NCBI GenBank assembly: GCA_018267215.1
Contig: JAFDYX010000013.1
Coordinates: 46,685-110,684, forward strand
DNA: 64,000 nucleotides
Reading direction: 5' to 3'
Source of the DNA: Bacteroidota bacterium
Lineage (GTDB): Bacteria; Bacteroidota; Bacteroidia; Cytophagales; Cyclobacteriaceae
Position 1 is the stretch's first letter, and each line of letters begins with the position of its first letter. The notes under the pieces were generated by a model. It had not been told where the DNA came from, made no database searches, and saw only the letters and a program-made list of their open reading frames with translations. Positions 1 to 64,000 of this stretch are shown piece by piece. Made by a program: the position numbers and the translations under genes.

Positions 1-372
1 ATTGAGAAGTGGAAAAAAGAAAAAGGTAAAGAGCCCACCTGGGCAGCCTACAAAGATTCGTACATTCAGCACTTGGCACGGCTGGAGCCATTCAGCTACC
101 ATGTCATCCACGGTGGCAATGGCAGCATCGTCAATGCACACGGCAAACGCAACGGCCCCAGCTGGCGCATGGTGGTAAGCCTCGAAAAATCGGGCGTGAG
201 GGCATGGGGAGTTTATCCGGGCGGCCAAAGTGGTAATCCCGGAAGTCCTTATTACAACTCCATGCTGGATGTGTGGACTGCCGACCGCTACCTCAATCTG
301 CATTTCAATACCACCGCACCGCAGATGCAAAATTTTTCTTTTGCTCACCAAACTTTAAAATCTGACAAATGA
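1..372 (+). CDS. Penicillin acylase family protein, C-terminal part (gene runs off the left edge)
   Basis: Frame 1 is open from the first base to the TGA at 370-372, so the gene starts outside the window and only about 123 C-terminal residues are seen. The end carries the pattern usual at the C-terminus of the large subunit of penicillin/cephalosporin acylases: GPSWRMVV followed by GVYPGGQSGNPGSPYY and a DVWTADRY tail. Family members are secreted N-terminal-nucleophile amidohydrolases that cut amide bonds, often acyl-homoserine lactones or beta-lactam side chains; the substrate here cannot be read. The catalytic Ser lies in the missing part. The stop overlaps the next start by four bases (ATGA), so the two genes are probably translated together. 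Confidence 0.85.
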   Translation: MEKWKKEKGKEPTWAAYKDSYIQHLARLEPFSYHVIHGGNGSIVNAHGKRNGPSWRMVVSLEKSGVRAWGVYPGGQSGNPGSPYYNSMLDVWTADRYLNLHFNTTAPQMQNFSFAHQTLKSDK

Positions 373-713
373 AATTGGTCTATCAAATATTAGCAACAGC
401 CATCGTTTGCTTCCTCGTTCAAATATTTTTACCCTGGTGGACGATGGCACTGGTGGCTTTTGCCTTTGGCTACTACTTTAATCTGGGCAGTGGGGCTGCC
501 TTTCTTGCGGGCTTTGTCAGCGTAGGGTTGTTATGGTTTGCCAAAGCTTACTCTACTGACTTAGCTACCCAATCTATCCTTACCGAAAAAGTAAACAGGT
601 TGCTGCCACTCAATGTATTTGTTATGATGGTGATCGTAGGCGGTCTGGTGGGTGGCTTTGCCTCTATGACCGGCACGATTGTGAAAGGCAAGAAACAAGC
701 ACGCTATTACTGA
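369..713 (+). CDS. Small integral membrane protein, unknown function
   Basis: A 114-residue protein that I cannot assign to a named family. Three hydrophobic stretches are visible: residues 3-21, about 24-57 (long enough for one or two passes, with a Gly-rich centre) and 81-102. The C-terminus is short and basic (KGKKQ), presumably cytoplasmic. It overlaps the acylase gene by ATGA, which implies co-translation and perhaps a shared envelope role. No catalytic motif is seen. Confidence 0.75.
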   Translation: MKLVYQILATAIVCFLVQIFLPWWTMALVAFAFGYYFNLGSGAAFLAGFVSVGLLWFAKAYSTDLATQSILTEKVNRLLPLNVFVMMVIVGGLVGGFASMTGTIVKGKKQARYY

Positions 714-797
714 GCCCGGAATAAAAAACAGGAAGAATTTTCTTCTACACACCTTCAAATAAAAAATCAGGCTATATTTGCAGCCTGTTTTAAGCAA

Positions 798-886
798 GGA
801 GAGGTGGGTGAGTGGCTTAAACCAGCAGTTTGCTAAACTGTCGTACATGTCAAAGTGTACCGGGGGTTCAAATCCCCCCCTCTCCG
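798..886 (+). tRNA. tRNA-Ser(GCT)
   Basis: The acceptor stem GGAGAGG (798-804) pairs with CCTCTCC (879-885) and the discriminator is G886. The anticodon loop TTGCTAA gives anticodon GCT, reading AGC and AGU codons. A long variable arm, typical of class II tRNAs, lies between the anticodon arm and the GGTTCAAAT T-loop. CCA is not encoded. First of three tRNA genes on this strand. Confidence 0.95.
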
Positions 887-917
887 CAGTTCGTTCTTTG
901 TTGTTAATTATATTATT

Positions 918-937
918 GCTCAACTGGATAGAGCATC
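918..937 (+). repeat. Copy of the tRNA-Arg D-arm, 77 bp upstream of the real one
   Basis: Twenty bases here are identical to 995-1014, the D-arm of tRNA-Arg. The flanks do not form an acceptor stem or a proper anticodon arm; instead a hairpin ATTGCCC/GGGTAAT follows at about 954-975. It reads as the remnant of a duplicated tRNA gene or of an integration or excision event. Confidence 0.7.
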
Positions 938-985
938 CTGCTATGGCGGGAAAATTGCCCGAAAAAATGGGTAATTATCTTGAAA

Positions 986-1059
986 GGTCCGGTAGCTCAA
1001 CTGGATAGAGCATCAGCCTTCTAAGCTGACGGTTCGGGGTTCGAGTCCCTGCCGGATCA
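986..1059 (+). tRNA. tRNA-Arg(TCT)
   Basis: Acceptor GGTCCGG (986-992) pairs with CCGGATC (1052-1058) with one G-T wobble; discriminator A1059. The anticodon stem TCAGC/GCTGA encloses CTTCTAA, giving anticodon TCT for AGA/AGG codons. The T-loop GGTTCGAGT is canonical. CCA is not encoded. Confidence 0.95.
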
Positions 1060-1101
1060 CAATAATAGCTTACTATTCCAAACTTTAGGTTTGGATTTTT
1101 T

Positions 1102-1177
1102 CGGGGTATAGCCCGAAACAAGTTCGGGATAAACTCCGCCCGGTATTTGTAGTAAACATATTGGAGTATAATTTATT
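1102..1177 (+). repeat. Tandem repeat unit 1: truncated tRNA-Pro 5' end plus palindrome
   Basis: A 76-bp unit beginning CGGGGTATAG, which resembles the first ten bases of tRNA-Pro. It continues with the perfect hairpin CCCGAA-ACAAG-TTCGGG and then ACTCC...GGAGT, a second inverted pair. It is almost identical to the next unit (one substitution, one inserted T). Confidence 0.85.
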
Positions 1178-1254
1178 CGGGGTGTAGTCCCGAAACAAGT
1201 TCGGGATAAACTCCGCCCGGTATTTGTAGTAAACATATTGGAGTATAATTTATT
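1178..1254 (+). repeat. Tandem repeat unit 2: truncated tRNA-Pro 5' end plus palindrome
   Basis: A 77-bp unit beginning CGGGGTGTAG, identical to the first ten bases of the intact tRNA-Pro that starts directly after it at 1255. It carries the same CCCGAA/TTCGGG hairpin and the same CCCGGTAT segment that occurs in the tRNA-Pro D-loop. The unit therefore looks like a tRNA-Pro 5' half with a palindromic insertion. Confidence 0.85.
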
Positions 1255-1328
1255 CGGGGTGTAGCGTAGCCCGGTATCGCGCTTGGTTTGGGACCAAGAG
1301 ATCGTCAGTTCGAATCTGGCCACCCCGA
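1255..1328 (+). tRNA. tRNA-Pro(TGG)
   Basis: Acceptor CGGGGTG (1255-1261) pairs with CACCCCG (1321-1327), discriminator A1328. The anticodon stem CTTGG/CCAAG encloses TTTGGGA, giving anticodon TGG. GTTCGAATC forms the T-loop. Two broken tandem copies of its 5' end lie immediately upstream. CCA is not encoded. Confidence 0.95.
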
Positions 1329-1351
1329 CTCTGATACAATCAGGTGTCATT

Positions 1352-1390
1352 AAAAGCATGCAAAGTTATCTGACTTGCATGCTTTTTTTA
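1352..1390 (+). terminator. Rho-independent terminator after the tRNA cluster
   Basis: The stem AAAAGCATGCAA (1352-1363) pairs perfectly with TTGCATGCTTTT (1375-1386), and the T-run continues behind it. It closes the tRNA-Pro transcript and perhaps the whole tRNA cluster. Confidence 0.8.
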
Positions 1391-1782
1391 TTTATGCGTT
1401 TACATACCATCAGTATTTGATACTGATCTCAAAAAGATATGTCAGGTTGTTAGTTAGAATTACATTCAGCGGTAATTGTTAAAAAATTCCTAAGAGATGA
1501 GAGTTACTCTTGTGGGCAGCAAGTAGTTATACTAAGTACACTGATTGATCGTACAAACAAAGTATCAAAATAAAACTTGCTTTTGTATTTTTGAACGTTG
1601 GGCTCTACACTTTGTGGCCGCAGCAAAAAAATATGTTCCGCAATAATCTTTTTACAAGCAATGAAAAAAATTGTTCAGCCTGATGTGCTGTGGTTATTGC
1701 AGGCAGTGTTGCCCTGCCAAGTTTTGTGCGGGTATATGAGAAAAGTGAAATCAATCAAATAACAATTTCATTCTAAAAAAAT
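1391..1782. other. Intergenic stretch of 392 bp with no recognised gene
   Basis: AT-rich DNA between the tRNA terminator and doxX. No open frame with credible protein character was found on either strand. A TATTTTTG box near 1587-1594 resembles a Bacteroidota -7 element, but it is about 190 bp from the gene and has no proper TTG partner, so it is not called as a promoter. Confidence 0.6.
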
Positions 1783-2199
1783 ATGAACAGGATGCTAAAA
1801 AAAATAAATCAGACAGAACAGACTGCATTGGCTCAATATGGTTATTTAATTATCCGGGTTTGCTTTGGCCTGATGCTGGCAACGCATGGCTGGAGTAAGG
1901 TTTCACATTTCAATGAATATGCTGCGCAGTTTGCTAACCCCTTTGGGCTGGGAGAACGCACCTCCCTTATCCTGACCATCTTTGCAGAATTTGTCTGTGC
2001 GATATTAATTGCGTTAGGCTTCTTCACCCGGCTTGCTTCCATTCCTGTAGTGATCAACTTCTTAACGATTTTCTTTATCATCCACGGAAGTGATCCGTTT
2101 GGCGACAAAGAGTTGGCAGCCGCATATCTCGCCTTATCAATTGGTACTTTATTGATTGGATCGGGCAAAATATCTATTGATAGAAAATTGGGATATTAA
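1783..2199 (+). CDS. DoxX family membrane protein
   Basis: A 138-residue protein with four hydrophobic segments. The opening of the core, LIIRVCFGLMLATHGWSKV, is the signature of DoxX-like proteins, including the conserved His-Gly after TM1. The family sits in the inner membrane and is linked to quinone-dependent redox or oxidative-stress functions; the exact reaction is unknown for most members. The start is the ATG at 1783 after an A-rich stretch without a Shine-Dalgarno site. It appears to be a single gene: a long gap precedes it and a weak terminator follows. Confidence 0.85.
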   Translation: MNRMLKKINQTEQTALAQYGYLIIRVCFGLMLATHGWSKVSHFNEYAAQFANPFGLGERTSLILTIFAEFVCAILIALGFFTRLASIPVVINFLTIFFIIHGSDPFGDKELAAAYLALSIGTLLIGSGKISIDRKLGY

Positions 2200-2232
2200 A
2201 AAAACGAGCGTCACAGGTACGCTATTGTTTTT
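2200..2232 (+). terminator. Possible terminator after doxX
   Basis: A short stem AGCGT/ACGCT, extended by flanking AAAAC/TTGTTTT pairing, is followed by a T-rich run. The stem is weak, so this is tentative. Confidence 0.45.
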
Positions 2233-2405
2233 AATTCATTGCGTATTTTAATCTTTTCTGTTTCTAAGCCCAACCGATAAGCTCAAAGATCTAATGGTTT
2301 TATCTCAGTTTGGAAACAGTTTAATTTCTGATGATGAGATAAGAAAATAATAATTCTTCGGTTTGATAGCGAAAAATCTAGTCGTGATTTTAGCGAGCAG
2401 CTGCT

Positions 2406-2413
2406 TATCTTTG
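2406..2413 (+). promoter_or_regulatory. TATCTTTG -7 box directly before the 2418 gene
   Basis: A perfect match to the Bacteroidota TAnnTTTG box ends only four bases before the ATG at 2418. Transcription from it would give a leaderless or nearly leaderless mRNA. No clear TTG element is seen at -33, so confidence is moderate. Confidence 0.45.
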
Positions 2414-2417
2414 CCCA

Positions 2418-2657
2418 ATGCGCATTGTTGGCGAAATACCCCACCCCGAAATAAAAATCACCATCTTCAGTTGGAATAACCGTTACCTGATTAAGCTGGA
2501 AGCCGGCTGGCTGGAGCAAACTTTTAAGCTGCAAGAGTACGATGTTGCTTCGGATGAAGAAGTAAAAAAAATTGTAAGCAACGAGTTCATCCAACAAGCC
2601 ATTGTCAGGTTTAATGACATGGCCATCAGCCTGCGCGATTCGCTTCAAAATACCTGA
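2418..2657 (+). CDS. Small conserved-looking soluble protein, unknown function
   Basis: A 79-residue protein I do not recognise by family. The N-terminal half looks like alternating beta strands (EIKITIFSWNNRYLIKLE), the C-terminal half like an amphipathic helix ending in RFNDMAISLRDSL. There is no signal peptide or membrane segment. A longer antisense frame covers the same DNA (2283-2693), but this strand is preferred because the box at 2406-2413 sits immediately upstream and the protein has ordinary soluble composition. It precedes the acyltransferase gene by about 70 bp on the same strand. Confidence 0.65.
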   Translation: MRIVGEIPHPEIKITIFSWNNRYLIKLEAGWLEQTFKLQEYDVASDEEVKKIVSNEFIQQAIVRFNDMAISLRDSLQNT

Positions 2658-2729
2658 CGCCACTCTTAAATTGATCGTTACCAAATCCGGCAATTCGTGT
2701 TAACTTGCGCTACTGTCAGACTATAGTTG

Positions 2730-4418
2730 ATGGAAATTTTAGAAGAAAAAAAGAACAAGAACAAAAAGTATAAGCCGATTCTGGAGGGCATTCCCGAGTG
2801 GCCGGTTTATCAACTGAGTAAAAACCGCAAGGAGTTTCTCGAAGAAGTAACGCGCAAATCTATTGAGCGCATCCGCGAACTGCGGCCATCCAATAAACAA
2901 TTGCTGGACGACCTGCAAGCCACCGCCTACCGCGAACAGAACCGCATTAAAAGAAATCGTTGGCGCGTTGACCCGAAGGATGATGCCGCCTTTTGGTCGC
3001 AAGTGAAAACTGAGCTGGTGGAGCTCAGCACCAAAAACCCGGATGAGATTACCGGCCTCATTGACCAACTGCTTGAAAAAATCGTGCATCGTTATGCCTC
3101 TGAGATAGCCGGAAATTTCAAACCTACCAGCTACCGGCTTGCCCGCGAGGTGGTGAAATTCTGGTTCGTCCGCTTGCTCAATGGTGCCCGTGTAAAAAAA
3201 TTTGGTGCATTCTTTCGCAGCCGCTATACCCTGCGCGATAAAATACATATTGTAGGGAAAGTGAAGTTGCTGCGCAAGCTGGCAAAAAAAGGAACCGTTG
3301 TGATGGTGCCCACTCATTTCAGTAATCTGGATTCAATTTTGATAGGCTGGGTAATCCATTCTTTGGGGCTGCCGGCTTTTATCTACGGTGCGGGGCTTAA
3401 TCTGTTCAACATCAAAATTTTTGCCTACTTCATGAACAGTTTGGGTGCATATAAAGTGGACAGGAGGAAGAAAAATTTACCTTATCTGGAGACCTTGAAG
3501 ATGTACTCCAATCTGGCTATCCAAAAAGGAGCACACAGTTTGTTTTTTCCGGGAGGCACGCGGTCGCGCTCCGGCATGATCGAAAAACAATTAAAGCTGG
3601 GATTGCTGAGTACGGCTATTGAAGCGCAACGTTCTGCCTATAATACCGAAGGCGAACAACGGAAAATATTTGTTGTGCCCGTTACGCTCAACTATAATTT
3701 TGTGTTAGAAGCGCCCGAGTTGATTGAAGAGTACCTCAGCGTAAAAGGTCAGGATCGCTATTTTCCTGAAAACGATAAGTATGGTAGCTTTCAGTTGATC
3801 CGTTTCCTGATGAAGTTTTTCGGCAACCGGTCAACTATTTCAGTATCCATCGGCCCCATGCTGGATGTGATGGGCAATTATGTAGATGAGGAAGGCAACA
3901 GCCTCGACACACACGGCAGGGTTATCAATACCAAAGATTATTTCATCAGCAGCGGAGAGTTGACTGTGGATCGCCAGCGCGAAGACGAATATACACGCAT
4001 GCTCAGCAAACGCATCGTGGAGGTATATCATCAAATCAATCGTGTCTTTGCCAGTCATTTGGTTTCGTTCATCGCCTTTGAGATGTGGCAGAAAAAATTT
4101 CACCAGCTTGATTTATTCAACCTGCTGCGCCTGCCCGAAGAGGAGCTGGAATTAGATTATCAGGAATTCAGGGCGACTTTCAAGCGTGTTAGAAAACAAA
4201 TTTACCTGATGAAAGAGCAAGGTAAAATCAATTATGCTTCTCACGTAAAAGGAAAAGCTGATATGGTAATTATGCGCGGTATTGACAATGTGGGTGTGTT
4301 TCACTTGAACAGGCCACTGCTAAAAAACAAGCAAGGCAACATTGTCACCAAAGATTTGTCGCTGCTCTACTATTATCATAACCGGCTAATGGGCTATGGC
4401 CTGGAGCAGTTTATCTGA
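2730..4418 (+). CDS. 1-acyl-glycerol-3-phosphate / glycerol-3-phosphate O-acyltransferase family protein
   Basis: A 562-residue membrane-associated acyltransferase of the PlsB/PlsC superfamily, expected to transfer an acyl chain to glycerol-3-phosphate or lyso-phosphatidate in phospholipid synthesis. The catalytic HX4D motif is HFSNLD at residues 196-201, and the substrate-binding block FPGGTRSRSG is at about 273-282. Long N- and C-terminal extensions (about 170 and 200 residues) make it closer to PlsB-type than to the roughly 250-residue PlsC enzymes. The ATG at 2730 is chosen over the adjoining TTG at 2727. The gene for the G3P-producing enzyme GpsA follows after 15 bp, which supports the glycerolipid role and a common operon. 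Confidence 0.85.
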   Translation: MEILEEKKNKNKKYKPILEGIPEWPVYQLSKNRKEFLEEVTRKSIERIRELRPSNKQLLDDLQATAYREQNRIKRNRWRVDPKDDAAFWSQVKTELVELSTKNPDEITGLIDQLLEKIVHRYASEIAGNFKPTSYRLAREVVKFWFVRLLNGARVKKFGAFFRSRYTLRDKIHIVGKVKLLRKLAKKGTVVMVPTHFSNLDSILIGWVIHSLGLPAFIYGAGLNLFNIKIFAYFMNSLGAYKVDRRKKNLPYLETLKMYSNLAIQKGAHSLFFPGGTRSRSGMIEKQLKLGLLSTAIEAQRSAYNTEGEQRKIFVVPVTLNYNFVLEAPELIEEYLSVKGQDRYFPENDKYGSFQLIRFLMKFFGNRSTISVSIGPMLDVMGNYVDEEGNSLDTHGRVINTKDYFISSGELTVDRQREDEYTRMLSKRIVEVYHQINRVFASHLVSFIAFEMWQKKFHQLDLFNLLRLPEEELELDYQEFRATFKRVRKQIYLMKEQGKINYASHVKGKADMVIMRGIDNVGVFHLNRPLLKNKQGNIVTKDLSLLYYYHNRLMGYGLEQFI

Positions 4419-4433
4419 CCTTCTTTAAAGCAC

Positions 4434-5504
4434 ATGCCCTCAGAAAGTAACATTTCTCATCTCAGCAATGAAAAACCTGTCGGGGTGATCGGTGCCGGAA
4501 GTTTTGGCACGGTTATCTCCAATATGTTGGCGCGCAACCGAAAGGTGCTGCTTTACGCCCGCCATGCGGCTGACGTCAAGCGGATAAACGAAGAACGAAA
4601 AAACCGGGGTTATACCATTCATAAAAATATACAGGCCATCAACGATCTCCGTGTCCTGGCTAATTCTTGCGATGTTATTTTCCCGATCGTACCTTCTTCA
4701 AACTTCAGGCAGATGATGAGGCAGTTGTCGCCCCATCTGCATCCTTACCACATGCTGATTCACGGCACCAAAGGTTTTGACATTACCCTGCCACCGGGCG
4801 AGACGATCGAGTCTATTAAAAAGCTGGATCGCACGATGGTAAAAACAATGAGCGAGGTGATACAGGAAGAAAGCGTTGCTGTGCGCATCGGCTGTCTGGC
4901 CGGTCCTAACCTGAGCAAGGAACTGGCCATGCGCCAACCGGCAGCTACGGTGGTAGCCAGCCATTTTCAGGAAGTCATACAAACAGGAAAAAAATTATTG
5001 AAAAGCGACCGCTTTCAGGTGTATGAAAACAGTGACATCGTAGGTGTAGAGATTGCCGGTGTGCTAAAAAATATCATTGCCATTGCATCGGGTGCGCTCA
5101 GCGGCCTAGGTTTTGGCGACAATGCCAAAGGCCTGTTGATCAGCCGCGGGGCAGTAGAGATGGTTTATCTGGGCAGAGCTTTGGGAGGAGATTTAAAAGC
5201 ATTTTTGGGTGTGGCCGGTATTGGCGATTTGGTAACTACCTGCAACAGCCCGATGAGCCGCAATTTTACGGTGGGCTCGCGATTGGCCAAAGGCGAAAAA
5301 CTGGCAGATATTGTAGCCGATATGAAAGAAGTAGCCGAAGGTATTAACACCGTTCGTATTGCCAAAAAGTGTGCGGATCACTACAAAGTACGTGCGCTCA
5401 TTACAGATCGTCTTTATAAAGTTCTCTTTGAAGGCTTGACAGTGGAAGAAGCGCTTGATTTTTTAATGCGCTATCCGCTGAACATGGATATTGACTTTAT
5501 TTGA
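4434..5504 (+). CDS. gpsA: NAD(P)-dependent glycerol-3-phosphate dehydrogenase
   Basis: Converts dihydroxyacetone phosphate to sn-glycerol-3-phosphate, the backbone for phospholipids, in the cytosol. The Rossmann motif GAGSFG is at residues 20-25. The middle carries GPNLSKELA and the GVLKNIIAIASG block that contains the catalytic Lys, and the C-terminal domain has GIGDLVTTC. At 356 residues it is slightly longer than the usual 330-340, owing to a 15-residue N-terminal extension. It lies 15 bp behind the acyltransferase gene. Its last 8 bases overlap the 3' end of the convergent HIT gene, leaving no room for a terminator between them. Confidence 0.95.
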   Translation: MPSESNISHLSNEKPVGVIGAGSFGTVISNMLARNRKVLLYARHAADVKRINEERKNRGYTIHKNIQAINDLRVLANSCDVIFPIVPSSNFRQMMRQLSPHLHPYHMLIHGTKGFDITLPPGETIESIKKLDRTMVKTMSEVIQEESVAVRIGCLAGPNLSKELAMRQPAATVVASHFQEVIQTGKKLLKSDRFQVYENSDIVGVEIAGVLKNIIAIASGALSGLGFGDNAKGLLISRGAVEMVYLGRALGGDLKAFLGVAGIGDLVTTCNSPMSRNFTVGSRLAKGEKLADIVADMKEVAEGINTVRIAKKCADHYKVRALITDRLYKVLFEGLTVEEALDFLMRYPLNMDIDFI

Positions 5505-5892
5505 TGGCTGCCTGCAGGTGGTGCGTCATTTCCAAAAATTCTTCCTTCGACAATTTTAATTTTGGGTTCGCAAAATTTATATCAGTCATGGAGTTCATGG
5601 GCACGAGATGGAGATGCACGTGCGGCACTTCAAAACCGATTACGGCCACTCCTACCCGCTTGCAGTGGGTTACTTTTTTTATAGCCAATGCCACCCGTTT
5701 GGAAAAAACCATCATGGCCGCTAGTACATCTTCTTCTAAATCAAAAAAATAATCTATCTCTTTTTTAGAAACAATCAGTGTATGGCCTTTGGCCAGCGGG
5801 TTAATGTCTAAAAATGCAATGAAGCTATCATCTTCTGCTACAATGTAGCCGGGTATTTCGCGGTTGATTATTTTGGTAAAAACAGAAGCCAT
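5497..5892 (-). CDS. HIT family nucleotide hydrolase (HINT-like)
   Basis: About 131 residues. The histidine triad HVHLHLVPM lies near the C-terminus, as in HINT purine-nucleoside phosphoramidases, which hydrolyse AMP-lysine type substrates. The start is taken as the ATG at 5890-5892 (MASVFTKI), because the family begins here and an upstream in-frame ATG would overlap greA. This leaves 13 bp after the greA stop, consistent with a greA-HIT operon. The 3' end overlaps gpsA on the opposite strand. Confidence 0.9.
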   Translation of the reverse strand: MASVFTKIINREIPGYIVAEDDSFIAFLDINPLAKGHTLIVSKKEIDYFFDLEEDVLAAMMVFSKRVALAIKKVTHCKRVGVAVIGFEVPHVHLHLVPMNSMTDINFANPKLKLSKEEFLEMTHHLQAAIK

Positions 5893-5905
5893 TGTGAGGC
5901 AATTA

Positions 5906-6379
5906 TTATCCGATATTGACAACCTCAAACTCCATTTCTCCGGCTGGTGTTTTCACTTTTGCCAAATCGCCTTTCTTCTTTCCCAAAAGTCCTTTGCCTA
6001 TGGGTGATTGGGTTGATATCTTCCCGGATTTCAAATCAGCTTCTTCTTCGCTGACGAGCATATAGGTTACAGAAGCCCCGTTCTTTTTATTTTTTATAGT
6101 GACTTTGGATAGAATAGATACTGTTGATGTATCAATCTTTGATTCATCAATCAACCGGGCATTACTTACTAAATCTTCCAACTTGGCAATCTTAGCTTCC
6201 AAATGGCCTTGCGCGTCTTTGGCTGCATCATATTCAGCATTCTCGCTCAAGTCCCCTTTATCTCTTGCTTCAGCTATTTGTTTGGCAATATCTGCCCGGC
6301 CTTTTGTTTTAAGGTGGCTCAACTCCAGCGTGATTTTTTCTAACCCCTCTTTTGTATAATAAGAAATTTTTTTACTCAT
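5906..6379 (-). CDS. greA: Transcription elongation factor GreA
   Basis: A 157-residue protein of normal GreA length. The N-terminal half is a coiled coil with the conserved block AEARDKGDLSENAEYDAAKD, whose acidic tip reaches into the RNA polymerase secondary channel to trigger cleavage of backtracked RNA. The C-terminal FKBP-like domain includes SPIGKGLLGKKKGD. The ATG lies at 6377-6379. A strong hairpin and a TACCTTTG box lie upstream on this strand, and the HIT gene follows within 13 bp. Confidence 0.95.
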   Translation of the reverse strand: MSKKISYYTKEGLEKITLELSHLKTKGRADIAKQIAEARDKGDLSENAEYDAAKDAQGHLEAKIAKLEDLVSNARLIDESKIDTSTVSILSKVTIKNKKNGASVTYMLVSEEEADLKSGKISTQSPIGKGLLGKKKGDLAKVKTPAGEMEFEVVNIG

Positions 6380-6420
6380 AGCTCACATCTTTACATAAAA
6401 ATTTTCGATCCTGTAAAAAA

Positions 6421-6453
6421 TAAAAACAACGGCTCCTGCATGAGGAGCCGTTG
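6421..6453 (-). terminator. Strong hairpin between the pentapeptide gene and greA
   Basis: The stem CAACGGCTCCT (6427-6437) pairs perfectly over 11 bp with AGGAGCCGTTG (6443-6453). On the minus strand it is followed by a T-rich run, so it can end the pentapeptide-gene transcript. Confidence 0.8.
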
Positions 6454-6460
6454 CACTTTG

Positions 6461-6468
6461 CAAAGGTA
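6461..6468 (-). promoter_or_regulatory. TACCTTTG -7 box upstream of the greA leader hairpin
   Basis: Read on the minus strand this is a perfect TAnnTTTG box. Transcription would start close to 6455, just ahead of the hairpin at 6427-6453, placing that hairpin in the greA leader. No TTG element was confirmed. Confidence 0.4.
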
Positions 6469-6494
6469 ATTTTAAAAATTTAGTTAACCAAACA

Positions 6495-7340
6495 TTAGCT
6501 GCCCACCAACTCTGGAATTGCAACTTTTACCTCTTGCAATAGCGAGTCATCAAATTTTGCCAAGTATAATGTTTTTGCCTTTGCCAGTTGCTCAACTGTT
6601 AATCCTTTCGCTCCGCGCAGGTCAGCTTTATACAAACTGGCATTTTCAAAATCGGCACCCATCAAATAACAGTTTTGTAAGTTGGCTTCCATTAAATACG
6701 CATTTCTAAAATTTGCTTTGATAAGAAAAGTGTTTTCAAAATTTGCTTTGATCAAGAAGGCATCGTTAAAGTTCGCTCCACTGGCATAGGCTCCTTTTAG
6801 GTTTGCCTGGTTCAGATTAGAGTTTTCAAAATTCGTTTGGTTGAGTCGGGTATTTTCAAGATTTATTTCGATCAAGGAAGAATTGGAAACATTGGCCGAG
6901 TTAAGATTGGATGAATGTAGGTTGACATGGCTCAGGTTGGTGCGCACCAAGTGGCAGTTTACCAAATTGATTTCATGAATTTTATGGCGATTGAGGCGTT
7001 TGATGTTACCCACCGTACGGAAGGCAGCCTCTTCAGATTCCCATAAACGAAAATCGTCTATTTCATCTTTGTAGGTGCGGATGCGTTGGCGAACTTCTCC
7101 GTTCTGGTTGAGCCAAAAAATTAATATACCGATCACGGCTATGTCGAAGATCATGCCATGAGCTTGCGACATAATCTGTCCGAAAAAGCCATGGAAGTCT
7201 TCGAAGTAATAGGGCAAACTCAGCCCGAGCACTACAATTGAAACACCAAGCAATACTAACGAACTTGTAAGGAGTGGTTTTTCTACAATCTCGTCAAATT
7301 TATCTTTGAGCCGTTGCTGTATTGTTTTTTTGTCTTTCAC
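6495..7340 (-). CDS. Membrane-anchored pentapeptide-repeat protein
   Basis: A 281-residue protein. Two hydrophobic segments (about 22-44 and 50-75) anchor the N-terminus. From about residue 125 to 250 there are tandem five-residue repeats of A(N/D)LxN type, such as NFENSNLNQANLKG and KANFRNAYLMEANLQN, which fold into a right-handed quadrilateral beta helix. Such helices act as protein-binding or DNA-mimicking surfaces; no specific role can be given. The start is a GTG at 7340. It is separated from mgtE by about 110 bp and ends in the strong hairpin before greA. Confidence 0.9.
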   Translation of the reverse strand: MKDKKTIQQRLKDKFDEIVEKPLLTSSLVLLGVSIVVLGLSLPYYFEDFHGFFGQIMSQAHGMIFDIAVIGILIFWLNQNGEVRQRIRTYKDEIDDFRLWESEEAAFRTVGNIKRLNRHKIHEINLVNCHLVRTNLSHVNLHSSNLNSANVSNSSLIEINLENTRLNQTNFENSNLNQANLKGAYASGANFNDAFLIKANFENTFLIKANFRNAYLMEANLQNCYLMGADFENASLYKADLRGAKGLTVEQLAKAKTLYLAKFDDSLLQEVKVAIPELVGS

Positions 7341-7451
7341 AATCTGGTTGATTCATTGTCTAAGATACAATTTCCGGCACAAATGTAGAAACTGATTTTA
7401 TCCGGTCTCCGGTCACTCTCATGATAGATATTACATCTGTTGGATCAATTT

Positions 7452-8807
7452 TTACAACAGAACGTGAACAGTCAGAAAATAAGTAGTCAGCCCCAGCAGA
7501 TCGCTGGCCGTTGTAATAAACGGCCCAGATGCCAATGCCGGATTGAAGCCTAGCCTGTTGATCAAAATAGGTGTTATTGTACCCACAAAAGACGAGAACA
7601 TAACCACGCAAAACAGTGCAATAGATACTACCACAGAAAGACGGTTGTTATTGAAAAACAGATAGGTTGAGCCCAGTACGATCAAGGAAAGCAGGAAGGC
7701 ATTTAAAAATGATATGTAGAACATTTTTATAAGCCTTTGCCATAAGCCTTCCTCCAGATAGCCGGGGCTGGCCAAACTTTGTACAACCAAACCTGACGAT
7801 TGTATGCCCACATTGCCTCCGGTAGCCTGAATGAGCGGGACAAAAAATGCAATGGCAGTAATTTTTGTTAACTCCTGTTGAAAAAAACCCATAAACCTTG
7901 CACTCAGCATCCCTCCAAAAATACCGATCAGCAGCCACGGCAGACGGGCGCGTACGTTTTTCCACAGGTCATCATTCTCTTCTACATCTTCTGTAATACC
8001 GCTCATTAGTTGGCGCTCTTCTTCCACTTGTTCGGAAATCACATCCACCACATCGTCAATAGTAATCCGGCCTACTAACTGGCCTTGTACATTCACTACC
8101 GGTATGGATTCCAGATCGTATTTTTTCATGATCTCCACCACCTCCCTGTCTTCCACGTAAGTGCCTACCCGTACAATGTTTTCATCGCAGATATTTTCTA
8201 CCAATGTTTTGGGGTCTGATACAATTAATTTTTGAAGCGATACCTGGCCCAGCAGCTTATCTTTATCATCTACTACCCACGCTGTATAAAATTTGGTAAC
8301 CGTTTCCGCCTGTTTCCTGATCTCGTCCAAACACTCGCCTACCGTCCAGTTGGCGCGCACCCGTATCAATTCTTTTGCCATCAGGCCACCGGCTACGTGC
8401 TCATCGTAGCGCAACAAATCAATTACCTGCAGTTTCAAGTCTGGCTCCAGATTACCGATAATTTCTTCGCTCACCTGTATGGGCAACTCATTTAAGATAT
8501 CGGCCACATCATCAGAATCCAGTTGATTGATAATTTCTGTCAGTTCGGTAGGTGTGTAGATAGTCAGAAATTTTTTGCGCGTATCGGTATCGAGGTCGTT
8601 GATGATTTGCGCCCGAACCGGAACCGGCAACAAGTCCAGTACAAACTTAGATTCCTCGCTGTTGAACTCATACAACAGGGCAGTAATATCGGCCGGGTTT
8701 ACTTCCTCCAGCGTGGCAGCAATAAATGACTTGTCGCGCGCGCTCAGCGCCTGCTGAAACCGGTCGTGAAACTGCTGTGTTAATTCAAATTTGGTGATCT
8801 GTTCCAC
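7452..8807 (-). CDS. mgtE: Magnesium transporter MgtE
   Basis: A 451-residue Mg2+ channel/transporter of the inner membrane. Domain order is the usual one: N-terminal superhelical domain (about 20-125), two CBS domains (about 135-255) that sense cytosolic Mg2+, a connecting helix, then five membrane helices from about 285, including the pore-helix signature with FFVPLIQATGGNVGIQSS. The start is GTG at 8807, inside the end of rsmA (23 bp overlap), so translation is probably coupled to rsmA. Confidence 0.95.
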   Translation of the reverse strand: MEQITKFELTQQFHDRFQQALSARDKSFIAATLEEVNPADITALLYEFNSEESKFVLDLLPVPVRAQIINDLDTDTRKKFLTIYTPTELTEIINQLDSDDVADILNELPIQVSEEIIGNLEPDLKLQVIDLLRYDEHVAGGLMAKELIRVRANWTVGECLDEIRKQAETVTKFYTAWVVDDKDKLLGQVSLQKLIVSDPKTLVENICDENIVRVGTYVEDREVVEIMKKYDLESIPVVNVQGQLVGRITIDDVVDVISEQVEEERQLMSGITEDVEENDDLWKNVRARLPWLLIGIFGGMLSARFMGFFQQELTKITAIAFFVPLIQATGGNVGIQSSGLVVQSLASPGYLEEGLWQRLIKMFYISFLNAFLLSLIVLGSTYLFFNNNRLSVVVSIALFCVVMFSSFVGTITPILINRLGFNPALASGPFITTASDLLGLTTYFLTVHVLL

Positions 8808-9573
8808 GCTTTTTTTCTATTTCCGTGGTGAGTAATATAAAGTCATCTACGCTCAACTGTTCGGCCCGCTTATCCATTAATGGGTTTATCAAAACCGAAT
8901 GGGGTAAATTTAAGGGTTTGAGTGCGTTGCGCAATGTTTTCCTTCTATTTTGGAACGATTGTTTTACTACCCTCCGAAACAGTTGCTCATCGCACGGCAA
9001 CTGCACCCGGTTGTTCCTGGCAAGCCTAATCACTGCCGACATTACCTTGGGGGGCGGATGAAAGACACCGGGAGGAACTTTGAAAAGCGGCTCAATAGTA
9101 TAATAAGCCTGGAGCAGCACGCTGAGGATGCCGTATGTTTTAGTGCCTTCTTTTTCGGCCAGCCTGTCGGCTACTTCTTTTTGGAGCATACATACCACCT
9201 GCTCTACTTTATGAGTGTAATCCAATATCTTAAAAAAAATCTGAGATGAAATGTTGTAAGGGAAGTTTCCGATAATGTGGATTTTACCGGTCGTTAAGCG
9301 CTCTAAATCCATTTCAATAAAATCGCCCTCATAGATTTTGTCCGAAAGTGATAAGTAATGTTCTTTCAGATAGGCTACCGACTCCCTGTCTATTTCCGAA
9401 AGGTATAAATCAACCTCAGGTCTTCGGTTCAGCAAGTCGGTCAGCACACCGGTGCCCGGGCCGATCTCGAGTACTACAGCCTGTTGCTTGAGCTGAAGCG
9501 CATCTACAATTTTTGCGGCAATATTCTTGTCTCTTAAAAAATGTTGGCCGAGGAATTTTTTAGGGCGAACCAC
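8785..9573 (-). CDS. rsmA: 16S rRNA dimethyladenosine transferase RsmA (KsgA)
   Basis: Dimethylates the two adjacent adenosines near the 3' end of 16S rRNA during small-subunit maturation. The N-terminus KKFLGQHFL is the family hallmark. The SAM motif is VLEIGPGTGVLTDLL, and the catalytic N-(L/F)-P-Y motif is NFPYNISSQ. At 262 residues it has standard length. The start is GTG at 9573. It overlaps mgtE by 23 bp, and pdxA diverges from the short region upstream. Confidence 0.95.
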   Translation of the reverse strand: MVRPKKFLGQHFLRDKNIAAKIVDALQLKQQAVVLEIGPGTGVLTDLLNRRPEVDLYLSEIDRESVAYLKEHYLSLSDKIYEGDFIEMDLERLTTGKIHIIGNFPYNISSQIFFKILDYTHKVEQVVCMLQKEVADRLAEKEGTKTYGILSVLLQAYYTIEPLFKVPPGVFHPPPKVMSAVIRLARNNRVQLPCDEQLFRRVVKQSFQNRRKTLRNALKPLNLPHSVLINPLMDKRAEQLSVDDFILLTTEIEKKRGTDHQI

Positions 9574-9609
9574 GCAGCGATTAATAAAATCAAAATTCAG
9601 GATTCAGAC

Positions 9610-9641
9610 TTGAATTAGCTAACTTGTGCTGTTTAATTTTG
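9610..9641 (+). promoter_or_regulatory. Promoter of pdxA (TTG-N21-TAATTTTG)
   Basis: TTG at 9610-9612 and TAATTTTG at 9634-9641 are 21 bp apart, matching the Bacteroidota primary sigma consensus. Transcription would start near 9648, about 12 bases before the pdxA ATG at 9660. Confidence 0.6.
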
Positions 9642-9659
9642 GCTTTTAGATTTTTTTGC

Positions 9660-10676
9660 ATGACAACTGACAAACCAAAAATAGGGATCACTTTGGGCGA
9701 CCCCAACGGCATTGGCCCTGAGGTGGTGATCAAGGCGCTGGCCGATACACGGATATTCAACTTGTTTACTCCGGTAGTCTATGGCTCTACGCGCGCACTC
9801 TCTTTTTACAAAAAACAGATCAATGCCGAAGAGTTTAACTATAGTCAGGTAAAATCCGATGCCTCCTACTTTCCCAAGTCGGTAAATGTGGTAAACTGTT
9901 GGGACGAACAAACAGAGATTACTCCGGGCGTAGCTTCTAAAACCGGAGGCAAATGCGCTTTGTTGAGTTTGAGGAAAGCCGTGGAAGATCTAAAATCTTC
10001 CGCTATTGATGCCGTGGTGACTGCGCCCATTGATAAGAACACCATCCATAGCGATGAATTTCCCTATCATGGCCATACAGAATTTTTTACGCAGGCTTTC
10101 AACGCAGGCGAAAGCCTCATGCTTTTAACTGGAAATGAACTAAAGGTGGGGCTCGTGACCGAGCATATTCCTGTCAAGGAAATTGCCAGGCACATTACCC
10201 GCGACCGGGTTGAATTGAAAATCAGGCTATTGGAAATGTCCTTGAAAAAAGATTTCGGAATTCAAAAACCAAAAATTGCCGTGCTGGGATTAAATCCTCA
10301 TGCAGGTGATGGCGGGTTGTTGGGCACAGAAGAAAATGAGGTAATTAAACCCGTCATTGCAGAACTAAAGTCGAAAGGAAAATTGATTATGGGACCCTTT
10401 CCCTCCGATGGCTTCTTTGGTGCGGGGCAGCACTTAAAGTTTGATGGAGTGCTGGCCATGTATCACGACCAAGGGTTGGTGGCTTTTAAAACATTAGACT
10501 TTAACAGTGGTGTAAACTTTACGGCAGGCTTGCCTATCGTGCGCACATCGCCCGACCACGGCACTGCCTATAACATAGCCGGCAAAAATATGGCAGACGA
10601 AGGCTCTATGCGGCAAGCTATTTATCTGGCTTGCGATATTGCCAAAAACAGAAAAGCGATAGAACCAACAACTTAA
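9660..10676 (+). CDS. pdxA: 4-hydroxythreonine-4-phosphate dehydrogenase
   Basis: About 338 residues. Oxidises 4-phosphohydroxy-L-threonine in the DXP-dependent pathway to pyridoxal phosphate. The N-terminus is GITLGDPNGIGPEV. Three metal-binding histidines are recognisable in YHGHTEFF, LNPHAGDGG and MYHDQGL, and the C-terminal block RTSPDHGTAYNIAG is typical. The ATG at 9660 is preferred to an upstream TTG at 9624, because the latter lies within the promoter and adds a non-family extension. It diverges from rsmA; this pairing is common in Bacteroidota (known from other genomes). Confidence 0.93.
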   Translation: MTTDKPKIGITLGDPNGIGPEVVIKALADTRIFNLFTPVVYGSTRALSFYKKQINAEEFNYSQVKSDASYFPKSVNVVNCWDEQTEITPGVASKTGGKCALLSLRKAVEDLKSSAIDAVVTAPIDKNTIHSDEFPYHGHTEFFTQAFNAGESLMLLTGNELKVGLVTEHIPVKEIARHITRDRVELKIRLLEMSLKKDFGIQKPKIAVLGLNPHAGDGGLLGTEENEVIKPVIAELKSKGKLIMGPFPSDGFFGAGQHLKFDGVLAMYHDQGLVAFKTLDFNSGVNFTAGLPIVRTSPDHGTAYNIAGKNMADEGSMRQAIYLACDIAKNRKAIEPTT

Positions 10677-10729
10677 CGCTTTGTTTTGCCGTATATCATC
10701 CCTTAATATAATGTACACGGAGTGGTGTT

Positions 10730-10737
10730 TAGTTTTG
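10730..10737 (+). promoter_or_regulatory. TAGTTTTG -7 box directly before the TerB-like gene
   Basis: A match to TAnnTTTG that ends seven bases before the ATG at 10745; a transcript from here would be nearly leaderless. No TTG was found at the expected distance. Confidence 0.4.
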
Positions 10738-10744
10738 GGGCAGT

Positions 10745-11131
10745 ATGGATATAGACACACAAAAACAGCTAAATATTTTAATACAGTTAGCGGAAGCAGA
10801 CAAACACTTCGCACAAGTTGAACGTGATATGATTATGCGTATCGCACAAGAAAGAAATGTATCTCCCGAAGAAGTTGCTAATCTCATCAGGCACCCTGAA
10901 CCAATTGAGTCACTAGCTACACTTTCAAACGATCAAAAATTTGAATACCTCAATTCGTGCATAGACTTGATTAATTCCGACCACAATATTTTTGAAAGCG
11001 AGCTGATTTTTGCCAAAAGCATCGCCATCAAACTTGGCTTTAAAAAAACTGTTGTTGATTATTTAATCGAAAACAAGAGCACAACACCTATTTCTGCGCT
11101 GAAAATCAGTGTTTTAAATGAATTTATTTAA
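10745..11131 (+). CDS. TerB-like domain protein
   Basis: A 128-residue all-helical protein with the TerB pattern: LLNILIQLAEADKHF-type opening with an acidic motif (EADK), then a second half with DLINSDHNIFESELIF. TerB folds often bind metal through conserved acidic residues and occur in tellurite-resistance or general stress proteins, but the function here is not known. The same fold seems to occur at the N-terminus of the ABC protein at 44443. It stands alone between pdxA and the DUF177 gene. Confidence 0.75.
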   Translation: MDIDTQKQLNILIQLAEADKHFAQVERDMIMRIAQERNVSPEEVANLIRHPEPIESLATLSNDQKFEYLNSCIDLINSDHNIFESELIFAKSIAIKLGFKKTVVDYLIENKSTTPISALKISVLNEFI

Positions 11132-11168
11132 ACATTAATCACAATCAATTATCAGTTAAAAATCTAAG

Positions 11169-11206
11169 GTGGATTGCCATAAATCCACTAAAATCTGATA
11201 AATTTG
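11169..11206 (+). promoter_or_regulatory. Promoter of the DUF177-rpmF operon with overlapping inverted repeat
   Basis: TTG at 11174-11176 and TAAATTTG at 11199-11206 are 22 bp apart. A perfect 7-bp inverted repeat GTGGATT/AATCCAC (11169-11175 and 11182-11188) covers the -33 element and could be an operator, or a weak end signal for the preceding gene. Confidence 0.5.
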
Positions 11207-11227
11207 CCGTCTTATTAAAAATCCGGG

Positions 11228-11731
11228 ATGGCGAAGGCGTTTTCAATTAACATTCTGGGGCTTTCCAAGGGGGTTCACACATTTGAGTTTCAACTGGGTG
11301 AAAGTTTTTTTAAGGAATATGGCCAAGAAACAGCCTCACAAGGGCACTTCGCAGCAACGGTTACCCTCGATAAAAGGGAAACGTTCATTGAAGCTGATTT
11401 TAAAATAAATGGATCTATCCATTTAACCTGCGACCGCAGTTTAGATGAATTTGACTACCCTATTTCGCTAAGGCGAAAAATTGTATTCAAATACGGAGAA
11501 GTCTATCAGGAAATCAGCGATGAGATCATTGTTATCCCGGGCAGTCAGGCACAACTTGAACTTGGCCAACTGATGTACGAATTTATTTCATTAGAAATAC
11601 CGATGAAAAAATTGCACCCCAGATATAATGACAACGATCGGGAAGATGAAATGGTCTATTCATCTCAGCCGGCAGATGACAAAAACAGACCAACAGATCC
11701 CAGATGGGAAGTATTGAAAAAATTAAAATAG
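11228..11731 (+). CDS. DUF177 (YceD-like) protein
   Basis: A 167-residue member of the DUF177 family. These proteins are encoded next to rpmF in most bacteria, and the bacterial and plant homologues are needed for 23S rRNA accumulation. The sequence shows the usual all-beta body, one Cys in [15 protein letters not shown] and a C-terminal [14 protein letters not shown], which is the family's conserved end. The L32 gene follows after 19 bp, so the two form one operon. Confidence 0.88.
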
Positions 11732-11750
11732 AGAATATAAATTTTTAGTT

Positions 11751-11939
11751 ATGCCAAATCCGAAACGAAAGACCTCGAAAACCCGCAGGGATAAAAGAAG
11801 AACTCATTACAAGGCTACTGCCAATGCACAAGCTGTTTGCCCTACAACGGGCGAAAACCATTTGCCTCACCGCGCCTTTTGGCACGAAGGGAAACTGTAT
11901 TTCAAGGGAAATGTAGTGATGGAAAAAGAAGTTGCCTGA
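11751..11939 (+). CDS. rpmF: 50S ribosomal protein L32
   Basis: A 62-residue basic protein. It opens with [20 protein letters not shown], the common start of L32. Only one Cys is present (AVCPTTGE), so the four-Cys zinc ribbon found in many L32 proteins is absent; this is a zinc-independent form. It is the second gene of the DUF177 operon and is followed by a strong terminator. Confidence 0.95.
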
Positions 11940-12021
11940 TGGCACTTATACCCAACACGCTGATTTCATCATCTACTAAACATTGTGGCGGTAAGCCTCA
12001 ATAAGTTTATCTTTTATTTAT

Positions 12022-12055
12022 ATGCCCGGAGATTTTCTACCGGGCATTTTGTTTT
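12022..12055 (+). terminator. Rho-independent terminator after rpmF
   Basis: The stem ATGCCCGG (12022-12029) pairs perfectly with CCGGGCAT (12040-12047), followed by TTTTGTTTT. An ATG inside this stem is in frame with fabH but is clearly not its start. Confidence 0.85.
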
Positions 12056-12072
12056 ATTATAGCAGTTTAAAA

Positions 12073-13062
12073 ATGAACAAAATCAGAGCAGCAATTACAG
12101 GTGTGGGCGGGTACGTACCCGACTATGTACTTACCAACAAGGAATTGGAAACCATGGTGGATACCAATGACGAGTGGATCACCACCCGCACGGGCATCAA
12201 AGAACGCAGGATATTGAAAGGTGAAAACCAGGGCGTATCGGTTATGGGCATTGCAGCCGTAAAAGATATGTTGGCCAAGACTAAAACCGACCCCAAAGAA
12301 ATAGACTGTATCATTTTTGCCACCGTAACGGCAGACATGACTTTTCCTGCCACAGCCAACATCGTGGCTACGGCAGTGGGTGCTACCAATGCTTTCAGTT
12401 ATGATATGGGCGCTGCCTGTTCAGGCTTTTTATATGCCTTGGTAACCGGTGCCAGCTTTATCCAATCGGGTATGTACAAAAAAGTGGTTGTAATCGGGGG
12501 CGATAAAATGTCTTCCATTTTAGATTACAAGGATCGCACAACCTGCATCATATTTGGTGATGGCGCAGGTTGCGTGCTGCTTGAGCCTACCCATGAAGAC
12601 GTAGGTGTGATGGATTCAATTTTAAAAAGTGATGGCTCCGGAGAAGCTTATCTACACATGAAAGCGGGTGGCAGCCGTATGCCCGCCTCTCATGAAACAG
12701 TTGATAAGCGACAGCACTATGTCTATCAGGAAGGGGCAGCCGTATTCAAGTTTGCCGTTACCAACATGGCCGATGTATCGGCACAATTGGCCGAACGAAA
12801 CCATCTGAATGCCGACACCATTACTTGGTTAGTACCCCATCAGGCAAATAAAAGGATCATTGATGCCACCGCCCATCGCATGGGAGTTACCGATGACAAG
12901 GTGATGATGAACATCGAGCGATATGGCAATACAACGGCCGGCACTATTCCCCTCCTATTGTGGGATTACGAAAAAAGACTCAAGAAAGGCGACAACCTTA
13001 TTTTAGCTGCCTTTGGCGGAGGCTTTACTTGGGGAGCTATTTATGTAAAGTGGGCTTATTAA
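12073..13062 (+). CDS. fabH: Beta-ketoacyl-ACP synthase III (FabH)
   Basis: About 329 residues. Condenses a starter acyl-CoA with malonyl-ACP to begin fatty-acid synthesis. The catalytic Cys is in [12 protein letters not shown], the His in [10 protein letters not shown] and the Asn in [13 protein letters not shown], giving a complete Cys-His-Asn triad. The ATG at 12073 is chosen since upstream in-frame codons lie in the rpmF terminator. efp follows 45 bp later. The usual partner plsX is not between rpmF and fabH here. Confidence 0.95.
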
Positions 13063-13107
13063 AATGCACTAACTCTAAAAATTTTATTCTATAAATCAAT
13101 TTATTCC

Positions 13108-13671
13108 ATGGCAACAGTATCTGATCTGAGTAAAGGAAATTACATACGCTATAATGGCGAAGTAGTACAGGTGGAGGAACTTCAACATCGCACCCCCGGC
13201 AACCTGCGGGCTTTTTACCAAATAAAAATGCGCAGTGTGCGTACGGGTAAAGTTGTGGAAAATCGCTTTCGCCCGGGCGATGCGGTGGATCAACTTCGGG
13301 TGGAAACCAAAGAATATCAATATCTCTATCAGGATGGAGACAGTTTGGTTTGCATGGATAACCAAACCTACGAGCAAATCTATTTAGATAAAGTATTGCT
13401 GGGAGATTCTGTAAATTATATCAAAGAAGGTGTAACCCTGCTGATTGCTTTCGAAAATGGCACGCAACCCATTACGGCAGAAGCTCCTGCCCATGTTGTG
13501 GTGAACGTAACTTATACCGAACCGGGTCTGCAAGGCGACACAGCAACGCGTACACTTAAACCGGCCACTATTGAAACAGGTGCAGAAATTCGTGTACCTT
13601 TATTTGTCAATACCGGTGACAACATCAAAATCAAAACCGTTAATGGCGAATACGTTGAACGCGTAAAATAA
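13108..13671 (+). CDS. efp: Elongation factor P
   Basis: A 187-residue EF-P, which enters the ribosomal E site to relieve stalling at proline stretches. Three beta domains are seen: a KOW-like N domain, a middle domain and a C-terminal OB domain ending in GEYVERVK. The tip of the first-domain loop reads TPGNLRAF, so the position of the lysine that is beta-lysylated in E. coli (Lys34) is Asn32 here. No EpmA- or EarP-type modification at that position is possible. The accB gene starts 4 bp after the stop, so the genes are tightly coupled. Confidence 0.95.
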   Translation: MATVSDLSKGNYIRYNGEVVQVEELQHRTPGNLRAFYQIKMRSVRTGKVVENRFRPGDAVDQLRVETKEYQYLYQDGDSLVCMDNQTYEQIYLDKVLLGDSVNYIKEGVTLLIAFENGTQPITAEAPAHVVVNVTYTEPGLQGDTATRTLKPATIETGAEIRVPLFVNTGDNIKIKTVNGEYVERVK

Positions 13672-13675
13672 TTTT

Positions 13676-14236
13676 ATGGCAACAGCAAAAAACAACGGAT
13701 CAAAAAAAGCGAGCCGTTCTTCCTCAACCCAAAACATACATGAAATGAAAACCTCTGAAATCCGCGACCTTATCGACTTCATTGCGCAATCCGGTTTGAA
13801 CGAAGTTGACATTGAAACCAAAGAACTAAAACTGCATGTAAAAAGAGAGCCCGACCAAAAAGTAATGAAGTCTGCCGCACCCCTATTGGCAGCACCTCAA
13901 GTTGCTCTTCCTGTTCAGCAGCCTCAACTCACGGCAGCCCCAGCACTGGCTACTACATCTGCTCCTAAGGCTGAAAAACCTGCTTCTTCAAAAAATACAG
14001 TTGACATTAAATCTCCGATGATTGGTACCTTTTACCGTTCGTCCAACCCGGATTCGCCCCCGTTCGTTTCTGTTGGCGATAAAGTTACCAAGGGGCAGGT
14101 AGTTTGTATCATTGAAGCCATGAAGTTATTCAACGAAATAGAATCTGAAGTTTCCGGAACGGTCGTGAAAGCGATGGTAGAAAACTCATCGCCTGTGGAG
14201 TACGACCAGGTGTTGTTTGTTGTTGAGCCTGATTAG
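13676..14236 (+). CDS. accB: Biotin carboxyl carrier protein of acetyl-CoA carboxylase
   Basis: A 186-residue protein that carries the biotin used in the first step of fatty-acid synthesis. The C-terminal biotinyl domain has the target lysine in CIIEAMKLFNEIE. It is preceded by an Ala/Pro-rich flexible linker (about residues 65-105). The N-terminus has a basic start and the helical EIRDLIDFIAQS segment typical of AccB. efp lies 4 bp upstream and accC about 80 bp downstream, giving an efp-accB-accC operon. Confidence 0.95.
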   Translation: MATAKNNGSKKASRSSSTQNIHEMKTSEIRDLIDFIAQSGLNEVDIETKELKLHVKREPDQKVMKSAAPLLAAPQVALPVQQPQLTAAPALATTSAPKAEKPASSKNTVDIKSPMIGTFYRSSNPDSPPFVSVGDKVTKGQVVCIIEAMKLFNEIESEVSGTVVKAMVENSSPVEYDQVLFVVEPD

Positions 14237-14316
14237 TTTTTCGTTAATTAATGAGAAGGTATTTGTTTATTGTAGAGAGATACCTGTTATTAACAATTAA
14301 TCTATAACCGAATTTT

Positions 14317-15666
14317 ATGTTCAAAAAAATATTGATCGCCAACCGGGGTGAAATTGCGTTGCGTGTCATTCGTACTTGCAAAGAAATGGATATTAAAACG
14401 GTAGCTGTTTATTCTACTGCCGACCGCGAAAGTTTGCATGTTCGTTTTGCTGACGAAGCGGTTTGTATAGGCCCGCCTCCCAGTAAAGATTCTTATCTCA
14501 ATATCCCTAAAATTATTTCTGCTGCCGAAATCACCAATGCCGATGCCATCCATCCGGGTTATGGGTTTCTTTCGGAGCGTGCCGAGTTTTCGGCTATCTG
14601 CCACGAGTATGGAATAAAATTTATAGGCCCCACTCCTGCCATGATCGAAGCGATGGGCGACAAAGCCACTGCCAAAGACACCATGAAAAAGGCGGGTGTG
14701 CCTACCATCCCTGGCTCTGACGGCCTACTCTCTTCCATTGAAGAAGGTATGGAGATTGCCCGCGCTATTAAATATCCGGTTATCGTAAAAGCAACAGCCG
14801 GTGGTGGTGGAAAAGGGATGCGCATCATCCACGAAGAAAGTGAATTTAAAAAAGCTTGGGATGATGCCAAGCGCGAAGCGGGTGCTTCCTTTGGCAATGA
14901 CGGGCTGTACCTCGAAAAATTTGTAGAAGAACCGCGCCACATTGAAATCCAGATCATGGGCGACCAGTATGGCAAAGTATGCCATCTGTCTGAGCGCGAC
15001 TGCTCTGTGCAGCGCAGGCATCAAAAATTGGTAGAAGAAACTCCTTCTCCTATTGTCAGCCAGGAGCTGCGCGAACGGATGGGTGCTGCCGCCATTAAAG
15101 GTGCCAAGGCCATCAATTATGAAGGTGCCGGCACTATTGAATTCTTAGTTGACAAGCACGGTGATTTTTATTTCATGGAAATGAATACGCGTATTCAGGT
15201 TGAGCACCCAATTACCGAAGAAGTTACCAACTATGATCTGATCAAAGAACAAATAAAAGTAGCAGCCGGTGTGCCTATTTCGGGCAATAATTATTTCCCG
15301 CAACTATTTTCGATGGAGTGCCGCATCAACGCGGAAGATCCGGCCAACGGTTTCCGTCCATCCCCAGGAAAAATTTTAAACCTTCATAAACCCGGAGGTC
15401 ATGGTGTGCGTGTGGATAGCCATGTTTATTCGGGCTATACTATTCCTTCCAACTACGACTCGATGATTGGTAAACTGATCGTAACGGGACAATCGAGGGA
15501 GGAAGTAATCACGCGGATGAAACGTGCGCTGAGCGAATGCATTATCGAAGGTGTAAAAACTACTATCCCCTTTCACTTAGCGTTGATGGATAACCCTATT
15601 TTCCGTTCCGGAAAATTTACGACCAGTTTTTTAGAAACTTCGTTTGATTTTTCGCAATTGAAATAG
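14317..15666 (+). CDS. accC: Biotin carboxylase subunit of acetyl-CoA carboxylase
   Basis: A 449-residue ATP-grasp enzyme that carboxylates the biotin on AccB. Features in order: N-terminal [17 protein letters not shown], the Gly-rich ATP loop [27 protein letters not shown], and the active-site segment [14 protein letters not shown]. Length and all blocks are normal, so the gene is intact. It is the last gene of the efp-accB-accC run; downstream lie a compound palindrome and a dead insertion sequence. Confidence 0.96.
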
Positions 15667-15803
15667 CACGTTGCTATAAAAAAGTAATGGTGCCAAAAAT
15701 GGTTGGTGACATTTAATTAAAATTTTCTTTTATTCCGATCGTAAATCTGAAGAGGACACTATCTCTGCTGTAGAGCAACTTGCTAGCAATAAGGTTTACC
15801 GAC

Positions 15804-15857
15804 TGGAATGATCAGGAGGCTCTCGTTAAGAGGGCCTCCTCTGTTTATGTCATTCCA
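15804..15857. repeat. Compound palindrome downstream of accC
   Basis: The outer arms TGGAATGA (15804-15811) and TCATTCCA (15850-15857) are perfect complements. Inside them an 11-bp stem (15814-15824 with 15830-15840, one G-T pair) closes a five-base loop GTTAA. It may terminate accC, mark an end of the insertion sequence, or be an independent palindromic repeat. Confidence 0.7.
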
Positions 15858-15871
15858 AGAGTTTTATGGTC

Positions 15872-16660
15872 TTAAGAAAACTCAGAACGCGAAGCGTTCT
15901 TAAAAAATAGATACCATTGCATAAAGTTTTTTCTGTGCTTGTTGGATAGACCACGATGAACAGCCAAGTGCCCTTTAAGGTGACCGAAAAAAGACTCCAG
16001 CCCGTTTGTTGATTTAGGTACACGGTGATTGTCAAGATAATGGAACATCTGCGTGAGTGCTTTACGGATCACCATAAAGGAACGCCAGACGAGCTTGTGT
16101 TTATACCAATACCTTCCTGTTGTTAACTGATAACTCTTTTCGTTGATGAAGTCTTTGTGGCGATCGTGCCACTGTACAAACTCACTATCCAATAGTCTCT
16201 TTCTATCGGGTGTTGATCGTGTGGAGTTTGGAAACAATTGAGCGTAGTCTAAGCCAGGGATAGTTTTAGGGCTCATCGTAAGCCAAATCCGGCACATCCG
16301 CTGGATATGCACCACGCAGCGTTGTAGAATAACATGTAGACATACTCGCTTGATCGCCTTCAATAAAGATTTATGACCATCTCAGGTGATGCTTTCAATT
16401 TGAACTTGTAAGGCTAAAAGATTTTCAAGATCCTCTTTGAGTTCTTCATACCATTCTCCTGTCGTAAGCCAATATAGCTGTGTAAACTTAATGGTGTTAT
16501 ACCGGTAAAGGATCCGGCATAAATCATGGGTGAAGTAAGTTCCATCAATGAGCAGGTTGACGCCTTCACTGGGATAGACACTTAGAACAGGGGGCTTATT
16601 AAGGTAGTCATGAAAGTACCGCTTTAAAGTGCGAACAGAGTAGCTGCTTAACTGGCTCAA
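15872..16660 (-). pseudogene. Transposase with an in-frame stop codon (DDE, MULE/IS256-like)
   Basis: Two open segments in the same frame, 16382-16660 and 15872-16363 (reading on the minus strand), are split by a single TGA at 16382-16384 in the context ESIT-stop-DGHKSLLKAI. A Cys codon at that place (TGT or TGC) would restore the frame. The protein shows a catalytic-looking LLIDGTYF block, QRCVVHIQRMCRIWLT and a C-terminal STNGLESFFGHLKGH with the third acidic residue, as in Bacteroidota transposases of MULE/IS256-like type. The frame stays open upstream to about 16724 (GNITLEQLSQLSSYSVRTLK looks like a helix-turn-helix), so the true start is uncertain. Transposition from this copy is probably abolished. 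Confidence 0.75.
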
Positions 16661-16724
16661 CTGCTCTAAAGTAATGTTCCCGTAAGTAGCTGTTGCACAA
16701 CTACGGATCTGACTGAATCTATTG

Positions 16725-17564
16725 CTAAATAACCTCGCTCAGTTTAAAAGTACGATCAAGCCGCACTCCTTTTTCCGTTTCCTTCACGGTGCAACATTCG
16801 TTGGCTGAGTCGTGTTCTAAAAACAAAATGTATTGGTTGGCAGCAGCTTCTTTCAAGAATTTTTCTTTCTCCTCCAGTGTCATTAACGGCCGTGTGTCAT
16901 AGCCCATCACGTACGGCAGCGGTATGTGCCCAACCGAAGGAAGCAGGTCGGCCATGTAGCAGATGGTTTTGTCCTTATACTTTATTTTGGGGATCATCAT
17001 CTTATCTGTATGACCTGAAGCATAAAATATTTCAAACTGTGAAAATGGTGAATGCTTGTTGACTTCAATAAAATTTAACTGGCCGCTTTCCTGCATCGGC
17101 AAAATATTTTCTTTCAAAAAGCTTGCCTTCTCACGTGGGTTGGGCTGGGTAGCCCACTTCCAATGATCGGCATTGCTCCAGTATTTCGCGTTTTTAAAAA
17201 CCAATTCCAGTTTGTCGTTTTCTTTTTTTACGCCTCCGCCACAATGATCGAAATGCAGGTGCGTAATAAACATATCCGTAACATCATCCTCCGAAAAACC
17301 AAGTTTGTTCAGGCTTTTGGTAAGTGTGTCTTCGCCATGCAAATAGTAATGTCTGAAAAATTCCGGACTTTGTTTGTTGCCAATGCCATTATCAATCAGG
17401 ATGAGCCGGTTTCCGTCTTCAATCAGCAGGCAGCGCATGGCCCACGTACACAAGTTGTTTTCGTCTGCCGGGTTGGTTTTCTGCCAGATGGATTTGGGTA
17501 CTACGCCAAACATAGCGCCTCCATCAAGCTTAAATAAACCGGTGTTGATTGTATGTAAGTTCAT
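16725..17564 (-). CDS. MBL-fold metallohydrolase
   Basis: A 279-residue metallo-beta-lactamase-fold enzyme. The metal motif is HLHFDH at residues 102-107 (HxHxDH), with further ligands expected in ASGHTD and FLEHDS. No signal peptide is present, so it is cytoplasmic. The overall layout, with LIDNGIGNK and SPFSQFEI, resembles the lactonase/AHL-lactonase-like branch, but the substrate cannot be deduced. The ATG start lies 31 bp after the accA stop, suggesting co-transcription. The insertion sequence abuts its stop codon without breaking the frame. Confidence 0.85.
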   Translation of the reverse strand: MNLHTINTGLFKLDGGAMFGVVPKSIWQKTNPADENNLCTWAMRCLLIEDGNRLILIDNGIGNKQSPEFFRHYYLHGEDTLTKSLNKLGFSEDDVTDMFITHLHFDHCGGGVKKENDKLELVFKNAKYWSNADHWKWATQPNPREKASFLKENILPMQESGQLNFIEVNKHSPFSQFEIFYASGHTDKMMIPKIKYKDKTICYMADLLPSVGHIPLPYVMGYDTRPLMTLEEKEKFLKEAAANQYILFLEHDSANECCTVKETEKGVRLDRTFKLSEVI

Positions 17565-17595
17565 TATTGAAAGTTCTGAGTGGTGAGTTTTAACT

Positions 17596-18546
17596 TTACT
17601 CCTTCACCACACCCATTTTGCCGAATTTTTCAATACGTTGCATGATCCGGTCGCGGGCATCAATTTTATTTAAGGCAGCAAAATTTTCTAAAATGGTTTT
17701 CTTGATTTCATCTGCCATAGTTCTTACATCTGTATGCGCACCGCCTAACGGTTCGTTAATAACACCATCAATTAATTTAAGTGCATACATTTCTTTAGAC
17801 GAAAGCTTGAGCAACTCCGCGGCTTGTTCTTTAAAATCCCAACTTCGCCATAAAATGGCCGAGCAGTTTTCGGGAGAGATTACAGAGTACCACGAATTTT
17901 CTAACATTAAAACGCGGTCGCCAATGGCTATGCCCAGCGCTCCGCCAGAAGCACCTTCGCCAATAATGATGCAGATAACGGGCACCTTCAGCATAAACAT
18001 TTCTTTGATGTTGCGTGCTATGGCCTCGCCCTGCCCCCGCTCTTCTGCCTCTAATCCCGGGAAAGCCCCGGGCGTGTCAATCAATGTAACAATAGGCTTA
18101 TTGAATTTTTCTGCCAGTTTCATCAAGCGCAATGCCTTGCGATAGCCTTCGGGGTTGGCCATGCCGAAGTTGCGCAGTTGCCGTTGTTTGGTGTTCCTTC
18201 CTTTTTGCTGGCCGATAAACATAAAGGTCTGTCCTTCTACTGATCCAAACCCTCCTACCATGGCCTTGTCATCGGCTACGGTGCGGTCGCCAAAAAGTTC
18301 GATAAAATCGGTCGTGATTTCGTAGATATAATCTAATGTGTAAGGCCTGTCGGGGTGGCGCGAAAGTTGCACGCGCTGCCATCCGGTCAGGTTATCGAAT
18401 GTCTCTTTTTTCAATTCTATAATTTTATTTTCGAGTGCACGGATAGCCTGGTGCACGGATTCATCGCTGCCATCTGCCAGTTGTTTCATGTCGGCCAGCT
18501 TGGTTTCCAACTCAGCAATAGGCTTTTCAAAGTCCAATAAATTCAT
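17596..18546 (-). CDS. accA: Acetyl-CoA carboxylase carboxyltransferase subunit alpha
   Basis: A 316-residue subunit that with AccD transfers the carboxyl from biotin to acetyl-CoA. It starts [13 protein letters not shown] and has the crotonase-like core with [36 protein letters not shown] and [15 protein letters not shown], all hallmarks of AccA. AccD is not in the window. The MBL-fold gene follows closely. Confidence 0.96.
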
Positions 18547-18569
18547 TTGATATTCTTTGGTAGAGAAAG

Positions 18570-18577
18570 CAAAAGTA
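18570..18577 (-). promoter_or_regulatory. TACTTTTG -7 box upstream of accA
   Basis: On the minus strand this is a perfect TAnnTTTG box, 23 bases before the accA ATG. No TTG partner was found at the usual distance. Confidence 0.45.
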
Positions 18578-18601
18578 AGAATTTGTATTTATTACAGTGT
18601 C

Positions 18602-19732
18602 TTATATTTTCCCCAACACTTCTTCCAATTTCTGATCGAGTGCGAGGCCGCGCAGGTTTTTGGCGATGATCTTGCCGTCTTTATCCAACAAAATAGAGTA
18701 CGGTATGGCATTGATGTTGTAATCGTGGGCAGCTTGCGAATCGAAATATTTTAAATCTGAAACGTGCGTCCACACTAATCCATCTTCTTTGATAGCCTGC
18801 AGCCAATCTTCTTTGGTGCGGTCTAACGAAACCGAGAACACTTCAAAGCCTTTGTTCTTAAATTTATGATAAGCCTTCACCACGTTGGGGTTTTCTCTGC
18901 GGCAAGGGCCACACCACTTCGCCCAAAAATCTATCAACACATATTTACCGCGCAACGAAGAGAGCTTCACAATCTGCCCTTCGGGGTTGGGCAATGCAAT
19001 TTCGGGCGCCACTTGGCCGATAGCCGTTACCTTTATCTTGCTGACCAGGTTACCCAACTCGCGAGTGTAGCTGTAGTTGGGCCAGCTCTTTTTAAACTTG
19101 TCGAGCGTGGCCGTAAGCAAGCCTACATTTTTGTCTTTGTCTATCAAATTGGGGTCTTGCAGTAAATAATAAAGTGCCAACGATGGTTGCTGTTGTTGAA
19201 GAAATGATACAATCTTTTGTTGTTCTGCTTCCAATTCTTTCATGTATGCATGGCGCAATTCTTCTATCTGCTTTTCATTTTTTGCATCGGCTGCCACCCG
19301 AAAATCCGCTTCAATTTTCTTCATAGCCGGTGTGCTTTGCGCTGACTGGAACATACCCTGAACTTTTTGGTACAGGTCGTGGTCGGGCGAGCCTTTGATC
19401 TCCACCGCTCCTTGTTGGTTGTTGCCATCTACCACCAACTCAATCGGGCTGTGGTCAACCATCAGGTTGAGTGCCTGCTTTCCATAAAAATTAATGCCGT
19501 AAACTCCGGGCTCAGTCAGGTGCAGTGTTTTAGAAAAAGTATTGTCTTTGTTCAGTGTAATCATTTCGGGAGTTCCGTTTTGTGAAGCCTGTATCTGGAT
19601 ATCGCCTTGCTGTGGATAGTTTACTTTCCCTTTGATGACTACATCCCACCCCGCAGTTTCTTCCGTAGATTTTTTATCTGTGCTGCAACCCAACGACACC
19701 AACAGCATGAGAGAAGTGATAACTAGTTTCAT
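18602..19732 (-). CDS. TlpA-like thioredoxin-domain lipoprotein (DUF4369 N-terminal domain)
   Basis: A 376-residue exported protein. The N-terminal signal ends in LVSLGC, a lipobox with the lipidated Cys at residue 16. Residues about 30-130 form a beta-rich DUF4369-like domain, followed by a helical linker (about 140-230). The C-terminal thioredoxin domain (about 240-376) has the WCGPC redox motif in DFWAKWCGPCRRENP. Such proteins are periplasmic thiol-disulfide oxidoreductases, probably reductants for cytochrome c or other envelope proteins. It stands alone downstream of gatB on the same strand. Confidence 0.9.
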   Translation of the reverse strand: MKLVITSLMLLVSLGCSTDKKSTEETAGWDVVIKGKVNYPQQGDIQIQASQNGTPEMITLNKDNTFSKTLHLTEPGVYGINFYGKQALNLMVDHSPIELVVDGNNQQGAVEIKGSPDHDLYQKVQGMFQSAQSTPAMKKIEADFRVAADAKNEKQIEELRHAYMKELEAEQQKIVSFLQQQQPSLALYYLLQDPNLIDKDKNVGLLTATLDKFKKSWPNYSYTRELGNLVSKIKVTAIGQVAPEIALPNPEGQIVKLSSLRGKYVLIDFWAKWCGPCRRENPNVVKAYHKFKNKGFEVFSVSLDRTKEDWLQAIKEDGLVWTHVSDLKYFDSQAAHDYNINAIPYSILLDKDGKIIAKNLRGLALDQKLEEVLGKI

Positions 19733-19770
19733 AAGATTTAGTATTTTATAATTTCCGATAATTTATAGAC

Positions 19771-21228
19771 CTAACGTACTTCTGTTTGCGATAGTTTCTT
19801 TACCAACACTTCATTGGCCGATTTGTAGTCAAGTTGATTGTTGCTTCTTTTTTTGAGCTCGCCCATAAACATGGCTACAATACCTTTTTTCCCTTTGTGA
19901 TATTCTTCCACTTTCAATGGGAATTCTTTTATGATTGCTTCAATCATCTCTTCCAATCCGACCGTATCGTTTACGTGCAGCAAATTTAACTCTTTTGCCG
20001 TTTGCAGCACATCGGCCTGCGGATGGTTAACCAAATAAGGAAAAAGCTGCTGCACTGCGGCTGTGTAATTAAACTCTCTATCAGCTACACATTTCACTAT
20101 CTCGGCTAATTTAATAGCCTGAATAGGAAAATCGTTCAACGATTTTTTTTGTTCATTCAGCCATGATTTAACAGGCCCCATTACCCAATTGGAATTATCT
20201 TTGAACAATCCGTTGGCCGAGCAAAGTTCTTCAAAGTATAAGGCTATTTCTTTCTCTTCCGTTAAAACCTGCGCATCGTATTCGGGCAGTTTGTATTGGT
20301 TTACAAATTTATTGAACAACTCGTGTGGCAATGCCGGCATTTGCGATTGGATGGTATGCAACCACGCTTCCGAAATTTCTACCGGGCTTAAATCAGGGTC
20401 GGGAAAATAACGGTAGTCGTTCAGCTCTTCCTTGGTGCGCATACTGTACGTTTTTCCATCGCCCACATTAAATGTTCGGGTTTCAGAAATAACGTGTTCT
20501 CCTTTTTCGAGCAAAGCAATCTGGCGGGCAGCTTCAAAATCAATGGCACGCTGCACGTGCTTGAACGAGTTCATGTTTTTGATTTCCACTTTCTTTCCCA
20601 GCACCGCCTCTCCACGAGGCCTGACAGACACATTGGCATCGCACCGGAGCGAGCCTTCCTCCATGTTCCCATCGCAAATATCCAGATAGCGCACCAATTT
20701 TCTGATCTCCATTAATACTTGCGCAGCTTCTTCCGAAGTATGTATTTCAGGTTCTGTTACAATCTCGATTAAAGGCACACCCGCACGGTTGAAATCGAGC
20801 AGCGTGTCTTCTTCATTTTCCAAATGAATAGACTTGCCGGCATCTTCTTCCAGGTGGATTCTGTTAAGCGGAATATTTTTTTCTATGCCGTCTTTTGTTT
20901 TGATGGGCACATGGCCACCTCGGCAAATGGGCGTGCGATCTTGGGTGATCTGATATCCTTTGGGAAGATCAGGATAAAAATAATTTTTTCTGTCGAAGAT
21001 CTGGTAACGCAAAATCTCTGAGTGGCATGCCAGCCCCATTTTAGCTGCCAGTTCTATTACCTGTTTGTTTTGCTTAGGCAATGTGCCGGGGTGCGCCAGC
21101 GTAATCACGCCTACGTGTGCGTTGGGTGCACCACCGTATTGAGCTGAGTCGGCATTGAATAGTTTGCTTTTCGTCAATAATTGAGCGTGCACTTCAAGGC
21201 CAATGGTAAGTTGATATTTCTCTTTCAT
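19771..21228 (-). CDS. gatB: Aspartyl/glutamyl-tRNA(Asn/Gln) amidotransferase subunit B
   Basis: A 485-residue GatB that, with GatA and GatC, converts misacylated Glu-tRNA(Gln) or Asp-tRNA(Asn) to the correct amide. The opening YQLTIGLEVHAQL, the DLPKGYQITQ block and EEGSLRCDANVSVRP are family signatures; the C-terminal helical and YqeY-like tRNA-binding domains end the protein. GatA and GatC are elsewhere, as is usual in Bacteroidota. The stop of the PIN toxin gene is two bases before its start, so the toxin-antitoxin pair may be read into gatB. Confidence 0.96.
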   Translation of the reverse strand: MKEKYQLTIGLEVHAQLLTKSKLFNADSAQYGGAPNAHVGVITLAHPGTLPKQNKQVIELAAKMGLACHSEILRYQIFDRKNYFYPDLPKGYQITQDRTPICRGGHVPIKTKDGIEKNIPLNRIHLEEDAGKSIHLENEEDTLLDFNRAGVPLIEIVTEPEIHTSEEAAQVLMEIRKLVRYLDICDGNMEEGSLRCDANVSVRPRGEAVLGKKVEIKNMNSFKHVQRAIDFEAARQIALLEKGEHVISETRTFNVGDGKTYSMRTKEELNDYRYFPDPDLSPVEISEAWLHTIQSQMPALPHELFNKFVNQYKLPEYDAQVLTEEKEIALYFEELCSANGLFKDNSNWVMGPVKSWLNEQKKSLNDFPIQAIKLAEIVKCVADREFNYTAAVQQLFPYLVNHPQADVLQTAKELNLLHVNDTVGLEEMIEAIIKEFPLKVEEYHKGKKGIVAMFMGELKKRSNNQLDYKSANEVLVKKLSQTEVR

Positions 21229-21230
21229 TC

Positions 21231-21611
21231 CTACTTATATTTCAAGGGATGAACAAGCCGGAGTCCTTTTATTATTTTGAAATCAGAATAGTTTCTAGTA
21301 ATAAGAATCCGATCAAAAAACATTGCAGCAGCTGCGATTATTGCGTCAGGTAATTTAATTTTATAATTTCTCCGCAGAATAATTGTCTGATCAGAAATTT
21401 CATCAGTCAAACCAATCACCAGAGCCGTACGAACTAATTCTTCCGTTTCGGGCGTAACTTTTGAGAACCCGAGCAATTCGATTTTAGTGACGATAGAAAT
21501 AGCAGGGTGCTGATCAATACAATCCGCTATAAATTGATGTGATTCAAAAGATAATCTATCAGCAATAAAATCAATGACAATATTTGAGTCTATCAAAAAT
21601 TCCTTTGCCAT
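21231..21611 (-). CDS. PIN-domain toxin (VapC-like ribonuclease)
   Basis: A 126-residue PIN domain. The acidic residues expected to bind Mg2+/Mn2+ are visible at Asp8 (FLIDSN), Glu45 (TKIELLGF), Asp89 (KLPDAIIAA) and Asp110 (TRNYSDF). This is the full set of a VapC-type endoribonuclease, so the gene looks active. It overlaps the antitoxin gene by 19 bp, which implies coupled translation, and its stop is directly in front of gatB. The RNA target is unknown. Confidence 0.85.
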   Translation of the reverse strand: MAKEFLIDSNIVIDFIADRLSFESHQFIADCIDQHPAISIVTKIELLGFSKVTPETEELVRTALVIGLTDEISDQTIILRRNYKIKLPDAIIAAAAMFFDRILITRNYSDFKIIKGLRLVHPLKYK

Positions 21612-21817
21612 TCTTGCCTCATCTTCTTTAATTCCTTATCCATTTTTTGAGCCTGCACCTTAGTGACACTCCCGGCAAGGCGTTCAGAAAGCTTCTTGTC
21701 CTTGCTATTTGTGCCTGTATATTTATTTTTTAAAATACGAATGAGTTGAAGCTCTTCTAAGTTTTTGATGAGTTTCATTGCCCGCTGCCCATTTACTTCA
21801 ATTGTAATTTCCTTCAT
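21593..21817 (-). CDS. Antitoxin of the PIN-domain module
   Basis: A 74-residue, highly charged protein directly upstream of the PIN toxin. The first half (EITIEVNGQRAMKLIKNLEE) looks like a beta strand plus helices that could form a DNA-binding dimer; the C-terminal half is Lys-rich and probably disordered until it binds the toxin, as usual for type II antitoxins. I do not recognise it as AbrB, Phd or RelB. The module lies between alaS and gatB, 8 bp after the alaS stop. Confidence 0.7.
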   Translation of the reverse strand: MKEITIEVNGQRAMKLIKNLEELQLIRILKNKYTGTNSKDKKLSERLAGSVTKVQAQKMDKELKKMRQEWQRNF

Positions 21818-21825
21818 ACAGTAAA

Positions 21826-24507
21826 TTAACGAATTAATTCCTTTACTTTTTCTATCACCTTTTGCAGTCCATCTATATTTTTCCCTCCGGCCGTAGCAAA
21901 GAAAGGTTGGCCTCCGCCTCCGCCATCAATTTCTTTCGCCAGTTCTTTTACCATATTGCCCGCATGAAATTGATTGGAAGCTGCCAGCTTCTCTCCTAAC
22001 ATCACCGCCACCTGCGGTTTGCCATCTACCTCTGCAGCCAGCACCAACAGCAAATCGGCAAACTGATTGCGCAACGCATACGCAATGTTTTTCAATGTGT
22101 CGGCATTGGGCACACTCACTTTGTCAACGATCAACGTATAATTATTTTGTCTGCTTGCCTTGGCTGCTAATTGATCTTTCAAAGTATTAGACTGTTGCAG
22201 ATAAACGGCCTCTAGTTTCTTTTCCAATAAATGTTTTTCTTCAATCAAATTTTGCAGTGAAGAGGCAGTGTCCTTTGGATTCTTTAAAAGCGATTTTATT
22301 TCGTGCAACAAAGCCAACGATTCATTCATAAATTGTAGAGCACCCTCGGCAGTTACGGCCTCTATCCTGCGCACGCCTGCCGCCACCGAGCTCTCCGATA
22401 TAACTTTGAACAATCCGATCTGGCCGGTAGCAGAAACGTGTGTGCCTCCGCACAGTTCTACCGAAAAATTCGGATCGAAAGTAATCATCCGTACAAACTC
22501 ACCATACTTTTCGCCAAACAGCGCCATGGCTCCCATGGACTTAGCTTTTTCTATCGGCACATTTCGTTGCTCGTTCAGAGAAATATTTTCGCGTATTTTT
22601 TCGTTCACAATCTTTTCTACCTGTGCCAACTCTTCGTGTGTCATGGCAGCGAAATGAGAAAAATCGAAGCGCAGTATTTTTTCATTTACCAGCGAGCCTT
22701 TTTGTTCTACGTGTTTGCCCAGCACTTGCCGCAATGCCGCATGGAGCAAGTGAGTAGCTGAGTGGTTATCCATCGTCAGCATGCGTTTCCGTTTGTCCAC
22801 TTTAGCCATAAAGGATGACGAAAGGCTTTCGGGAAGTTTTTCGGAGAAATGAACGATCAGTTCATTTTCTTTTTTGGTGTCAACGATGAAAATTTTTTCG
22901 TTTACAGATTCAATCACACCGGTGTCGCCCACCTGACCACCGCTTTCGGCATAGAACGGAGTTTTATCAAACACTAATTGAAAGAGTTCTTTATTCTTTT
23001 GCTTGATCTTCCGGTATTTCACAATTTCAATTTCACCTTCCAATTTTTCGTAGCCGGTAAATTCCGTTTTTTTATCATTGCCCACTAAAATCCAATCGCC
23101 CGTTTCTTTGGCTGCATCAGCTTTGGAACGGGATTTTTGTTTTTGAAGAAGTGAATTAAATCCTATTAAAGGTGTATCAATGTCAACCAATGCGCCATTC
23201 TCTTTGGCTAGCAAAAGAGTTAAGTCGATTGGAAATCCAAACGTATCATAAAGAGTAAATGCAGTGATCCCGGCAATCTTGGGAACATAGGATTCCTTCT
23301 TCCCTAATTCAGTATTCGAAATCATTAATTGTTGCCTTTGATGACTCTCTATCTCTTTAGAAAATAGTTTCAAACCATTTTCAAGCGTCCTCAAAAATGA
23401 AATCTCTTCTTCGTGCACCACACGGCTCACGTATTCTTCTTGCTTGTGCAACTCCGGAAAAACATCTTTCAGTTGCAAAGCCAGCAACGGCACCAAGCGG
23501 TACATAAACGGCTCTTTGAAATTCAAATAAGAAAATCCATAGCGCACGGCTCTTCTCAAAATCCGCCTGATAACATAGCCCGCCCCGTTGTTGCTGGGCA
23601 ACTGTCCATCGGCAATGGCAAATGCCACCGCCCGGATGTGGTCGGCCATCACGCGCACGGCAATATCTTTCTTCGCATCGGTGCCATACTTATATTGATT
23701 GGCATGGAGAGCAATGAAATCCATCAAGGGGCGAAATACATCGGTGTCGTAGTTAGATGTTTTCTTTTGGATGGCCATACACAACCGCTCGAAGCCCATG
23801 CCTGTATCTACATGCTGAGCAGGAAGTTTTTCGAGCGAGCCGTCTGCCTTCCGGTTAAACTCCATAAACACCAGGTTCCATATTTCCACCACTTGCGGAT
23901 GATCGTTGTTCACTAGTTCTTTGCCCGGTTTCAATTTTATTTCAGCCTCCGACCGCAAGTCAATATGAATTTCAGAGCAAGGACCGCACGGACCCTGCTC
24001 GCCCATCTCCCAGAAATTATCTTTTTTTATTCCATATAAAATTCGATCAGCGCTGACGTGCTGCTTCCATAAATTTTCTGCCTCTGCATCGGCCGGCAGG
24101 TTGTCGCTCTTGTCGCCTCCAAATACTGTAACGTACAACCTGTCTTTCGGAAGCTGATACACCTCGGTCAAAAGTTCCCACGCCCATTCAATGGCTTCCT
24201 TCTTAAAATAGTCGCCAAAACTCCAGTTGCCCAGCATTTCAAATAGGGTGTGGTGGTAGGTGTCGAGCCCTACGTCTTCCAAGTCGTTGTGCTTGCCGCT
24301 TACGCGCAAACATTTTTGCGTATCGGCCACTCTACTATATGTCGGTTTGGAGTGGCCTAGAAAATTGTCTTTAAACTGCACCATCCCCGAGTTAGTGAAA
24401 AGCAGTGTGGGGTCATTTTTTAATACGAGTGGTGCCGAAGGCACTATCTTATGTCCTTTGCTTTCAAAAAAGGATAGAAACTTGTGCCTGATAGTGGTGC
24501 AATCCAT
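21826..24507 (-). CDS. alaS: Alanine-tRNA ligase
   Basis: An 893-residue class II synthetase of full length. Order of domains: catalytic core from FLSFFESKGH with the motif 2 region around TNSGMVQFKDNFLG, a tRNA-recognition helical domain, the editing domain with SATHLLHAAL and CGGTHVSATG (the zinc-binding HxxxH and CxxxH residues), and a C-terminal oligomerisation domain rich in GGGGGQPFFATAGG. The M23 peptidase pair diverges from it, as in many Bacteroidota. Confidence 0.97.
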   Translation of the reverse strand: MDCTTIRHKFLSFFESKGHKIVPSAPLVLKNDPTLLFTNSGMVQFKDNFLGHSKPTYSRVADTQKCLRVSGKHNDLEDVGLDTYHHTLFEMLGNWSFGDYFKKEAIEWAWELLTEVYQLPKDRLYVTVFGGDKSDNLPADAEAENLWKQHVSADRILYGIKKDNFWEMGEQGPCGPCSEIHIDLRSEAEIKLKPGKELVNNDHPQVVEIWNLVFMEFNRKADGSLEKLPAQHVDTGMGFERLCMAIQKKTSNYDTDVFRPLMDFIALHANQYKYGTDAKKDIAVRVMADHIRAVAFAIADGQLPSNNGAGYVIRRILRRAVRYGFSYLNFKEPFMYRLVPLLALQLKDVFPELHKQEEYVSRVVHEEEISFLRTLENGLKLFSKEIESHQRQQLMISNTELGKKESYVPKIAGITAFTLYDTFGFPIDLTLLLAKENGALVDIDTPLIGFNSLLQKQKSRSKADAAKETGDWILVGNDKKTEFTGYEKLEGEIEIVKYRKIKQKNKELFQLVFDKTPFYAESGGQVGDTGVIESVNEKIFIVDTKKENELIVHFSEKLPESLSSSFMAKVDKRKRMLTMDNHSATHLLHAALRQVLGKHVEQKGSLVNEKILRFDFSHFAAMTHEELAQVEKIVNEKIRENISLNEQRNVPIEKAKSMGAMALFGEKYGEFVRMITFDPNFSVELCGGTHVSATGQIGLFKVISESSVAAGVRRIEAVTAEGALQFMNESLALLHEIKSLLKNPKDTASSLQNLIEEKHLLEKKLEAVYLQQSNTLKDQLAAKASRQNNYTLIVDKVSVPNADTLKNIAYALRNQFADLLLVLAAEVDGKPQVAVMLGEKLAASNQFHAGNMVKELAKEIDGGGGGQPFFATAGGKNIDGLQKVIEKVKELIR

Positions 24508-24619
24508 TGAAGTGGGGCTGTTTATGGTTTGAAAAAAGTGATATATTGCGCAATTAATTCCTAATAAAAGGCCAAAATTAGGGTTCTAATGGGCATAATA
24601 AAAGGAAAACTTTAATTGG

Positions 24620-25573
24620 ATGCGTCAACCACAGTATAAATACAATCCCAAAACCTTGCGTTACGAGCGTGTTCGGTTTTCCGTTTGGCGATTTATAGGT
24701 TCGTTCGTCTCCTATGCTGCTTTTGCCTGTTTGTTTTTTATAGCGCTCAACATGCTACAAAATGCCGTCATCGAAACCGATTTGGAAAAATCGCTACGGC
24801 AGGAAAACAATGACATGACTACCTACAAGGCATCGCTGACAGGTGAATTAGATTTATCTACTAATCTTTTGAAAGATCTACAGCACAAAGAAACACACCT
24901 CTATCAGGAATTATTTGATGCCCCAGCAGAAAAAGGTATTCCTAGTAAGGCCTCTTTGCCTAATACCGAAGATACAAAGTCGCTCATTGAGCTTCTGCAA
25001 AATAGAGCCGCACAAATTAAGGAGAAGTCGCAAACCAGCAATTATATATGGAGCGAATATGCCTCAGTAGATAAAAGTGATTTACCCGACCTGTTCAACA
25101 CACCTTCGGCTGCCCCGGTGGCAGGAATTACCCCTGACAATTTAGTTTCAGGCTTTGGTGTTCGCATCAACCCGTTTCATAAAGCTAAATTCCATCATGA
25201 TGGGATTGACCTGAGTTTTACAAAAGGAACAGATGTGTTGGCCACAGGCAACGGGGTTGTCTATACGCTGGCACGCTACACCAATGAAGGAGGAATAGGA
25301 AATTTTATAGACATAGATCACGGAAATGGCATTATCAGCCGGTACGCACACCTGCACGATGTAAACGTAAACATCGGACAAAAAATAAAGAAAGGGCAAA
25401 AGATAGGAACCGTGGGGAATTCTGGGAACTCGGCAGCCCCTCACCTTCACTATGAAATCATTAAAGATGGGAAAAATGTAAACCCGATGTTTTATATGGT
25501 GGAGGATTTGAGTACCGATATGCATAACAACCTCGTCATCAAATCTAAAACACTGAATCAATCTCTGGACTAA
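24620..25573 (+). CDS. M23 family metallopeptidase, membrane-anchored (first of a pair)
   Basis: A 317-residue cell-wall endopeptidase candidate. A single membrane helix (about 24-46) anchors it, followed by a coiled-coil-like segment (about 52-95) and a C-terminal LytM/M23 domain. Zinc ligands are visible in HHDGIDLSF (H-x3-D) and APHLHYEI (HxH), so it is likely active on peptide cross-links. The stop and the start of the next paralogue overlap (TAATG), implying translational coupling. It diverges from alaS. Confidence 0.9.
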   Translation: MRQPQYKYNPKTLRYERVRFSVWRFIGSFVSYAAFACLFFIALNMLQNAVIETDLEKSLRQENNDMTTYKASLTGELDLSTNLLKDLQHKETHLYQELFDAPAEKGIPSKASLPNTEDTKSLIELLQNRAAQIKEKSQTSNYIWSEYASVDKSDLPDLFNTPSAAPVAGITPDNLVSGFGVRINPFHKAKFHHDGIDLSFTKGTDVLATGNGVVYTLARYTNEGGIGNFIDIDHGNGIISRYAHLHDVNVNIGQKIKKGQKIGTVGNSGNSAAPHLHYEIIKDGKNVNPMFYMVEDLSTDMHNNLVIKSKTLNQSLD

Positions 25574-26556
25574 TGGCAATGCGATATACCTACAATCAAG
25601 AAACTTGTCGCTATGAACCAATAGTCGTTGGTTCTGGTCAATTTGCGAAGAAAGCATTTCAATTTTTGGGTATTTCATTATTGTTGGGTGCCGGGCTGTT
25701 GTTGTATTATAACTCACAGTACGACCTGCTGGATGAACGTGTTGAAAAAGATAAAAATGAGATGCTGAAATCTCAGTGGCAGGTACTCCATCACCAACTG
25801 GAACAAATGTCAACCGACCTAGCCAAAATTGAAGATACAGACGACAATAATTTCCGGACTATTCTTGAACTGGAGCCACTTTCTCAAAGCATCAGAGATG
25901 CAGGTACCGGTGGTCATGAGAAAAACGGAGAACAAATAAGCAATCCTATCATTAAAAACTCAGCGATTCTGGCCAATAAAATCAGCGATCGGATTACCAT
26001 CGAACAACAGTCGATGCAGGAACTGGGCGAAAAATTAGAACAAGTGCAACGCGAACGTGCCTCCCGGCCTGCAATTCAGCCAATCAGCAACCATAACCTG
26101 ATCCGATTGAATAAAATCTTCGGGTTACGTCTCCATCCTATCTTTCATTACATCAGGCCACACAATGGCCTCGACTTGACAGCCGCCTATGGCACGCATG
26201 TATATGCTTCCGCAGATGGACAAGTTGTTTATGCAGAACCTGCTTCAGGTTATGGTAATGTAATTTTTGTAAACCATGGCTATGGATTTGAAACACGGTA
26301 TGCGCACCTGTCGCGTTACAATGTAAAAAAGGGAGATTATGTAAAACGCGGACAACTGATTGGCTTTGTAGGAAGCACTGGCACTTCCACCAACAATCAT
26401 TTGCACTATGAAGTGATCTACAATGGCAAATACATCAACCCTATTTCCTTCCTCAACACCGACTTAACTCAGGATGAGTACAACAAACTCATTAAGCACA
26501 ACCATGACGACAAGACAGCACGCCAAAAGCAGGCTAAATCCAGTCAGTCGAAGTAG
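25573..26556 (+). CDS. M23 family metallopeptidase, membrane-anchored (second of a pair)
   Basis: A 327-residue paralogue of the preceding protein with the same plan: short cytoplasmic N-terminus opening with an RYTYNQETCRYEP-type sequence that matches the first protein, one membrane helix (about 30-50), a helical stalk and a LytM domain. Zinc ligands are in RPHNGLDLTA and NNHLHYEV, so the site is complete. The ATG shares a base with the stop of the first gene. Two coupled active copies suggest a hetero-oligomer or a split of substrate roles. Confidence 0.9.
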   Translation: MAMRYTYNQETCRYEPIVVGSGQFAKKAFQFLGISLLLGAGLLLYYNSQYDLLDERVEKDKNEMLKSQWQVLHHQLEQMSTDLAKIEDTDDNNFRTILELEPLSQSIRDAGTGGHEKNGEQISNPIIKNSAILANKISDRITIEQQSMQELGEKLEQVQRERASRPAIQPISNHNLIRLNKIFGLRLHPIFHYIRPHNGLDLTAAYGTHVYASADGQVVYAEPASGYGNVIFVNHGYGFETRYAHLSRYNVKKGDYVKRGQLIGFVGSTGTSTNNHLHYEVIYNGKYINPISFLNTDLTQDEYNKLIKHNHDDKTARQKQAKSSQSK

Positions 26557-26847
26557 TTTTTTTGTTTTTATTCGGACACACCTTTTATTGGCTACGATAA
26601 AAATACATATAGTCAATACCAACTACTTAGTAAAATACTAAGCCAAGCAAAAAAATATCTAAGTACAGACGCAATGAAATAAAATGCGCTGTTCGCAGAT
26701 AAAAAAATCAATATGTACTGTTACAACTTTTACAATGTTGATAGCGCAACAGATTATAGAAATAATTTTTTTCTGAAATTGTTTGAAGCAGAAAGAATTA
26801 CTACTTTGCACACAGTTCGCCCCACGGAACCACCTCGAAACAACTTC

Positions 26848-27186
26848 ATGGCCTATAAAGAAAAGGAAATAGAAAAACTCTACTACTCAATTGGTGAAGT
26901 AGCCGAGCAATTCAATGTGGCGCCATCGCTCATCCGCTTTTGGGAGTCCGAATTTGATATCATCCAGCCTAAAAAAAATAGAAAAGGCAATCGGCAGTTT
27001 ACTAAAGAGGATATTGACAACATCCGCACGATCTATCACTTGGTAAAACAAAAAGGATTTACCCTGCAAGGAGCAAAAGAAATGCTGAAAAATGATGAGC
27101 AGGCTGTGAAAGATAAGATGGAGATGTTTGAATCGCTCAGACGCATCCGCCAGTTTTTGGTAGAAGTGAGAGACAAACTGCAATAG
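26848..27186 (+). CDS. MerR family transcriptional regulator
   Basis: About 112 residues. The N-terminal winged helix reads YYSIGEVAEQFNVAPSLIRFWESEF, followed by the wing NRKGNRQFTKEDI, typical of MerR. The C-terminal part is a short helix region with no metal-binding Cys, so the effector is unknown. The ATG at 26848 is favoured over an ATG at 26713, which would add 45 residues foreign to the family; a TACTTTG sequence near 26803 could be its -7 element. It sits between the M23 pair and dprA, an arrangement often seen in Bacteroidota. Confidence 0.88.
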   Translation: MAYKEKEIEKLYYSIGEVAEQFNVAPSLIRFWESEFDIIQPKKNRKGNRQFTKEDIDNIRTIYHLVKQKGFTLQGAKEMLKNDEQAVKDKMEMFESLRRIRQFLVEVRDKLQ

Positions 27187-27245
27187 GCTCTTCTACCGAG
27201 TCTGTAACCGGCAACTCTGTCGGTCATCAGAATTAGCAACACACC

Positions 27246-28367
27246 ATGAATTCTCCCACACAAGAACATCTTTCATTTTTAGCACTGCACTTCGTTCCCG
27301 GTATTGGTAATTACTTAGTGAAGCAATTAGTCAGTTATTGCGGATCAGCAGAAGATGTTTTTACAATACCCAAAGGTAAGCTCCTCAAAATTCCCGGTAT
27401 CGGCCCTGTTACTGCCAGCGCTATTAAAGGCGGCTCTCCGATGCACGAAGCAGAAAAAGAATGGAGAAAGGCCGAGAAAGAAGAAACAGATATAATATTT
27501 TATACCGACAAGAGATTTCCTGATCGACTCAAAACTATAGAAGATGCCCCTTCTCTTCTATACTGCAAAGGGAACAGCCCTCTTAATGTCGAAAAATCTG
27601 TAGCCATCGTAGGTACACGGCAAGCTACCGAATATGGAAAAGAAATTGTTTCAAAAATTATAGAAGATCTAAAGCCTCACAGCCCTGTCATTATCAGTGG
27701 TCTGGCCTACGGCATAGACATACAAGCGCACAAACAAGCAATAAAAAATAATTTGCCCACCTGGGCTATCATGGGCAGCGGTATGGATATTATTTATCCA
27801 GTTGCCCACCACGAAACGGCAAAAAAAATAACTAGCCACGGTGCCTTGCTGACAGAAAATAGATTTGGCACAAAACCAGATGCCCACAACTTTCCTGCCC
27901 GCAACCGGATCATCGCAGGACTATGCGATGCACTGATAGTGGTGGAGGCTGCCGAAAAAGGTGGCGCACTGATTACAGCCGAAATTGCCAACAGCTACAA
28001 CAAAGATGTATTTGCCGTACCCGGTAGCCTAGGAAAAACATACTCGGAAGGTTGCAATAAACTAATCCGCAACAACAAGGCCACCATTTATACATCTATT
28101 AAAGATCTGGAGTACCTGATGAATTGGTCGGCAGATAGCGGAACATCGAAAAAAAAGAAAGAAAAAATAGACTTTACAGCCTGCTCAGCCGATGAACAAA
28201 AAATCTTATCTATCCTGCTAGCCAAAAATACGCCCATGATGATTGATGAATTGACAATCAAATCGGGTATCGCTCCCAGTCAGTTAGCATCTCTCCTGCT
28301 CAACTTAGAATTTAGCAACATCGTGAAGTCGCTCCCGGGCAAGCAATATGCCTTGGTTATCAACTAA
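27246..28367 (+). CDS. dprA: DNA-processing protein DprA
   Basis: A 373-residue protein that loads RecA on incoming single-stranded DNA during natural transformation. The N-terminus has a helix-hairpin-helix region (KIPGIGPVTASAI). The central Rossmann-like domain carries ISGLAYGIDIQAH, MGSGMDIIYP and FPARNRIIAGL, and the C-terminus (about 310-373) is a winged-helix DML1 domain. All family blocks are present, so the organism may be capable of DNA uptake or recombination. The stop is 17 bp from that of the convergent HMG-CoA lyase gene. Confidence 0.95.
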   Translation: MNSPTQEHLSFLALHFVPGIGNYLVKQLVSYCGSAEDVFTIPKGKLLKIPGIGPVTASAIKGGSPMHEAEKEWRKAEKEETDIIFYTDKRFPDRLKTIEDAPSLLYCKGNSPLNVEKSVAIVGTRQATEYGKEIVSKIIEDLKPHSPVIISGLAYGIDIQAHKQAIKNNLPTWAIMGSGMDIIYPVAHHETAKKITSHGALLTENRFGTKPDAHNFPARNRIIAGLCDALIVVEAAEKGGALITAEIANSYNKDVFAVPGSLGKTYSEGCNKLIRNNKATIYTSIKDLEYLMNWSADSGTSKKKKEKIDFTACSADEQKILSILLAKNTPMMIDELTIKSGIAPSQLASLLLNLEFSNIVKSLPGKQYALVIN

Positions 28368-28384
28368 GTTCGCTTACTTAAATA

Positions 28385-29242
28385 TTATGAATGGTTAACC
28401 GGAAATATTTCTTCGGCTAAGGTTAGCGCTTTCGAAAAATGTGTTTGGTCCAATTCCAAATTAATGCCCCGCTCAGTCAAGTAGGCTATTATATTTTCTG
28501 TGGCAATATTTCCTACCAGTTCATCTTCGGCCATCGGGCAGCCGCCAAAACCTTTTATTGCTCCATCAAAGCGCTGGCACCCGGCTTGCCAGGCTGCACT
28601 GATTTTTTCTGTGGCCGTGGCAGGGTTGGAGTGCAGGTGAGCACCAAACTCAATTTCGGGGAAGCGTGCTACTAATGTTTTAAACAAATAAGTGATCTGG
28701 CCGGAAGTAGAAACACCGATGGTATCGGCCAATGAAATAATCGTAATACCTAAAGCAGATAACTTCTCCGAAAATTCTTCTACGATGCCTACATCATACG
28801 CATCGCCATAGGGATTGCCAAAACCCATGCTGATGTACGTTACCAATGTGCGCTTCTTCTTTTCGCACTTTTGTTGAATGGCTTCCACTGTTATCATGGC
28901 TTCTGCAATGGATTTATTTGTATTTCGATGTTGAAAAGTTTCTGAAATAGAGAGCGGAAAACCCAAGTAGTCAATTTCCTCAAAGGTCAATGCATCATCG
29001 GCACCTCTTTCGTTGGCCACAATGGCAAGCAGTTTCGATTTTGAGTTCTTCCGATCCAGTTGCTTTAACACATCGGCTGTATCGCGCAATTGAGGTATAG
29101 CTTTGGGCGATACAAAGCTTCCAAAATCAATCGTATCGAAGCCGACTTTTAATAATTGGTTGATGTAAGCTGCTTTTTGGGTGGTTGGAATAAATTTTTC
29201 CAAGCCTTGCATAGCATCGCGCGGGCATTCGATGATTTTCAT
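28385..29242 (-). CDS. Hydroxymethylglutaryl-CoA lyase
   Basis: A 285-residue TIM-barrel enzyme cleaving HMG-CoA into acetoacetate and acetyl-CoA, the last step of leucine breakdown. The N-terminal ECPRDAMQGLEK contains the metal-binding Asp, GAHLHSN the metal-binding histidines, and the signature loop FGGCPMAEDELVGN holds the catalytic Cys. Length is a little under the usual 300. TAATTTG, a slightly short -7 box, lies six bases before the ATG. murB diverges. Confidence 0.92.
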   Translation of the reverse strand: MKIIECPRDAMQGLEKFIPTTQKAAYINQLLKVGFDTIDFGSFVSPKAIPQLRDTADVLKQLDRKNSKSKLLAIVANERGADDALTFEEIDYLGFPLSISETFQHRNTNKSIAEAMITVEAIQQKCEKKKRTLVTYISMGFGNPYGDAYDVGIVEEFSEKLSALGITIISLADTIGVSTSGQITYLFKTLVARFPEIEFGAHLHSNPATATEKISAAWQAGCQRFDGAIKGFGGCPMAEDELVGNIATENIIAYLTERGINLELDQTHFSKALTLAEEIFPVNHS

Positions 29243-29293
29243 CCGTGCAAATTACGGATTTCAATTTCTTTTAGCTCAAATTTGCCATCTCAA

Positions 29294-29301
29294 TATATTT
29301 G
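29294..29301 (+). promoter_or_regulatory. TATATTTG -7 box directly before murB
   Basis: A perfect TAnnTTTG box that ends six bases before the murB ATG at 29308. It overlaps the alternative TTG start at 29299, which argues that the ATG is the true start and that the mRNA is nearly leaderless. No TTG is found at -33. Confidence 0.5.
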
Positions 29302-29307
29302 TACCCC

Positions 29308-30327
29308 ATGAAGATCGATAAAAACATAAGCATTAAACCTTATAATACATTCGGCATTGACTGCCTAGCCTCTTATTTCTGCGAATTATCCTCACTCACT
29401 GACCTGCAAGAACTCATCGCCAGCGACTTATTCAAAAAAGAAAAGCACCTGATTCTGGGGCGGGGCAGCAATGTGCTGTTCACAAAAGATTTTGAAGGAA
29501 TCGTAATCCACAATTCCATCAAAGGAATAGTAATAGATGCTGAAGAAGAAGACTACATACACCTTCGGGTGAACTCAGGCGAGTTGTGGCATGATCTGGT
29601 GATGTATTGTGTACGTCATCAATGGGGTGGTGTAGAAAATTTATCATTGATACCCGGCACAGTAGGTGCAGCACCTATTCAAAACATCGGAGCTTATGGT
29701 GTAGAGGTGAAAGATGTCATTGAAAAAGTAGAAGTAATTGATCTCCACAACGGCCACACACGTGTGTTAAGTAAAGAAGAATGTAAGTTTGGCTATCGCG
29801 AAAGTGTGTTTAAGCACGAACGAGAAAAAAATTTTTTTATTTCAAGTGTTACTTTAACGTTGACAAAAAAAAATCATCGTTTCACTACTTCCTACGGAGC
29901 ATTGAACAGCACACTCAATCAGATGAATCATGGAGTACAAACTCTGCAAGCAATCAGTGAAGCTGTGATCAAAATCAGAACAGAAAAATTACCCGACCAC
30001 CAAGCAATGGGCAATGCAGGGAGCTTTTTTAAGAACCCTGAAATCAGCGAGAGTTTATTTCAAAAAATAAAAGAGCAGTATCCTTCCATACCATTCTATC
30101 CTGCTGCCAATCAGCAAGTTAAAGTGCCTGCGGGCTGGCTAATTGAGCAATGCGGATGGAAAGGAAAAAGAATAGGAGATGCCGGTGTGCATGCTCATCA
30201 AGCTTTGGTGTTAATTAATTATGGTCATGCCAGTGGAGAAGAAATTTTTTCGCTTTCTAAAAAAATTTCAGTGTCAGTAAAAGAAAAATTTTCTATCACA
30301 CTCACACCTGAAGTGAACATTTTTTAA
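29308..30327 (+). CDS. murB: UDP-N-acetylenolpyruvoylglucosamine reductase
   Basis: About 339 residues. Reduces UDP-GlcNAc-enolpyruvate to UDP-MurNAc in peptidoglycan synthesis, using FAD and NADPH. The FAD-binding part has LGRGSNVLFT and LIPGTVGAAPIQNIGAYG; the catalytic Ser is in GNAGSFFKNP. The length and the extra domain around 200-250 match type I MurB enzymes. The ATG at 29308 is chosen over a TTG three codons upstream. It diverges from the HMG-CoA lyase gene. Confidence 0.95.
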   Translation: MKIDKNISIKPYNTFGIDCLASYFCELSSLTDLQELIASDLFKKEKHLILGRGSNVLFTKDFEGIVIHNSIKGIVIDAEEEDYIHLRVNSGELWHDLVMYCVRHQWGGVENLSLIPGTVGAAPIQNIGAYGVEVKDVIEKVEVIDLHNGHTRVLSKEECKFGYRESVFKHEREKNFFISSVTLTLTKKNHRFTTSYGALNSTLNQMNHGVQTLQAISEAVIKIRTEKLPDHQAMGNAGSFFKNPEISESLFQKIKEQYPSIPFYPAANQQVKVPAGWLIEQCGWKGKRIGDAGVHAHQALVLINYGHASGEEIFSLSKKISVSVKEKFSITLTPEVNIF

Positions 30328-30476
30328 TTCAATATCTGAACAATTTTATTTTGTTCATCTTGAAAAAATCTTTGTGGAATATTTTTTGACAACTAAAAAT
30401 TTTTTGCTCAAAATTTTTGCAGATTAATTTTTTATTATACCTTTCGATCAGTTTTAAACAAAATTATTAAAACGCT

Positions 30477-30542
30477 ATGGCAAAAAAACCCGCTAAGAAA
30501 GCAGCTAAGAAAGCTAAGAAAGCTGCTAAGAAGAAGAAGTAA
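30477..30542 (+). CDS. 21-residue lysine- and alanine-rich peptide (histone-tail-like)
   Basis: The frame ATG to TAA encodes MAKKPAKKAAKKAKKAAKKK plus one more Lys: 13 lysines, 6 alanines and one proline. This composition matches the KKA-repeat tails of bacterial H1/Hc-like proteins, suggesting DNA or RNA binding. It has an isolated position with a strong terminator at 30566-30597 and an AT-rich leader, so it behaves like an independent transcription unit. Because of its size I cannot exclude that it is a short RNA gene with a chance frame. Confidence 0.65.
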   Translation: MAKKPAKKAAKKAKKAAKKKK

Positions 30543-30565
30543 TCAGCAACGCTGATACTTTTAGA

Positions 30566-30597
30566 AAGGGAAGCAATCCAGGATCGCTTCCCTTTTT
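30566..30597 (+). terminator. Terminator after the lysine-rich peptide
   Basis: AAGGGAAGC (30566-30574) pairs with GCTTCCCTT (30586-30594), followed by a T-run. Confidence 0.8.
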
Positions 30598-30638
30598 CTT
30601 TTTCACACAAGTCATCCGGCAAAAAAATATTTTAGAAA

Positions 30639-30676
30639 AGAAGAGGCTCATCAAAAAAAAATGATGAGCCTCTTCT
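30639..30676 (-). terminator. Terminator of the DUF3078 gene
   Basis: A perfect 15-bp stem (30639-30653 with 30662-30676) closes an A8 loop. On the minus strand it is followed by TTTTCT, so it ends the transcript from 31613. Confidence 0.8.
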
Positions 30677-30698
30677 CATTTATCGTTTACGACAAAAT

Positions 30699-31613
30699 TT
30701 ATTTTTTATCGGCAAAATTTTGAAAGGTGTACAGCATGCCGAACGAAAAAGCCTGACTTAGTTGTGCGCTGCTATCTTGATTGCGGTCGTACAAGAAAAT
30801 GGTACCGAAGTTTAAATTAAAAAACCTACCGATTTTAGCCGTCAAGTTAAGATCAACCCGGTGAAATAATTGGTCGGGCGATAGTTTCTGATAGTCGGCA
30901 AATAAAATATAACGCCATTTCAGGTTCACGTTTTTAAAAATGTCCTTATCAAATTCAGTCAGCATCTGAAATGCCAACCACTCCATGCGTGCCGTGCGGT
31001 TAGGGCTCAGGCCGTAGGGTGTTGGGTTATCTACATTAATAAACCGCCTCACATCGTTAACAATCGTCAGGCGGGGAGCTAAAGGAGAAAGCCTTACCTT
31101 AAAGTAGCTGACCGGGTGGTATTCGAAACCCACGGCAGTGGTAATAAATGCTGGAGCGAAGAGATCGGATAAAGCTACCAGCGAATCTGCTCCTGCTTTG
31201 GATTTTAAATATTTATAGCCCATCGCAAATTGCGAAAGCAAGTTGGCGGAAACTGCCAAGTCCCATTTTTTATTTAGTGAGCGCCCATACTTACTGTCAA
31301 TAAAAACACGATCCAGTGTTTTGCGATAACCTAAGCCCTGGTTGTTAACCATTCCGTACTGAAAATCAAATTCATTGTCCCACGAACCGCGCTTGCCCTT
31401 ATAATTTGCTTTGTAATTTAGAAAAGCAGTTAACCCGACTGAGTTAATGCCACCGGCCTTCCAGTTAGAAGAGAAGGTAGCCTGATTCATGTTAAATCCG
31501 GCTCTAAATGATTTTTTCCATTTCGTCAGTGTATCTACTTTAACAATTTGGCCATGGAGAAAGCCTGAGCAGAAGAAAATAAAAACAAAAAAAGGCAGTA
31601 AAATCCGCTTCAT
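30699..31613 (-). CDS. DUF3078 outer-membrane-type protein
   Basis: A 304-residue secreted protein. A signal peptide covers about residues 1-21 (ending SGFLHGQ). The mature part begins with KWKKSFRAGFNMNQATFSSNW and consists of amphipathic beta strands alternating with short turns, ending in an aromatic strand, as expected for an outer-membrane barrel. DUF3078 proteins are found mainly in Bacteroidota and have no known substrate. It is a single-gene unit with its own terminator. Confidence 0.85.
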   Translation of the reverse strand: MKRILLPFFVFIFFCSGFLHGQIVKVDTLTKWKKSFRAGFNMNQATFSSNWKAGGINSVGLTAFLNYKANYKGKRGSWDNEFDFQYGMVNNQGLGYRKTLDRVFIDSKYGRSLNKKWDLAVSANLLSQFAMGYKYLKSKAGADSLVALSDLFAPAFITTAVGFEYHPVSYFKVRLSPLAPRLTIVNDVRRFINVDNPTPYGLSPNRTARMEWLAFQMLTEFDKDIFKNVNLKWRYILFADYQKLSPDQLFHRVDLNLTAKIGRFFNLNFGTIFLYDRNQDSSAQLSQAFSFGMLYTFQNFADKK

Positions 31614-31639
31614 ACAGAAATAGGGTTTGGTTAATCCTG

Positions 31640-31647
31640 CAAAAATA
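31640..31647 (-). promoter_or_regulatory. TATTTTTG -7 box upstream of the DUF3078 gene
   Basis: On the minus strand a perfect TAnnTTTG box, about 26 bases before the ATG at 31613. No TTG partner was confirmed. Confidence 0.4.
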
Positions 31648-31675
31648 ATAACTAAACCCTAATAAAGGGAAGAAC

Positions 31676-32095
31676 CTAAATATTGCTGAGCTTAATCTCG
31701 TCTAAAGCAATCTCGGTGAGTGGCTTGGTAATGAATTTGATAACGTGATTGTTGTTAACAATCTTATCAATATCGCGTTTGTTGTCGGAACTGGAGAGGA
31801 TGATCACTTTGCACTTATTGCGCACCAGTTCATTGAATTTTTCGAATTCATATAAAAAAACGAAGCCATCAACAATCGGCATGTTAATATCCAAAAAAAT
31901 GATACTGGGAAGATTTTCAGCGCTGTGTTCGTACTGCTTGAGGTAATCTAAAGCGCCTTTGCCCGAACTTTTTACCTCTACCCGATTGGCAAACTTGGTA
32001 ATTTCTATGATACGCTTGCTGATAAAGTTATCTGTGTCGTTATCATCCACCAACATAACAATGTCCAACGTCTTAACACTTGTGCCAGCCAGCAT
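31676..32095 (-). CDS. Stand-alone response regulator receiver protein
   Basis: A 139-residue single CheY-like domain. The acidic pocket is VDDND near residue 16-20, the phospho-acceptor Asp is in FLDINMP, and the switch Ser/Thr and Lys are in ILSSSDNKRD and FITKPL. There is no output domain. The type with MLVDDNDTDNFISKRI is common in Bacteroidota and pairs with an unlinked kinase. No kinase gene is adjacent, so the partner is unknown. Confidence 0.9.
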   Translation of the reverse strand: MLAGTSVKTLDIVMLVDDNDTDNFISKRIIEITKFANRVEVKSSGKGALDYLKQYEHSAENLPSIIFLDINMPIVDGFVFLYEFEKFNELVRNKCKVIILSSSDNKRDIDKIVNNNHVIKFITKPLTEIALDEIKLSNI

Positions 32096-32227
32096 TTTAT
32101 AGAATAATTCGTTATCTGGAATATTTAGTTCGACAAAAATATTATTTTTTTATCGAACGGACAGGGTTTGTACAATAATATAACTGGTTGACGTAAGTAT
32201 TTTTTAGAAAATGAAGAAAAATGCAGG

Positions 32228-33841
32228 TTACTTTTTCAGGATTCGTAATTTTTCGCCTACAGAAACAGAGAGCGATGATTTACTATTCCAGTCCATCAGC
32301 TCTTTGATGGTGGCTCCGTTCTGCCGAGCAATGCTGTATAAGGTATCTGAAGCCTTTACGGTGTAAATAAACTCCTGTGGTTTGTCTCCCTTAAGTGTAT
32401 CCGTAGTGTCCTTGGGTAGGTTGTATGTTTTTTTTATATCAGTGCTTACAGAATCTGTCTTTTCAGTTTTTTTAAATGATTCTATCTTTTTACTGTCATC
32501 ATCGTCTTTGACAATCTTCGTTTGTGATTGATGGTCAGGCCAATTGAAACTCTCGTTACTCAACTCAGCAACAGAACCCGTATCATTTATTGTTGACACT
32601 TCGGGAATAGAAACCGGCTTTTCTTCCATCCGCGATTTGGGATCGAGCCTGACTAAAGTACCGGCCGGAATCAGTCCTTTGTCTATATCTGGGTTCAGTC
32701 TTTTCAGGTTTTTGATCCTGACACCAAACTGCTGGCTTACTGCCCAAAGGTCATCGCCTAATTTGGTCTTGTAGATACCCGTTGTATTTTTTTTCTTTTT
32801 CTTCTGGGCAAAATAAACCTCTCCGGGTTTTACTTCGTGATCTATGGCTATATCATTGAAGCTGATAAACTTCGATACATCAATATTGGCACGCAAGGCC
32901 AGGCTTGCAACTGTTTCCGTTTGGCCGGCTACCAAGGCATTCAATCCGTTAATGCTCCGATACTGCTCGATAGCTGTGGTGGCTTTGGCAACTGGCACAG
33001 CCTTAGATGCCTTAGCGGAATTGATCACCAGATTATTAAAATCTGTCAGCACCGTCCCGTTCGGAATCATCACCGCATAACGCTTGTCTCCGGGTACAAT
33101 ACCTTGCTTGGCCCACTTGTTGTATTCCTGTAACAGTTCGCTGTCAATGGCCACTTCACCGGCCAGCATACTCAGTTTTTTATCTGATGTCTCATACAGA
33201 TTAACACGTAGTTTAGGTTCTCCTTGTGTGGCGTTCTCAAAAGCAATTTTGTGTGCCAGATATTTTTTTATGTACCAATACGTATCAGACGAGATGAGCA
33301 TGTGGCTATCGCCATTGTATTTGTCACCTACCGAGCGTCTGACACCCCCCGCACCCATTTGGTATGCCTGCAGAGCCAAGAGCCAATTATTGAAATAGGT
33401 ATTGTTTTGTTTCAGATAGCGGGCAGCCCCGCGCGAAGCGGAAACGATGTTCATTCGCTCATCTACTTCATCATCTACCCGAAGCCCCATGGACTTGGCT
33501 GTAAAATCTTTAAACTGCCAGAAGCCTACTGCATTAGAAACTGAAACAGCATCGGGCACCAACGCGCTCTCTTGCAGGCAGAGATATTTAAAATCCAGCG
33601 GGAGGTTTTCTTCTGAAAATATTTTTTCGATGATGGGAAAGTAGGTTTTAGCGCGTTCCACTTTCATATCAAAGTAGCGGCCTGGCCTCGTTAACGCATC
33701 CACATCCTGCTGGATTTCGCGCCTGGCATCATCGCGAATGGTAAGCGACATGCCGGCAAAGTGCATTTTGTGGGGCACTTCAGGAGTTTGGGCGTATGAG
33801 GCAGCCACTCCGCAAACGAGTATTGCTGCAAAAAATCTCAT
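32228..33841 (-). CDS. Lytic transglycosylase with LysM domains (MltD-like)
   Basis: A 537-residue exported enzyme. A signal peptide covers about residues 1-17. The SLT domain (about 60-215) has the catalytic Glu in CLQESALVPDAVS and the GFWQF block of family 1 transglycosylases, which cut the glycan strand of peptidoglycan. Two LysM peptidoglycan-binding domains follow at about 350-400 and 490-535, separated by a low-complexity Lys/Ser/Asp-rich linker (about 410-490). The O-methyltransferase gene upstream on this strand ends 19 bp before its start. Confidence 0.92.
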   Translation of the reverse strand: MRFFAAILVCGVAASYAQTPEVPHKMHFAGMSLTIRDDARREIQQDVDALTRPGRYFDMKVERAKTYFPIIEKIFSEENLPLDFKYLCLQESALVPDAVSVSNAVGFWQFKDFTAKSMGLRVDDEVDERMNIVSASRGAARYLKQNNTYFNNWLLALQAYQMGAGGVRRSVGDKYNGDSHMLISSDTYWYIKKYLAHKIAFENATQGEPKLRVNLYETSDKKLSMLAGEVAIDSELLQEYNKWAKQGIVPGDKRYAVMIPNGTVLTDFNNLVINSAKASKAVPVAKATTAIEQYRSINGLNALVAGQTETVASLALRANIDVSKFISFNDIAIDHEVKPGEVYFAQKKKKKNTTGIYKTKLGDDLWAVSQQFGVRIKNLKRLNPDIDKGLIPAGTLVRLDPKSRMEEKPVSIPEVSTINDTGSVAELSNESFNWPDHQSQTKIVKDDDDSKKIESFKKTEKTDSVSTDIKKTYNLPKDTTDTLKGDKPQEFIYTVKASDTLYSIARQNGATIKELMDWNSKSSLSVSVGEKLRILKK

Positions 33842-33859
33842 CGCAGCAAAGATAACAAA

Positions 33860-34495
33860 TTACTTTTTACGGATAAGCATGATGCCATCGCGCAGGGAGA
33901 GTAATAAATTTTCTACCCGTGGGTCATCCTGAATTTTTTTATTAAAAGCCAATATCGCTTGTGTGTCTTTATCTGGTTTGGAAGCCACTACCTTTCCGCT
34001 CCACAAGACATTATCAGCCAGAATTACACCACCCGGTTTAACTTTGCCAATAACCAAATCAAAGTATAAAGAATAATTTTCTTTATCGGCATCAATAAAG
34101 ACCAGATCAAATGTTTCATTCAGTGTAGGAATGATTTGCCGCGCATCTCCCACGCGGTAATCAATTTTATCAGACAGGCTGGATTCACCGAAATAGTTTC
34201 TGACTTTCTTTTCCAACTCAGCGTTGATATCAATCGTGATGATTTTTCCGTTATCGCGTAAGCCTTCGGCCAGACAAATAGCAGAGTAGCCGGTATAAGT
34301 ACCTATTTCCAAAATATTTTCTGGTTGCAACAATTTACTGATCATAGAAAGGAAACGCCCCTGCACATGGCCGGAGAGCATCCGGGGTTTGAGCACATTT
34401 GCGTGAGTATCGCGGTTTATTTTTTTTAACAACGCGGGCTCTTCACAGGTGTGCGCTTCTATGTACCGTTGAATGGCTATGTCTGAAAAATCCAT
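33860..34495 (-). CDS. SAM-dependent O-methyltransferase (COMT-like)
   Basis: A 211-residue class I methyltransferase. The SAM-binding motif is EIGTYTGYSAICLAEGL, followed by the acidic ITIDIN and FDLVFIDADKENY, which supplies a metal-binding Asp as in catechol/caffeoyl-CoA O-methyltransferases. The acceptor is unknown. It lies between the M16 peptidase gene and the transglycosylase gene on the same strand with short gaps, so they may share a transcript. Confidence 0.9.
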   Translation of the reverse strand: MDFSDIAIQRYIEAHTCEEPALLKKINRDTHANVLKPRMLSGHVQGRFLSMISKLLQPENILEIGTYTGYSAICLAEGLRDNGKIITIDINAELEKKVRNYFGESSLSDKIDYRVGDARQIIPTLNETFDLVFIDADKENYSLYFDLVIGKVKPGGVILADNVLWSGKVVASKPDKDTQAILAFNKKIQDDPRVENLLLSLRDGIMLIRKK

Positions 34496-34515
34496 TATTT
34501 ATTTTAGCATTCTCT

Positions 34516-35748
34516 CTATTTATCACGTATTTTTAAAATACTCAATAGCTGTTCATCAAACATTTCATTGGCCAAGTTTCGCAGATCGGTGGCAGTTGTA
34601 TTTTTTACTTTATTGAAAATTTCATCGAGCGATGTAATCCTATCTAAGTCTAACAGGTTGCGGGCCATCATCATCATAAAGGCACTATTGTTTTCTTCGG
34701 CCATGGCAATTTGCCCCAAAATTTGTTCTTTGGATGACGTTAATTGCTTCACGCCCAACTTGTCGTTCCGGAGTTTCCTTAGCTCTTGTTTCACTAACTC
34801 AATGCTGCGATCCAACTGGGTAGGTTCCGTGCCAAAATTAATAACAAACAAGCCTGTGTCGGTAAAGGGAACAAACTGCGCCCCGATGCTGTAAACAAAG
34901 CCATACTTCTCGCGCAATGCCAAATTCAGGCGCGAGTTCATGCCTCCGCCTCCTAAAATATTGGCCAGCATAAAAAAAGGTGTGCGCTGCGGGTGCCTCA
35001 GGTGGAGAGCCGGACGCCCCATAGCACAACGCGCCTGCTTGACAGGACGCTGCAGTGAAACTTGCTTCGGGCGATAGCCGGCAAATTTTTTTCTCTTTGT
35101 CATCGCCTTCATCTCCGGCACACGCCCCAGATATTTTTCTGCCAACTGTACTACCTGGGTCATCGGCACATTACCGACACTCGAAAAAACAATTTTGTGG
35201 GTGTTGAGATGCTGCCTGATAAAGGTTTGAAAATCTTTACGCTTAAATTTTTGCACCGTTTCTTTTCTGCCGAGGATGTTCATGCCCATAGAGTGCCCTG
35301 CGAAAACCAAAGAATCAAATTCATCCTGAAGCAGGTCGTCCGGGTCATCGTAATACATAGCCATTTCTTCGAGGATGACATGGCGCTCGCGGTTGATCTG
35401 CAATACGGGGAAGATGGAATCAAAAGTGATGTCTGTTAATAATTCCACGGCACGTTCAAAATACTCATCGCGCAAAGCGGCATAAAAGAGTATCTTTTCT
35501 TTGTCGGTAAATGCGTTCAGTTCGCCTCCGAGCGACTCGAGGCGGTTTAAGATATGAAATGCTTTTCTTTTCCGGGTGCCTTTGAAAGCCATGTGTTCCC
35601 AAAAATGAGCAATACCCTGATTGGTTAATGTTTCATCGCGGCTGCCAATATCGAGCATGATGCCACAGTGTACGATCTTGGTTGTGGTAACATGGTTGTG
35701 TACTACCCGTATGCCGTTCTTTAAAGTATGTATTTGATATTCGCGCAT
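34516..35748 (-). CDS. M16 family zinc peptidase
   Basis: About 410 residues, one pitrilysin-type unit. The inverted zinc motif HxxEH is HFWEH at residues 48-52, and the distal glutamate lies in the segment after RAVELLTD. The C-terminal inactive half includes the LREKYGFVYSIGA block. The ATG at 35748 is preferred to a TTG two codons upstream. It follows the saccharopine dehydrogenase gene after a few bases. Function: probably degradation of small peptides or processing of exported proteins; no signal peptide is seen. Confidence 0.9.
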   Translation of the reverse strand: MREYQIHTLKNGIRVVHNHVTTTKIVHCGIMLDIGSRDETLTNQGIAHFWEHMAFKGTRKRKAFHILNRLESLGGELNAFTDKEKILFYAALRDEYFERAVELLTDITFDSIFPVLQINRERHVILEEMAMYYDDPDDLLQDEFDSLVFAGHSMGMNILGRKETVQKFKRKDFQTFIRQHLNTHKIVFSSVGNVPMTQVVQLAEKYLGRVPEMKAMTKRKKFAGYRPKQVSLQRPVKQARCAMGRPALHLRHPQRTPFFMLANILGGGGMNSRLNLALREKYGFVYSIGAQFVPFTDTGLFVINFGTEPTQLDRSIELVKQELRKLRNDKLGVKQLTSSKEQILGQIAMAEENNSAFMMMMARNLLDLDRITSLDEIFNKVKNTTATDLRNLANEMFDEQLLSILKIRDK

Positions 35749-35756
35749 GTTCAATC

Positions 35757-37091
35757 CTAATTACCAGCAGGCACAGTTGTTTCTCTTAACTCCACTCCTA
35801 ATTGATTCAATTCTTTCAGAATCGGATTATAAAACTCATCCGTTACCGGAATAAGGACACCCCGACTTCTTATTTTATTTTGTAGTAGTAGTTTGGTAGC
35901 AATAGCTAAAGGCAGTCCTACTGTTTTGGCCATGGCGGTATGTGTTTCATCTTCGCCTGTAGCCGTAAGCCAGGCCTGGGTTTCGCTCATTTTTCCGTTA
36001 TGTAGAAACCGGAAACGATGCCACATCACGATCAAATCTTTATCGCCCGGATTGAGTTTCCATTTTTTGTTGAGGATGTGTTCGAGCGCCTGTGCCGGAG
36101 TGGCGTGCGCCAGCCCTACTTTTTCATCCGAAAAGAAACCACTCCATGACAGGCGCCTCATCTCTTCGCCCTGTCTGGCTACCCCGAAGCGGTTCGCAAT
36201 TTCATCTTCCACATTTTTGTCAGTACCCAAAAACGATGCAATAAACCCGCGATGGGTTAGCTTGTCAATTCCTTCCATCATAAACGTATCATCACAACAT
36301 CCTAACTGAACGAGAAGGTTCCAAGCCTGACAATAGCCGTGGTTTCGCAGCGTTCCGCGCACGATCGTTTTACATTGCTGCAATCCATATACCTCCACAT
36401 ATTTTAATGAATCGCGGTTAGCGTATCCATCATACTCACCCAAGCCGGGAACCAAAACCGGAGTGGTGCGGGTAAACAACTGTTGATAAGGGATATACTT
36501 GAATAATCCATCCTGTAAAAATTTTGCCGTTCCCTGCCCTGCCACCACTACATTGCGGGGATTCCAGGTAAACTTATAGCGCCAAGGGTTGTCGGGGTCT
36601 GTTGAGGGTGCAATCAACCCGCCCGTAAACGACTCAAACGAATAAACCTCCCCGCCTTCCTGTTTAATGCGGTTGATTACCTGCATAGCGCTCATGTGGT
36701 CTATGCCGGGGTCGAGGCCGCTTTCATTAAGAAATAACAATCCCTTAGCTTTCGCTTCGGTATCAAAACTTTTCATTTCATCAGAGACATAGCTGGCCGT
36801 AATCAGATGTTTTCCTTCCTGTAAACAAACTGCTGCTACTTTAGGATGAAGGCTAGCCGGAACCAACGAAACCACCACATCCGCCTGACGGATAACTGAT
36901 CGGCTGTTTTCTGTGTTTTCAATATTAAACTCAATGGCTTTAGCCGTAGAGTGTTGCGTTTTTTCTTTGGCTGCTTGAAGTGAAAAATCGCCCACGGTTA
37001 GATGCCAGTCATTTGCTGGAGCATTTTTTATGAAGTAAGAAATCAAGGCCGAAGAAGAACGGCCCGCACCCAATACCAGTATATTTTTCAT
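35757..37091 (-). CDS. Saccharopine dehydrogenase family protein (lysine metabolism)
   Basis: A 444-residue NAD(P)-dependent enzyme with the N-terminal Rossmann motif LGAGRSSSALISYF. Blocks such as GLDPGIDHMSAMQ and GGLIAPSTDPDNPWRYKFTW are those of the glutamate-forming saccharopine dehydrogenase (LYS9-like; second half of plant and animal LKR-SDH). In bacteria these act in lysine breakdown through saccharopine; the lysine-ketoglutarate reductase partner is not in the window. It is followed by the M16 peptidase gene. Confidence 0.88.
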   Translation of the reverse strand: MKNILVLGAGRSSSALISYFIKNAPANDWHLTVGDFSLQAAKEKTQHSTAKAIEFNIENTENSRSVIRQADVVVSLVPASLHPKVAAVCLQEGKHLITASYVSDEMKSFDTEAKAKGLLFLNESGLDPGIDHMSAMQVINRIKQEGGEVYSFESFTGGLIAPSTDPDNPWRYKFTWNPRNVVVAGQGTAKFLQDGLFKYIPYQQLFTRTTPVLVPGLGEYDGYANRDSLKYVEVYGLQQCKTIVRGTLRNHGYCQAWNLLVQLGCCDDTFMMEGIDKLTHRGFIASFLGTDKNVEDEIANRFGVARQGEEMRRLSWSGFFSDEKVGLAHATPAQALEHILNKKWKLNPGDKDLIVMWHRFRFLHNGKMSETQAWLTATGEDETHTAMAKTVGLPLAIATKLLLQNKIRSRGVLIPVTDEFYNPILKELNQLGVELRETTVPAGN

Positions 37092-37230
37092 GTTTTAAAT
37101 CTGTTAGAACTGAGCAACCTAATTATACCCCAAAATTACCGGTTTCCAGTTATCATAACTCCTTAGGCCAATACTATCTCATTTTCAATATTTTAATTAA
37201 CTTTCCCCATCTTCTGGATTAACTATACTT

Positions 37231-37698
37231 ATGAGTAACCTGATTCAATTCTTTGATCACCTGGAAAATCTCGATGCCGAGTCAAAATATCTGGTACACA
37301 AAGCACGCGAAGCCACAACTCATTCGTATGCACCTTATTCTAAGTTTTGCGTAGGAGCAGCCCTGATGCTGGAAGACGGTACGGTTATCTCAGGGGCAAA
37401 TCAGGAAAATGCCGCATTTCCATTGTGCATGTGTGCCGAGCGGGTAGCCTTGTATGCAGCTGCCTCAGCCCACCCTGGCAAAGCAATAAACAAACTGGCG
37501 GTGGTAGCACACAAAAAAGGTCACAAAGAACTGAGTGCGGCCACCTGCTGCGGTGCCTGCCGGCAGGTTTTGCTGGAATTTGAATCGCGCCAAAAGAAAC
37601 CAATAGAAATAATTATGTTGGGGGCAGCCGGCAAATGGATAAAATCGTCTGCCGAGGGCCTCATGCCGTTGAGTTTTGGAAAAGAGGCAATGGAGTAA
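37231..37698 (+). CDS. cdd: Cytidine deaminase
   Basis: A 155-residue enzyme that deaminates cytidine and deoxycytidine in pyrimidine salvage. The zinc site consists of the Cys of MCAERVALYAA with the catalytic Glu, and the two Cys of CCGACRQ. The opening SYAPYSKFCVGAAL is the nucleoside-binding block of tetrameric CDAs. It is a single gene, divergent from the saccharopine dehydrogenase gene, and precedes the signalling cluster without apparent linkage. Confidence 0.95.
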   Translation: MSNLIQFFDHLENLDAESKYLVHKAREATTHSYAPYSKFCVGAALMLEDGTVISGANQENAAFPLCMCAERVALYAAASAHPGKAINKLAVVAHKKGHKELSAATCCGACRQVLLEFESRQKKPIEIIMLGAAGKWIKSSAEGLMPLSFGKEAME

Positions 37699-37765
37699 AA
37701 GCAAATGGATGCAACCCGTGTAATATTTATCCGATATTCTCCCCATTAGCCTCTGTGGGTAAAGT

Positions 37766-37773
37766 TATTTTTG
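37766..37773 (+). promoter_or_regulatory. TATTTTTG -7 box upstream of the signalling cluster
   Basis: A perfect TAnnTTTG box, 28 bases before the GTG of the CheR gene and the only good candidate for a promoter of the cluster. No TTG at -33 was found. Confidence 0.4.
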
Positions 37774-37801
37774 TTCCTTTGAAGCCTGACTAAACTAAAC
37801 T

Positions 37802-38626
37802 GTGGTAACCGATATAGACATTAACGATCTAAAGAGAATCACTGAGTTGATTCATACCAAGCATGGTTATGATTTTAGAAATTATGCTATGTCGTCTTTT
37901 AAAAGGCGCATCCTGCGCATTTTGGAGCTGAAGAACCTCACGATCGAGTCCTTGCTCAAACGCCTCAACGATTCGCCAGTCTTTATTAATGAGTTTTTGG
38001 ATGAGTTGACTGTAAACGTCACCGAAATGTTTCGCGACCCCGGGTTTTGGCGCGCCCTGCGCGATGAGATCATCCCTGATATATTACTCAATCACCAAAC
38101 TTTCAATATCTGGCACGCGGGCTGTTCTTCCGGGGAGGAAGTCCTCTCGATGGCAATTTTATTAAGAGAGATGGGCATTCACAATCAGGTAACTTTATAC
38201 GCTACCGATCTGGATGCCACTATTTTGGAAAAAGCCAAGGCCATCTCCTACCCGGTTAAAAACATGGAGATCAATGAAAAAAATTATATCCGCTACGAAG
38301 GCAAATGGTCGCTGCGCGATTATTGCAAAGAAGAAAACGGAAAAGTAACCTTCGACAAAGGGCTGCTGGCCAACGTTACCTTTCGCAGGCACGATCTGGT
38401 TTTAGGCGAAGTGTTTAACAAATTCGATCTCATTCTTTGCCGCAACGTAATGATTTACTTCAACCAAGCATTGCAAAACGAAGTGCTTAAAAAATTTCAT
38501 GCCAGCTTGTTCAAATACGGGTATTTGGCTATCGGCTCGAAAGAGTCGCTGATATGGTGCGATGTAGCCAACCGCTTTTTGGTGGTGAACAACGAGGAAA
38601 AAGTTTATAAGAAAATAAAAGATTAA
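37802..38626 (+). CDS. CheR-type protein-glutamate O-methyltransferase
   Basis: A 274-residue CheR. The N-terminal helical domain (about 5-75) includes SSFKRRILRI, and the SAM-binding motif AGCSSGEE is at about 106-113. The segment DLILCRNVMIYFN and the C-terminal YLAIGSKESLI are also typical. CheR adds methyl groups to glutamates of chemoreceptors, but no receptor with a methyl-accepting domain, CheA or CheW is present here. GTG start at 37802. The CheB gene follows 8 bp later, so this is the first gene of the cluster. Confidence 0.93.
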   Translation: MVTDIDINDLKRITELIHTKHGYDFRNYAMSSFKRRILRILELKNLTIESLLKRLNDSPVFINEFLDELTVNVTEMFRDPGFWRALRDEIIPDILLNHQTFNIWHAGCSSGEEVLSMAILLREMGIHNQVTLYATDLDATILEKAKAISYPVKNMEINEKNYIRYEGKWSLRDYCKEENGKVTFDKGLLANVTFRRHDLVLGEVFNKFDLILCRNVMIYFNQALQNEVLKKFHASLFKYGYLAIGSKESLIWCDVANRFLVVNNEEKVYKKIKD

Positions 38627-38634
38627 GCCGGGCG

Positions 38635-39228
38635 ATGAGCAGGTTCAATCTCAATAGCAGTTATAAGGCCGTTGTCATTGGAGGGTCGGCCGGGAGTTTT
38701 CAGGGCATCACTAAAATTTTGTCGCAGTTGCCCAAAACTTTTCCGCTGCCCATTATTATGTGCCTGCACCGGCTAAAGCATGTGCGCAATGGATTTGTGG
38801 AAGCGCTTTCTATTAAAAGTGTCTTCCCGGTTGTTGAGCCGTACGACAAAGAACAAATAAAAAAAGGAGGAGTTTATTTGGCTCCCTCCAACTACCACAT
38901 GTCAGTAGAACTGGGTAACTATTTTGCGATGAGTACCGAAGAGATGGTCAACAACTCGCGACCAGCTATTGATATTACCCTGAGTACGGCAGCGTATGTA
39001 TATCGCGAAAAACTGATCGGCATCCTCCTTTCCGGGGCTAACCGCGATGGCGGACTGGGGATGAAGCACATTAAAGACCGGGGCGGGCTTACCATCGTGC
39101 AAGAACCTTCTGAGTGTATGATTGACACCATGCCACGTGCAGCCCTGTCGCTCACTAAAATAGATTATGTACTGAAAACTGACGACATTGTAAACTTGAT
39201 GAACGAAATAGATAAGGCATACAGATGA
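38635..39228 (+). CDS. CheB-type methylesterase domain without receiver
   Basis: A 197-residue catalytic CheB domain. The triad is complete: Ser18 in VVIGGSAGS, His45 in IMCLHRLKH and Asp138 in LLSGANRDGG. Normal CheB proteins have an N-terminal receiver domain whose phosphorylation relieves inhibition; it is missing, so activity here cannot be controlled by CheA in that way. It overlaps the GAF gene by four bases (ATGA) and follows cheR after 8 bp, so the three are co-translated. Confidence 0.93.
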   Translation: MSRFNLNSSYKAVVIGGSAGSFQGITKILSQLPKTFPLPIIMCLHRLKHVRNGFVEALSIKSVFPVVEPYDKEQIKKGGVYLAPSNYHMSVELGNYFAMSTEEMVNNSRPAIDITLSTAAYVYREKLIGILLSGANRDGGLGMKHIKDRGGLTIVQEPSECMIDTMPRAALSLTKIDYVLKTDDIVNLMNEIDKAYR

Positions 39229-40007
39229 GAGAGCAAATTCAACTATTCCTGAAAGACACAAATAAGGTAAACCGCCTAGTAACGGTTTGCTTCTTTGGGT
39301 TTGTGTTGCTGACGGTTTATTTCCTGGCTACTTTAAAACACGATCTGGTTTTTAAAGGTGGAATGACAGACACACAACAAGCAGACTTTGTATTCTTTAA
39401 GCTCTTCGCCATCGTTGGGCTGACTTTTACTTTCTATTATCTGGCGTTGCATTACACCCGGAAATCAAAAAAGGAAGTCATAGTATATCTTGATAAAAAA
39501 CTTGAAAATGCTCATGCAGCTACCCATGGCACAGCAGGTGCAGAAGCAACCGGTAATTTTAATACCCAAACACTCCGCGACAAAATCAGCGAAGTCAATA
39601 AAAAAGAAGAAAAATGGCAAGCTGCCCTTAACAACATTTGCCACCAACTCAATGCCGGTCAGGGCGCACTGTATCTTTCCGGAAAAAATAAAAATTGGGA
39701 GATGAGAAATGGTTTTGCTGTAGTCTTAGAAGAAGGCGAAGCAAATCCTACCTTTCAGCCGGGCGAAGGGCTGATTGGGCAGACGGCCGCTTCCGGTAAA
39801 AGCCTTTATTTAGATGAACTGCCCGAAGGCTATGCCGCGCGCATTGCCAGCGGGTTAGGCAATGCATTGCCTAAATATCTTTTCATTTTTCCTGTAAAAA
39901 AAGAAAATGAGGTAATCGGTGTGATTGAGATAGCTACATTTTCAGATGTAAGCAGTACTTTGAGAACCCAGGTAGAAGAAGGTGTTCGTTTGTTGAGTGA
40001 AATATAA
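39225..40007 (+). CDS. Membrane-anchored GAF-domain protein
   Basis: A 260-residue protein with two membrane helices (about 19-38 and 58-78), a coiled-coil linker and one cytoplasmic GAF domain (about 130-258, with FQPGEGLIGQTAASGKSLY). There is no kinase, phosphatase or cyclase output. It may be a co-receptor for the sensor phosphatase encoded next, whose own GAF domain has the same FAEGLVGQAA block. ATGA overlap with cheB; the phosphatase gene follows 15 bp later. Confidence 0.85.
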   Translation: MREQIQLFLKDTNKVNRLVTVCFFGFVLLTVYFLATLKHDLVFKGGMTDTQQADFVFFKLFAIVGLTFTFYYLALHYTRKSKKEVIVYLDKKLENAHAATHGTAGAEATGNFNTQTLRDKISEVNKKEEKWQAALNNICHQLNAGQGALYLSGKNKNWEMRNGFAVVLEEGEANPTFQPGEGLIGQTAASGKSLYLDELPEGYAARIASGLGNALPKYLFIFPVKKENEVIGVIEIATFSDVSSTLRTQVEEGVRLLSEI

Positions 40008-40022
40008 TTGGAGACTTAGCGT

Positions 40023-43000
40023 ATGTTTAAAAATATCAAAATAAGAGCCAAGATCACAGGATTGATTGTAGCCATGGTAGCTGTAGCAGCCATCGTTATC
40101 TCTGTGTTTACTTACCGGATTAATGTCAGCGCACAACAAGATAAACTCCATGCCGGGCTGACGGCCGTGGCTGATCAGCAAGCTGAGTTGGTCAATCATT
40201 TTTTTGAACACATCAGCACCACGGCCAAGTTTTTACAACAATCCGAGTTGTTTAAAAACAAGATTATATCCGCACCCGACTCTGCCGGCAACACTTTAAA
40301 TTTCATTCGCGAAACTTATTCGTTTGATGCTACCTATCTTCTTAACAAAGACGGAAATGTAATTGCCTCTACCGATCCCGAAAACAAAAAAGGCAGCCTG
40401 CTCGCCAACCTCGACAAAGGCTTCTTCGATCGCTCCTCTTCATCACTGCAATTTAGCGCTGTCAGAAAGGAAAAAGAACAGTACTTTCTATATGCTGCCG
40501 TGCCGGTTGCCGATAAGCTATTTGCCTGCCGGATTGATCTCGATCATTTATACAAAAAACTAACCTCCAGCTACATTGCCAAATCCGATGAAAGTTATCT
40601 GGCACAAATAGACCCGGTATCAAAACATATTATTATTGTAAGCCCGTTGCGAAACGACCCCGGTGCATTTCTGAAACCCATTACCAACAACAGCGTTGCC
40701 AGCGGAGAAATTAAAAAGGCATTGGCAGGCGAAAATGGCCTGAGCATCAGCGAGGATTACCGAGGAACGGAAGCCTTGAAAATGTTTAGAAAAGTGGCGC
40801 AGCCCGGCTGGGGGTTAGTTGTAAAAATTGACACTGATGAACTGAACAGCCAAGGAAAAGAACTTTTAACCACTTACATCGGGTCAGCTATCGTGCTCAT
40901 ACTATTAGCTTGGGCTCTGGCTTCGCTGCTCTCGCGCTCGTTGATTGAGCCGCTCGACAACATGGGGCATACTTTAGACTTGGTGTCGCAGGGTGTGCTG
41001 CCTGAAAATATTGACACAGGCACCAAAGATGAGTTCGGATTAATGTCCGGCAAAGTAAACTCGCTTGTTCAAAACCTGAAGAGCAGTGCTGAGTTTGCCA
41101 AGAAAGTGGGCGAAGGCAAGTTAGACACGCCTTTCCAGCCTGTCAGCGAAAACGACACACTGGGTCAGGCGCTTCTGCACATGCGCGATGACCTCATTGA
41201 AAACGAGCACAAAGAAAAAGAGCGCAACTGGATTGTGCGGGGCGTGGCCGAGGCTGCCGAAATACTCCGCGCCCACGACTCAGTAGATGAGTTGGGCAAT
41301 GATGTGATTAGGTTTATAGCCGAACGGATCGGAGCTATACAAGGTGTATTTTATGATGTCAATCGCGATGAGCGCGAAGAAATGCTCATCGAAATCCGTG
41401 CCAGCTTTGCTTACAACCGCAAAAAATATTTAAAGAAAACTTTCCGCTTTGCCGAAGGCCTTGTAGGCCAGGCAGCCGCAGAAAAAGATATAGTGATGCG
41501 CACCGAAATACCCGATGAATACCTGTCCATCACTTCAGGTATTTTGGGCGAGCAAAAACCAAACTGCATCCTCGTTGCTCCACTTATCACCAACGAAGAA
41601 GTGTATGGCTTACTGGAGTTTGCCGGCATGAAAAAATTCGATGCCTTACAAGTAAAATTTGTGCAAGAGCTAAGTGTGATCTTAGCCCGCACCATCTACA
41701 CTATAAAAGTAAACGAACGCACCCGCAAGTTGCTGACCGAATCGCAACAACTCAGTAACGAACTTCAGGAAAAGCAGGAAGTACTGCGCCAGAATGCTGA
41801 AGAGATGCAGGCTACACAAGAAGAACTGAAACGGAGCAATGTGCTGTTGGAAGAGCAGATAGAAGAAGTGAACCAAACCCAAAAGCGCACACAGCTTTTA
41901 TTGGAAAATGCCTCTGAGGTGATCACCATCTACGAAGAAGATGGTACGATTCGCTACATCTCCCCTTCGGTAGAAACTATCTTGGGTTATGGCCAAAAAG
42001 AAATGCAGGGCAGCAATGACCTCTCCAAGGTACATCCCAACAGCGTGGAGATCGTTCAAAATCTTTTCATCAGTTTACGCGAGAAGCCGGACGAGAAGGT
42101 AACGGTACAATACGAATACCAAGCCAAAGACGGCAATTATATTTGGCTGGAAGCCACGGGCACCAACTTTATGAACAACCGCGCTATTCGTGGTTATATC
42201 CTGAACTCGCGCGACATTACCGAGCGCAGAAGAGCCGAGCAAGAGCAGCGCATGCGAAGCAAAATGCAAGCCCTCTCTGAAAATTCTCCTGACCTTATCA
42301 CACGGCTGGAGCAGGGTGCCATTTCGTATATTAATCCTACTATTCAGACCTACACAGGAAAATCGCCTCATCAGTTTTTGAACAAAAATGTACGCGAAAC
42401 AGAGTTGCACAATACTATCTTAGATCAATGGCTTTCTATTGTCGAGCAAGTAAATTCTACTAACGATACTATTGCGCAAGAAATGGATTTCCCCTCTGAG
42501 TTGGGCAATCGTGTGATGCAGGTAAATGCCATTCCTGAGTTTGATGACCAGAAAAATATAGAATCAGTATTGGTAGTTTCGCACGACATCACCGAGCGCA
42601 AAGAAATTGAGCTTGAAATTCAAAACAAGAACAAAAAAATCAACGACTCTATCAATTATGCCAAACGCATACAAAATGCGATTCTGCCCAACACACGGTT
42701 AATCAACAAAGTACTCTCCGATTCATTTATCCTTTACAAACCGCGCGATGTGGTGAGCGGAGATTTCCCTTGGTTTGTGCAGATTAAAAACGACATATTT
42801 ATTGCGGCTGTGGATTGCACCGGCCATGGTGTGCCGGGTGCGCTGCTCTCGCTGATCGGCTATTTCCTGCTGAACGATATTGTCCGCTCCAGAAAAATTA
42901 CTGAACCCGGAAAAATATTGGATTTATTGGATGAAGGGGTTACCCAAACACTGCGCCAAGATCAGGATGACTCGGCCACCAAAGACGGAATGGATATTGC

Positions 43001-43391
43001 CCTGTGCCGGATCAATACCGAAACACATACCGTAGAATATGCAGGCGCGCACCGTCCGCTCTACTACATGAAAGGTGGTGTAATGGATGAAATCAAAGGC
43101 AATAAATTCCCGATCGGTGGTGGTATCTATAAAAACCAGACCAACTTCACCACCACTAAACTGACACTCAGTAAGGGAGATTCATTTTATTTCAGTTCAG
43201 ACGGGTTCCCCGACCAGTTTGGCGGGCCGGAAGTGCGCAAATTTGGGCCCAAGAAAACAAGGGAAATCATCGAACGGATACACCAGTTGCAAATGACAGA
43301 GGCAATGCAGGTTTTCGATGAAGAATGGGAATCTTGGAAAGGAGAACACAAACAAACAGATGACGTATTATTAATAGGAATTAAATTTTAA
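40023..43391 (+). CDS. Transmembrane sensor with HAMP, GAF, two PAS and a SpoIIE-type phosphatase domain (SiaA-like)
   Basis: An 1122-residue protein. From the N-terminus: TM1 (about 10-30), an extracytoplasmic Cache-like sensor, TM2 (about 281-303), HAMP regions (about 304-395), GAF (about 400-560), a coiled coil (about 565-625), two PAS domains (about 625-740 and 745-860) and a PP2C/SpoIIE phosphatase (about 885-1122). Metal-binding acids are visible in VVSGDFPWF, AVDCTGHGVPGA and SSDGFPDQFGG, so catalysis is expected. In Pseudomonas, SiaA (Cache-HAMP-PP2C) dephosphorylates SiaC; this protein would take that role with extra sensing domains. The SiaB and SiaC genes follow directly. Confidence 0.9.
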   Translation: MFKNIKIRAKITGLIVAMVAVAAIVISVFTYRINVSAQQDKLHAGLTAVADQQAELVNHFFEHISTTAKFLQQSELFKNKIISAPDSAGNTLNFIRETYSFDATYLLNKDGNVIASTDPENKKGSLLANLDKGFFDRSSSSLQFSAVRKEKEQYFLYAAVPVADKLFACRIDLDHLYKKLTSSYIAKSDESYLAQIDPVSKHIIIVSPLRNDPGAFLKPITNNSVASGEIKKALAGENGLSISEDYRGTEALKMFRKVAQPGWGLVVKIDTDELNSQGKELLTTYIGSAIVLILLAWALASLLSRSLIEPLDNMGHTLDLVSQGVLPENIDTGTKDEFGLMSGKVNSLVQNLKSSAEFAKKVGEGKLDTPFQPVSENDTLGQALLHMRDDLIENEHKEKERNWIVRGVAEAAEILRAHDSVDELGNDVIRFIAERIGAIQGVFYDVNRDEREEMLIEIRASFAYNRKKYLKKTFRFAEGLVGQAAAEKDIVMRTEIPDEYLSITSGILGEQKPNCILVAPLITNEEVYGLLEFAGMKKFDALQVKFVQELSVILARTIYTIKVNERTRKLLTESQQLSNELQEKQEVLRQNAEEMQATQEELKRSNVLLEEQIEEVNQTQKRTQLLLENASEVITIYEEDGTIRYISPSVETILGYGQKEMQGSNDLSKVHPNSVEIVQNLFISLREKPDEKVTVQYEYQAKDGNYIWLEATGTNFMNNRAIRGYILNSRDITERRRAEQEQRMRSKMQALSENSPDLITRLEQGAISYINPTIQTYTGKSPHQFLNKNVRETELHNTILDQWLSIVEQVNSTNDTIAQEMDFPSELGNRVMQVNAIPEFDDQKNIESVLVVSHDITERKEIELEIQNKNKKINDSINYAKRIQNAILPNTRLINKVLSDSFILYKPRDVVSGDFPWFVQIKNDIFIAAVDCTGHGVPGALLSLIGYFLLNDIVRSRKITEPGKILDLLDEGVTQTLRQDQDDSATKDGMDIALCRINTETHTVEYAGAHRPLYYMKGGVMDEIKGNKFPIGGGIYKNQTNFTTTKLTLSKGDSFYFSSDGFPDQFGGPEVRKFGPKKTREIIERIHQLQMTEAMQVFDEEWESWKGEHKQTDDVLLIGIKF

Positions 43392-43423
43392 ATTTTAAAT
43401 TTCGGAATTTCAACCCCACAGCA

Positions 43424-43978
43424 ATGAACTATATCTATGAGTTGCACCGCACCATGATGACACAGAAGGTGATCTTGGTTTATGAAGGCGATTTTACGCA
43501 AGAAACTACCAAGTCAATTCTTTCCATGGCCGAGCGAAACCTTGACTCTTCGGGAGAAGATTCAGGTATCAAAAGAAAAGTCTTCAACGTTATGGTTGAG
43601 GCGCTTCAAAACATTGTTAAACACAGCAGCGAACAAGGCATGCGTGCCGGCTCCCTGCTGAGCAAGAGTGCTATCTTCCTGATTAGCAAGGATGACAAGC
43701 AATACTGCGTGATGACGGGCAACCCCATTGCCAAAGATAAAGTAGCGCAACTCACAAAAGACCTCAACGATTTAAACAGCAAAGACAAAGAAGGCCTGAA
43801 AGAAATGTATAAAGAGATTATTAAGAATACGCAAATCTCTGAAAAAGGTGGCGCGGGGCTTGGCTTTGTGGACATGGCTCGTAAGTCGGGTGAAAAACTG
43901 GAGTTCTTGTTTGCCAACATGGATGCCGAGCACGATTTCTTCTGTTTAAAAGTGAATATCGCGCGCGAAAAAGAATAA
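43424..43978 (+). CDS. SiaB-like protein kinase (anti-sigma-factor-type)
   Basis: A 184-residue GHKL-type ATPase. The N-box is VMVEALQNIVKHS with Glu59, Asn63 and His67, and the G-box GGAGLGF is at about 142-148. SiaB of Pseudomonas phosphorylates SiaC on a threonine. Size and N-box match SiaB rather than classical RsbW. It lies 33 bp after the phosphatase gene and 27 bp before the SiaC gene, giving the kinase-substrate-phosphatase set in order A-B-C. Confidence 0.87.
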   Translation: MNYIYELHRTMMTQKVILVYEGDFTQETTKSILSMAERNLDSSGEDSGIKRKVFNVMVEALQNIVKHSSEQGMRAGSLLSKSAIFLISKDDKQYCVMTGNPIAKDKVAQLTKDLNDLNSKDKEGLKEMYKEIIKNTQISEKGGAGLGFVDMARKSGEKLEFLFANMDAEHDFFCLKVNIAREKE

Positions 43979-44004
43979 TCTATAACTTATAAATACATCA
44001 AATC

Positions 44005-44367
44005 ATGGACATATTAAATTTAAAAGGAACTGAAGACACGCCAACAATTTTGCTGGATAAAAAAAACGGAATCTTTGAAATCAGTGGCCGGTCGCTGCCC
44101 GAAGACTCAGCCGAATTTTACAGACCCGTGCTGGAGTGGATCAAAGCCTATGGTGGCGAGCCAAACGCCAGTACCGACTTTACTTTTAAACTCGAATACT
44201 TCAACACCGCCTCTTCTAAACTGATACTCGATGTCCTCTCTGCCTTAGAAGATATTAAGGGAATGAAAATTCTCTGGTACTTCCATGATGACGATGAAGA
44301 TATGGAAGAAGCCGGCCAAGAGTTTTCAGAACTGGTTGAAGTACCGTTTGAATTTAAAACGTATTGA
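44005..44367 (+). CDS. SiaC-like phosphoprotein (DUF1987)
   Basis: A 120-residue protein with the SiaC hallmarks: TPTILLDKKNGIFEISGRSLPEDSAEFYRPVLEW at the N-terminus (conserved GRSxPEDxxxFY) and the phosphorylation block LEYFNTASSK. Thr68 of this block sits at the same position and context as the Thr68 that is phosphorylated in Pseudomonas SiaC (established for that protein, inferred here). Dephosphorylated SiaC activates the diguanylate cyclase SiaD in Pseudomonas. No GGDEF gene is found here; the next gene encodes an ABC transporter. Confidence 0.9.
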   Translation: MDILNLKGTEDTPTILLDKKNGIFEISGRSLPEDSAEFYRPVLEWIKAYGGEPNASTDFTFKLEYFNTASSKLILDVLSALEDIKGMKILWYFHDDDEDMEEAGQEFSELVEVPFEFKTY

Positions 44368-44442
44368 CACCCGTTATTCAGTTTAATACCCTGAAAAGGA
44401 TAAAAGAATTATCTTCTTTGTTTGCGATCATTAACTTAACCC

Positions 44443-47400
44443 ATGAGTGAGGAAATACTCAAGGCGCTCACACAGTTATTTGCCATCATCACCAAGCAAG
44501 ATGGCGGTGTAACAGAAAATGAGCGCCAGTTTGTTATCAATTTTTTTCAACAGGAACTTGACCAAGATACTGTTAAGGAATATCTCGTTTTGTACGATGA
44601 GTTCTCAGGCTACAACAAGCAGGGCAAGGGCGATGATGAAAAAAATAAGCTCACTTCGGTAAAAGATTCAGTAAAAACACTCGGCATCTGCAAGAAGATC
44701 AACAAGACACTGACGCAGAAGCAAAAGGTAGTAGTATTAACCAAACTGCTGGAACTGATCGGTTCCGATCAAAACTTTACACCTCAGCGAATTGAAATTA
44801 TCAACACAGTCTCTACTGTGTTTAATATTGACCAGGAAGAATACAAATTAGTTGAAACATTCATTATCGCACAGGATGTTGTTGAATTAAATTTTAAAGA
44901 CATTCTGCTCGCTAATTCAGCAGAATCTAAATCTGCCGAAAACCAAAAACACGTACACGCACACATTGAAGGTCAGCTGATTTTCATGCGGGTGAAAAGT
45001 GTGGACATGTACTTTACCAAGTACATCGGTGAGCAATTAAATATGCTCAACGGGTTCACCATGCAGCCCAACAAAGTGTATTTATTCTCGCATGGCAGCA
45101 CCATTAAAACACAAGATGGCGGAGCGCTCTATTATAGCGATCTGGTGGCTGATTTCAACGAAGAGATCAAAACCACCAAACTATCCTTCAATGCCAACAT
45201 CGAAGAGTTTATGTTTCCCAACGGAGCCATCGGTCTCCGCAATGTGGTTATTTCCGAAGGACCGGGAAAACTCATCGGCATCATGGGTGCCAGCGGAGCC
45301 GGAAAAACCACTTTGTTGCTTACGCTAGCTGGGCTGGAAAAGCCATCCAAAGGAGAAATCAAAATCAACGGCTTTGATATCAACACAGAGAAAGACAAGA
45401 TCGAGGGTGTCATCGGTTTTGTATCTCAAGATGATCTACTGATTGAAGAACTGACCGTTTATCAAAACCTTTATTACAACGCCAAACTATGCTTCTCCAA
45501 CTTCACTGAGAAGGAATTGCACGAGCGTGTGATGAACACCTTAGAGAACTTAGGTCTCGATCAGCGTAAAGACTTAACCGTAGGCAGCGTACTCGATAAA
45601 AAAATAAGCGGAGGACAGCGCAAACGCCTGAACATTGCCTTAGAGCTAATCCGCGAGCCCGCTATTTTGTTTTTGGATGAGCCCACTTCGGGACTTTCAT
45701 CACGTGATTCTGAAAACGTCATAGACTTACTGAAGGAACTTTCGCTGAAGGGAAAATTAATTTTTGTCGTCATCCACCAGCCTTCATCAGACATCTATAA
45801 AATGTTTGATAAGATGATCATCATGGATACAGGGGGCTACCCTGCTTACTATGGTTCACCGGTCGAGGCAGTTACTTACTTTAAGAAAGCAACCCACCAG
45901 GTGGACAGCAACCGCGGCCAATGCGAAACCTGCGGAAACGTAAACCCCGAGCAGATTTTCAGTATCGTAGAATCCAAGGTGGTGGATGAATACGGTCAAC
46001 CCACCACAAAACGAAAAATAACACCTCCTCAATGGCATGAGATGTATAAAACCAGGTTTAAACTAAACCTGATTGCCGATGTAAAGGAAACCCCTCCCAG
46101 CACTTTGCGCATCCCCAACCGGATCAAACAAACAGCCATCTTCACTACCCGCGACATGCTGGCAAAACTGAGCAACAAACAATACCTGCTCATTAATTTG
46201 CTGGAAGCCCCGCTGCTGGCCATCATCTTGGCCTTCATCATAAAATACAAAAGCGCCCCGGGTGGCAAAGAATATATTTTTCGGTTCAACGACAACTTCC
46301 CGGCATTTCTGCTGATGGCCATTATCGTCTCCTTGTTTATGGGCTTGACGGTGAGTGCAGAAGAAATCATCCGCGACAGAAAAATATTGAAACGCGAATC
46401 GTTCTTAAACCTGAGTTGGAACAGCTACCTCATTTCAAAACTCAATATTTTGTTTTTGTTATCAGCCATCCAAACGATCATGTTTGTGGTTGTCGGCAAC
46501 CTTATTTTAGAAATTGAAGGGATGACATTTGCCATGTGGCTGGTGCTATTCTCAACTTCGTGTTTTGCCAACGTGCTGGGCTTAAACATTTCCTCCGCTT
46601 TTAATTCGGCCGTAACAGTTTATGTAATGATCCCTCTCCTGCTCATTCCTCAAATGATTTTGAGCGGACTATTATTTAGCTTTGATAAGTTGAACAACAT
46701 CATCAGCACCAAAGGGAAAGTTCCTTTAGTGGCCGACTTCATGGCATCCCGGTGGGCCTACGAGGCCATGGCCGTTTACCAGTTTAAAAATAACGACTAC
46801 CAAGCACCTTTTTATTATTACGAACGCGAAGAGGCAAAGGCAGATTTTAAAGCAGCATATCTGGCAGACGAGTTAAAGAAGAGAAATTTGTTTGTGTTGG
46901 AGAATTTTGAAAGCAAGAATGATTCCATCAGAAAGATAGTAGATACCCAACTCGCCATCCTGCGCGATAATTTGCGTGATGAACCTTATCGACCGGGCTT
47001 TGAAAAGGTAAATGTGGATGAAGACTTTGTGCATCAAAAATATTCTAAAGCCAAAGGCATGATGCTCAACGCCTATTTTGAAGACTACCAAAAACACTAT
47101 CAAAAGATATACAACAGCAATGTAGATCTCATCGAAAAGAAAATGGCGTTTTTTGAAAAGAACGGGGTAAAAATCAATGACGAGAAAAACAAATATTTTA
47201 ACGAAAGTTTAAGCGACTTGGTAAAGAACGTATCCGTCAAAGAGCGGCTGCTGGAATATGATGGGAAACTAATTCAGCAACTAAACCCCATCTTTCAGGA
47301 AACAAAGCCTGCCAACCTGTTCGATTACCGCACCGCATTCTTTTTGCCTGAAAAAAATCTTCTAGGTGTAACCGTAAGCACTTATTTATTCGATATTTTG

Positions 47401-47526
47401 GTAATTTGGCTGATGGCCGGGTTTTGTTATCTGGCTTTGCATCAGGAATGGCTGAGAAGGCTGGTAAACCTGTTTGGAAACATGAAAATTCCGAATAAGG
47501 TAACGGTGCCTTTCCGAAGGAAATAA
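44443..47526 (+). CDS. ABCG-type ABC transporter fused to an N-terminal TerB-like domain
   Basis: A 1027-residue half-transporter. Residues about 1-140 form an all-helical TerB-like domain, and 150-240 a linker domain with beta character. The ATPase domain has Walker A GASGAGKTT at about 281-289, signature SGGQRKRLN at about 389-397 and Walker B FLDEPTSGL. The permease part has clustered helices at about 580-760, a large soluble segment (about 765-985) with coiled-coil character, and a last helix (about 985-1005). The ATPase-then-membrane order and LDEPTSGL are of the ABCG (White) type, likely an exporter. It lies 75 bp behind the SiaC gene, so the partner switch may gate it. Confidence 0.9.
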   Translation: MSEEILKALTQLFAIITKQDGGVTENERQFVINFFQQELDQDTVKEYLVLYDEFSGYNKQGKGDDEKNKLTSVKDSVKTLGICKKINKTLTQKQKVVVLTKLLELIGSDQNFTPQRIEIINTVSTVFNIDQEEYKLVETFIIAQDVVELNFKDILLANSAESKSAENQKHVHAHIEGQLIFMRVKSVDMYFTKYIGEQLNMLNGFTMQPNKVYLFSHGSTIKTQDGGALYYSDLVADFNEEIKTTKLSFNANIEEFMFPNGAIGLRNVVISEGPGKLIGIMGASGAGKTTLLLTLAGLEKPSKGEIKINGFDINTEKDKIEGVIGFVSQDDLLIEELTVYQNLYYNAKLCFSNFTEKELHERVMNTLENLGLDQRKDLTVGSVLDKKISGGQRKRLNIALELIREPAILFLDEPTSGLSSRDSENVIDLLKELSLKGKLIFVVIHQPSSDIYKMFDKMIIMDTGGYPAYYGSPVEAVTYFKKATHQVDSNRGQCETCGNVNPEQIFSIVESKVVDEYGQPTTKRKITPPQWHEMYKTRFKLNLIADVKETPPSTLRIPNRIKQTAIFTTRDMLAKLSNKQYLLINLLEAPLLAIILAFIIKYKSAPGGKEYIFRFNDNFPAFLLMAIIVSLFMGLTVSAEEIIRDRKILKRESFLNLSWNSYLISKLNILFLLSAIQTIMFVVVGNLILEIEGMTFAMWLVLFSTSCFANVLGLNISSAFNSAVTVYVMIPLLLIPQMILSGLLFSFDKLNNIISTKGKVPLVADFMASRWAYEAMAVYQFKNNDYQAPFYYYEREEAKADFKAAYLADELKKRNLFVLENFESKNDSIRKIVDTQLAILRDNLRDEPYRPGFEKVNVDEDFVHQKYSKAKGMMLNAYFEDYQKHYQKIYNSNVDLIEKKMAFFEKNGVKINDEKNKYFNESLSDLVKNVSVKERLLEYDGKLIQQLNPIFQETKPANLFDYRTAFFLPEKNLLGVTVSTYLFDILVIWLMAGFCYLALHQEWLRRLVNLFGNMKIPNKVTVPFRRK

Positions 47527-47530
47527 TTGT

Positions 47531-47560
47531 TTTGTAACCATGATTGAATTTCTAATTTTG
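47531..47560 (+). promoter_or_regulatory. Promoter of the lipoprotein pair (TTTG-N18-TAATTTTG)
   Basis: TTTG at 47531-47534 and TAATTTTG at 47553-47560 are 18 bp apart, close to the Bacteroidota consensus. Transcription would begin near 47566, ahead of the ATG at 47577. Confidence 0.6.
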
Positions 47561-47576
47561 TAACCAACAATACATT

Positions 47577-48473
47577 ATGAAAAGCGTAATACTCGCATTC
47601 GCTACTGCCCTTCTGCTGGTTGCGTGCGGAAAATCTAAAAAACCGGATGAACAGGCTTTCCTTAATAGCCTCGACTCAACCAAAAAAGGCCCTTCCATAG
47701 ATGAAGAGGTTATCAACAGCATACTCCAGCAAATACCCAGCCCGCTGGAAATCTCTGTTCTCTTAAAAGAGTCGGGAACCAAATACAATTTTTCATTGCT
47801 CAATACGCCCGACAACCTGTCGAAATACAACAGCAACTTTAAGAAAGCACTTAACCTGGGCGTGTATGGAACAGACTTGGGCTACACCAACATTTACCAG
47901 CAAAACAAAGACGGCATCAAATATCTGGCTTCTATTAAATCATTAGCGAACGAATTAAATATCGGCCAGTTTTTTGATATAGAAACTATCGGCCGGTTGG
48001 CCACCAACAGTAAAAACTTAGACTCGCTATTGTTAATTACTACTGAAAATTTCAATAGTATCAATCGTTATTTACAAACTCAGGGACGCGCTAATTTGAG
48101 CGTATTGTTGCTAACCGGTGGATGGTTAGAAGCTATGCAGATTACCTGTCAGGTTGCCTCGAAAGATCTTAAAAATAAAGAATTGAGAGAAAAAATTGGC
48201 GAACAGAAAATTATTCTGGAGCAAATCCTGCTTTTATTCGGTTTCTATAAAGAAGACGAAAATATGGCATCGTTATTGAAAGACCTCACCGACCTGAAAG
48301 CAGCGTTTGATAAAATTAACATTACCTACACCTACAAAGAATCTACCATGGAAGTAGTGAATGGGGTGGCCGTTATCAAAGACAACAGTACCACAACTGT
48401 GGATATTACCGATAAAGATGTGCAGGCTATTACCAGTATAGCCAACACGATAAGAATTAAAATAGTCAGTTAA
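47577..48473 (+). CDS. Lipoprotein, helical, unknown function
   Basis: A 298-residue protein. The signal peptide ends in the lipobox LLVACG, with Cys17 probably lipidated. The mature part is mostly helical (LLLITTENFNSINRYLQTQ and similar), with no enzyme motif. It follows the ABC transporter gene after 50 bp with its own promoter. I cannot assign a family, but its position beside the signalling genes makes a role with the transporter or sensor possible. Confidence 0.8.
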   Translation: MKSVILAFATALLLVACGKSKKPDEQAFLNSLDSTKKGPSIDEEVINSILQQIPSPLEISVLLKESGTKYNFSLLNTPDNLSKYNSNFKKALNLGVYGTDLGYTNIYQQNKDGIKYLASIKSLANELNIGQFFDIETIGRLATNSKNLDSLLLITTENFNSINRYLQTQGRANLSVLLLTGGWLEAMQITCQVASKDLKNKELREKIGEQKIILEQILLLFGFYKEDENMASLLKDLTDLKAAFDKINITYTYKESTMEVVNGVAVIKDNSTTTVDITDKDVQAITSIANTIRIKIVS

Positions 48474-48482
48474 TAGCAATAC

Positions 48483-48917
48483 ATGTATATGAAAAAGATA
48501 ACCCTTTCCATTTTTTTAATCTCATTGATCGCGTTAAGCACACCACTGGCCAGCCAGTGCAATTCAGAAAATTTTGCCAGCGCCTGCATCCCTAAGTTAG
48601 CAAGTGGTTTTAATTTCCTGAAAAGCTACAAAGTAGATGGCGAAGGTGGCGCAAAAGAAAAAGTTGAATACAGCTACGTGTTCACTAAAGGAACACAATA
48701 TATGATTAACCTGTGTGCCAGCGGCACGGCTACAGACGGCATTGTGGTAACCATTTTTGATTCAGGAAGAAATAAAGTAGCCTCCAGCAAAATCAATGGC
48801 CAGTTTATCAGTGCCATTGCCTATCCTTGCAATGCTACCGGCATCTATTACATTCAATACACCTTTGACGGGGCAGGCGGGAAATGTGGCGGCAGTGCGC
48901 TGGGGTTCAAACGATAA
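48483..48917 (+). CDS. Small secreted protein with conserved cysteines, unknown function
   Basis: A 144-residue exported protein with a signal peptide of about 25 residues (IALSTPLASQC end). The mature part is beta-rich with several Cys (QCN, ACIP, NLCAS, YPCNATG, GGKCGG) that could pair in the periplasm, and reads like a small PPC-type beta sandwich. The start could be the ATG at 48483 or that at 48489. It follows the lipoprotein gene after 9 bp and is closed by a terminator. Confidence 0.75.
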   Translation: MYMKKITLSIFLISLIALSTPLASQCNSENFASACIPKLASGFNFLKSYKVDGEGGAKEKVEYSYVFTKGTQYMINLCASGTATDGIVVTIFDSGRNKVASSKINGQFISAIAYPCNATGIYYIQYTFDGAGGKCGGSALGFKR

Positions 48918-48940
48918 TCCATAAAAACTTGATGTATTCA

Positions 48941-48969
48941 AAACCTCGCCAAAGCGGGGTTTTTTTTTA
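48941..48969 (+). terminator. Terminator after the secreted protein gene
   Basis: AAACCTCGC (48941-48949) pairs with GCGGGGTTT (48954-48962), with one T-G pair and a CAAA loop, followed by a long T-run. It separates the lipoprotein pair from the regulator gene. Confidence 0.8.
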
Positions 48970-49012
48970 TACATTTAAATTTTAAAAACACTGCTCACAA
49001 CAAACCTGCCCT

Positions 49013-50173
49013 ATGCCAAAAATACTGATCATTGAAGACGAGGTCAGCATTCGTTCAGTTTTGAAAGAAATACTGAAAGACCAAAAAGATATGAAGTTGG
49101 AGATAGACGAAGCACGCGATGGGCAAGAGGGGCTGGCTAAATTAGAGTCAGAACATTTTGATGTAGCCTTCTGCGATATCAAAATGCCCAAAATGGATGG
49201 CATGGAAGTATTGCAAAAAGCCAAAGCCAAGGAAATAGACACCGCGTTTATCATGATCTCCGCACATGGATCAACCGAACTGGCCGTAGATGCCGTGAAA
49301 AACGGAGCTTACGATTTTCTGCAGAAACCACCTGACCTGAACAGGTTATTGATCACCTTACGCAACGCATTAGACAAAACAACTTTAGTGCAGGAAACAC
49401 ATCGCCTACGAAAAAAGATTTCTACACTCCATTCTATCGTAGGCAAATCAACCGCACTACAGGAAGTATTTTCCATGATAGAAAAGGTGGCTCCTACCGA
49501 TGCACGTGTGCTTATTACCGGGCCCAACGGCTCAGGCAAAGAGTTGGTGGCACGGCAACTGCACGAGCAAAGTAAACGCGCCAATCATCCTTTTGTTGAA
49601 GTAAACTGTGCTGCCATACCGGCCGAGCTCATTGAAAGCGAACTCTTCGGACACGAAAAAGGTGCCTTTACATCTGCCGTCAAGCAACGGATCGGTAAAT
49701 TTGAACAAGCAGAAAAGGGTACGTTATTTCTAGATGAAATTGGAGATATGAGTCTTTCTGCACAAGCAAAGGTGCTTCGGGCTTTGCAGGAAAATAAAAT
49801 TACACGGGTAGGTGGCGAAAAAGATATTTTGGTTGATGTACGAGTACTGGCCGCTACCAATAAAGACCTGAAAAAAGAAATTGCAGAAAACCGTTTTCGC
49901 GAAGATCTGTATCACCGTCTCTCTGTGATTGTAATAAAAGTTCCTTCGCTGGCCGACCGCAAAGAAGACATTCCTTTGTTGGTTGACAAATTTTTAACCG
50001 AAACAGCTACAAATTATGGTATTAAAAGAAAGGAAATTTCTTCAAAAGCAATTGAAGCGTTGCAGGAGCACCCATGGACGGGCAATGTGCGCGAACTGAA
50101 GAATGTTATTGAGCGGCTTGTGATTATGTGCGAAGGCACAATCCGGCCAGAGGATGTAAGAAAATATCTTTAG
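49013..50173 (+). CDS. Sigma-54 response regulator without DNA-binding domain
   Basis: A 386-residue protein. The receiver domain (1-120) has the acidic pocket Glu8-Asp9 and the phospho-acceptor Asp55 (VAFCDIKMP). The AAA+ domain (about 140-370) carries Walker A GPNGSGKE at 170-177, the sigma-54 contact loop GAFTSA at 217-222, FLDEIGDMS, and the arginine region NRFREDLYHRL. The chain ends at EDVRKYL just after the AAA+ lid; the Fis-type helix-turn-helix of NtrC is absent. It could activate sigma-54 promoters from solution, as do FlgR of Helicobacter or CtcC of Chlamydia. The partner kinase is not adjacent. Confidence 0.93.
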   Translation: MPKILIIEDEVSIRSVLKEILKDQKDMKLEIDEARDGQEGLAKLESEHFDVAFCDIKMPKMDGMEVLQKAKAKEIDTAFIMISAHGSTELAVDAVKNGAYDFLQKPPDLNRLLITLRNALDKTTLVQETHRLRKKISTLHSIVGKSTALQEVFSMIEKVAPTDARVLITGPNGSGKELVARQLHEQSKRANHPFVEVNCAAIPAELIESELFGHEKGAFTSAVKQRIGKFEQAEKGTLFLDEIGDMSLSAQAKVLRALQENKITRVGGEKDILVDVRVLAATNKDLKKEIAENRFREDLYHRLSVIVIKVPSLADRKEDIPLLVDKFLTETATNYGIKRKEISSKAIEALQEHPWTGNVRELKNVIERLVIMCEGTIRPEDVRKYL

Positions 50174-50180
50174 CTAAAAG

Positions 50181-50294
50181 CTAAATTTTCTGAGTAGCAG
50201 GTTTAACTTCTTTTTTGCTGTATGTAGGGCATGTGTACTGGCTACAGGCAGACAAAAAAGCAATCAAGGCTACAAATGCTAATACTTTTTTCAT
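50181..50294 (-). CDS. 37-residue lipoprotein
   Basis: On the minus strand the ATG at 50292-50294 opens a 37-residue frame ending at TAG (50181-50183). It has a Lys-rich start, a hydrophobic core and the lipobox LSAC with Cys17, followed by a short mature tail SQYTCPTYSKKEVKPATQK. Tiny lipoproteins with a CPTY motif occur in Bacteroidota to my knowledge, but no function is known. It lies convergent to the sigma-54 regulator gene, between that gene and the LuxE gene. Confidence 0.75.
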   Translation of the reverse strand: MKKVLAFVALIAFLSACSQYTCPTYSKKEVKPATQKI

Positions 50295-50382
50295 GTGGTT
50301 GATTTTGAAGCTAACAAATTTAGAAATCTTTTATTTTTAAACAAATTTAAGGCCTGAGCTAAATATTTTCTTAAGCCAAACT

Positions 50383-51369
50383 TCAGTTTAATAATAGATT
50401 GCAGCCGCGCATATCCGAGTTGTCAATCCTGCCAAGTACTTCATAACGAAGGTCTTCATTTAGACGGCCTAAATCTTCAGTTTCAATGAATGCACAAGAG
50501 TGTGTATTTGCCAAATCAATTACATTAATCCCTCCTGTTTTAGTATGGCTTTCAAAACTGAAAGGGTCATTGATTTCGCGAATCAATATTTTCATCCAGG
50601 CAGGGCATGAATAGTAACCTCCGCCTTGCGAATACCCTTGCGACATCAACTCGGTCATTCCGTACTCAGAATGGATGCTCTGACTATTAAATCTCTTACA
50701 CAAGAAACTATGTAGTTCACCCCTCACCCACTCTTTTCTTCTTCCTTTCATCCCTCCGGTTTCCATTACAATGCAATGGCTTAAATCCAATTCAAATTTC
50801 TCGGCTAAATCAAGCAGTGCAAACGACACACCCCACAGCAATGTCGTTTTTTTTGATTTTTTTAATTTTATCAATTGAGTGATTAAAGCCTCATCATCGT
50901 TCAAAAAGTAACCTGATTCACCGGTTATGTCGCCAGCTATAAAATAATTTATCATGGCTATCAGAGAAGAACCCTCCCGCTCAACATAAGAAGGAAGCAA
51001 CGCCAAAAAATGATAGTCAGTTATGTTTCCATAGAAATGTTCAAAAATATCAGCAGCATGAGTCAGATAGAATTGGGCATCCTTTATGTAATGGTGGCTT
51101 ACAGTTGTCCCTGTTGTGGCACTGCTGGTAAATATAGCTTGCGGCTGCCATTCACCACTGACTACACGATGCGACTTAAAAAAACGGATAGGTAAAAACG
51201 GAATGTCTGCAACGGTCTTTACATCATCCGGTTTCTTACCGATTTGATTGACATAAGTTTGATAAAGATGGTTACTTTTGTATTGGTAACGGAAAAGAGA
51301 AAGGGCAATATCCTCGAACTGCTGTTCGTTACTGGGAGGTGTTGTATATAAATTGAAAGATTCCAACAA
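50383..51369 (-). CDS. LuxE/PaaK-like acyl-protein synthetase
   Basis: A 328-residue adenylate-forming enzyme. The ATP-binding loop is FTSSATTGTT, and the region VMETGGMKGRRKEW and EYGMTELMSQGY are typical of LuxE. LuxE activates fatty acids with ATP in the luminescence aldehyde pathway; no luxC, luxD or luxAB is seen here, so another acyl acceptor is likely. The start is a TTG (51369 or 51366), since no ATG lies near the conserved N-terminus. A lipoprotein gene diverges. Confidence 0.85.
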   Translation of the reverse strand: MLESFNLYTTPPSNEQQFEDIALSLFRYQYKSNHLYQTYVNQIGKKPDDVKTVADIPFLPIRFFKSHRVVSGEWQPQAIFTSSATTGTTVSHHYIKDAQFYLTHAADIFEHFYGNITDYHFLALLPSYVEREGSSLIAMINYFIAGDITGESGYFLNDDEALITQLIKLKKSKKTTLLWGVSFALLDLAEKFELDLSHCIVMETGGMKGRRKEWVRGELHSFLCKRFNSQSIHSEYGMTELMSQGYSQGGGYYSCPAWMKILIREINDPFSFESHTKTGGINVIDLANTHSCAFIETEDLGRLNEDLRYEVLGRIDNSDMRGCNLLLN

Positions 51370-51399
51370 AAACAGTTAACTGAATTTCAAAGATAGAAA

Positions 51400-52164
51400 A
51401 TGAGGCGGATAAGAAATTTGTTGGCTATTATGATTTTTGTAGGGGTTGTTGATTCGTGTATCAAGCAGCCTGACTATCCCAATGTGCCCCAAATACAGTT
51501 AGGCAGTTTTTCCTTAAGAAGAGGTACGGGTGCCAATTTTGGATTTGATACTTTAGTGATCACCATAAAATTTAAAGACGGGAATGGCGACATCGGTATT
51601 GGCCAAACAGATCTTGCCAGACAGGATGGTAAATACGTCAGCCCGTGGTATTGGGTCTATGATACTACCAATATCAGCAATTATGGTTATACCACTGATG
51701 GTAATCCGGCTGACCTTCCCAGTAATACTTCTTATAAATTCATTAACTATAAAGCTCGAAATTTGAATTTTAGTGGAATAACTATTCCCGCTACTTACAA
51801 TTGTGTGAATTGGGCCATCGGAAAGAATGTTGGGTCGAGCAAGGTTGACACCCTATTCATCACTCAAAATTCTTTGGCTTACACGCTCAACATGGATCTA
51901 TATACGCGCAGGCTTACCTCTGATCCCTACGTTTATTACGACCCAGGGGCAAACGACTGCAGCCCAAACGAATTTAAGGCTGCATTGCCTGATTTATCCA
52001 ACGACCGAAAAAGTTCACCCATCGAAGGAAGTTTTACCTATAAATTTGAGTACCTTGGTTTTGCCGCCAAGTTCAGTGGCCAATACCTAAAATTTAATAT
52101 TACCATCACCGATCGCGAGGGAAACGTGAGCAACACAGTAGAGGCTGATTTAATCGTTCAGTAA
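51400..52164 (+). CDS. Lipoprotein of unknown function
   Basis: A 254-residue protein with a signal peptide ending in VVDSC, a lipobox-like site at about Cys20. The mature part is rich in beta strands (LVITIKFKDGNGDIGIG, then a C-terminal FSGQYLKFNITITDREGN strand region), resembling extracellular Ig-like folds. No catalytic motif. It diverges from the luxE-like gene, and its stop is 8 bp from that of the convergent E1 gene. Confidence 0.75.
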   Translation: MRRIRNLLAIMIFVGVVDSCIKQPDYPNVPQIQLGSFSLRRGTGANFGFDTLVITIKFKDGNGDIGIGQTDLARQDGKYVSPWYWVYDTTNISNYGYTTDGNPADLPSNTSYKFINYKARNLNFSGITIPATYNCVNWAIGKNVGSSKVDTLFITQNSLAYTLNMDLYTRRLTSDPYVYYDPGANDCSPNEFKAALPDLSNDRKSSPIEGSFTYKFEYLGFAAKFSGQYLKFNITITDREGNVSNTVEADLIVQ

Positions 52165-52172
52165 AAGGCTAC

Positions 52173-54569
52173 TCAGTATATGGATGGAAACTTTGCAGGG
52201 TTCGACTCTCTCATCAATTCATAAACCCGGTCGAAAATTTCTTCTGTATTGGGCTTCGAAAAATAATCTCCATCGCTGGCATAGGCCGGGCGATGTTCTT
52301 TTGCGGTAATCGTAACCGGTGCCGAATCTAAATATTGATAGGCATGTTGTTCTTCTAAAACTTTTTGCATCATATAGGCCGTTGCTCCACCCGGCACATC
52401 TTCATCAGCAAAAACAACCCGGTTGGTTTTCTTGATCGAATCGAGGATCAGATGATTTACATCAAAAGGTAGCAAAGTCTGCACGTCAATCACCTCGCAC
52501 GAAATGCCGTGTTGTTCTAATTCGGCAGCAGTCTCCGTAACAATCCGGCACATCGAGCCATACGTAACAATGGTGACATCTGTTCCTTCGCACAAAACCT
52601 CCGGCACACCCAGCGGCAAAGAAAACTCTCCGATATTATCGGGCAGTTTTTCTTTTAAGCGATAGCCATTCAAGCACTCGATGATCAGGCAGGGATCATC
52701 GGCCTGCAACATCGTATTATAAAAACCTGCAGCCTGCGTCATGTTGCGTGGTACCAGTACATACATACCACGCAGGCTGTTCAGTATCATACCGATAGGC
52801 GAACCCGCATGCCAGATACCTTCTAAGCGGTGACCCCGCGTACGGACGATCAGAGGAGCTTTTTGACCTCCTTTGGTTCTGTACTGAAGACAGGCTAAAT
52901 CATCTGATAAAATTTGTAAAGCATACAGCAAGTAATCTAAATACTGGATTTCTGCTATTGGCCTCAGGCCTCGCAAAGCCAGCCCTATCCCCTGCCCAAT
53001 GATGGTACATTCGCGAATGCCGGTATCAGTTACTCTCCATTCGCCAAATTTACCTTGTAGGCCTGCAAAGCCTTGGTTGACATCTCCAATCTTGCCTACA
53101 TCTTCACCGAATGCCAACACCAGCGGGTTGCGCTTTAGCGCTTCAGAAAAACAGGCTTGCAAAATTTCGCGGCCGTCTAAAAGCGGAGACTTATCTGAGT
53201 ACACAGCCGGTACGGGTGTTACCTTCCGTGCCGACCAGCCTGACTGACTATGCAAATACGAATTGTAGCGATCAAAATTATCTTCATTGGCAGCAGTCAG
53301 CCAAGTAAGGATGTCTTCGCGGACAGATGAATCTGTTCCTGCTAAAAGCCTCAATGCTTTTTTGGCTGCCTTTACCGAATCTAATCGTTCAGCATTCAGT
53401 GTCTGTTCGAGATGGCGTTTAATTTCAATAATCGCGGAATGTTCCTGTGCTTTGCCCAGTATTTGCAGCAGTGATTTTTGCCGTTTCTGCGTATCGTTGG
53501 TAAATAATTTCCACGCAGCATCTTTAGCTGTCTTCGCTGATGCTTTGGCTTCTTTTTCTATTGTATCCAGTTCTTCTGCACCGGCAATTCCATTTTCTAG
53601 TATCCACAAACGCATCTTGATAATGCAGTCGTGTTCTTTTTCCCAGTTTAATCGCTCTTTAGACTTATATCGTTCGTGCGAGCCAGACGTACTATGCCCC
53701 TGGGGTTGTGTCATTTCGCAAACGTGCACCAGCACCGGCACATGTTCGGTGCGGCAAATTTTTTCGGCTTTGATGTAAACTTCGCAAAGTGCTTTGTAAT
53801 CCCATCCGTTCACTACAAAAATTTCGTACCCTTTTTCATTTTTTGTCCGCTGAAAGCCAGCCAGGATTTTGGATATGCTTCCCTTGGTTGTCTGATATTC
53901 TTTCGGCACAGAAATACCGTAGTCATCATCCCATACAGAAATAAGCATGGGCACCTGAAGTACACCGGCAGCATTGATTGCTTCAAAGAACATGCCTTCT
54001 GATGTGGACGCGTTGCCGATTGTGCCAAAAGCAATTTCATTTCCTTGTGTGCTCAGGTTAGTGTAAGGATGAAGTTCTTTGTTTTTTCGGAACAAAGCAG
54101 ATGCATACGCCAAGCCCAGCAACCGGGGCATTTGCCCAGCCGTAGGCGAAATGTCGGCACTTATATTTTTTAGTTTGCTTAACTCTTTCAGCGCCCCGCT
54201 CTCATCGAGCATGCGGGTTGCAAAGTGGCCTGTCATCTGGCGGCCGGCCGATGCCGGATCTGCTTCCACGCTGGTGTGGGCATACAACTGGGCAAAGTAA
54301 TTGGCCAGTGTCATCTCGCCAATAGCCAGCATAAACGTCTGGTCGCGATAGTAACCGGCACGATGGTCGCCATTTCTGAACACCTTGGCCATGGCAATCT
54401 GAGCCACCTCTTTGCCATCGCCAAAAATACCAAATTTAGCCTTACCCATAAATACTTCTTTGCGGCCTAGCAAACTGGCCTCGCGGCTTTCGCAGGCAAG
54501 GCGATAGTCGGCTAAAATAATTTCAGCCTCTTGTTGTGTGGCAGACAGTATCGTTTTTGTTTGGCTCAA
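52173..54569 (-). CDS. 2-oxoacid dehydrogenase E1, alpha and beta subunits fused
   Basis: A 798-residue thiamine-diphosphate enzyme. The N-terminal half (about 20-390) is an E1 alpha domain with RMTGHFATRML and the TPP motif region TIGNASTSEGMFFEAINAAG; the C-terminal half (about 450-798) is an E1 beta domain with FGEDVGKIGDVNQG and DVQTLLPFD. Substrates may be branched-chain 2-oxoacids or pyruvate. E2 and E3 genes are not adjacent. The start is TTG at 54569; there is no in-frame ATG near. The fusion of alpha and beta is typical for some Bacteroidota. Confidence 0.9.
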   Translation of the reverse strand: MSQTKTILSATQQEAEIILADYRLACESREASLLGRKEVFMGKAKFGIFGDGKEVAQIAMAKVFRNGDHRAGYYRDQTFMLAIGEMTLANYFAQLYAHTSVEADPASAGRQMTGHFATRMLDESGALKELSKLKNISADISPTAGQMPRLLGLAYASALFRKNKELHPYTNLSTQGNEIAFGTIGNASTSEGMFFEAINAAGVLQVPMLISVWDDDYGISVPKEYQTTKGSISKILAGFQRTKNEKGYEIFVVNGWDYKALCEVYIKAEKICRTEHVPVLVHVCEMTQPQGHSTSGSHERYKSKERLNWEKEHDCIIKMRLWILENGIAGAEELDTIEKEAKASAKTAKDAAWKLFTNDTQKRQKSLLQILGKAQEHSAIIEIKRHLEQTLNAERLDSVKAAKKALRLLAGTDSSVREDILTWLTAANEDNFDRYNSYLHSQSGWSARKVTPVPAVYSDKSPLLDGREILQACFSEALKRNPLVLAFGEDVGKIGDVNQGFAGLQGKFGEWRVTDTGIRECTIIGQGIGLALRGLRPIAEIQYLDYLLYALQILSDDLACLQYRTKGGQKAPLIVRTRGHRLEGIWHAGSPIGMILNSLRGMYVLVPRNMTQAAGFYNTMLQADDPCLIIECLNGYRLKEKLPDNIGEFSLPLGVPEVLCEGTDVTIVTYGSMCRIVTETAAELEQHGISCEVIDVQTLLPFDVNHLILDSIKKTNRVVFADEDVPGGATAYMMQKVLEEQHAYQYLDSAPVTITAKEHRPAYASDGDYFSKPNTEEIFDRVYELMRESNPAKFPSIY

Positions 54570-54787
54570 TTCGTGAAGATTATGGTAAAGTAGGGAAAAA
54601 GTTAGGAGCGTTCCAAGTAAAAAAAAATAGCATGATTTTATTGCGCTAAAACAATTAAAGTCAAAACATTTTTCTGAAAGAATCAGTACATTTAAAATAA
54701 TTGACTACCGGTTTTTTTCTTGTTCATTTTTCACGAAATGGTTTTATGCAATCGGATGAATGGCATATAAACGCATATTTCTTTGAC

Positions 54788-54795
54788 TATATTTG
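54788..54795 (+). promoter_or_regulatory. TATATTTG -7 box upstream of the alanine dehydrogenase gene
   Basis: A perfect TAnnTTTG box, 29 bases before the ATG at 54825. It overlaps an alternative TTG at 54783, which argues against that start. Confidence 0.5.
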
Positions 54796-54824
54796 CATGG
54801 CAAAAAACTTTAACCTTCAGCTAT

Positions 54825-55940
54825 ATGATCATCGGTGTACCTAAAGAAATTAAAAACAACGAAAACCGCGTAGCCTTAACTCCGGCCGGAGCACAGGAAT
54901 TTATCAGACGCGGTCATACAGTTTATGTACAAAGCAAAGCAGGTGAGGGAAGCGGCTTCAGCGATCAGGAATATGTCGGTGCCGGTGTGCGCATCCTTCC
55001 TCAAGCAGAAGATGTATTCAGCATAGCTGAAATGATTATGAAGGTAAAAGAACCGATTGAGCAGGAATATGCACTCATCAAAAAAGACCAACTTGTATTT
55101 ACTTATTTTCATTTTGCATCGTACGAGCCACTGACACACGCCATGATAAAAACGGGCGCGGTATGTTTGGCCTATGAAACTGTAGAACGCACAGACGGCA
55201 GCCTTCCTCTTTTAGTGCCTATGAGTGAAGTAGCCGGCCGCATGTCTATTCAGGAAGGCGCAAAATATTTAGAGAAGCCTTTAAAAGGTCGCGGAATACT
55301 TTTAGGCGGTGTGCCGGGTGTTATGCCCGCCAAAGTATTGATTTTAGGAGGCGGTGTAGTTGGTACCAATGCTGCTAAGATGGCTGCGGGTATGGGTGCT
55401 GATGTCATTATCACTGATGTAAACATCAACCGCCTGCGTTATCTGGATGATGTGATGCCCAAAAATGTGCGTACGATGGTAAGCAACGACTATGCACTTC
55501 GCGAATTAGTAAAAACAAGCGATCTTATTATTGGTGGTGTGCTGATACCCGGTGCAAAAGCGCCCAAGCTGATCACCCGCGATATGCTGAAAACCATGCG
55601 CCCCGGTACGGTGCTGGTGGATGTGGCCGTAGATCAGGGGGGTTGCATTGAAACTTGCAAGCCTACTACACACGAAAACCCGACATTCATTATTGATGAT
55701 GTAGTTCACTACTGCGTTGCCAATATGCCGGGCGCTGTGCCCTACACTTCCACTCTTGCGCTCACCAATGCCACATTACCTTACGCTATCAAACTGGCCA
55801 CACAAGGTTGGAAAAAAGCATGCGCTGAAAATGCCGATCTGAAAAAAGGATTGAATGTGATCAACGGCAAAGTAGTGTACAAAGCCGTGGCTGATGCCTT
55901 CAACCTGCCGTTTGTTGATGTGAAGGAATTTTTAAACTGA
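54825..55940 (+). CDS. ald: Alanine dehydrogenase
   Basis: About 371 residues. Interconverts L-alanine and pyruvate with NAD. The start MIIGVPKEIKNNENRVALTP is the family hallmark. The NAD motif is ILGGGVVGTNAAKMA, and VPMSEVAGRMS and HYCVANMPGAVP complete the signature. The ATG at 54825 is chosen over an upstream TTG that lies within the promoter box. Convergent with the AsmA-like gene, 2 bp between stops. Confidence 0.95.
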   Translation: MIIGVPKEIKNNENRVALTPAGAQEFIRRGHTVYVQSKAGEGSGFSDQEYVGAGVRILPQAEDVFSIAEMIMKVKEPIEQEYALIKKDQLVFTYFHFASYEPLTHAMIKTGAVCLAYETVERTDGSLPLLVPMSEVAGRMSIQEGAKYLEKPLKGRGILLGGVPGVMPAKVLILGGGVVGTNAAKMAAGMGADVIITDVNINRLRYLDDVMPKNVRTMVSNDYALRELVKTSDLIIGGVLIPGAKAPKLITRDMLKTMRPGTVLVDVAVDQGGCIETCKPTTHENPTFIIDDVVHYCVANMPGAVPYTSTLALTNATLPYAIKLATQGWKKACAENADLKKGLNVINGKVVYKAVADAFNLPFVDVKEFLN

Positions 55941-55942
55941 CC

Positions 55943-58900
55943 TCAATAAGGCAGCTTGTGTCCTTTACCCAAAGCTACTTTGGGTTTGTCATAATATCCG
56001 GTAACGTGAAAGGGTATTTTGATCTTGGTGAGTGGCACCAGCTCCACTTTCACAATGTAGTCAATCATGCCGCTCATGGTGTTAACTCCTTCTATGTCGG
56101 CATCGAAGCCGGCCAACTTCATAGAAAAAGGTTTTACGATGATTTTGCTGTCGCGGATTTCTGTTTCCATGGTAAAATCAGTTAAGTGAGGGTCGTTGAT
56201 CTCGCTCTTTTTTGCTGACTTACTGATTTCTTCAAACAATTTCATGCCATTGATTTTTGCATCGGCAATCCGCATCACACCACCACCGCGCAAGGTTTCA
56301 AGTTTTGGCTGCATGTCTTTCTTTAGTTCGCCACTCAGTTTATATGTTATTGAAAACTTGCCAAAGGCTTTCGAAGCCGAAGGTGCCAGATCGCGAAAGA
56401 GTTTTATCTCTCGATAGGCTCGATTGATATCAAGATCTTTTACATCCATATCTATGTCAAACAACGGATGTTCAATAGACCGTGTATCATAATTACCACT
56501 GAAACTGAATTGTGCATTCAGCGTATTAAAGCCTGTTTCATGCAAACTCAGTACTCCGTCTTTCATAACAATGTCGCCATCCAGCTTAGTGATTTCTAAG
56601 TCCTCATATTTTACGGCATCAATCTTTGAGTCAAAAACTATATGGAAGTTTTTAGGTACTTCTATTAGTTGAGTTTTTTTATGAGTCGTATCGGTAGCAG
56701 GTATCGGTTTGCCGGTAGCTGTTTGAGCCGGTGGCATCCACTCGTTTATATCCAGTGTATCGCAGGTTAGTGTCAAGTTACCGGTAATTAAATCTTTGGC
56801 TTGAGTGGCAAAGGCCATGTAGTTACCGATGTCGCCAGCTAATGTTACTTTGCTTTTGCCCAGCTGTGCATCAAAACGTGTCAGAAAAATTTTGGATGGC
56901 GTAAATGTAAGTACCGCATCATTTATAAGGACTGGTTTTTTTACATTGACGCCTTTTATGTTGATGGCATTAAAATTAATACGCCCCGTGGAGGAGACTC
57001 TTGTATAGTTTCCTTTTTCCAAATCGCTTATCAGCCCACTGGTTTTAATTTGTGCATCAATCAAGCCACTCAGTTGGATACCCTCCAATGGATAGACCTG
57101 CGATAACTTCGACAGGTCAGCTTTTCCGTTAACCGTAAAACTGTACTGATAGTTGTTGAAGTCTGCTACACTGCCGGTAATTTCGAACGGCTCATCTTCC
57201 AATATGTAGGTCATGCGGCTTACGCTGACACTGGCATCTGAAAGGTTACCTGTCTTACTTGTTACTTCAGCCGCAAAATGTATGTCCTTAATCGGATGCG
57301 GATATGCCTTGTATTGAACAGAGCCATCTGTCAGTTTCAATTTTGCATCAATAAATGGCATTTTCTTTTTTGTTTTATTGTACACGCCCTTCGCGAACAA
57401 ATCCAGATTAAATTTACCTTTCAACTGATAGCCTTTAACCGGATAGATTTTTTCGATGTCTTCCAAATCCATGTCGGCATCTAAGTCGACATCTACTTCT
57501 ACATCCGGATAACCTTTCAGCCGGGCAAATCCATGTAACAGGTTATCATCAACTTCGGCATGGATTTTTTTAAAATCCAATACTGTATTTGGCAATTTGC
57601 CGTCTTTGCTTTCAGCATTCAGGTGAAAAGAAATATTCGATATGGGTCGCGGCAGGCTGTCGTATTTAAAATAACCTTCTTTGACAGACAGGCTGAGGCT
57701 GCATGAGGGCACAATAGAGTTTTTATAGTCGAGTAAACCATTTGTTTTTAATTCTAAGTTGACTTTCCCCCTCAGGTCAATTCCTTTAATCGGCAACAGC
57801 CGTTTCAATGCACTCAACTCCAAATCGGCTACGATGTCTGCATTTACTTTAGGTTTACGAATGCCTTGCATTTCTACCGAGCCATCAATAGGGTGCTTGC
57901 CTAACTCTACATGAAATTTTTTTATATGGATTTGTGTACTGTCAAAAACATGCTCAGGGTTGTCGAGCGATAGATCCAGTTGAATATTATTAAATGCTTC
58001 GGGCAAGCTATCAATCTTCACGCGGGCATTCTTTACATTGAGATCAAAATGAAATTTAGGCATGTCATTATCTGCCGATGAGTAGATCCCATCCAGAAGG
58101 CCGCTGAATGCTACTTCTCCCTGGGTATCCAGATGATCAAAATCTTTCAGGTAAAGACCGGGCAGCAGTGATAAAATATTTTTAAACTGTGTTTCCTGTG
58201 TGTGGAATTTTACGTTCATAGCAAAATGATCGACAACCTTCTGAAAGAAGCCTTCCATCGAAAAAACAAAATGGTTTATCTGAATCTGGTTTTCTTTGAA
58301 GGTGAACTTGCTTTCGGGCACATTCATTTCCATTACCAGATCAACACCTACCGTTTTCTTTAGTAGGTACTGAACATGATCATCTTCAAAAGACAATTCG
58401 CGAATGATGGTTTCAGTCTGGTAATCGAAAACATCTTTTTTAAAATCTCCGACTCCGGTATGATCTACATCTACGGCCAGTACAAAAATATTTTTTTTCC
58501 AATCGGAATAGCTCACTTTGCCGTGATGGATTCTAAAATTATCAATCGCCACATGTACAGAAGAGGGCGTGGAGGCAGAAGTAGAGTCAGCTGCCGCCTG
58601 CCGAGTAATCTGATAGTTGGCGCGTCCGTCTTTCAGTACATAAATATTTATTTCAGGGTTATATAAATTAATGCTTTTAATCTCCACCTCTCCCTTCCCG
58701 ATCAAACTCCAGAGGTTCACTTCTAATTGAATTTCCTTTGCTGCCGCCAGTGTATCTGTTTTAAAAACATCATTACCTACCACACATAAATTTTGCAGGT
58801 TTAAGGTTAGGTTGGGGAAATGTTTGAATAATGTCAGTTTTACTTCGCTGAACGTTACTTCTGCATCAACCTGCCGGTCAATTTCGTTTTCCAACTTCAC

Positions 58901-59005
58901 GCGGATATTTTCTTTATACATTTTGGGCAGCACCCAAGAGGCTACAACCAATATCGCTATCAGTATGCTCAGTGTTATCAATATTCTTTTCAGCCAACGC
59001 TTCAT
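55943..59005 (-). CDS. AsmA-like protein, 1020 residues
   Basis: A very long protein with one N-terminal membrane helix (about 7-29, ILITLSILIAILVVASWVL) and a body of repeated beta-strand units; phrases like YPVKGYQLKGKFNLDLFAKG and LPIKGIDLRGKVNLELKTNG recur, which is the AsmA/TamB-type repeat. The C-terminal AsmA block ends in PFHVTGYYDKPKVALG. Related proteins bridge inner and outer membranes to carry lipids or aid outer-membrane assembly. The polysaccharide deacetylase gene lies upstream on the same strand. Confidence 0.88.
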   Translation of the reverse strand: MKRWLKRILITLSILIAILVVASWVLPKMYKENIRVKLENEIDRQVDAEVTFSEVKLTLFKHFPNLTLNLQNLCVVGNDVFKTDTLAAAKEIQLEVNLWSLIGKGEVEIKSINLYNPEINIYVLKDGRANYQITRQAAADSTSASTPSSVHVAIDNFRIHHGKVSYSDWKKNIFVLAVDVDHTGVGDFKKDVFDYQTETIIRELSFEDDHVQYLLKKTVGVDLVMEMNVPESKFTFKENQIQINHFVFSMEGFFQKVVDHFAMNVKFHTQETQFKNILSLLPGLYLKDFDHLDTQGEVAFSGLLDGIYSSADNDMPKFHFDLNVKNARVKIDSLPEAFNNIQLDLSLDNPEHVFDSTQIHIKKFHVELGKHPIDGSVEMQGIRKPKVNADIVADLELSALKRLLPIKGIDLRGKVNLELKTNGLLDYKNSIVPSCSLSLSVKEGYFKYDSLPRPISNISFHLNAESKDGKLPNTVLDFKKIHAEVDDNLLHGFARLKGYPDVEVDVDLDADMDLEDIEKIYPVKGYQLKGKFNLDLFAKGVYNKTKKKMPFIDAKLKLTDGSVQYKAYPHPIKDIHFAAEVTSKTGNLSDASVSVSRMTYILEDEPFEITGSVADFNNYQYSFTVNGKADLSKLSQVYPLEGIQLSGLIDAQIKTSGLISDLEKGNYTRVSSTGRINFNAINIKGVNVKKPVLINDAVLTFTPSKIFLTRFDAQLGKSKVTLAGDIGNYMAFATQAKDLITGNLTLTCDTLDINEWMPPAQTATGKPIPATDTTHKKTQLIEVPKNFHIVFDSKIDAVKYEDLEITKLDGDIVMKDGVLSLHETGFNTLNAQFSFSGNYDTRSIEHPLFDIDMDVKDLDINRAYREIKLFRDLAPSASKAFGKFSITYKLSGELKKDMQPKLETLRGGGVMRIADAKINGMKLFEEISKSAKKSEINDPHLTDFTMETEIRDSKIIVKPFSMKLAGFDADIEGVNTMSGMIDYIVKVELVPLTKIKIPFHVTGYYDKPKVALGKGHKLPY

Positions 59006-59044
59006 ATTAAATGAAATTGAAAAAATACTAAAACCAAATATCGC

Positions 59045-59851
59045 TTATTGCGATTTCATATAAACAAAACGGTAGCCATCCTTTCTCAGCACAGGTATTG
59101 CCATTTGCAATGCCTCCAATGTATTCCATGTTGGATGGTTCATGTGCATGATCACAATACTACCGGATTTTGCACCTCTTAAAATATTTTGTTTGATGTT
59201 TTCCGCAGGCGTGCCGGCTACCGCATCGCCTGAAAGGACAGAATACCCGGCCACTTCCTGATTTAATTCTTTTACGAGAGTCATGCACCCTTCATCCGTG
59301 TAGGCAGTTGCCGGGCGATAGTAAACGGGGCGTCTGTTAGTATATGATTCAATAATGCGGGCATTCAATTCCACTTCGTCAATAGCCTCACCTAATCCGT
59401 CTGTTCCTTTTATTCCATATTTGCTTTCTTTGCCGAGTGCGCAGGGATGGTGCGTCAACCCATGATTTTCAATTCGGAAAAGAGGTTGTCGGCAAAGTGT
59501 TTGAAACGCAGCAGTGTTCTTTTGAATCCATGTGCCGGTAATAAAAAGGGTGGCAGGGATATTTTCTTTTATTAAAAAAGCAATTAGCTCTTCATCAAAG
59601 CCGCTTCCGTTCGTACCTCCGCAAGCATCAAATGTCAGGGCAATATTTTTTTCATTGGTATTGAGTGTGTGAATGATACCGGGAAGGTGATCACTAAATT
59701 TTCCTGGCGCTGTATTCTTTAGTTTTTCTATCAGTTGGTTTTTAAATTCTACATACTGGCGATCTGCTTTCTCTTTGGTGAAATGGAGCGATTGGCTCCA
59801 TCCCGAATAAGTAGCTGTAACACAACAAAAGAATGTCAATAATTTAAACAT
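59045..59851 (-). CDS. Secreted polysaccharide deacetylase family protein
   Basis: A 268-residue protein with a signal peptide of about 19 residues. The NodB domain begins IALTFDACGG, with the catalytic Asp pair region altered to DACGG as in several Bacteroidota members. The metal histidines are in ENHGLTHHP, and the RPVYYRPATAY block supplies further active-site residues. It probably removes N-acetyl groups from chitin-like or peptidoglycan sugars. It is separated from the TPR gene by a terminator and precedes the AsmA-like gene by about 40 bp. Confidence 0.87.
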   Translation of the reverse strand: MFKLLTFFCCVTATYSGWSQSLHFTKEKADRQYVEFKNQLIEKLKNTAPGKFSDHLPGIIHTLNTNEKNIALTFDACGGTNGSGFDEELIAFLIKENIPATLFITGTWIQKNTAAFQTLCRQPLFRIENHGLTHHPCALGKESKYGIKGTDGLGEAIDEVELNARIIESYTNRRPVYYRPATAYTDEGCMTLVKELNQEVAGYSVLSGDAVAGTPAENIKQNILRGAKSGSIVIMHMNHPTWNTLEALQMAIPVLRKDGYRFVYMKSQ

Positions 59852-59865
59852 AAACTAAAAAAAGA

Positions 59866-59887
59866 AGCCATTCCTTTGGGAATGGCT
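59866..59887 (-). terminator. Terminator of the TPR gene
   Basis: A perfect 9-bp stem AGCCATTCC/GGAATGGCT around a four-base loop; on the minus strand a T-run follows. It ends the transcript of the TPR gene just upstream of the deacetylase gene. Confidence 0.8.
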
Positions 59888-59906
59888 CTTATTATTTTTT
59901 TATGGA

Positions 59907-61208
59907 TTAATCCACTTCCAGCCCATTGGCTTTCATCTTAGCCTCTAGGTCTTTGATCTTAGCATTATATTTTTCGTCATAGTTTGAAAGTTCGTGGTAA
60001 ATAGTTTTCAACCCATCGCAAGCATCCTGGCTTTTGGGATCAATCTCTACGCACTGCTCCCAGCGAACGACAGCGACTTCCAGTTTTTTGTTAATCAACT
60101 GAAATAGTTCGAGGCGCTTTTTTTGATCTTTGGTTTCACTCCTTTCATTTTTTATTTTTTGCACATCTGCAAAACTATACCGAGCCAAGTCTAATGCAGC
60201 ATCTAAATATTTAGGGTCTGCCTTTAATGTTTCTTCAAACCAATGTTTAGCGCACTCGTCATTTTTTTGGTGCGCACAAATAAGACCAATCTTATATCTT
60301 GATTCAGCATCGTGAGGATTTAATTTTGATTTTTTCTCCATTAACGCTTTGGCTTCGTCAAAGCGTTCGGTAGAAGTGTAAATATTATACTCGAGGTTGA
60401 GATAATCCATGTTGTCGGGGAAACGGTTAGTCAGTTGCTTAGCGGCAGCCAATGCCTGTTCTATATTTTTTTTGTATCCTTCATCATTTAATGCGACCGA
60501 CTTGTCTTTTCCTTTATAAGTTGCCCGGATAGCATCAGCTCTTTTTGCGTAGATAGAGAAAAGTTGAAGCCAGGTATCAGGGTTTTTTCCTCCAGCCGCA
60601 TGATATTTATTGATATACTCAACGGCTTTGTCAGTTTCTTCAGCAGCAGGTGCAAAGTAAGCCCCGGCATTCAGCAATTGGGTAGTATCATCGGGCACGA
60701 AGAATAACACTTTTTCTATATCAACAAATGCTGTTTTATAATCCTTCGTTTTATAAACATTAAAACCACGGATCAAGTAGGCTTGCGCCAGGTTTTTTGC
60801 CACCTGATCTTTCGTCATCGGCATAGGAAACTGTGTGCCTGGAAACATACCGTTAACCAAACTTTCGTTCTTGCCTTTGTCTAACTCGTTTGCTTTGGTA
60901 AATGCCTCTTGAATAGCAGAAAACGAATTTGCATCTAATAATGATTTGAATTTCTGGTTTTTGGTTGTGTCTATGGCCGCATAGATCAATCCTTTTAAAT
61001 ACCACGCTTTGGCTGCATTCTTCGATGGGTTGCCTTTTTTATCAACCATGAATTGCTGATTGGTAACAGTGGCATCAATAATGGATTTGGCCTCATCCAG
61101 GTTTCCTTTTTGCAGCGCTGTCTCGGCTTTGCTAACGCTGGGCTTTATCTCCTTTTGGGCAAACAGCGCTGCCGGAAGGAACATGCATAGTAAAATTATT
61201 TTTTTCAT
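59907..61208 (-). CDS. Secreted TPR-repeat protein
   Basis: A 433-residue protein with a signal peptide (about 1-17, ending ALFAQ). The mature chain is all helical with tetratricopeptide-like repeats; clear ones are near 25-60 (KAETALQKGNLDEAKSII), about 305-345 (AESRYKIGLICAHQKNDE) and on to the end. TPR proteins bind partners; no enzyme motif. It lies 42 bp after gyrA on the same strand, so co-transcription with gyrA is possible. Confidence 0.85.
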   Translation of the reverse strand: MKKIILLCMFLPAALFAQKEIKPSVSKAETALQKGNLDEAKSIIDATVTNQQFMVDKKGNPSKNAAKAWYLKGLIYAAIDTTKNQKFKSLLDANSFSAIQEAFTKANELDKGKNESLVNGMFPGTQFPMPMTKDQVAKNLAQAYLIRGFNVYKTKDYKTAFVDIEKVLFFVPDDTTQLLNAGAYFAPAAEETDKAVEYINKYHAAGGKNPDTWLQLFSIYAKRADAIRATYKGKDKSVALNDEGYKKNIEQALAAAKQLTNRFPDNMDYLNLEYNIYTSTERFDEAKALMEKKSKLNPHDAESRYKIGLICAHQKNDECAKHWFEETLKADPKYLDAALDLARYSFADVQKIKNERSETKDQKKRLELFQLINKKLEVAVVRWEQCVEIDPKSQDACDGLKTIYHELSNYDEKYNAKIKDLEAKMKANGLEVD

Positions 61209-61250
61209 ATCAATCGTTGGTTACTGAGTTAGTATTAAAATTAAATAAAA

Positions 61251-63767
61251 TTAAATATTTTCCGGTGTTGGTTCTTGTGCTTCTCCATTAGGTTCTATGT
61301 CGCCATCAATTTTTTGTATTTTTTCTACTGATGAAATGGCATCGTCTTCGTTCAGTTTAATCAGCCTCACCCCTTGTGTGGCGCGCCCCATCACCCGGAG
61401 TTCGGCCACGCTGATACGGATACTAATACCCGATTTATTAATAATCATCAGATCGTCATTGTCAACCACTTCTTTGATAGCAACAAGCTTGCCTGTTTTT
61501 TCGGTTACGTTGATAGTCTTCACGCCTTTTCCGCCTCTTCGTGTAATACGGTAGTCGCCAATATCAGAGCGTTTGCCATATCCTTTTTCTGACACCACCA
61601 ACAGGTTGGCATCTTCGCGCGAAATGCACACCATACCAATCACTTTGTCTTGCTCGTTTTCAAGCGTAGCGCCTTTTACACCGGCTGCTGTTCTGCCCAT
61701 GGGGCGCACATCGCTTTCATCGAAATGTACGGCCTTGCCTTCGCTCTTGGCAATGATAATGTGATTGCTGCCGTTGGTGAGGGCGGCCGTCAGCAGGCGG
61801 TCACCTTCGTGCACGGTAATGGCTGTAATGCCGTTGGCGCGTGGCCGCGAGTAGGCCTCCAGCGAAGTCTTTTTGATGATCCCCTTCTCGGTACAGAGGA
61901 TGACGAAGGTGTTGTTCAGGTAATCTTGGTCTTCCAGTGTTTTCAGGTTCAGCACCGCCCGCACGTTGTCGCCCGGCTCAATGCTGAGCAGGTTTTGAAT
62001 AGCACGGCCCTTCGATGTTTTGTTGCCTTCGGGTATTTCGTATGCTTTCTTCCAATATACTTTTCCAAACTCGGTAAAGATCAGCAGGTAGTTGTGCGCC
62101 TTGGCCACAAACAGGTGCTCGGTGAAGTCGTCTTCTTTGGTGGCCACAGCTTTCGAGCCGATCCCTCCACGACCCTGTGTGCGGTATTCTGAAAGCAGCG
62201 TGCGCTTTACATACCCTTGGTTGGAGATGGTGATCACCATCTCTTCGTTGGGGATCATGTCTTCTACCGTAATGTCTTCTTCGTTGTGTACGATCTGCGT
62301 TCTGCGGCTGTCGCCATAGCGCTCTTTCATTTCGGCAAGCTCGCCTTTGATGATATTCATCCGCACGGCCTCGCTGCCCAAAATTTCGTTCAGGCGGGCA
62401 ATCAACTCTTTTACTTCTTTGTATTCGTTCTGGATTTTCTCGCGCTCCAAGCCGGTCAGCCGTTGCAGGCGCATTTCCAAAATAGCCTTGGCTTGAATTT
62501 CTGAGAGCTTAAAATTCTCCATCAGTCCTGCTTTGGCCACCTCAGGGTCTTTAGAGTTGCGGATCAAGGCAATCACTTCATCTAAATGATCTAAAGCAAT
62601 CAGGTAGCCTTCCAAAATATGGGCGCGCTTCTCGGCTTCGTCCAACTCAAATTTCGTTCTGCGCACCACCACCTCATGACGATGGTCAACAAAGTGCACG
62701 ATCAGGTCTTTCAGGTTCAATGTCTGCGGGCGGCCTTTTACCAGCGCCACGTTGTTCACACCAAATGAAGATTGAAGTTGTGTGTATTTAAACAGGTTAT
62801 TGAGTACAATATTCGGAATGGCATCTTTCTTCAGATCATACACTACGCGGAAGCCCTCGCGGTCAGATTCATCGCGTATGTCGCTGATGCCTTCAATTTT
62901 CTTTTCGTTGATCAGCACGGCTGTGCGTTCGATCATCTGTGCCTTGTTCACCTGATAGGGGATTTCTGTGGCCACAATCTGCTCGCGACCGTTGGCAGTC
63001 GTTACGATTTCCGCTTTCGCGCGAACGACAATCCTTCCCCTGCCCGTTAAAAATGCTTCCTGAATTCCCTGGTAGCCATAAATAATTCCACCCGTTGGGA
63101 AGTCAGGCCCCTGCACTAATTTCATCAACTCGGGAATGGTGATCTCACGGTTGTCAATGTAGGCCATGATGCCATCTACTACCTCACTCAGGTTGTGCGG
63201 GGGCATGTTGGTGGCCATGCCCACAGCAATGCCCGATGAACCGTTGATGAGCAGGTTAGGGATTTTGGCCGGCAATACGGATGGTTCCGAGTTTTGGTCG
63301 TCATAGGTAGGCTGAAAGTCAACCGTGTTTTTGTTGATGTCGGCCAGCAGTTCTTCGGCAATCCTGCGCAGGCGCGCTTCGGTGTAGCGCATGGCTGCGG
63401 GCGGGTCGCCATCCACCGACCCGAAGTTTCCCTGCCCGTCCACCAACATGTAGCGCATGCTCCAGTCTTGTGCCATGCGCACCATGGTATCGTAAATGGA
63501 GGCATCGCCATGCGGATGGTATTTACCCATCACATCACCCACGATGCGAGCCGATTTTTTATAGGGGCGGTTGTAGTTTACGCCCAACTCCAGCATGCCG
63601 TACAGCACGCGCCTGTGCACGGGCTTGAGGCCATCGCGCACATCGGGAAGGGCACGCGAAATGATGACCGACATTGAATAATCAATGTAGGCGCCACGCA
63701 TTTCGTCTTCAATATTAATGGGGATGATGGACTGTCTTTCGAGGGAATCTCCTGTGTTTTCTGCCAC
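61251..63767 (-). CDS. gyrA: DNA gyrase subunit A
   Basis: An 838-residue topoisomerase subunit that breaks and rejoins DNA during negative supercoiling. The catalytic Tyr is Tyr128 in [10 protein letters not shown]. The quinolone-determining segment reads [20 protein letters not shown], with Ala89-Ser90 where E. coli has Ser83-Ala84. The C-terminal beta-pinwheel carries a GyrA-box-like QGRGGIG. The start is GTG at 63767 (MAENTGDS). The TPR gene follows 42 bp downstream. Confidence 0.96.
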
Positions 63768-63804
63768 TGTAAAATCGAGTTAAAAAAGGTAAAAAATTGA
63801 GCCC

Positions 63805-63812
63805 CGAAGGTA
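63805..63812 (-). promoter_or_regulatory. Possible -7 box of gyrA (TACCTTCG)
   Basis: On the minus strand TACCTTCG differs from TAnnTTTG at one base and lies 37 bp before the GTG start. Tentative. Confidence 0.3.
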
Positions 63813-63880
63813 ATGAAAAAGCGCGGTATTTTGGTGCTGAAAATAACTCTGTATTGTGTTATTTTTTGATAATTTTCCCC

Positions 63881-63986
63881 TGGCGCAAGCGTCACGCTTG
63901 TGCCCCAGATTGGATAAAGTATAAAACCTCTACTGGCCTTCACTTGCGCAAGCATCCTTGCCTGGCGTAAGCATCCCGCTTGTGCC
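63881..63986. repeat. Cluster of short palindromic repeats at the window edge
   Basis: Two 24-bp copies (63881-63904 and 63963-63986) share about 21 positions and a core of GGCGCAAGCG/CGCTTGTGCC, a near-perfect inverted repeat. A third, damaged copy lies at about 63945-63962. They resemble REP-like elements that sit in intergenic DNA. The rest of this 233-bp stretch beyond gyrA shows no gene. Confidence 0.65.
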
Positions 63987-64000
63987 TTCCCTACTCTGGC

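Follow-up and report, generated by a model that had tools for sequence, protein, structure and literature searches.

A gene set kept in many Bacteroidota seems, judging from its sequences, to join a phosphate switch of the SiaABC type to a membrane transporter rather than to c-di-GMP, and CheR/CheB-type methylation enzymes, added in some Bacteroidota, probably tune the switch's sensor. In Pseudomonas aeruginosa, the phosphatase SiaA, the kinase SiaB and the substrate SiaC control the diguanylate cyclase SiaD and biofilm formation. The set described here lies in a 64,000-nucleotide stretch of a Bacteroidota genome (the window; source assembly 96.5% complete), where ten ORFs, all on the + strand, and their main features follow one another in this order:

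37802..38626, + strand: CheR methyltransferase (Pfam CheR 7.1e-43, CheR_N 1.3e-7)
38635..39228, + strand: CheB methylesterase, catalytic domain alone (Pfam CheB_methylest 1.8e-48, residues 13-187 of 197)
39225..40007, + strand: TM-GAF protein (GAF_2 5e-7)
40023..43391, + strand: SiaA-like receptor phosphatase (weak Cache, HAMP, GAF, coil, PAS, PAS, PP2C (SpoIIE))
41709..41876, + strand: SiaA coil, residues 563-618 (MCP-like consensus; genome-level association with CheB)
41799-41816, + strand: EEMQAT, candidate methylation site within the SiaA coil, SiaA residues 593-598
43424..43978, + strand: SiaB-family protein kinase (NF038262 180 bits; 6kko_A 1.4e-12)
44005..44367, + strand: SiaC phosphoprotein (PF09345 1.3e-38; 6kko_C 7.4e-14)
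44203-44211, + strand: SiaC N67 T68 A69 (from residue numbering)
44443..47526, + strand: TerB / beta-rich middle / ABCG-type half transporter (TerB, ABC_tran, ABC2_membrane)
47577..48473, + strand: conserved lipoprotein (family near ABC genes; alignment)
48483..48917, + strand: small secreted protein (two sequence clusters near ABC genes; alignment)
48940-48963, + strand: terminator-like hairpin with T run, probable unit end (consensus match only)
49013..50173, + strand: response regulator, REC plus sigma-54 activator domain (not part of the conserved unit)

The intergenic gaps, in gene order, are 8, -4, 15, 32, 26, 75, 50, 9 and 95 bases, and the ORFs with their Pfam and NCBIfam matches bear out a preliminary description of ten same-strand genes with short gaps in this order. 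Its inclusion of the sigma-54 regulator did not hold. We take the conserved unit to be nine genes, 37802-48917, because the hairpin separates genes 9 and 10 and because at the other loci examined no full-length ABC gene had a neighbour homologous to gene 10 (phmmer, E <= 1e-30); the regulator was excluded as a member on these grounds. Terminator-like sites are not commoner than chance (16 against a shuffle mean of 15.5), and neither the promoter nor the terminator scan gave counts above those of shuffles.

The solved structures matched by SiaA, SiaB and SiaC are those of P. aeruginosa. The PP2C part of SiaA aligned with SiaA 6k4e (2.8e-32) at the metal-binding acidic motifs, SiaB aligned with 6kko_A at the catalytic Glu, and the phospho-acceptor Thr68 of SiaC stands at the P. 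aeruginosa residue number. The catalytic Glu61 of P. aeruginosa SiaB is itself a prediction (PMC7647112). SiaB scored above the cut-off of 85 for SiaB_fam_kinase and SiaC above that of 24.5 for PF09345 (132 bits). Scores against the equivalogs lay under the cut-offs, at 221 against 700 for NCBIfam SiaA, 84 against 225 for the narrower SiaB model and 84 against 150 for SiaC, and the Cache match of SiaA, to dCache_1, is a weak one of 23.4 bits where the cut-off is 45. Like SiaABCD of P. aeruginosa, the system has a PP2C receptor phosphatase, a SiaB kinase, a SiaC with Thr68 and the order A-B-C; unlike it, SiaA here carries a GAF-coil-PAS-PAS arrangement, CheR and CheB lie in the operon, and an ABCG transporter is present instead of SiaD, no GGDEF having been found here. 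SiaC has A69 where P. aeruginosa has S69, a residue named in extracts of PMC8457831 among those contacting SiaD.

The reading that we favour, and consider fairly probable, would have an ABCG-type exporter, not a diguanylate cyclase, as the output of a SiaABC partner switch, together with CheR/CheB methylation of the coil. SiaB would phosphorylate SiaC on Thr68, and the SiaA-like phosphatase, fed by HAMP/GAF/PAS sensing, would remove this phosphate. One of the two states of SiaC (the sign is likewise conjectural) would bind the ABC protein at its cytosolic TerB/N-terminal region and so set transport activity, with the lipoprotein and the small secreted protein as periplasmic partners of the transporter. 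The glutamates of the EEMQAT coil in the GAF-PAS interval of SiaA would be reversibly methylated by CheR and CheB, and this receptor would thereby adapt much as chemoreceptors do. If true, an ABC exporter would join the targets of phospho-switch control, a PP2C phosphatase would show adaptation of the chemoreceptor kind, and a methyl-accepting partner-switch system would govern transport.

Profile matches gave one CheR and one CheB in this genome, and no receiver domain was matched in the 197-aa CheB. The MCP signalling domain (PF00015) was not found in this genome and was found in 1 of the 18 genomes searched, control genomes being positive. MCPs are methylated at the consensus Glx-Glx-x-x-Ala-Ser/Thr. 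The SiaA coil, RQNAEEMQATQEEL, carries an MCP-like form of this consensus between GAF and PAS, and a coil consensus, RQNxEEMxATQEE, is common to GAF receptors and SiaA. The system is like chemosensory (Che/MCP) pathways in its CheR and CheB domains and in this motif, and unlike them in that its genome has no MCP signalling domain found and its CheB has no receiver. By likeness to RsbM-RsbK of Bacillus cereus, in which, according to extracts of PMC4574943, a methyltransferase acts on a helix that follows the HAMP-GAF part of a non-MCP receptor feeding a partner switch, we infer that CheR and CheB methylate the SiaA coil, methylation here being a candidate. Unlike the receptor here, RsbK is a histidine kinase acting via RsbY, and the output is a sigma factor. 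We know of no methylesterase in the RsbM-RsbK system. CheR and CheB thereby gain a proposed substrate in a genome with no detected MCP.

SiaA need not be the main methylation substrate, because two other receptors in this genome also carry the coil. CheR and CheB might mainly modify such other GAF-coil receptors, their operon position merely tying two pathways together, and at three loci (L086, L180 and L183) the SiaA coil is degenerate while a neighbouring receptor retains EEMQAT. We regard this as rather unlikely, since the motif is kept in 22 of the 28 CheR/CheB-linked coil-type SiaAs and lost in 6. It is kept in 1 of 4 coil-type SiaAs without CheR/CheB in the flank examined (Fisher p 0.057 against the linked set); this contrast scored the EEMQST of L304 and L305 as intact and omitted L191 and L303 (contig-cut), L093 and L100 (without coil) and the second, coil-free PP2C ORF of L315. 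Two more CheR/CheB-linked SiaAs lack the coil. A contrast between linked and unlinked SiaAs at large (13/16 against 1/14) was dropped because most unlinked SiaAs are of another, coil-free architecture; the contrast limited to coil-type SiaAs is the weaker of the two.

The link between SiaC and the transporter is class-wide. Across the 295 sampled class genomes, 154 hold both, 19 SiaC only, 3 the transporter only and 119 neither (p 2e-57), and in the two families that vary in both genes they are present or absent together (exact p 0.002). The corresponding counts among 98 genomes of the taxonomic order, 11 of them common with the class sample, were 63, 4, 1 and 30. At 44 of 96 loci less than 5 kb separates SiaC from the transporter gene, the pair occurring in several orientations, and in at least 22 genomes of the taxonomic order SiaC stands upstream of the transporter gene on the same strand. 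Furthermore, the tree groups ABC-linked SiaCs, with 13 changes where shuffles gave 48.8 on average and never fewer than 39, and lipoprotein, SiaC, SiaB and small protein rank first in a clustering of the neighbours of 168 ABC genes. At the other 52 of the 96 ABC loci no SiaC lies within that distance, and the same is true of both paralogues in this genome. Because the ABC gene is missing from 19 of the 173 SiaC-bearing genomes and many SiaC copies stand apart from an ABC gene, SiaC has other clients. Co-occurrence and neighbourhood are not proof of SiaC-ABC binding.

We consider it unlikely that the switch and the transporter form one co-regulated envelope/adhesion programme in which SiaC acts on another, unlinked partner. 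Many SiaC-SiaB pairs lie distant from the ABC gene, and genomes of the taxonomic order hold up to 40 SiaC matches each; yet the near-obligate co-occurrence, the adjacency in several orientations, the position of SiaC just ahead of ABC in the taxonomic order and the largely separate lineages of ABC-linked SiaCs all speak against it.

The preliminary description had proposed that the switch is joined to a transporter and receptor-modification enzymes in a pathway not known to be described. It had named two findings that would count against the proposal: a gene order not kept in relatives, or a GGDEF gene beside SiaC in relatives together with an ABC gene absent from most of them. The order is kept: all nine genes, from CheR to the small protein, recur in it at 22 others among 163 unique ABC genes, and the part from CheR to ABC at 28, with TM-GAF between CheB and SiaA in relatives too. 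Flexithrix dorotheae (L175), an environmental member of the Cytophagales, is one of the carriers of the operon. No GGDEF-like ORF appeared in the scanned loci by regular expression, a search without positive control there, and 154 of 173 SiaC-bearing genomes have the ABC gene. The transporter part of the proposal applies class-wide, and the CheR/CheB part in a subset only. A search of the open-access literature found no account of a SiaABC switch joined to a transporter and CheR/CheB, in agreement with the claim of novelty. The "SiaC" of a Bacteroidetes paper (PMC5561996) is, in the extracts of that paper, a sialidase.

CheB is present in 37 of 37 coil-bearing genomes against 60 of the 258 others, and this association persists within families (CMH z 5.2). 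The coil lies within 6 kb of CheB, in a separate ORF, in 17 of the 37 genomes (random mean 0.48, maximum 4; all listed coil matches and the CheB matches of those genomes were counted). Among 41 coil stretches, all have the Glu pair, 29 the motif Ala and 33 the Thr. In one family, f45, the matches read EELAVT or similar. Homology of the coil to MCPs was rejected, no MCP structure being among its 15 structure matches at E <= 1. That lack of detectable likeness would suit an ordinary coiled-coil linker unrelated to methylation, as would a composition that easily arises, an association that takes in related genomes, and coil matches that include weak ones in large ORFs; we nevertheless find such a linker quite unlikely given the presence of CheB in all 37 coil-bearing genomes with within-family covariation, the proximity in separate ORFs and the constant Glu pair. 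Tentatively, much of the class Bacteroidia may possess a c-di-GMP-free SiaABC switch with a TerB-ABCG client, to which some lineages may add CheR/CheB methylation of a non-MCP coil as covalent adaptation.

A SiaD-like c-di-GMP route via an unlinked diguanylate cyclase is close to refuted: although SiaD-type c-di-GMP is the sole characterised SiaC output in the literature examined, going by extracts of PMC8457831, GGDEF was not found in this 96.5% complete genome (control genomes positive), was found in only 7 of the 295 class genomes, and was unseen by regular expression in the scanned loci. A c-di-GMP output was rejected on the first two of these counts. Taken together, the class-wide co-occurrence, the scarcity of GGDEF and the proximity of SiaC to the transporter gene indicate that the switch here most likely drives the transporter, not a diguanylate cyclase, and SiaC gains a concrete candidate client in a class where GGDEF is this rare.

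The transporter itself combines TerB (28.4 bits, cut-off 24.4), ABC_tran and ABC2_membrane, and its best solved relatives include CDR1, ABCG1 and ABCG2 (E down to 4e-65). Like these ABCG half transporters, it has the NBD followed by the ABC2 membrane domain in a single chain; unlike them, it has an N-terminal TerB, a middle region that is beta-rich by eye, a long extra C-terminal region, and lipoprotein and small-protein partners. An FHA domain, which would read phospho-Thr, was suspected by eye in the middle region from LNG...GS.IR; Pfam gave no match there (residues about 150-240 of the window's ABC protein) even at E 10. Among the best 80 matches, full-length ABC proteins are labelled Bacteroidota, the exception being L177, which is a Planktophila MAG contig of 5.9 kb. 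Neither the lipoprotein nor the small protein matched a Pfam or NCBIfam family at E <= 0.01, and no convincing candidate for their folds or families emerged. The lipoprotein family lies near 131 of the 168 ABC genes, with Cys17 invariant in 25 aligned sequences, and the small secreted protein falls into two clusters by sequence, one found near 75 and the other near 38 of the 168. The TM-GAF protein has, by eye from its sequence, two membrane helices in addition to its GAF domain.

The ten forward-strand genes of the preliminary description, with their named domains, are present in the window, separated by intergenic gaps of -4 to 95 bases. The Cache-HAMP-GAF-PAS-PAS-PP2C architecture proposed for SiaA stood except at its start, where the Cache match was weak and under the cut-off. 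Solved structures of Pseudomonas aeruginosa Sia proteins matched the SiaA PP2C domain (6k4e, 2.8e-32), SiaB (6kko_A, 1.4e-12) and SiaC (6kko_C, 7.4e-14), and SiaC carries N67-T68-A69 in the same numbering as the P. aeruginosa phospho-acceptor T68 (PMC7647112, in part). None of the three window proteins reached the NCBIfam equivalog cut-offs for SiaA, SiaB and SiaC proper; judged by sequence, they are members of these families and not close copies. SiaB and SiaC, a kinase and its presumed substrate, are fused as a single ORF in two other loci (L064 1486-2451; L071 1486-2454).

The sigma-54 regulator does not belong to the unit as had been proposed: a terminator-like hairpin (48940-48963; the count of such sites is not above shuffles) lies 3' of gene 9, ahead of the regulator, and in the other loci examined no full-length ABC gene had a regulator homologue (E <= 1e-30) next to it. 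The unit therefore comprises nine genes. The regulator itself (REC plus sigma-54 activator, 386 aa, 49013-50173) matched no C-terminal DNA-binding family. Conservation of gene order in relatives was borne out: among 163 unique full-length ABC genes, a non-random sample of best matches to the window ABC protein, 22 carry the nine-gene order and 28 the order from CheR as far as ABC. The window's own gene is collapsed with its genome locus and enters neither count. Carriers include Cesiribacteraceae YIM B00369 (L173), Flexithrix dorotheae (L175; Cytophagales), a Saccharicrinis MAG (L180) and a Breznakibacter MAG (L183). At 20 ABC loci from Cytophagales, SiaC and SiaB are present in 18, and CheR-CheB-TMGAF-SiaA-SiaB-SiaC-ABC in 14. 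CheR is duplicated in tandem ahead of CheB in the Sia-ABC operons of L086, L180, L183 and L201.

SiaC and the transporter are very probably linked in function. SiaC (PF09345) occurs in 173 of 295 Bacteroidia genomes; with the top two candidates of each genome scored, TerB-ABCG was found at E <= 1e-80 in 157. Of the 295, 154 genomes have both, 19 SiaC only, 3 the transporter only (G022, G107, G262) and 119 neither (Fisher p 2e-57, kinship ignored). The 98 Cytophagales genomes, 11 of which are shared with the class sample, divide into 63, 4, 1 and 30, respectively. In the sample's only two families where both vary, f1 (both in 4 genomes, neither in 3) and f85 (both in 2, neither in 4), they vary jointly (exact p 0.002).

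At the 96 ABC loci flanked by 5 kb or more on each side, SiaC lay within 5 kb in 44, SiaB in 41, the lipoprotein in 78 and the small protein in 67. SiaC was downstream and convergent in 26 of the 44, upstream on the same strand in 17 and otherwise placed in 1; given these several orientations, the two genes stayed neighbours, or became so again, as the region was rearranged. In at least 22 Cytophagales genomes SiaC precedes ABC in the same direction; the gap is 63-215 bases in 17 of them and 694-1124 in 5, where the ABC match begins inside the protein. ORF clustering near 168 ABC genes (not deduplicated) ranked lipoprotein (131), SiaC (82), SiaB (75) and small protein (75 + 38) ahead of GAF/SiaA (59), CheB (33) and CheR (31); representatives of two unassigned clusters (55, 44) are antisense inside ABC genes, judged by coordinates.

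On a FastTree of 147 SiaCs, with the unlinked label of some loci assigned from coordinates, ABC linkage changed 13 times vs 48.8 in 300 shuffles (minimum 39). An all-linked clade of 41 (support 0.0; its 40-member subset, 0.826) has Ala69 in 40, and Ser is found in 103 of the 106 other SiaCs. S69 of P. aeruginosa SiaC is among the residues contacting SiaD, and DUF1987 proteins in general are described as widespread and probably modulating adjacent proteins (PMC8457831, in part). Direct binding of SiaC to the transporter would be somewhat favoured over an indirect link. Two TerB-ABCG paralogues lie elsewhere in the window's genome (L040, C21:47458-50511, 48% identical; L041, C24:42678-45740, 44% identical), one preceded by a lipoprotein family gene; neither 20-kb stretch contains SiaC, and the lone SiaC found in this genome may serve all three transporters.

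A diguanylate cyclase output is very unlikely here: GGDEF was present in 7 of 295 class genomes (5 above cut-off), was not found in the window's genome (assembly 96.5% complete), and a regular expression detected no GGDEF-like ORF near ABC at the 96 loci. The claim that this hybrid pathway is undescribed agrees with the open-access papers listed, among which we recognised no account of SiaC phosphoproteins joined to transporters, joined to CheR/CheB, or described in Bacteroidota. The SiaC of PMC5561996 (in part) is a sialidase, Campylobacterota STAS partner switches are the subject of PMC9239204 (in part), and PMC12088040, which surveys the PP2C phosphatases of bacteria, names neither SiaA nor CheR nor GAF by term search.

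A single CheR and a single CheB were found in the window's genome, and an MCP signalling domain was not. The SiaA coil (residues 563-618) contains EEMQAT, which fits the E. coli MCP consensus, Glx-Glx-x-x-Ala-Ser/Thr. A coil profile, seeded from loci around ABC genes that are mostly CheR/CheB-linked, matched in 37 of 295 class genomes, a count that may include weak hits in large ORFs; CheB occurs in 37/37 of these vs 60/258 coil-less genomes (p 5e-21), and the association holds within families among SiaC-positive genomes (CMH z 5.2). Coil and CheB lie within 6 kb in 17 of the 37 (random placement: mean 0.48, maximum 4, 2000 runs), on ORFs of different length. In 41 coil stretches from 30 loci, aligned with a model trained on motif-bearing coils, the Glu pair is constant, Ala is kept in 29 and Thr in 33. 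Counting against the SiaA coil as substrate, the motif is lost in 6 of 28 CheR/CheB-linked coil-type SiaAs; in L086, L180 and L183 SiaA lacks EExxAT and a neighbouring receptor of the cluster retains it. Coil-type SiaAs without CheR/CheB in the examined flank keep the motif in 1 of 4 (L316). A precedent is RsbK-RsbM of Bacillus cereus, in which RsbM methylates a helix after HAMP-GAF (PMC4574943, in part). On these sequence comparisons, action of CheR/CheB on the SiaA coil would be the likelier case, by a modest measure.

Two other coil receptors of this genome, L323 (1017-2999, C20) and L324 (3-1493, C26), carry EELQAT/EELSAT. With them, the single CheR may serve three proteins. By eye their architectures are HAMP-GAF-coil-PAS and HAMP-GAF-coil, with no output domain seen; on these domains they resemble MCPs but lack the MCP signalling domain. 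Clusters at L283, L284, L285, L286 and L287 (families f45, f65 and f70), where the stretch contains no TerB-ABCG gene of full length, join CheR-CheB to doubled SiaB-SiaC pairs and are another CheR/CheB-Sia combination.
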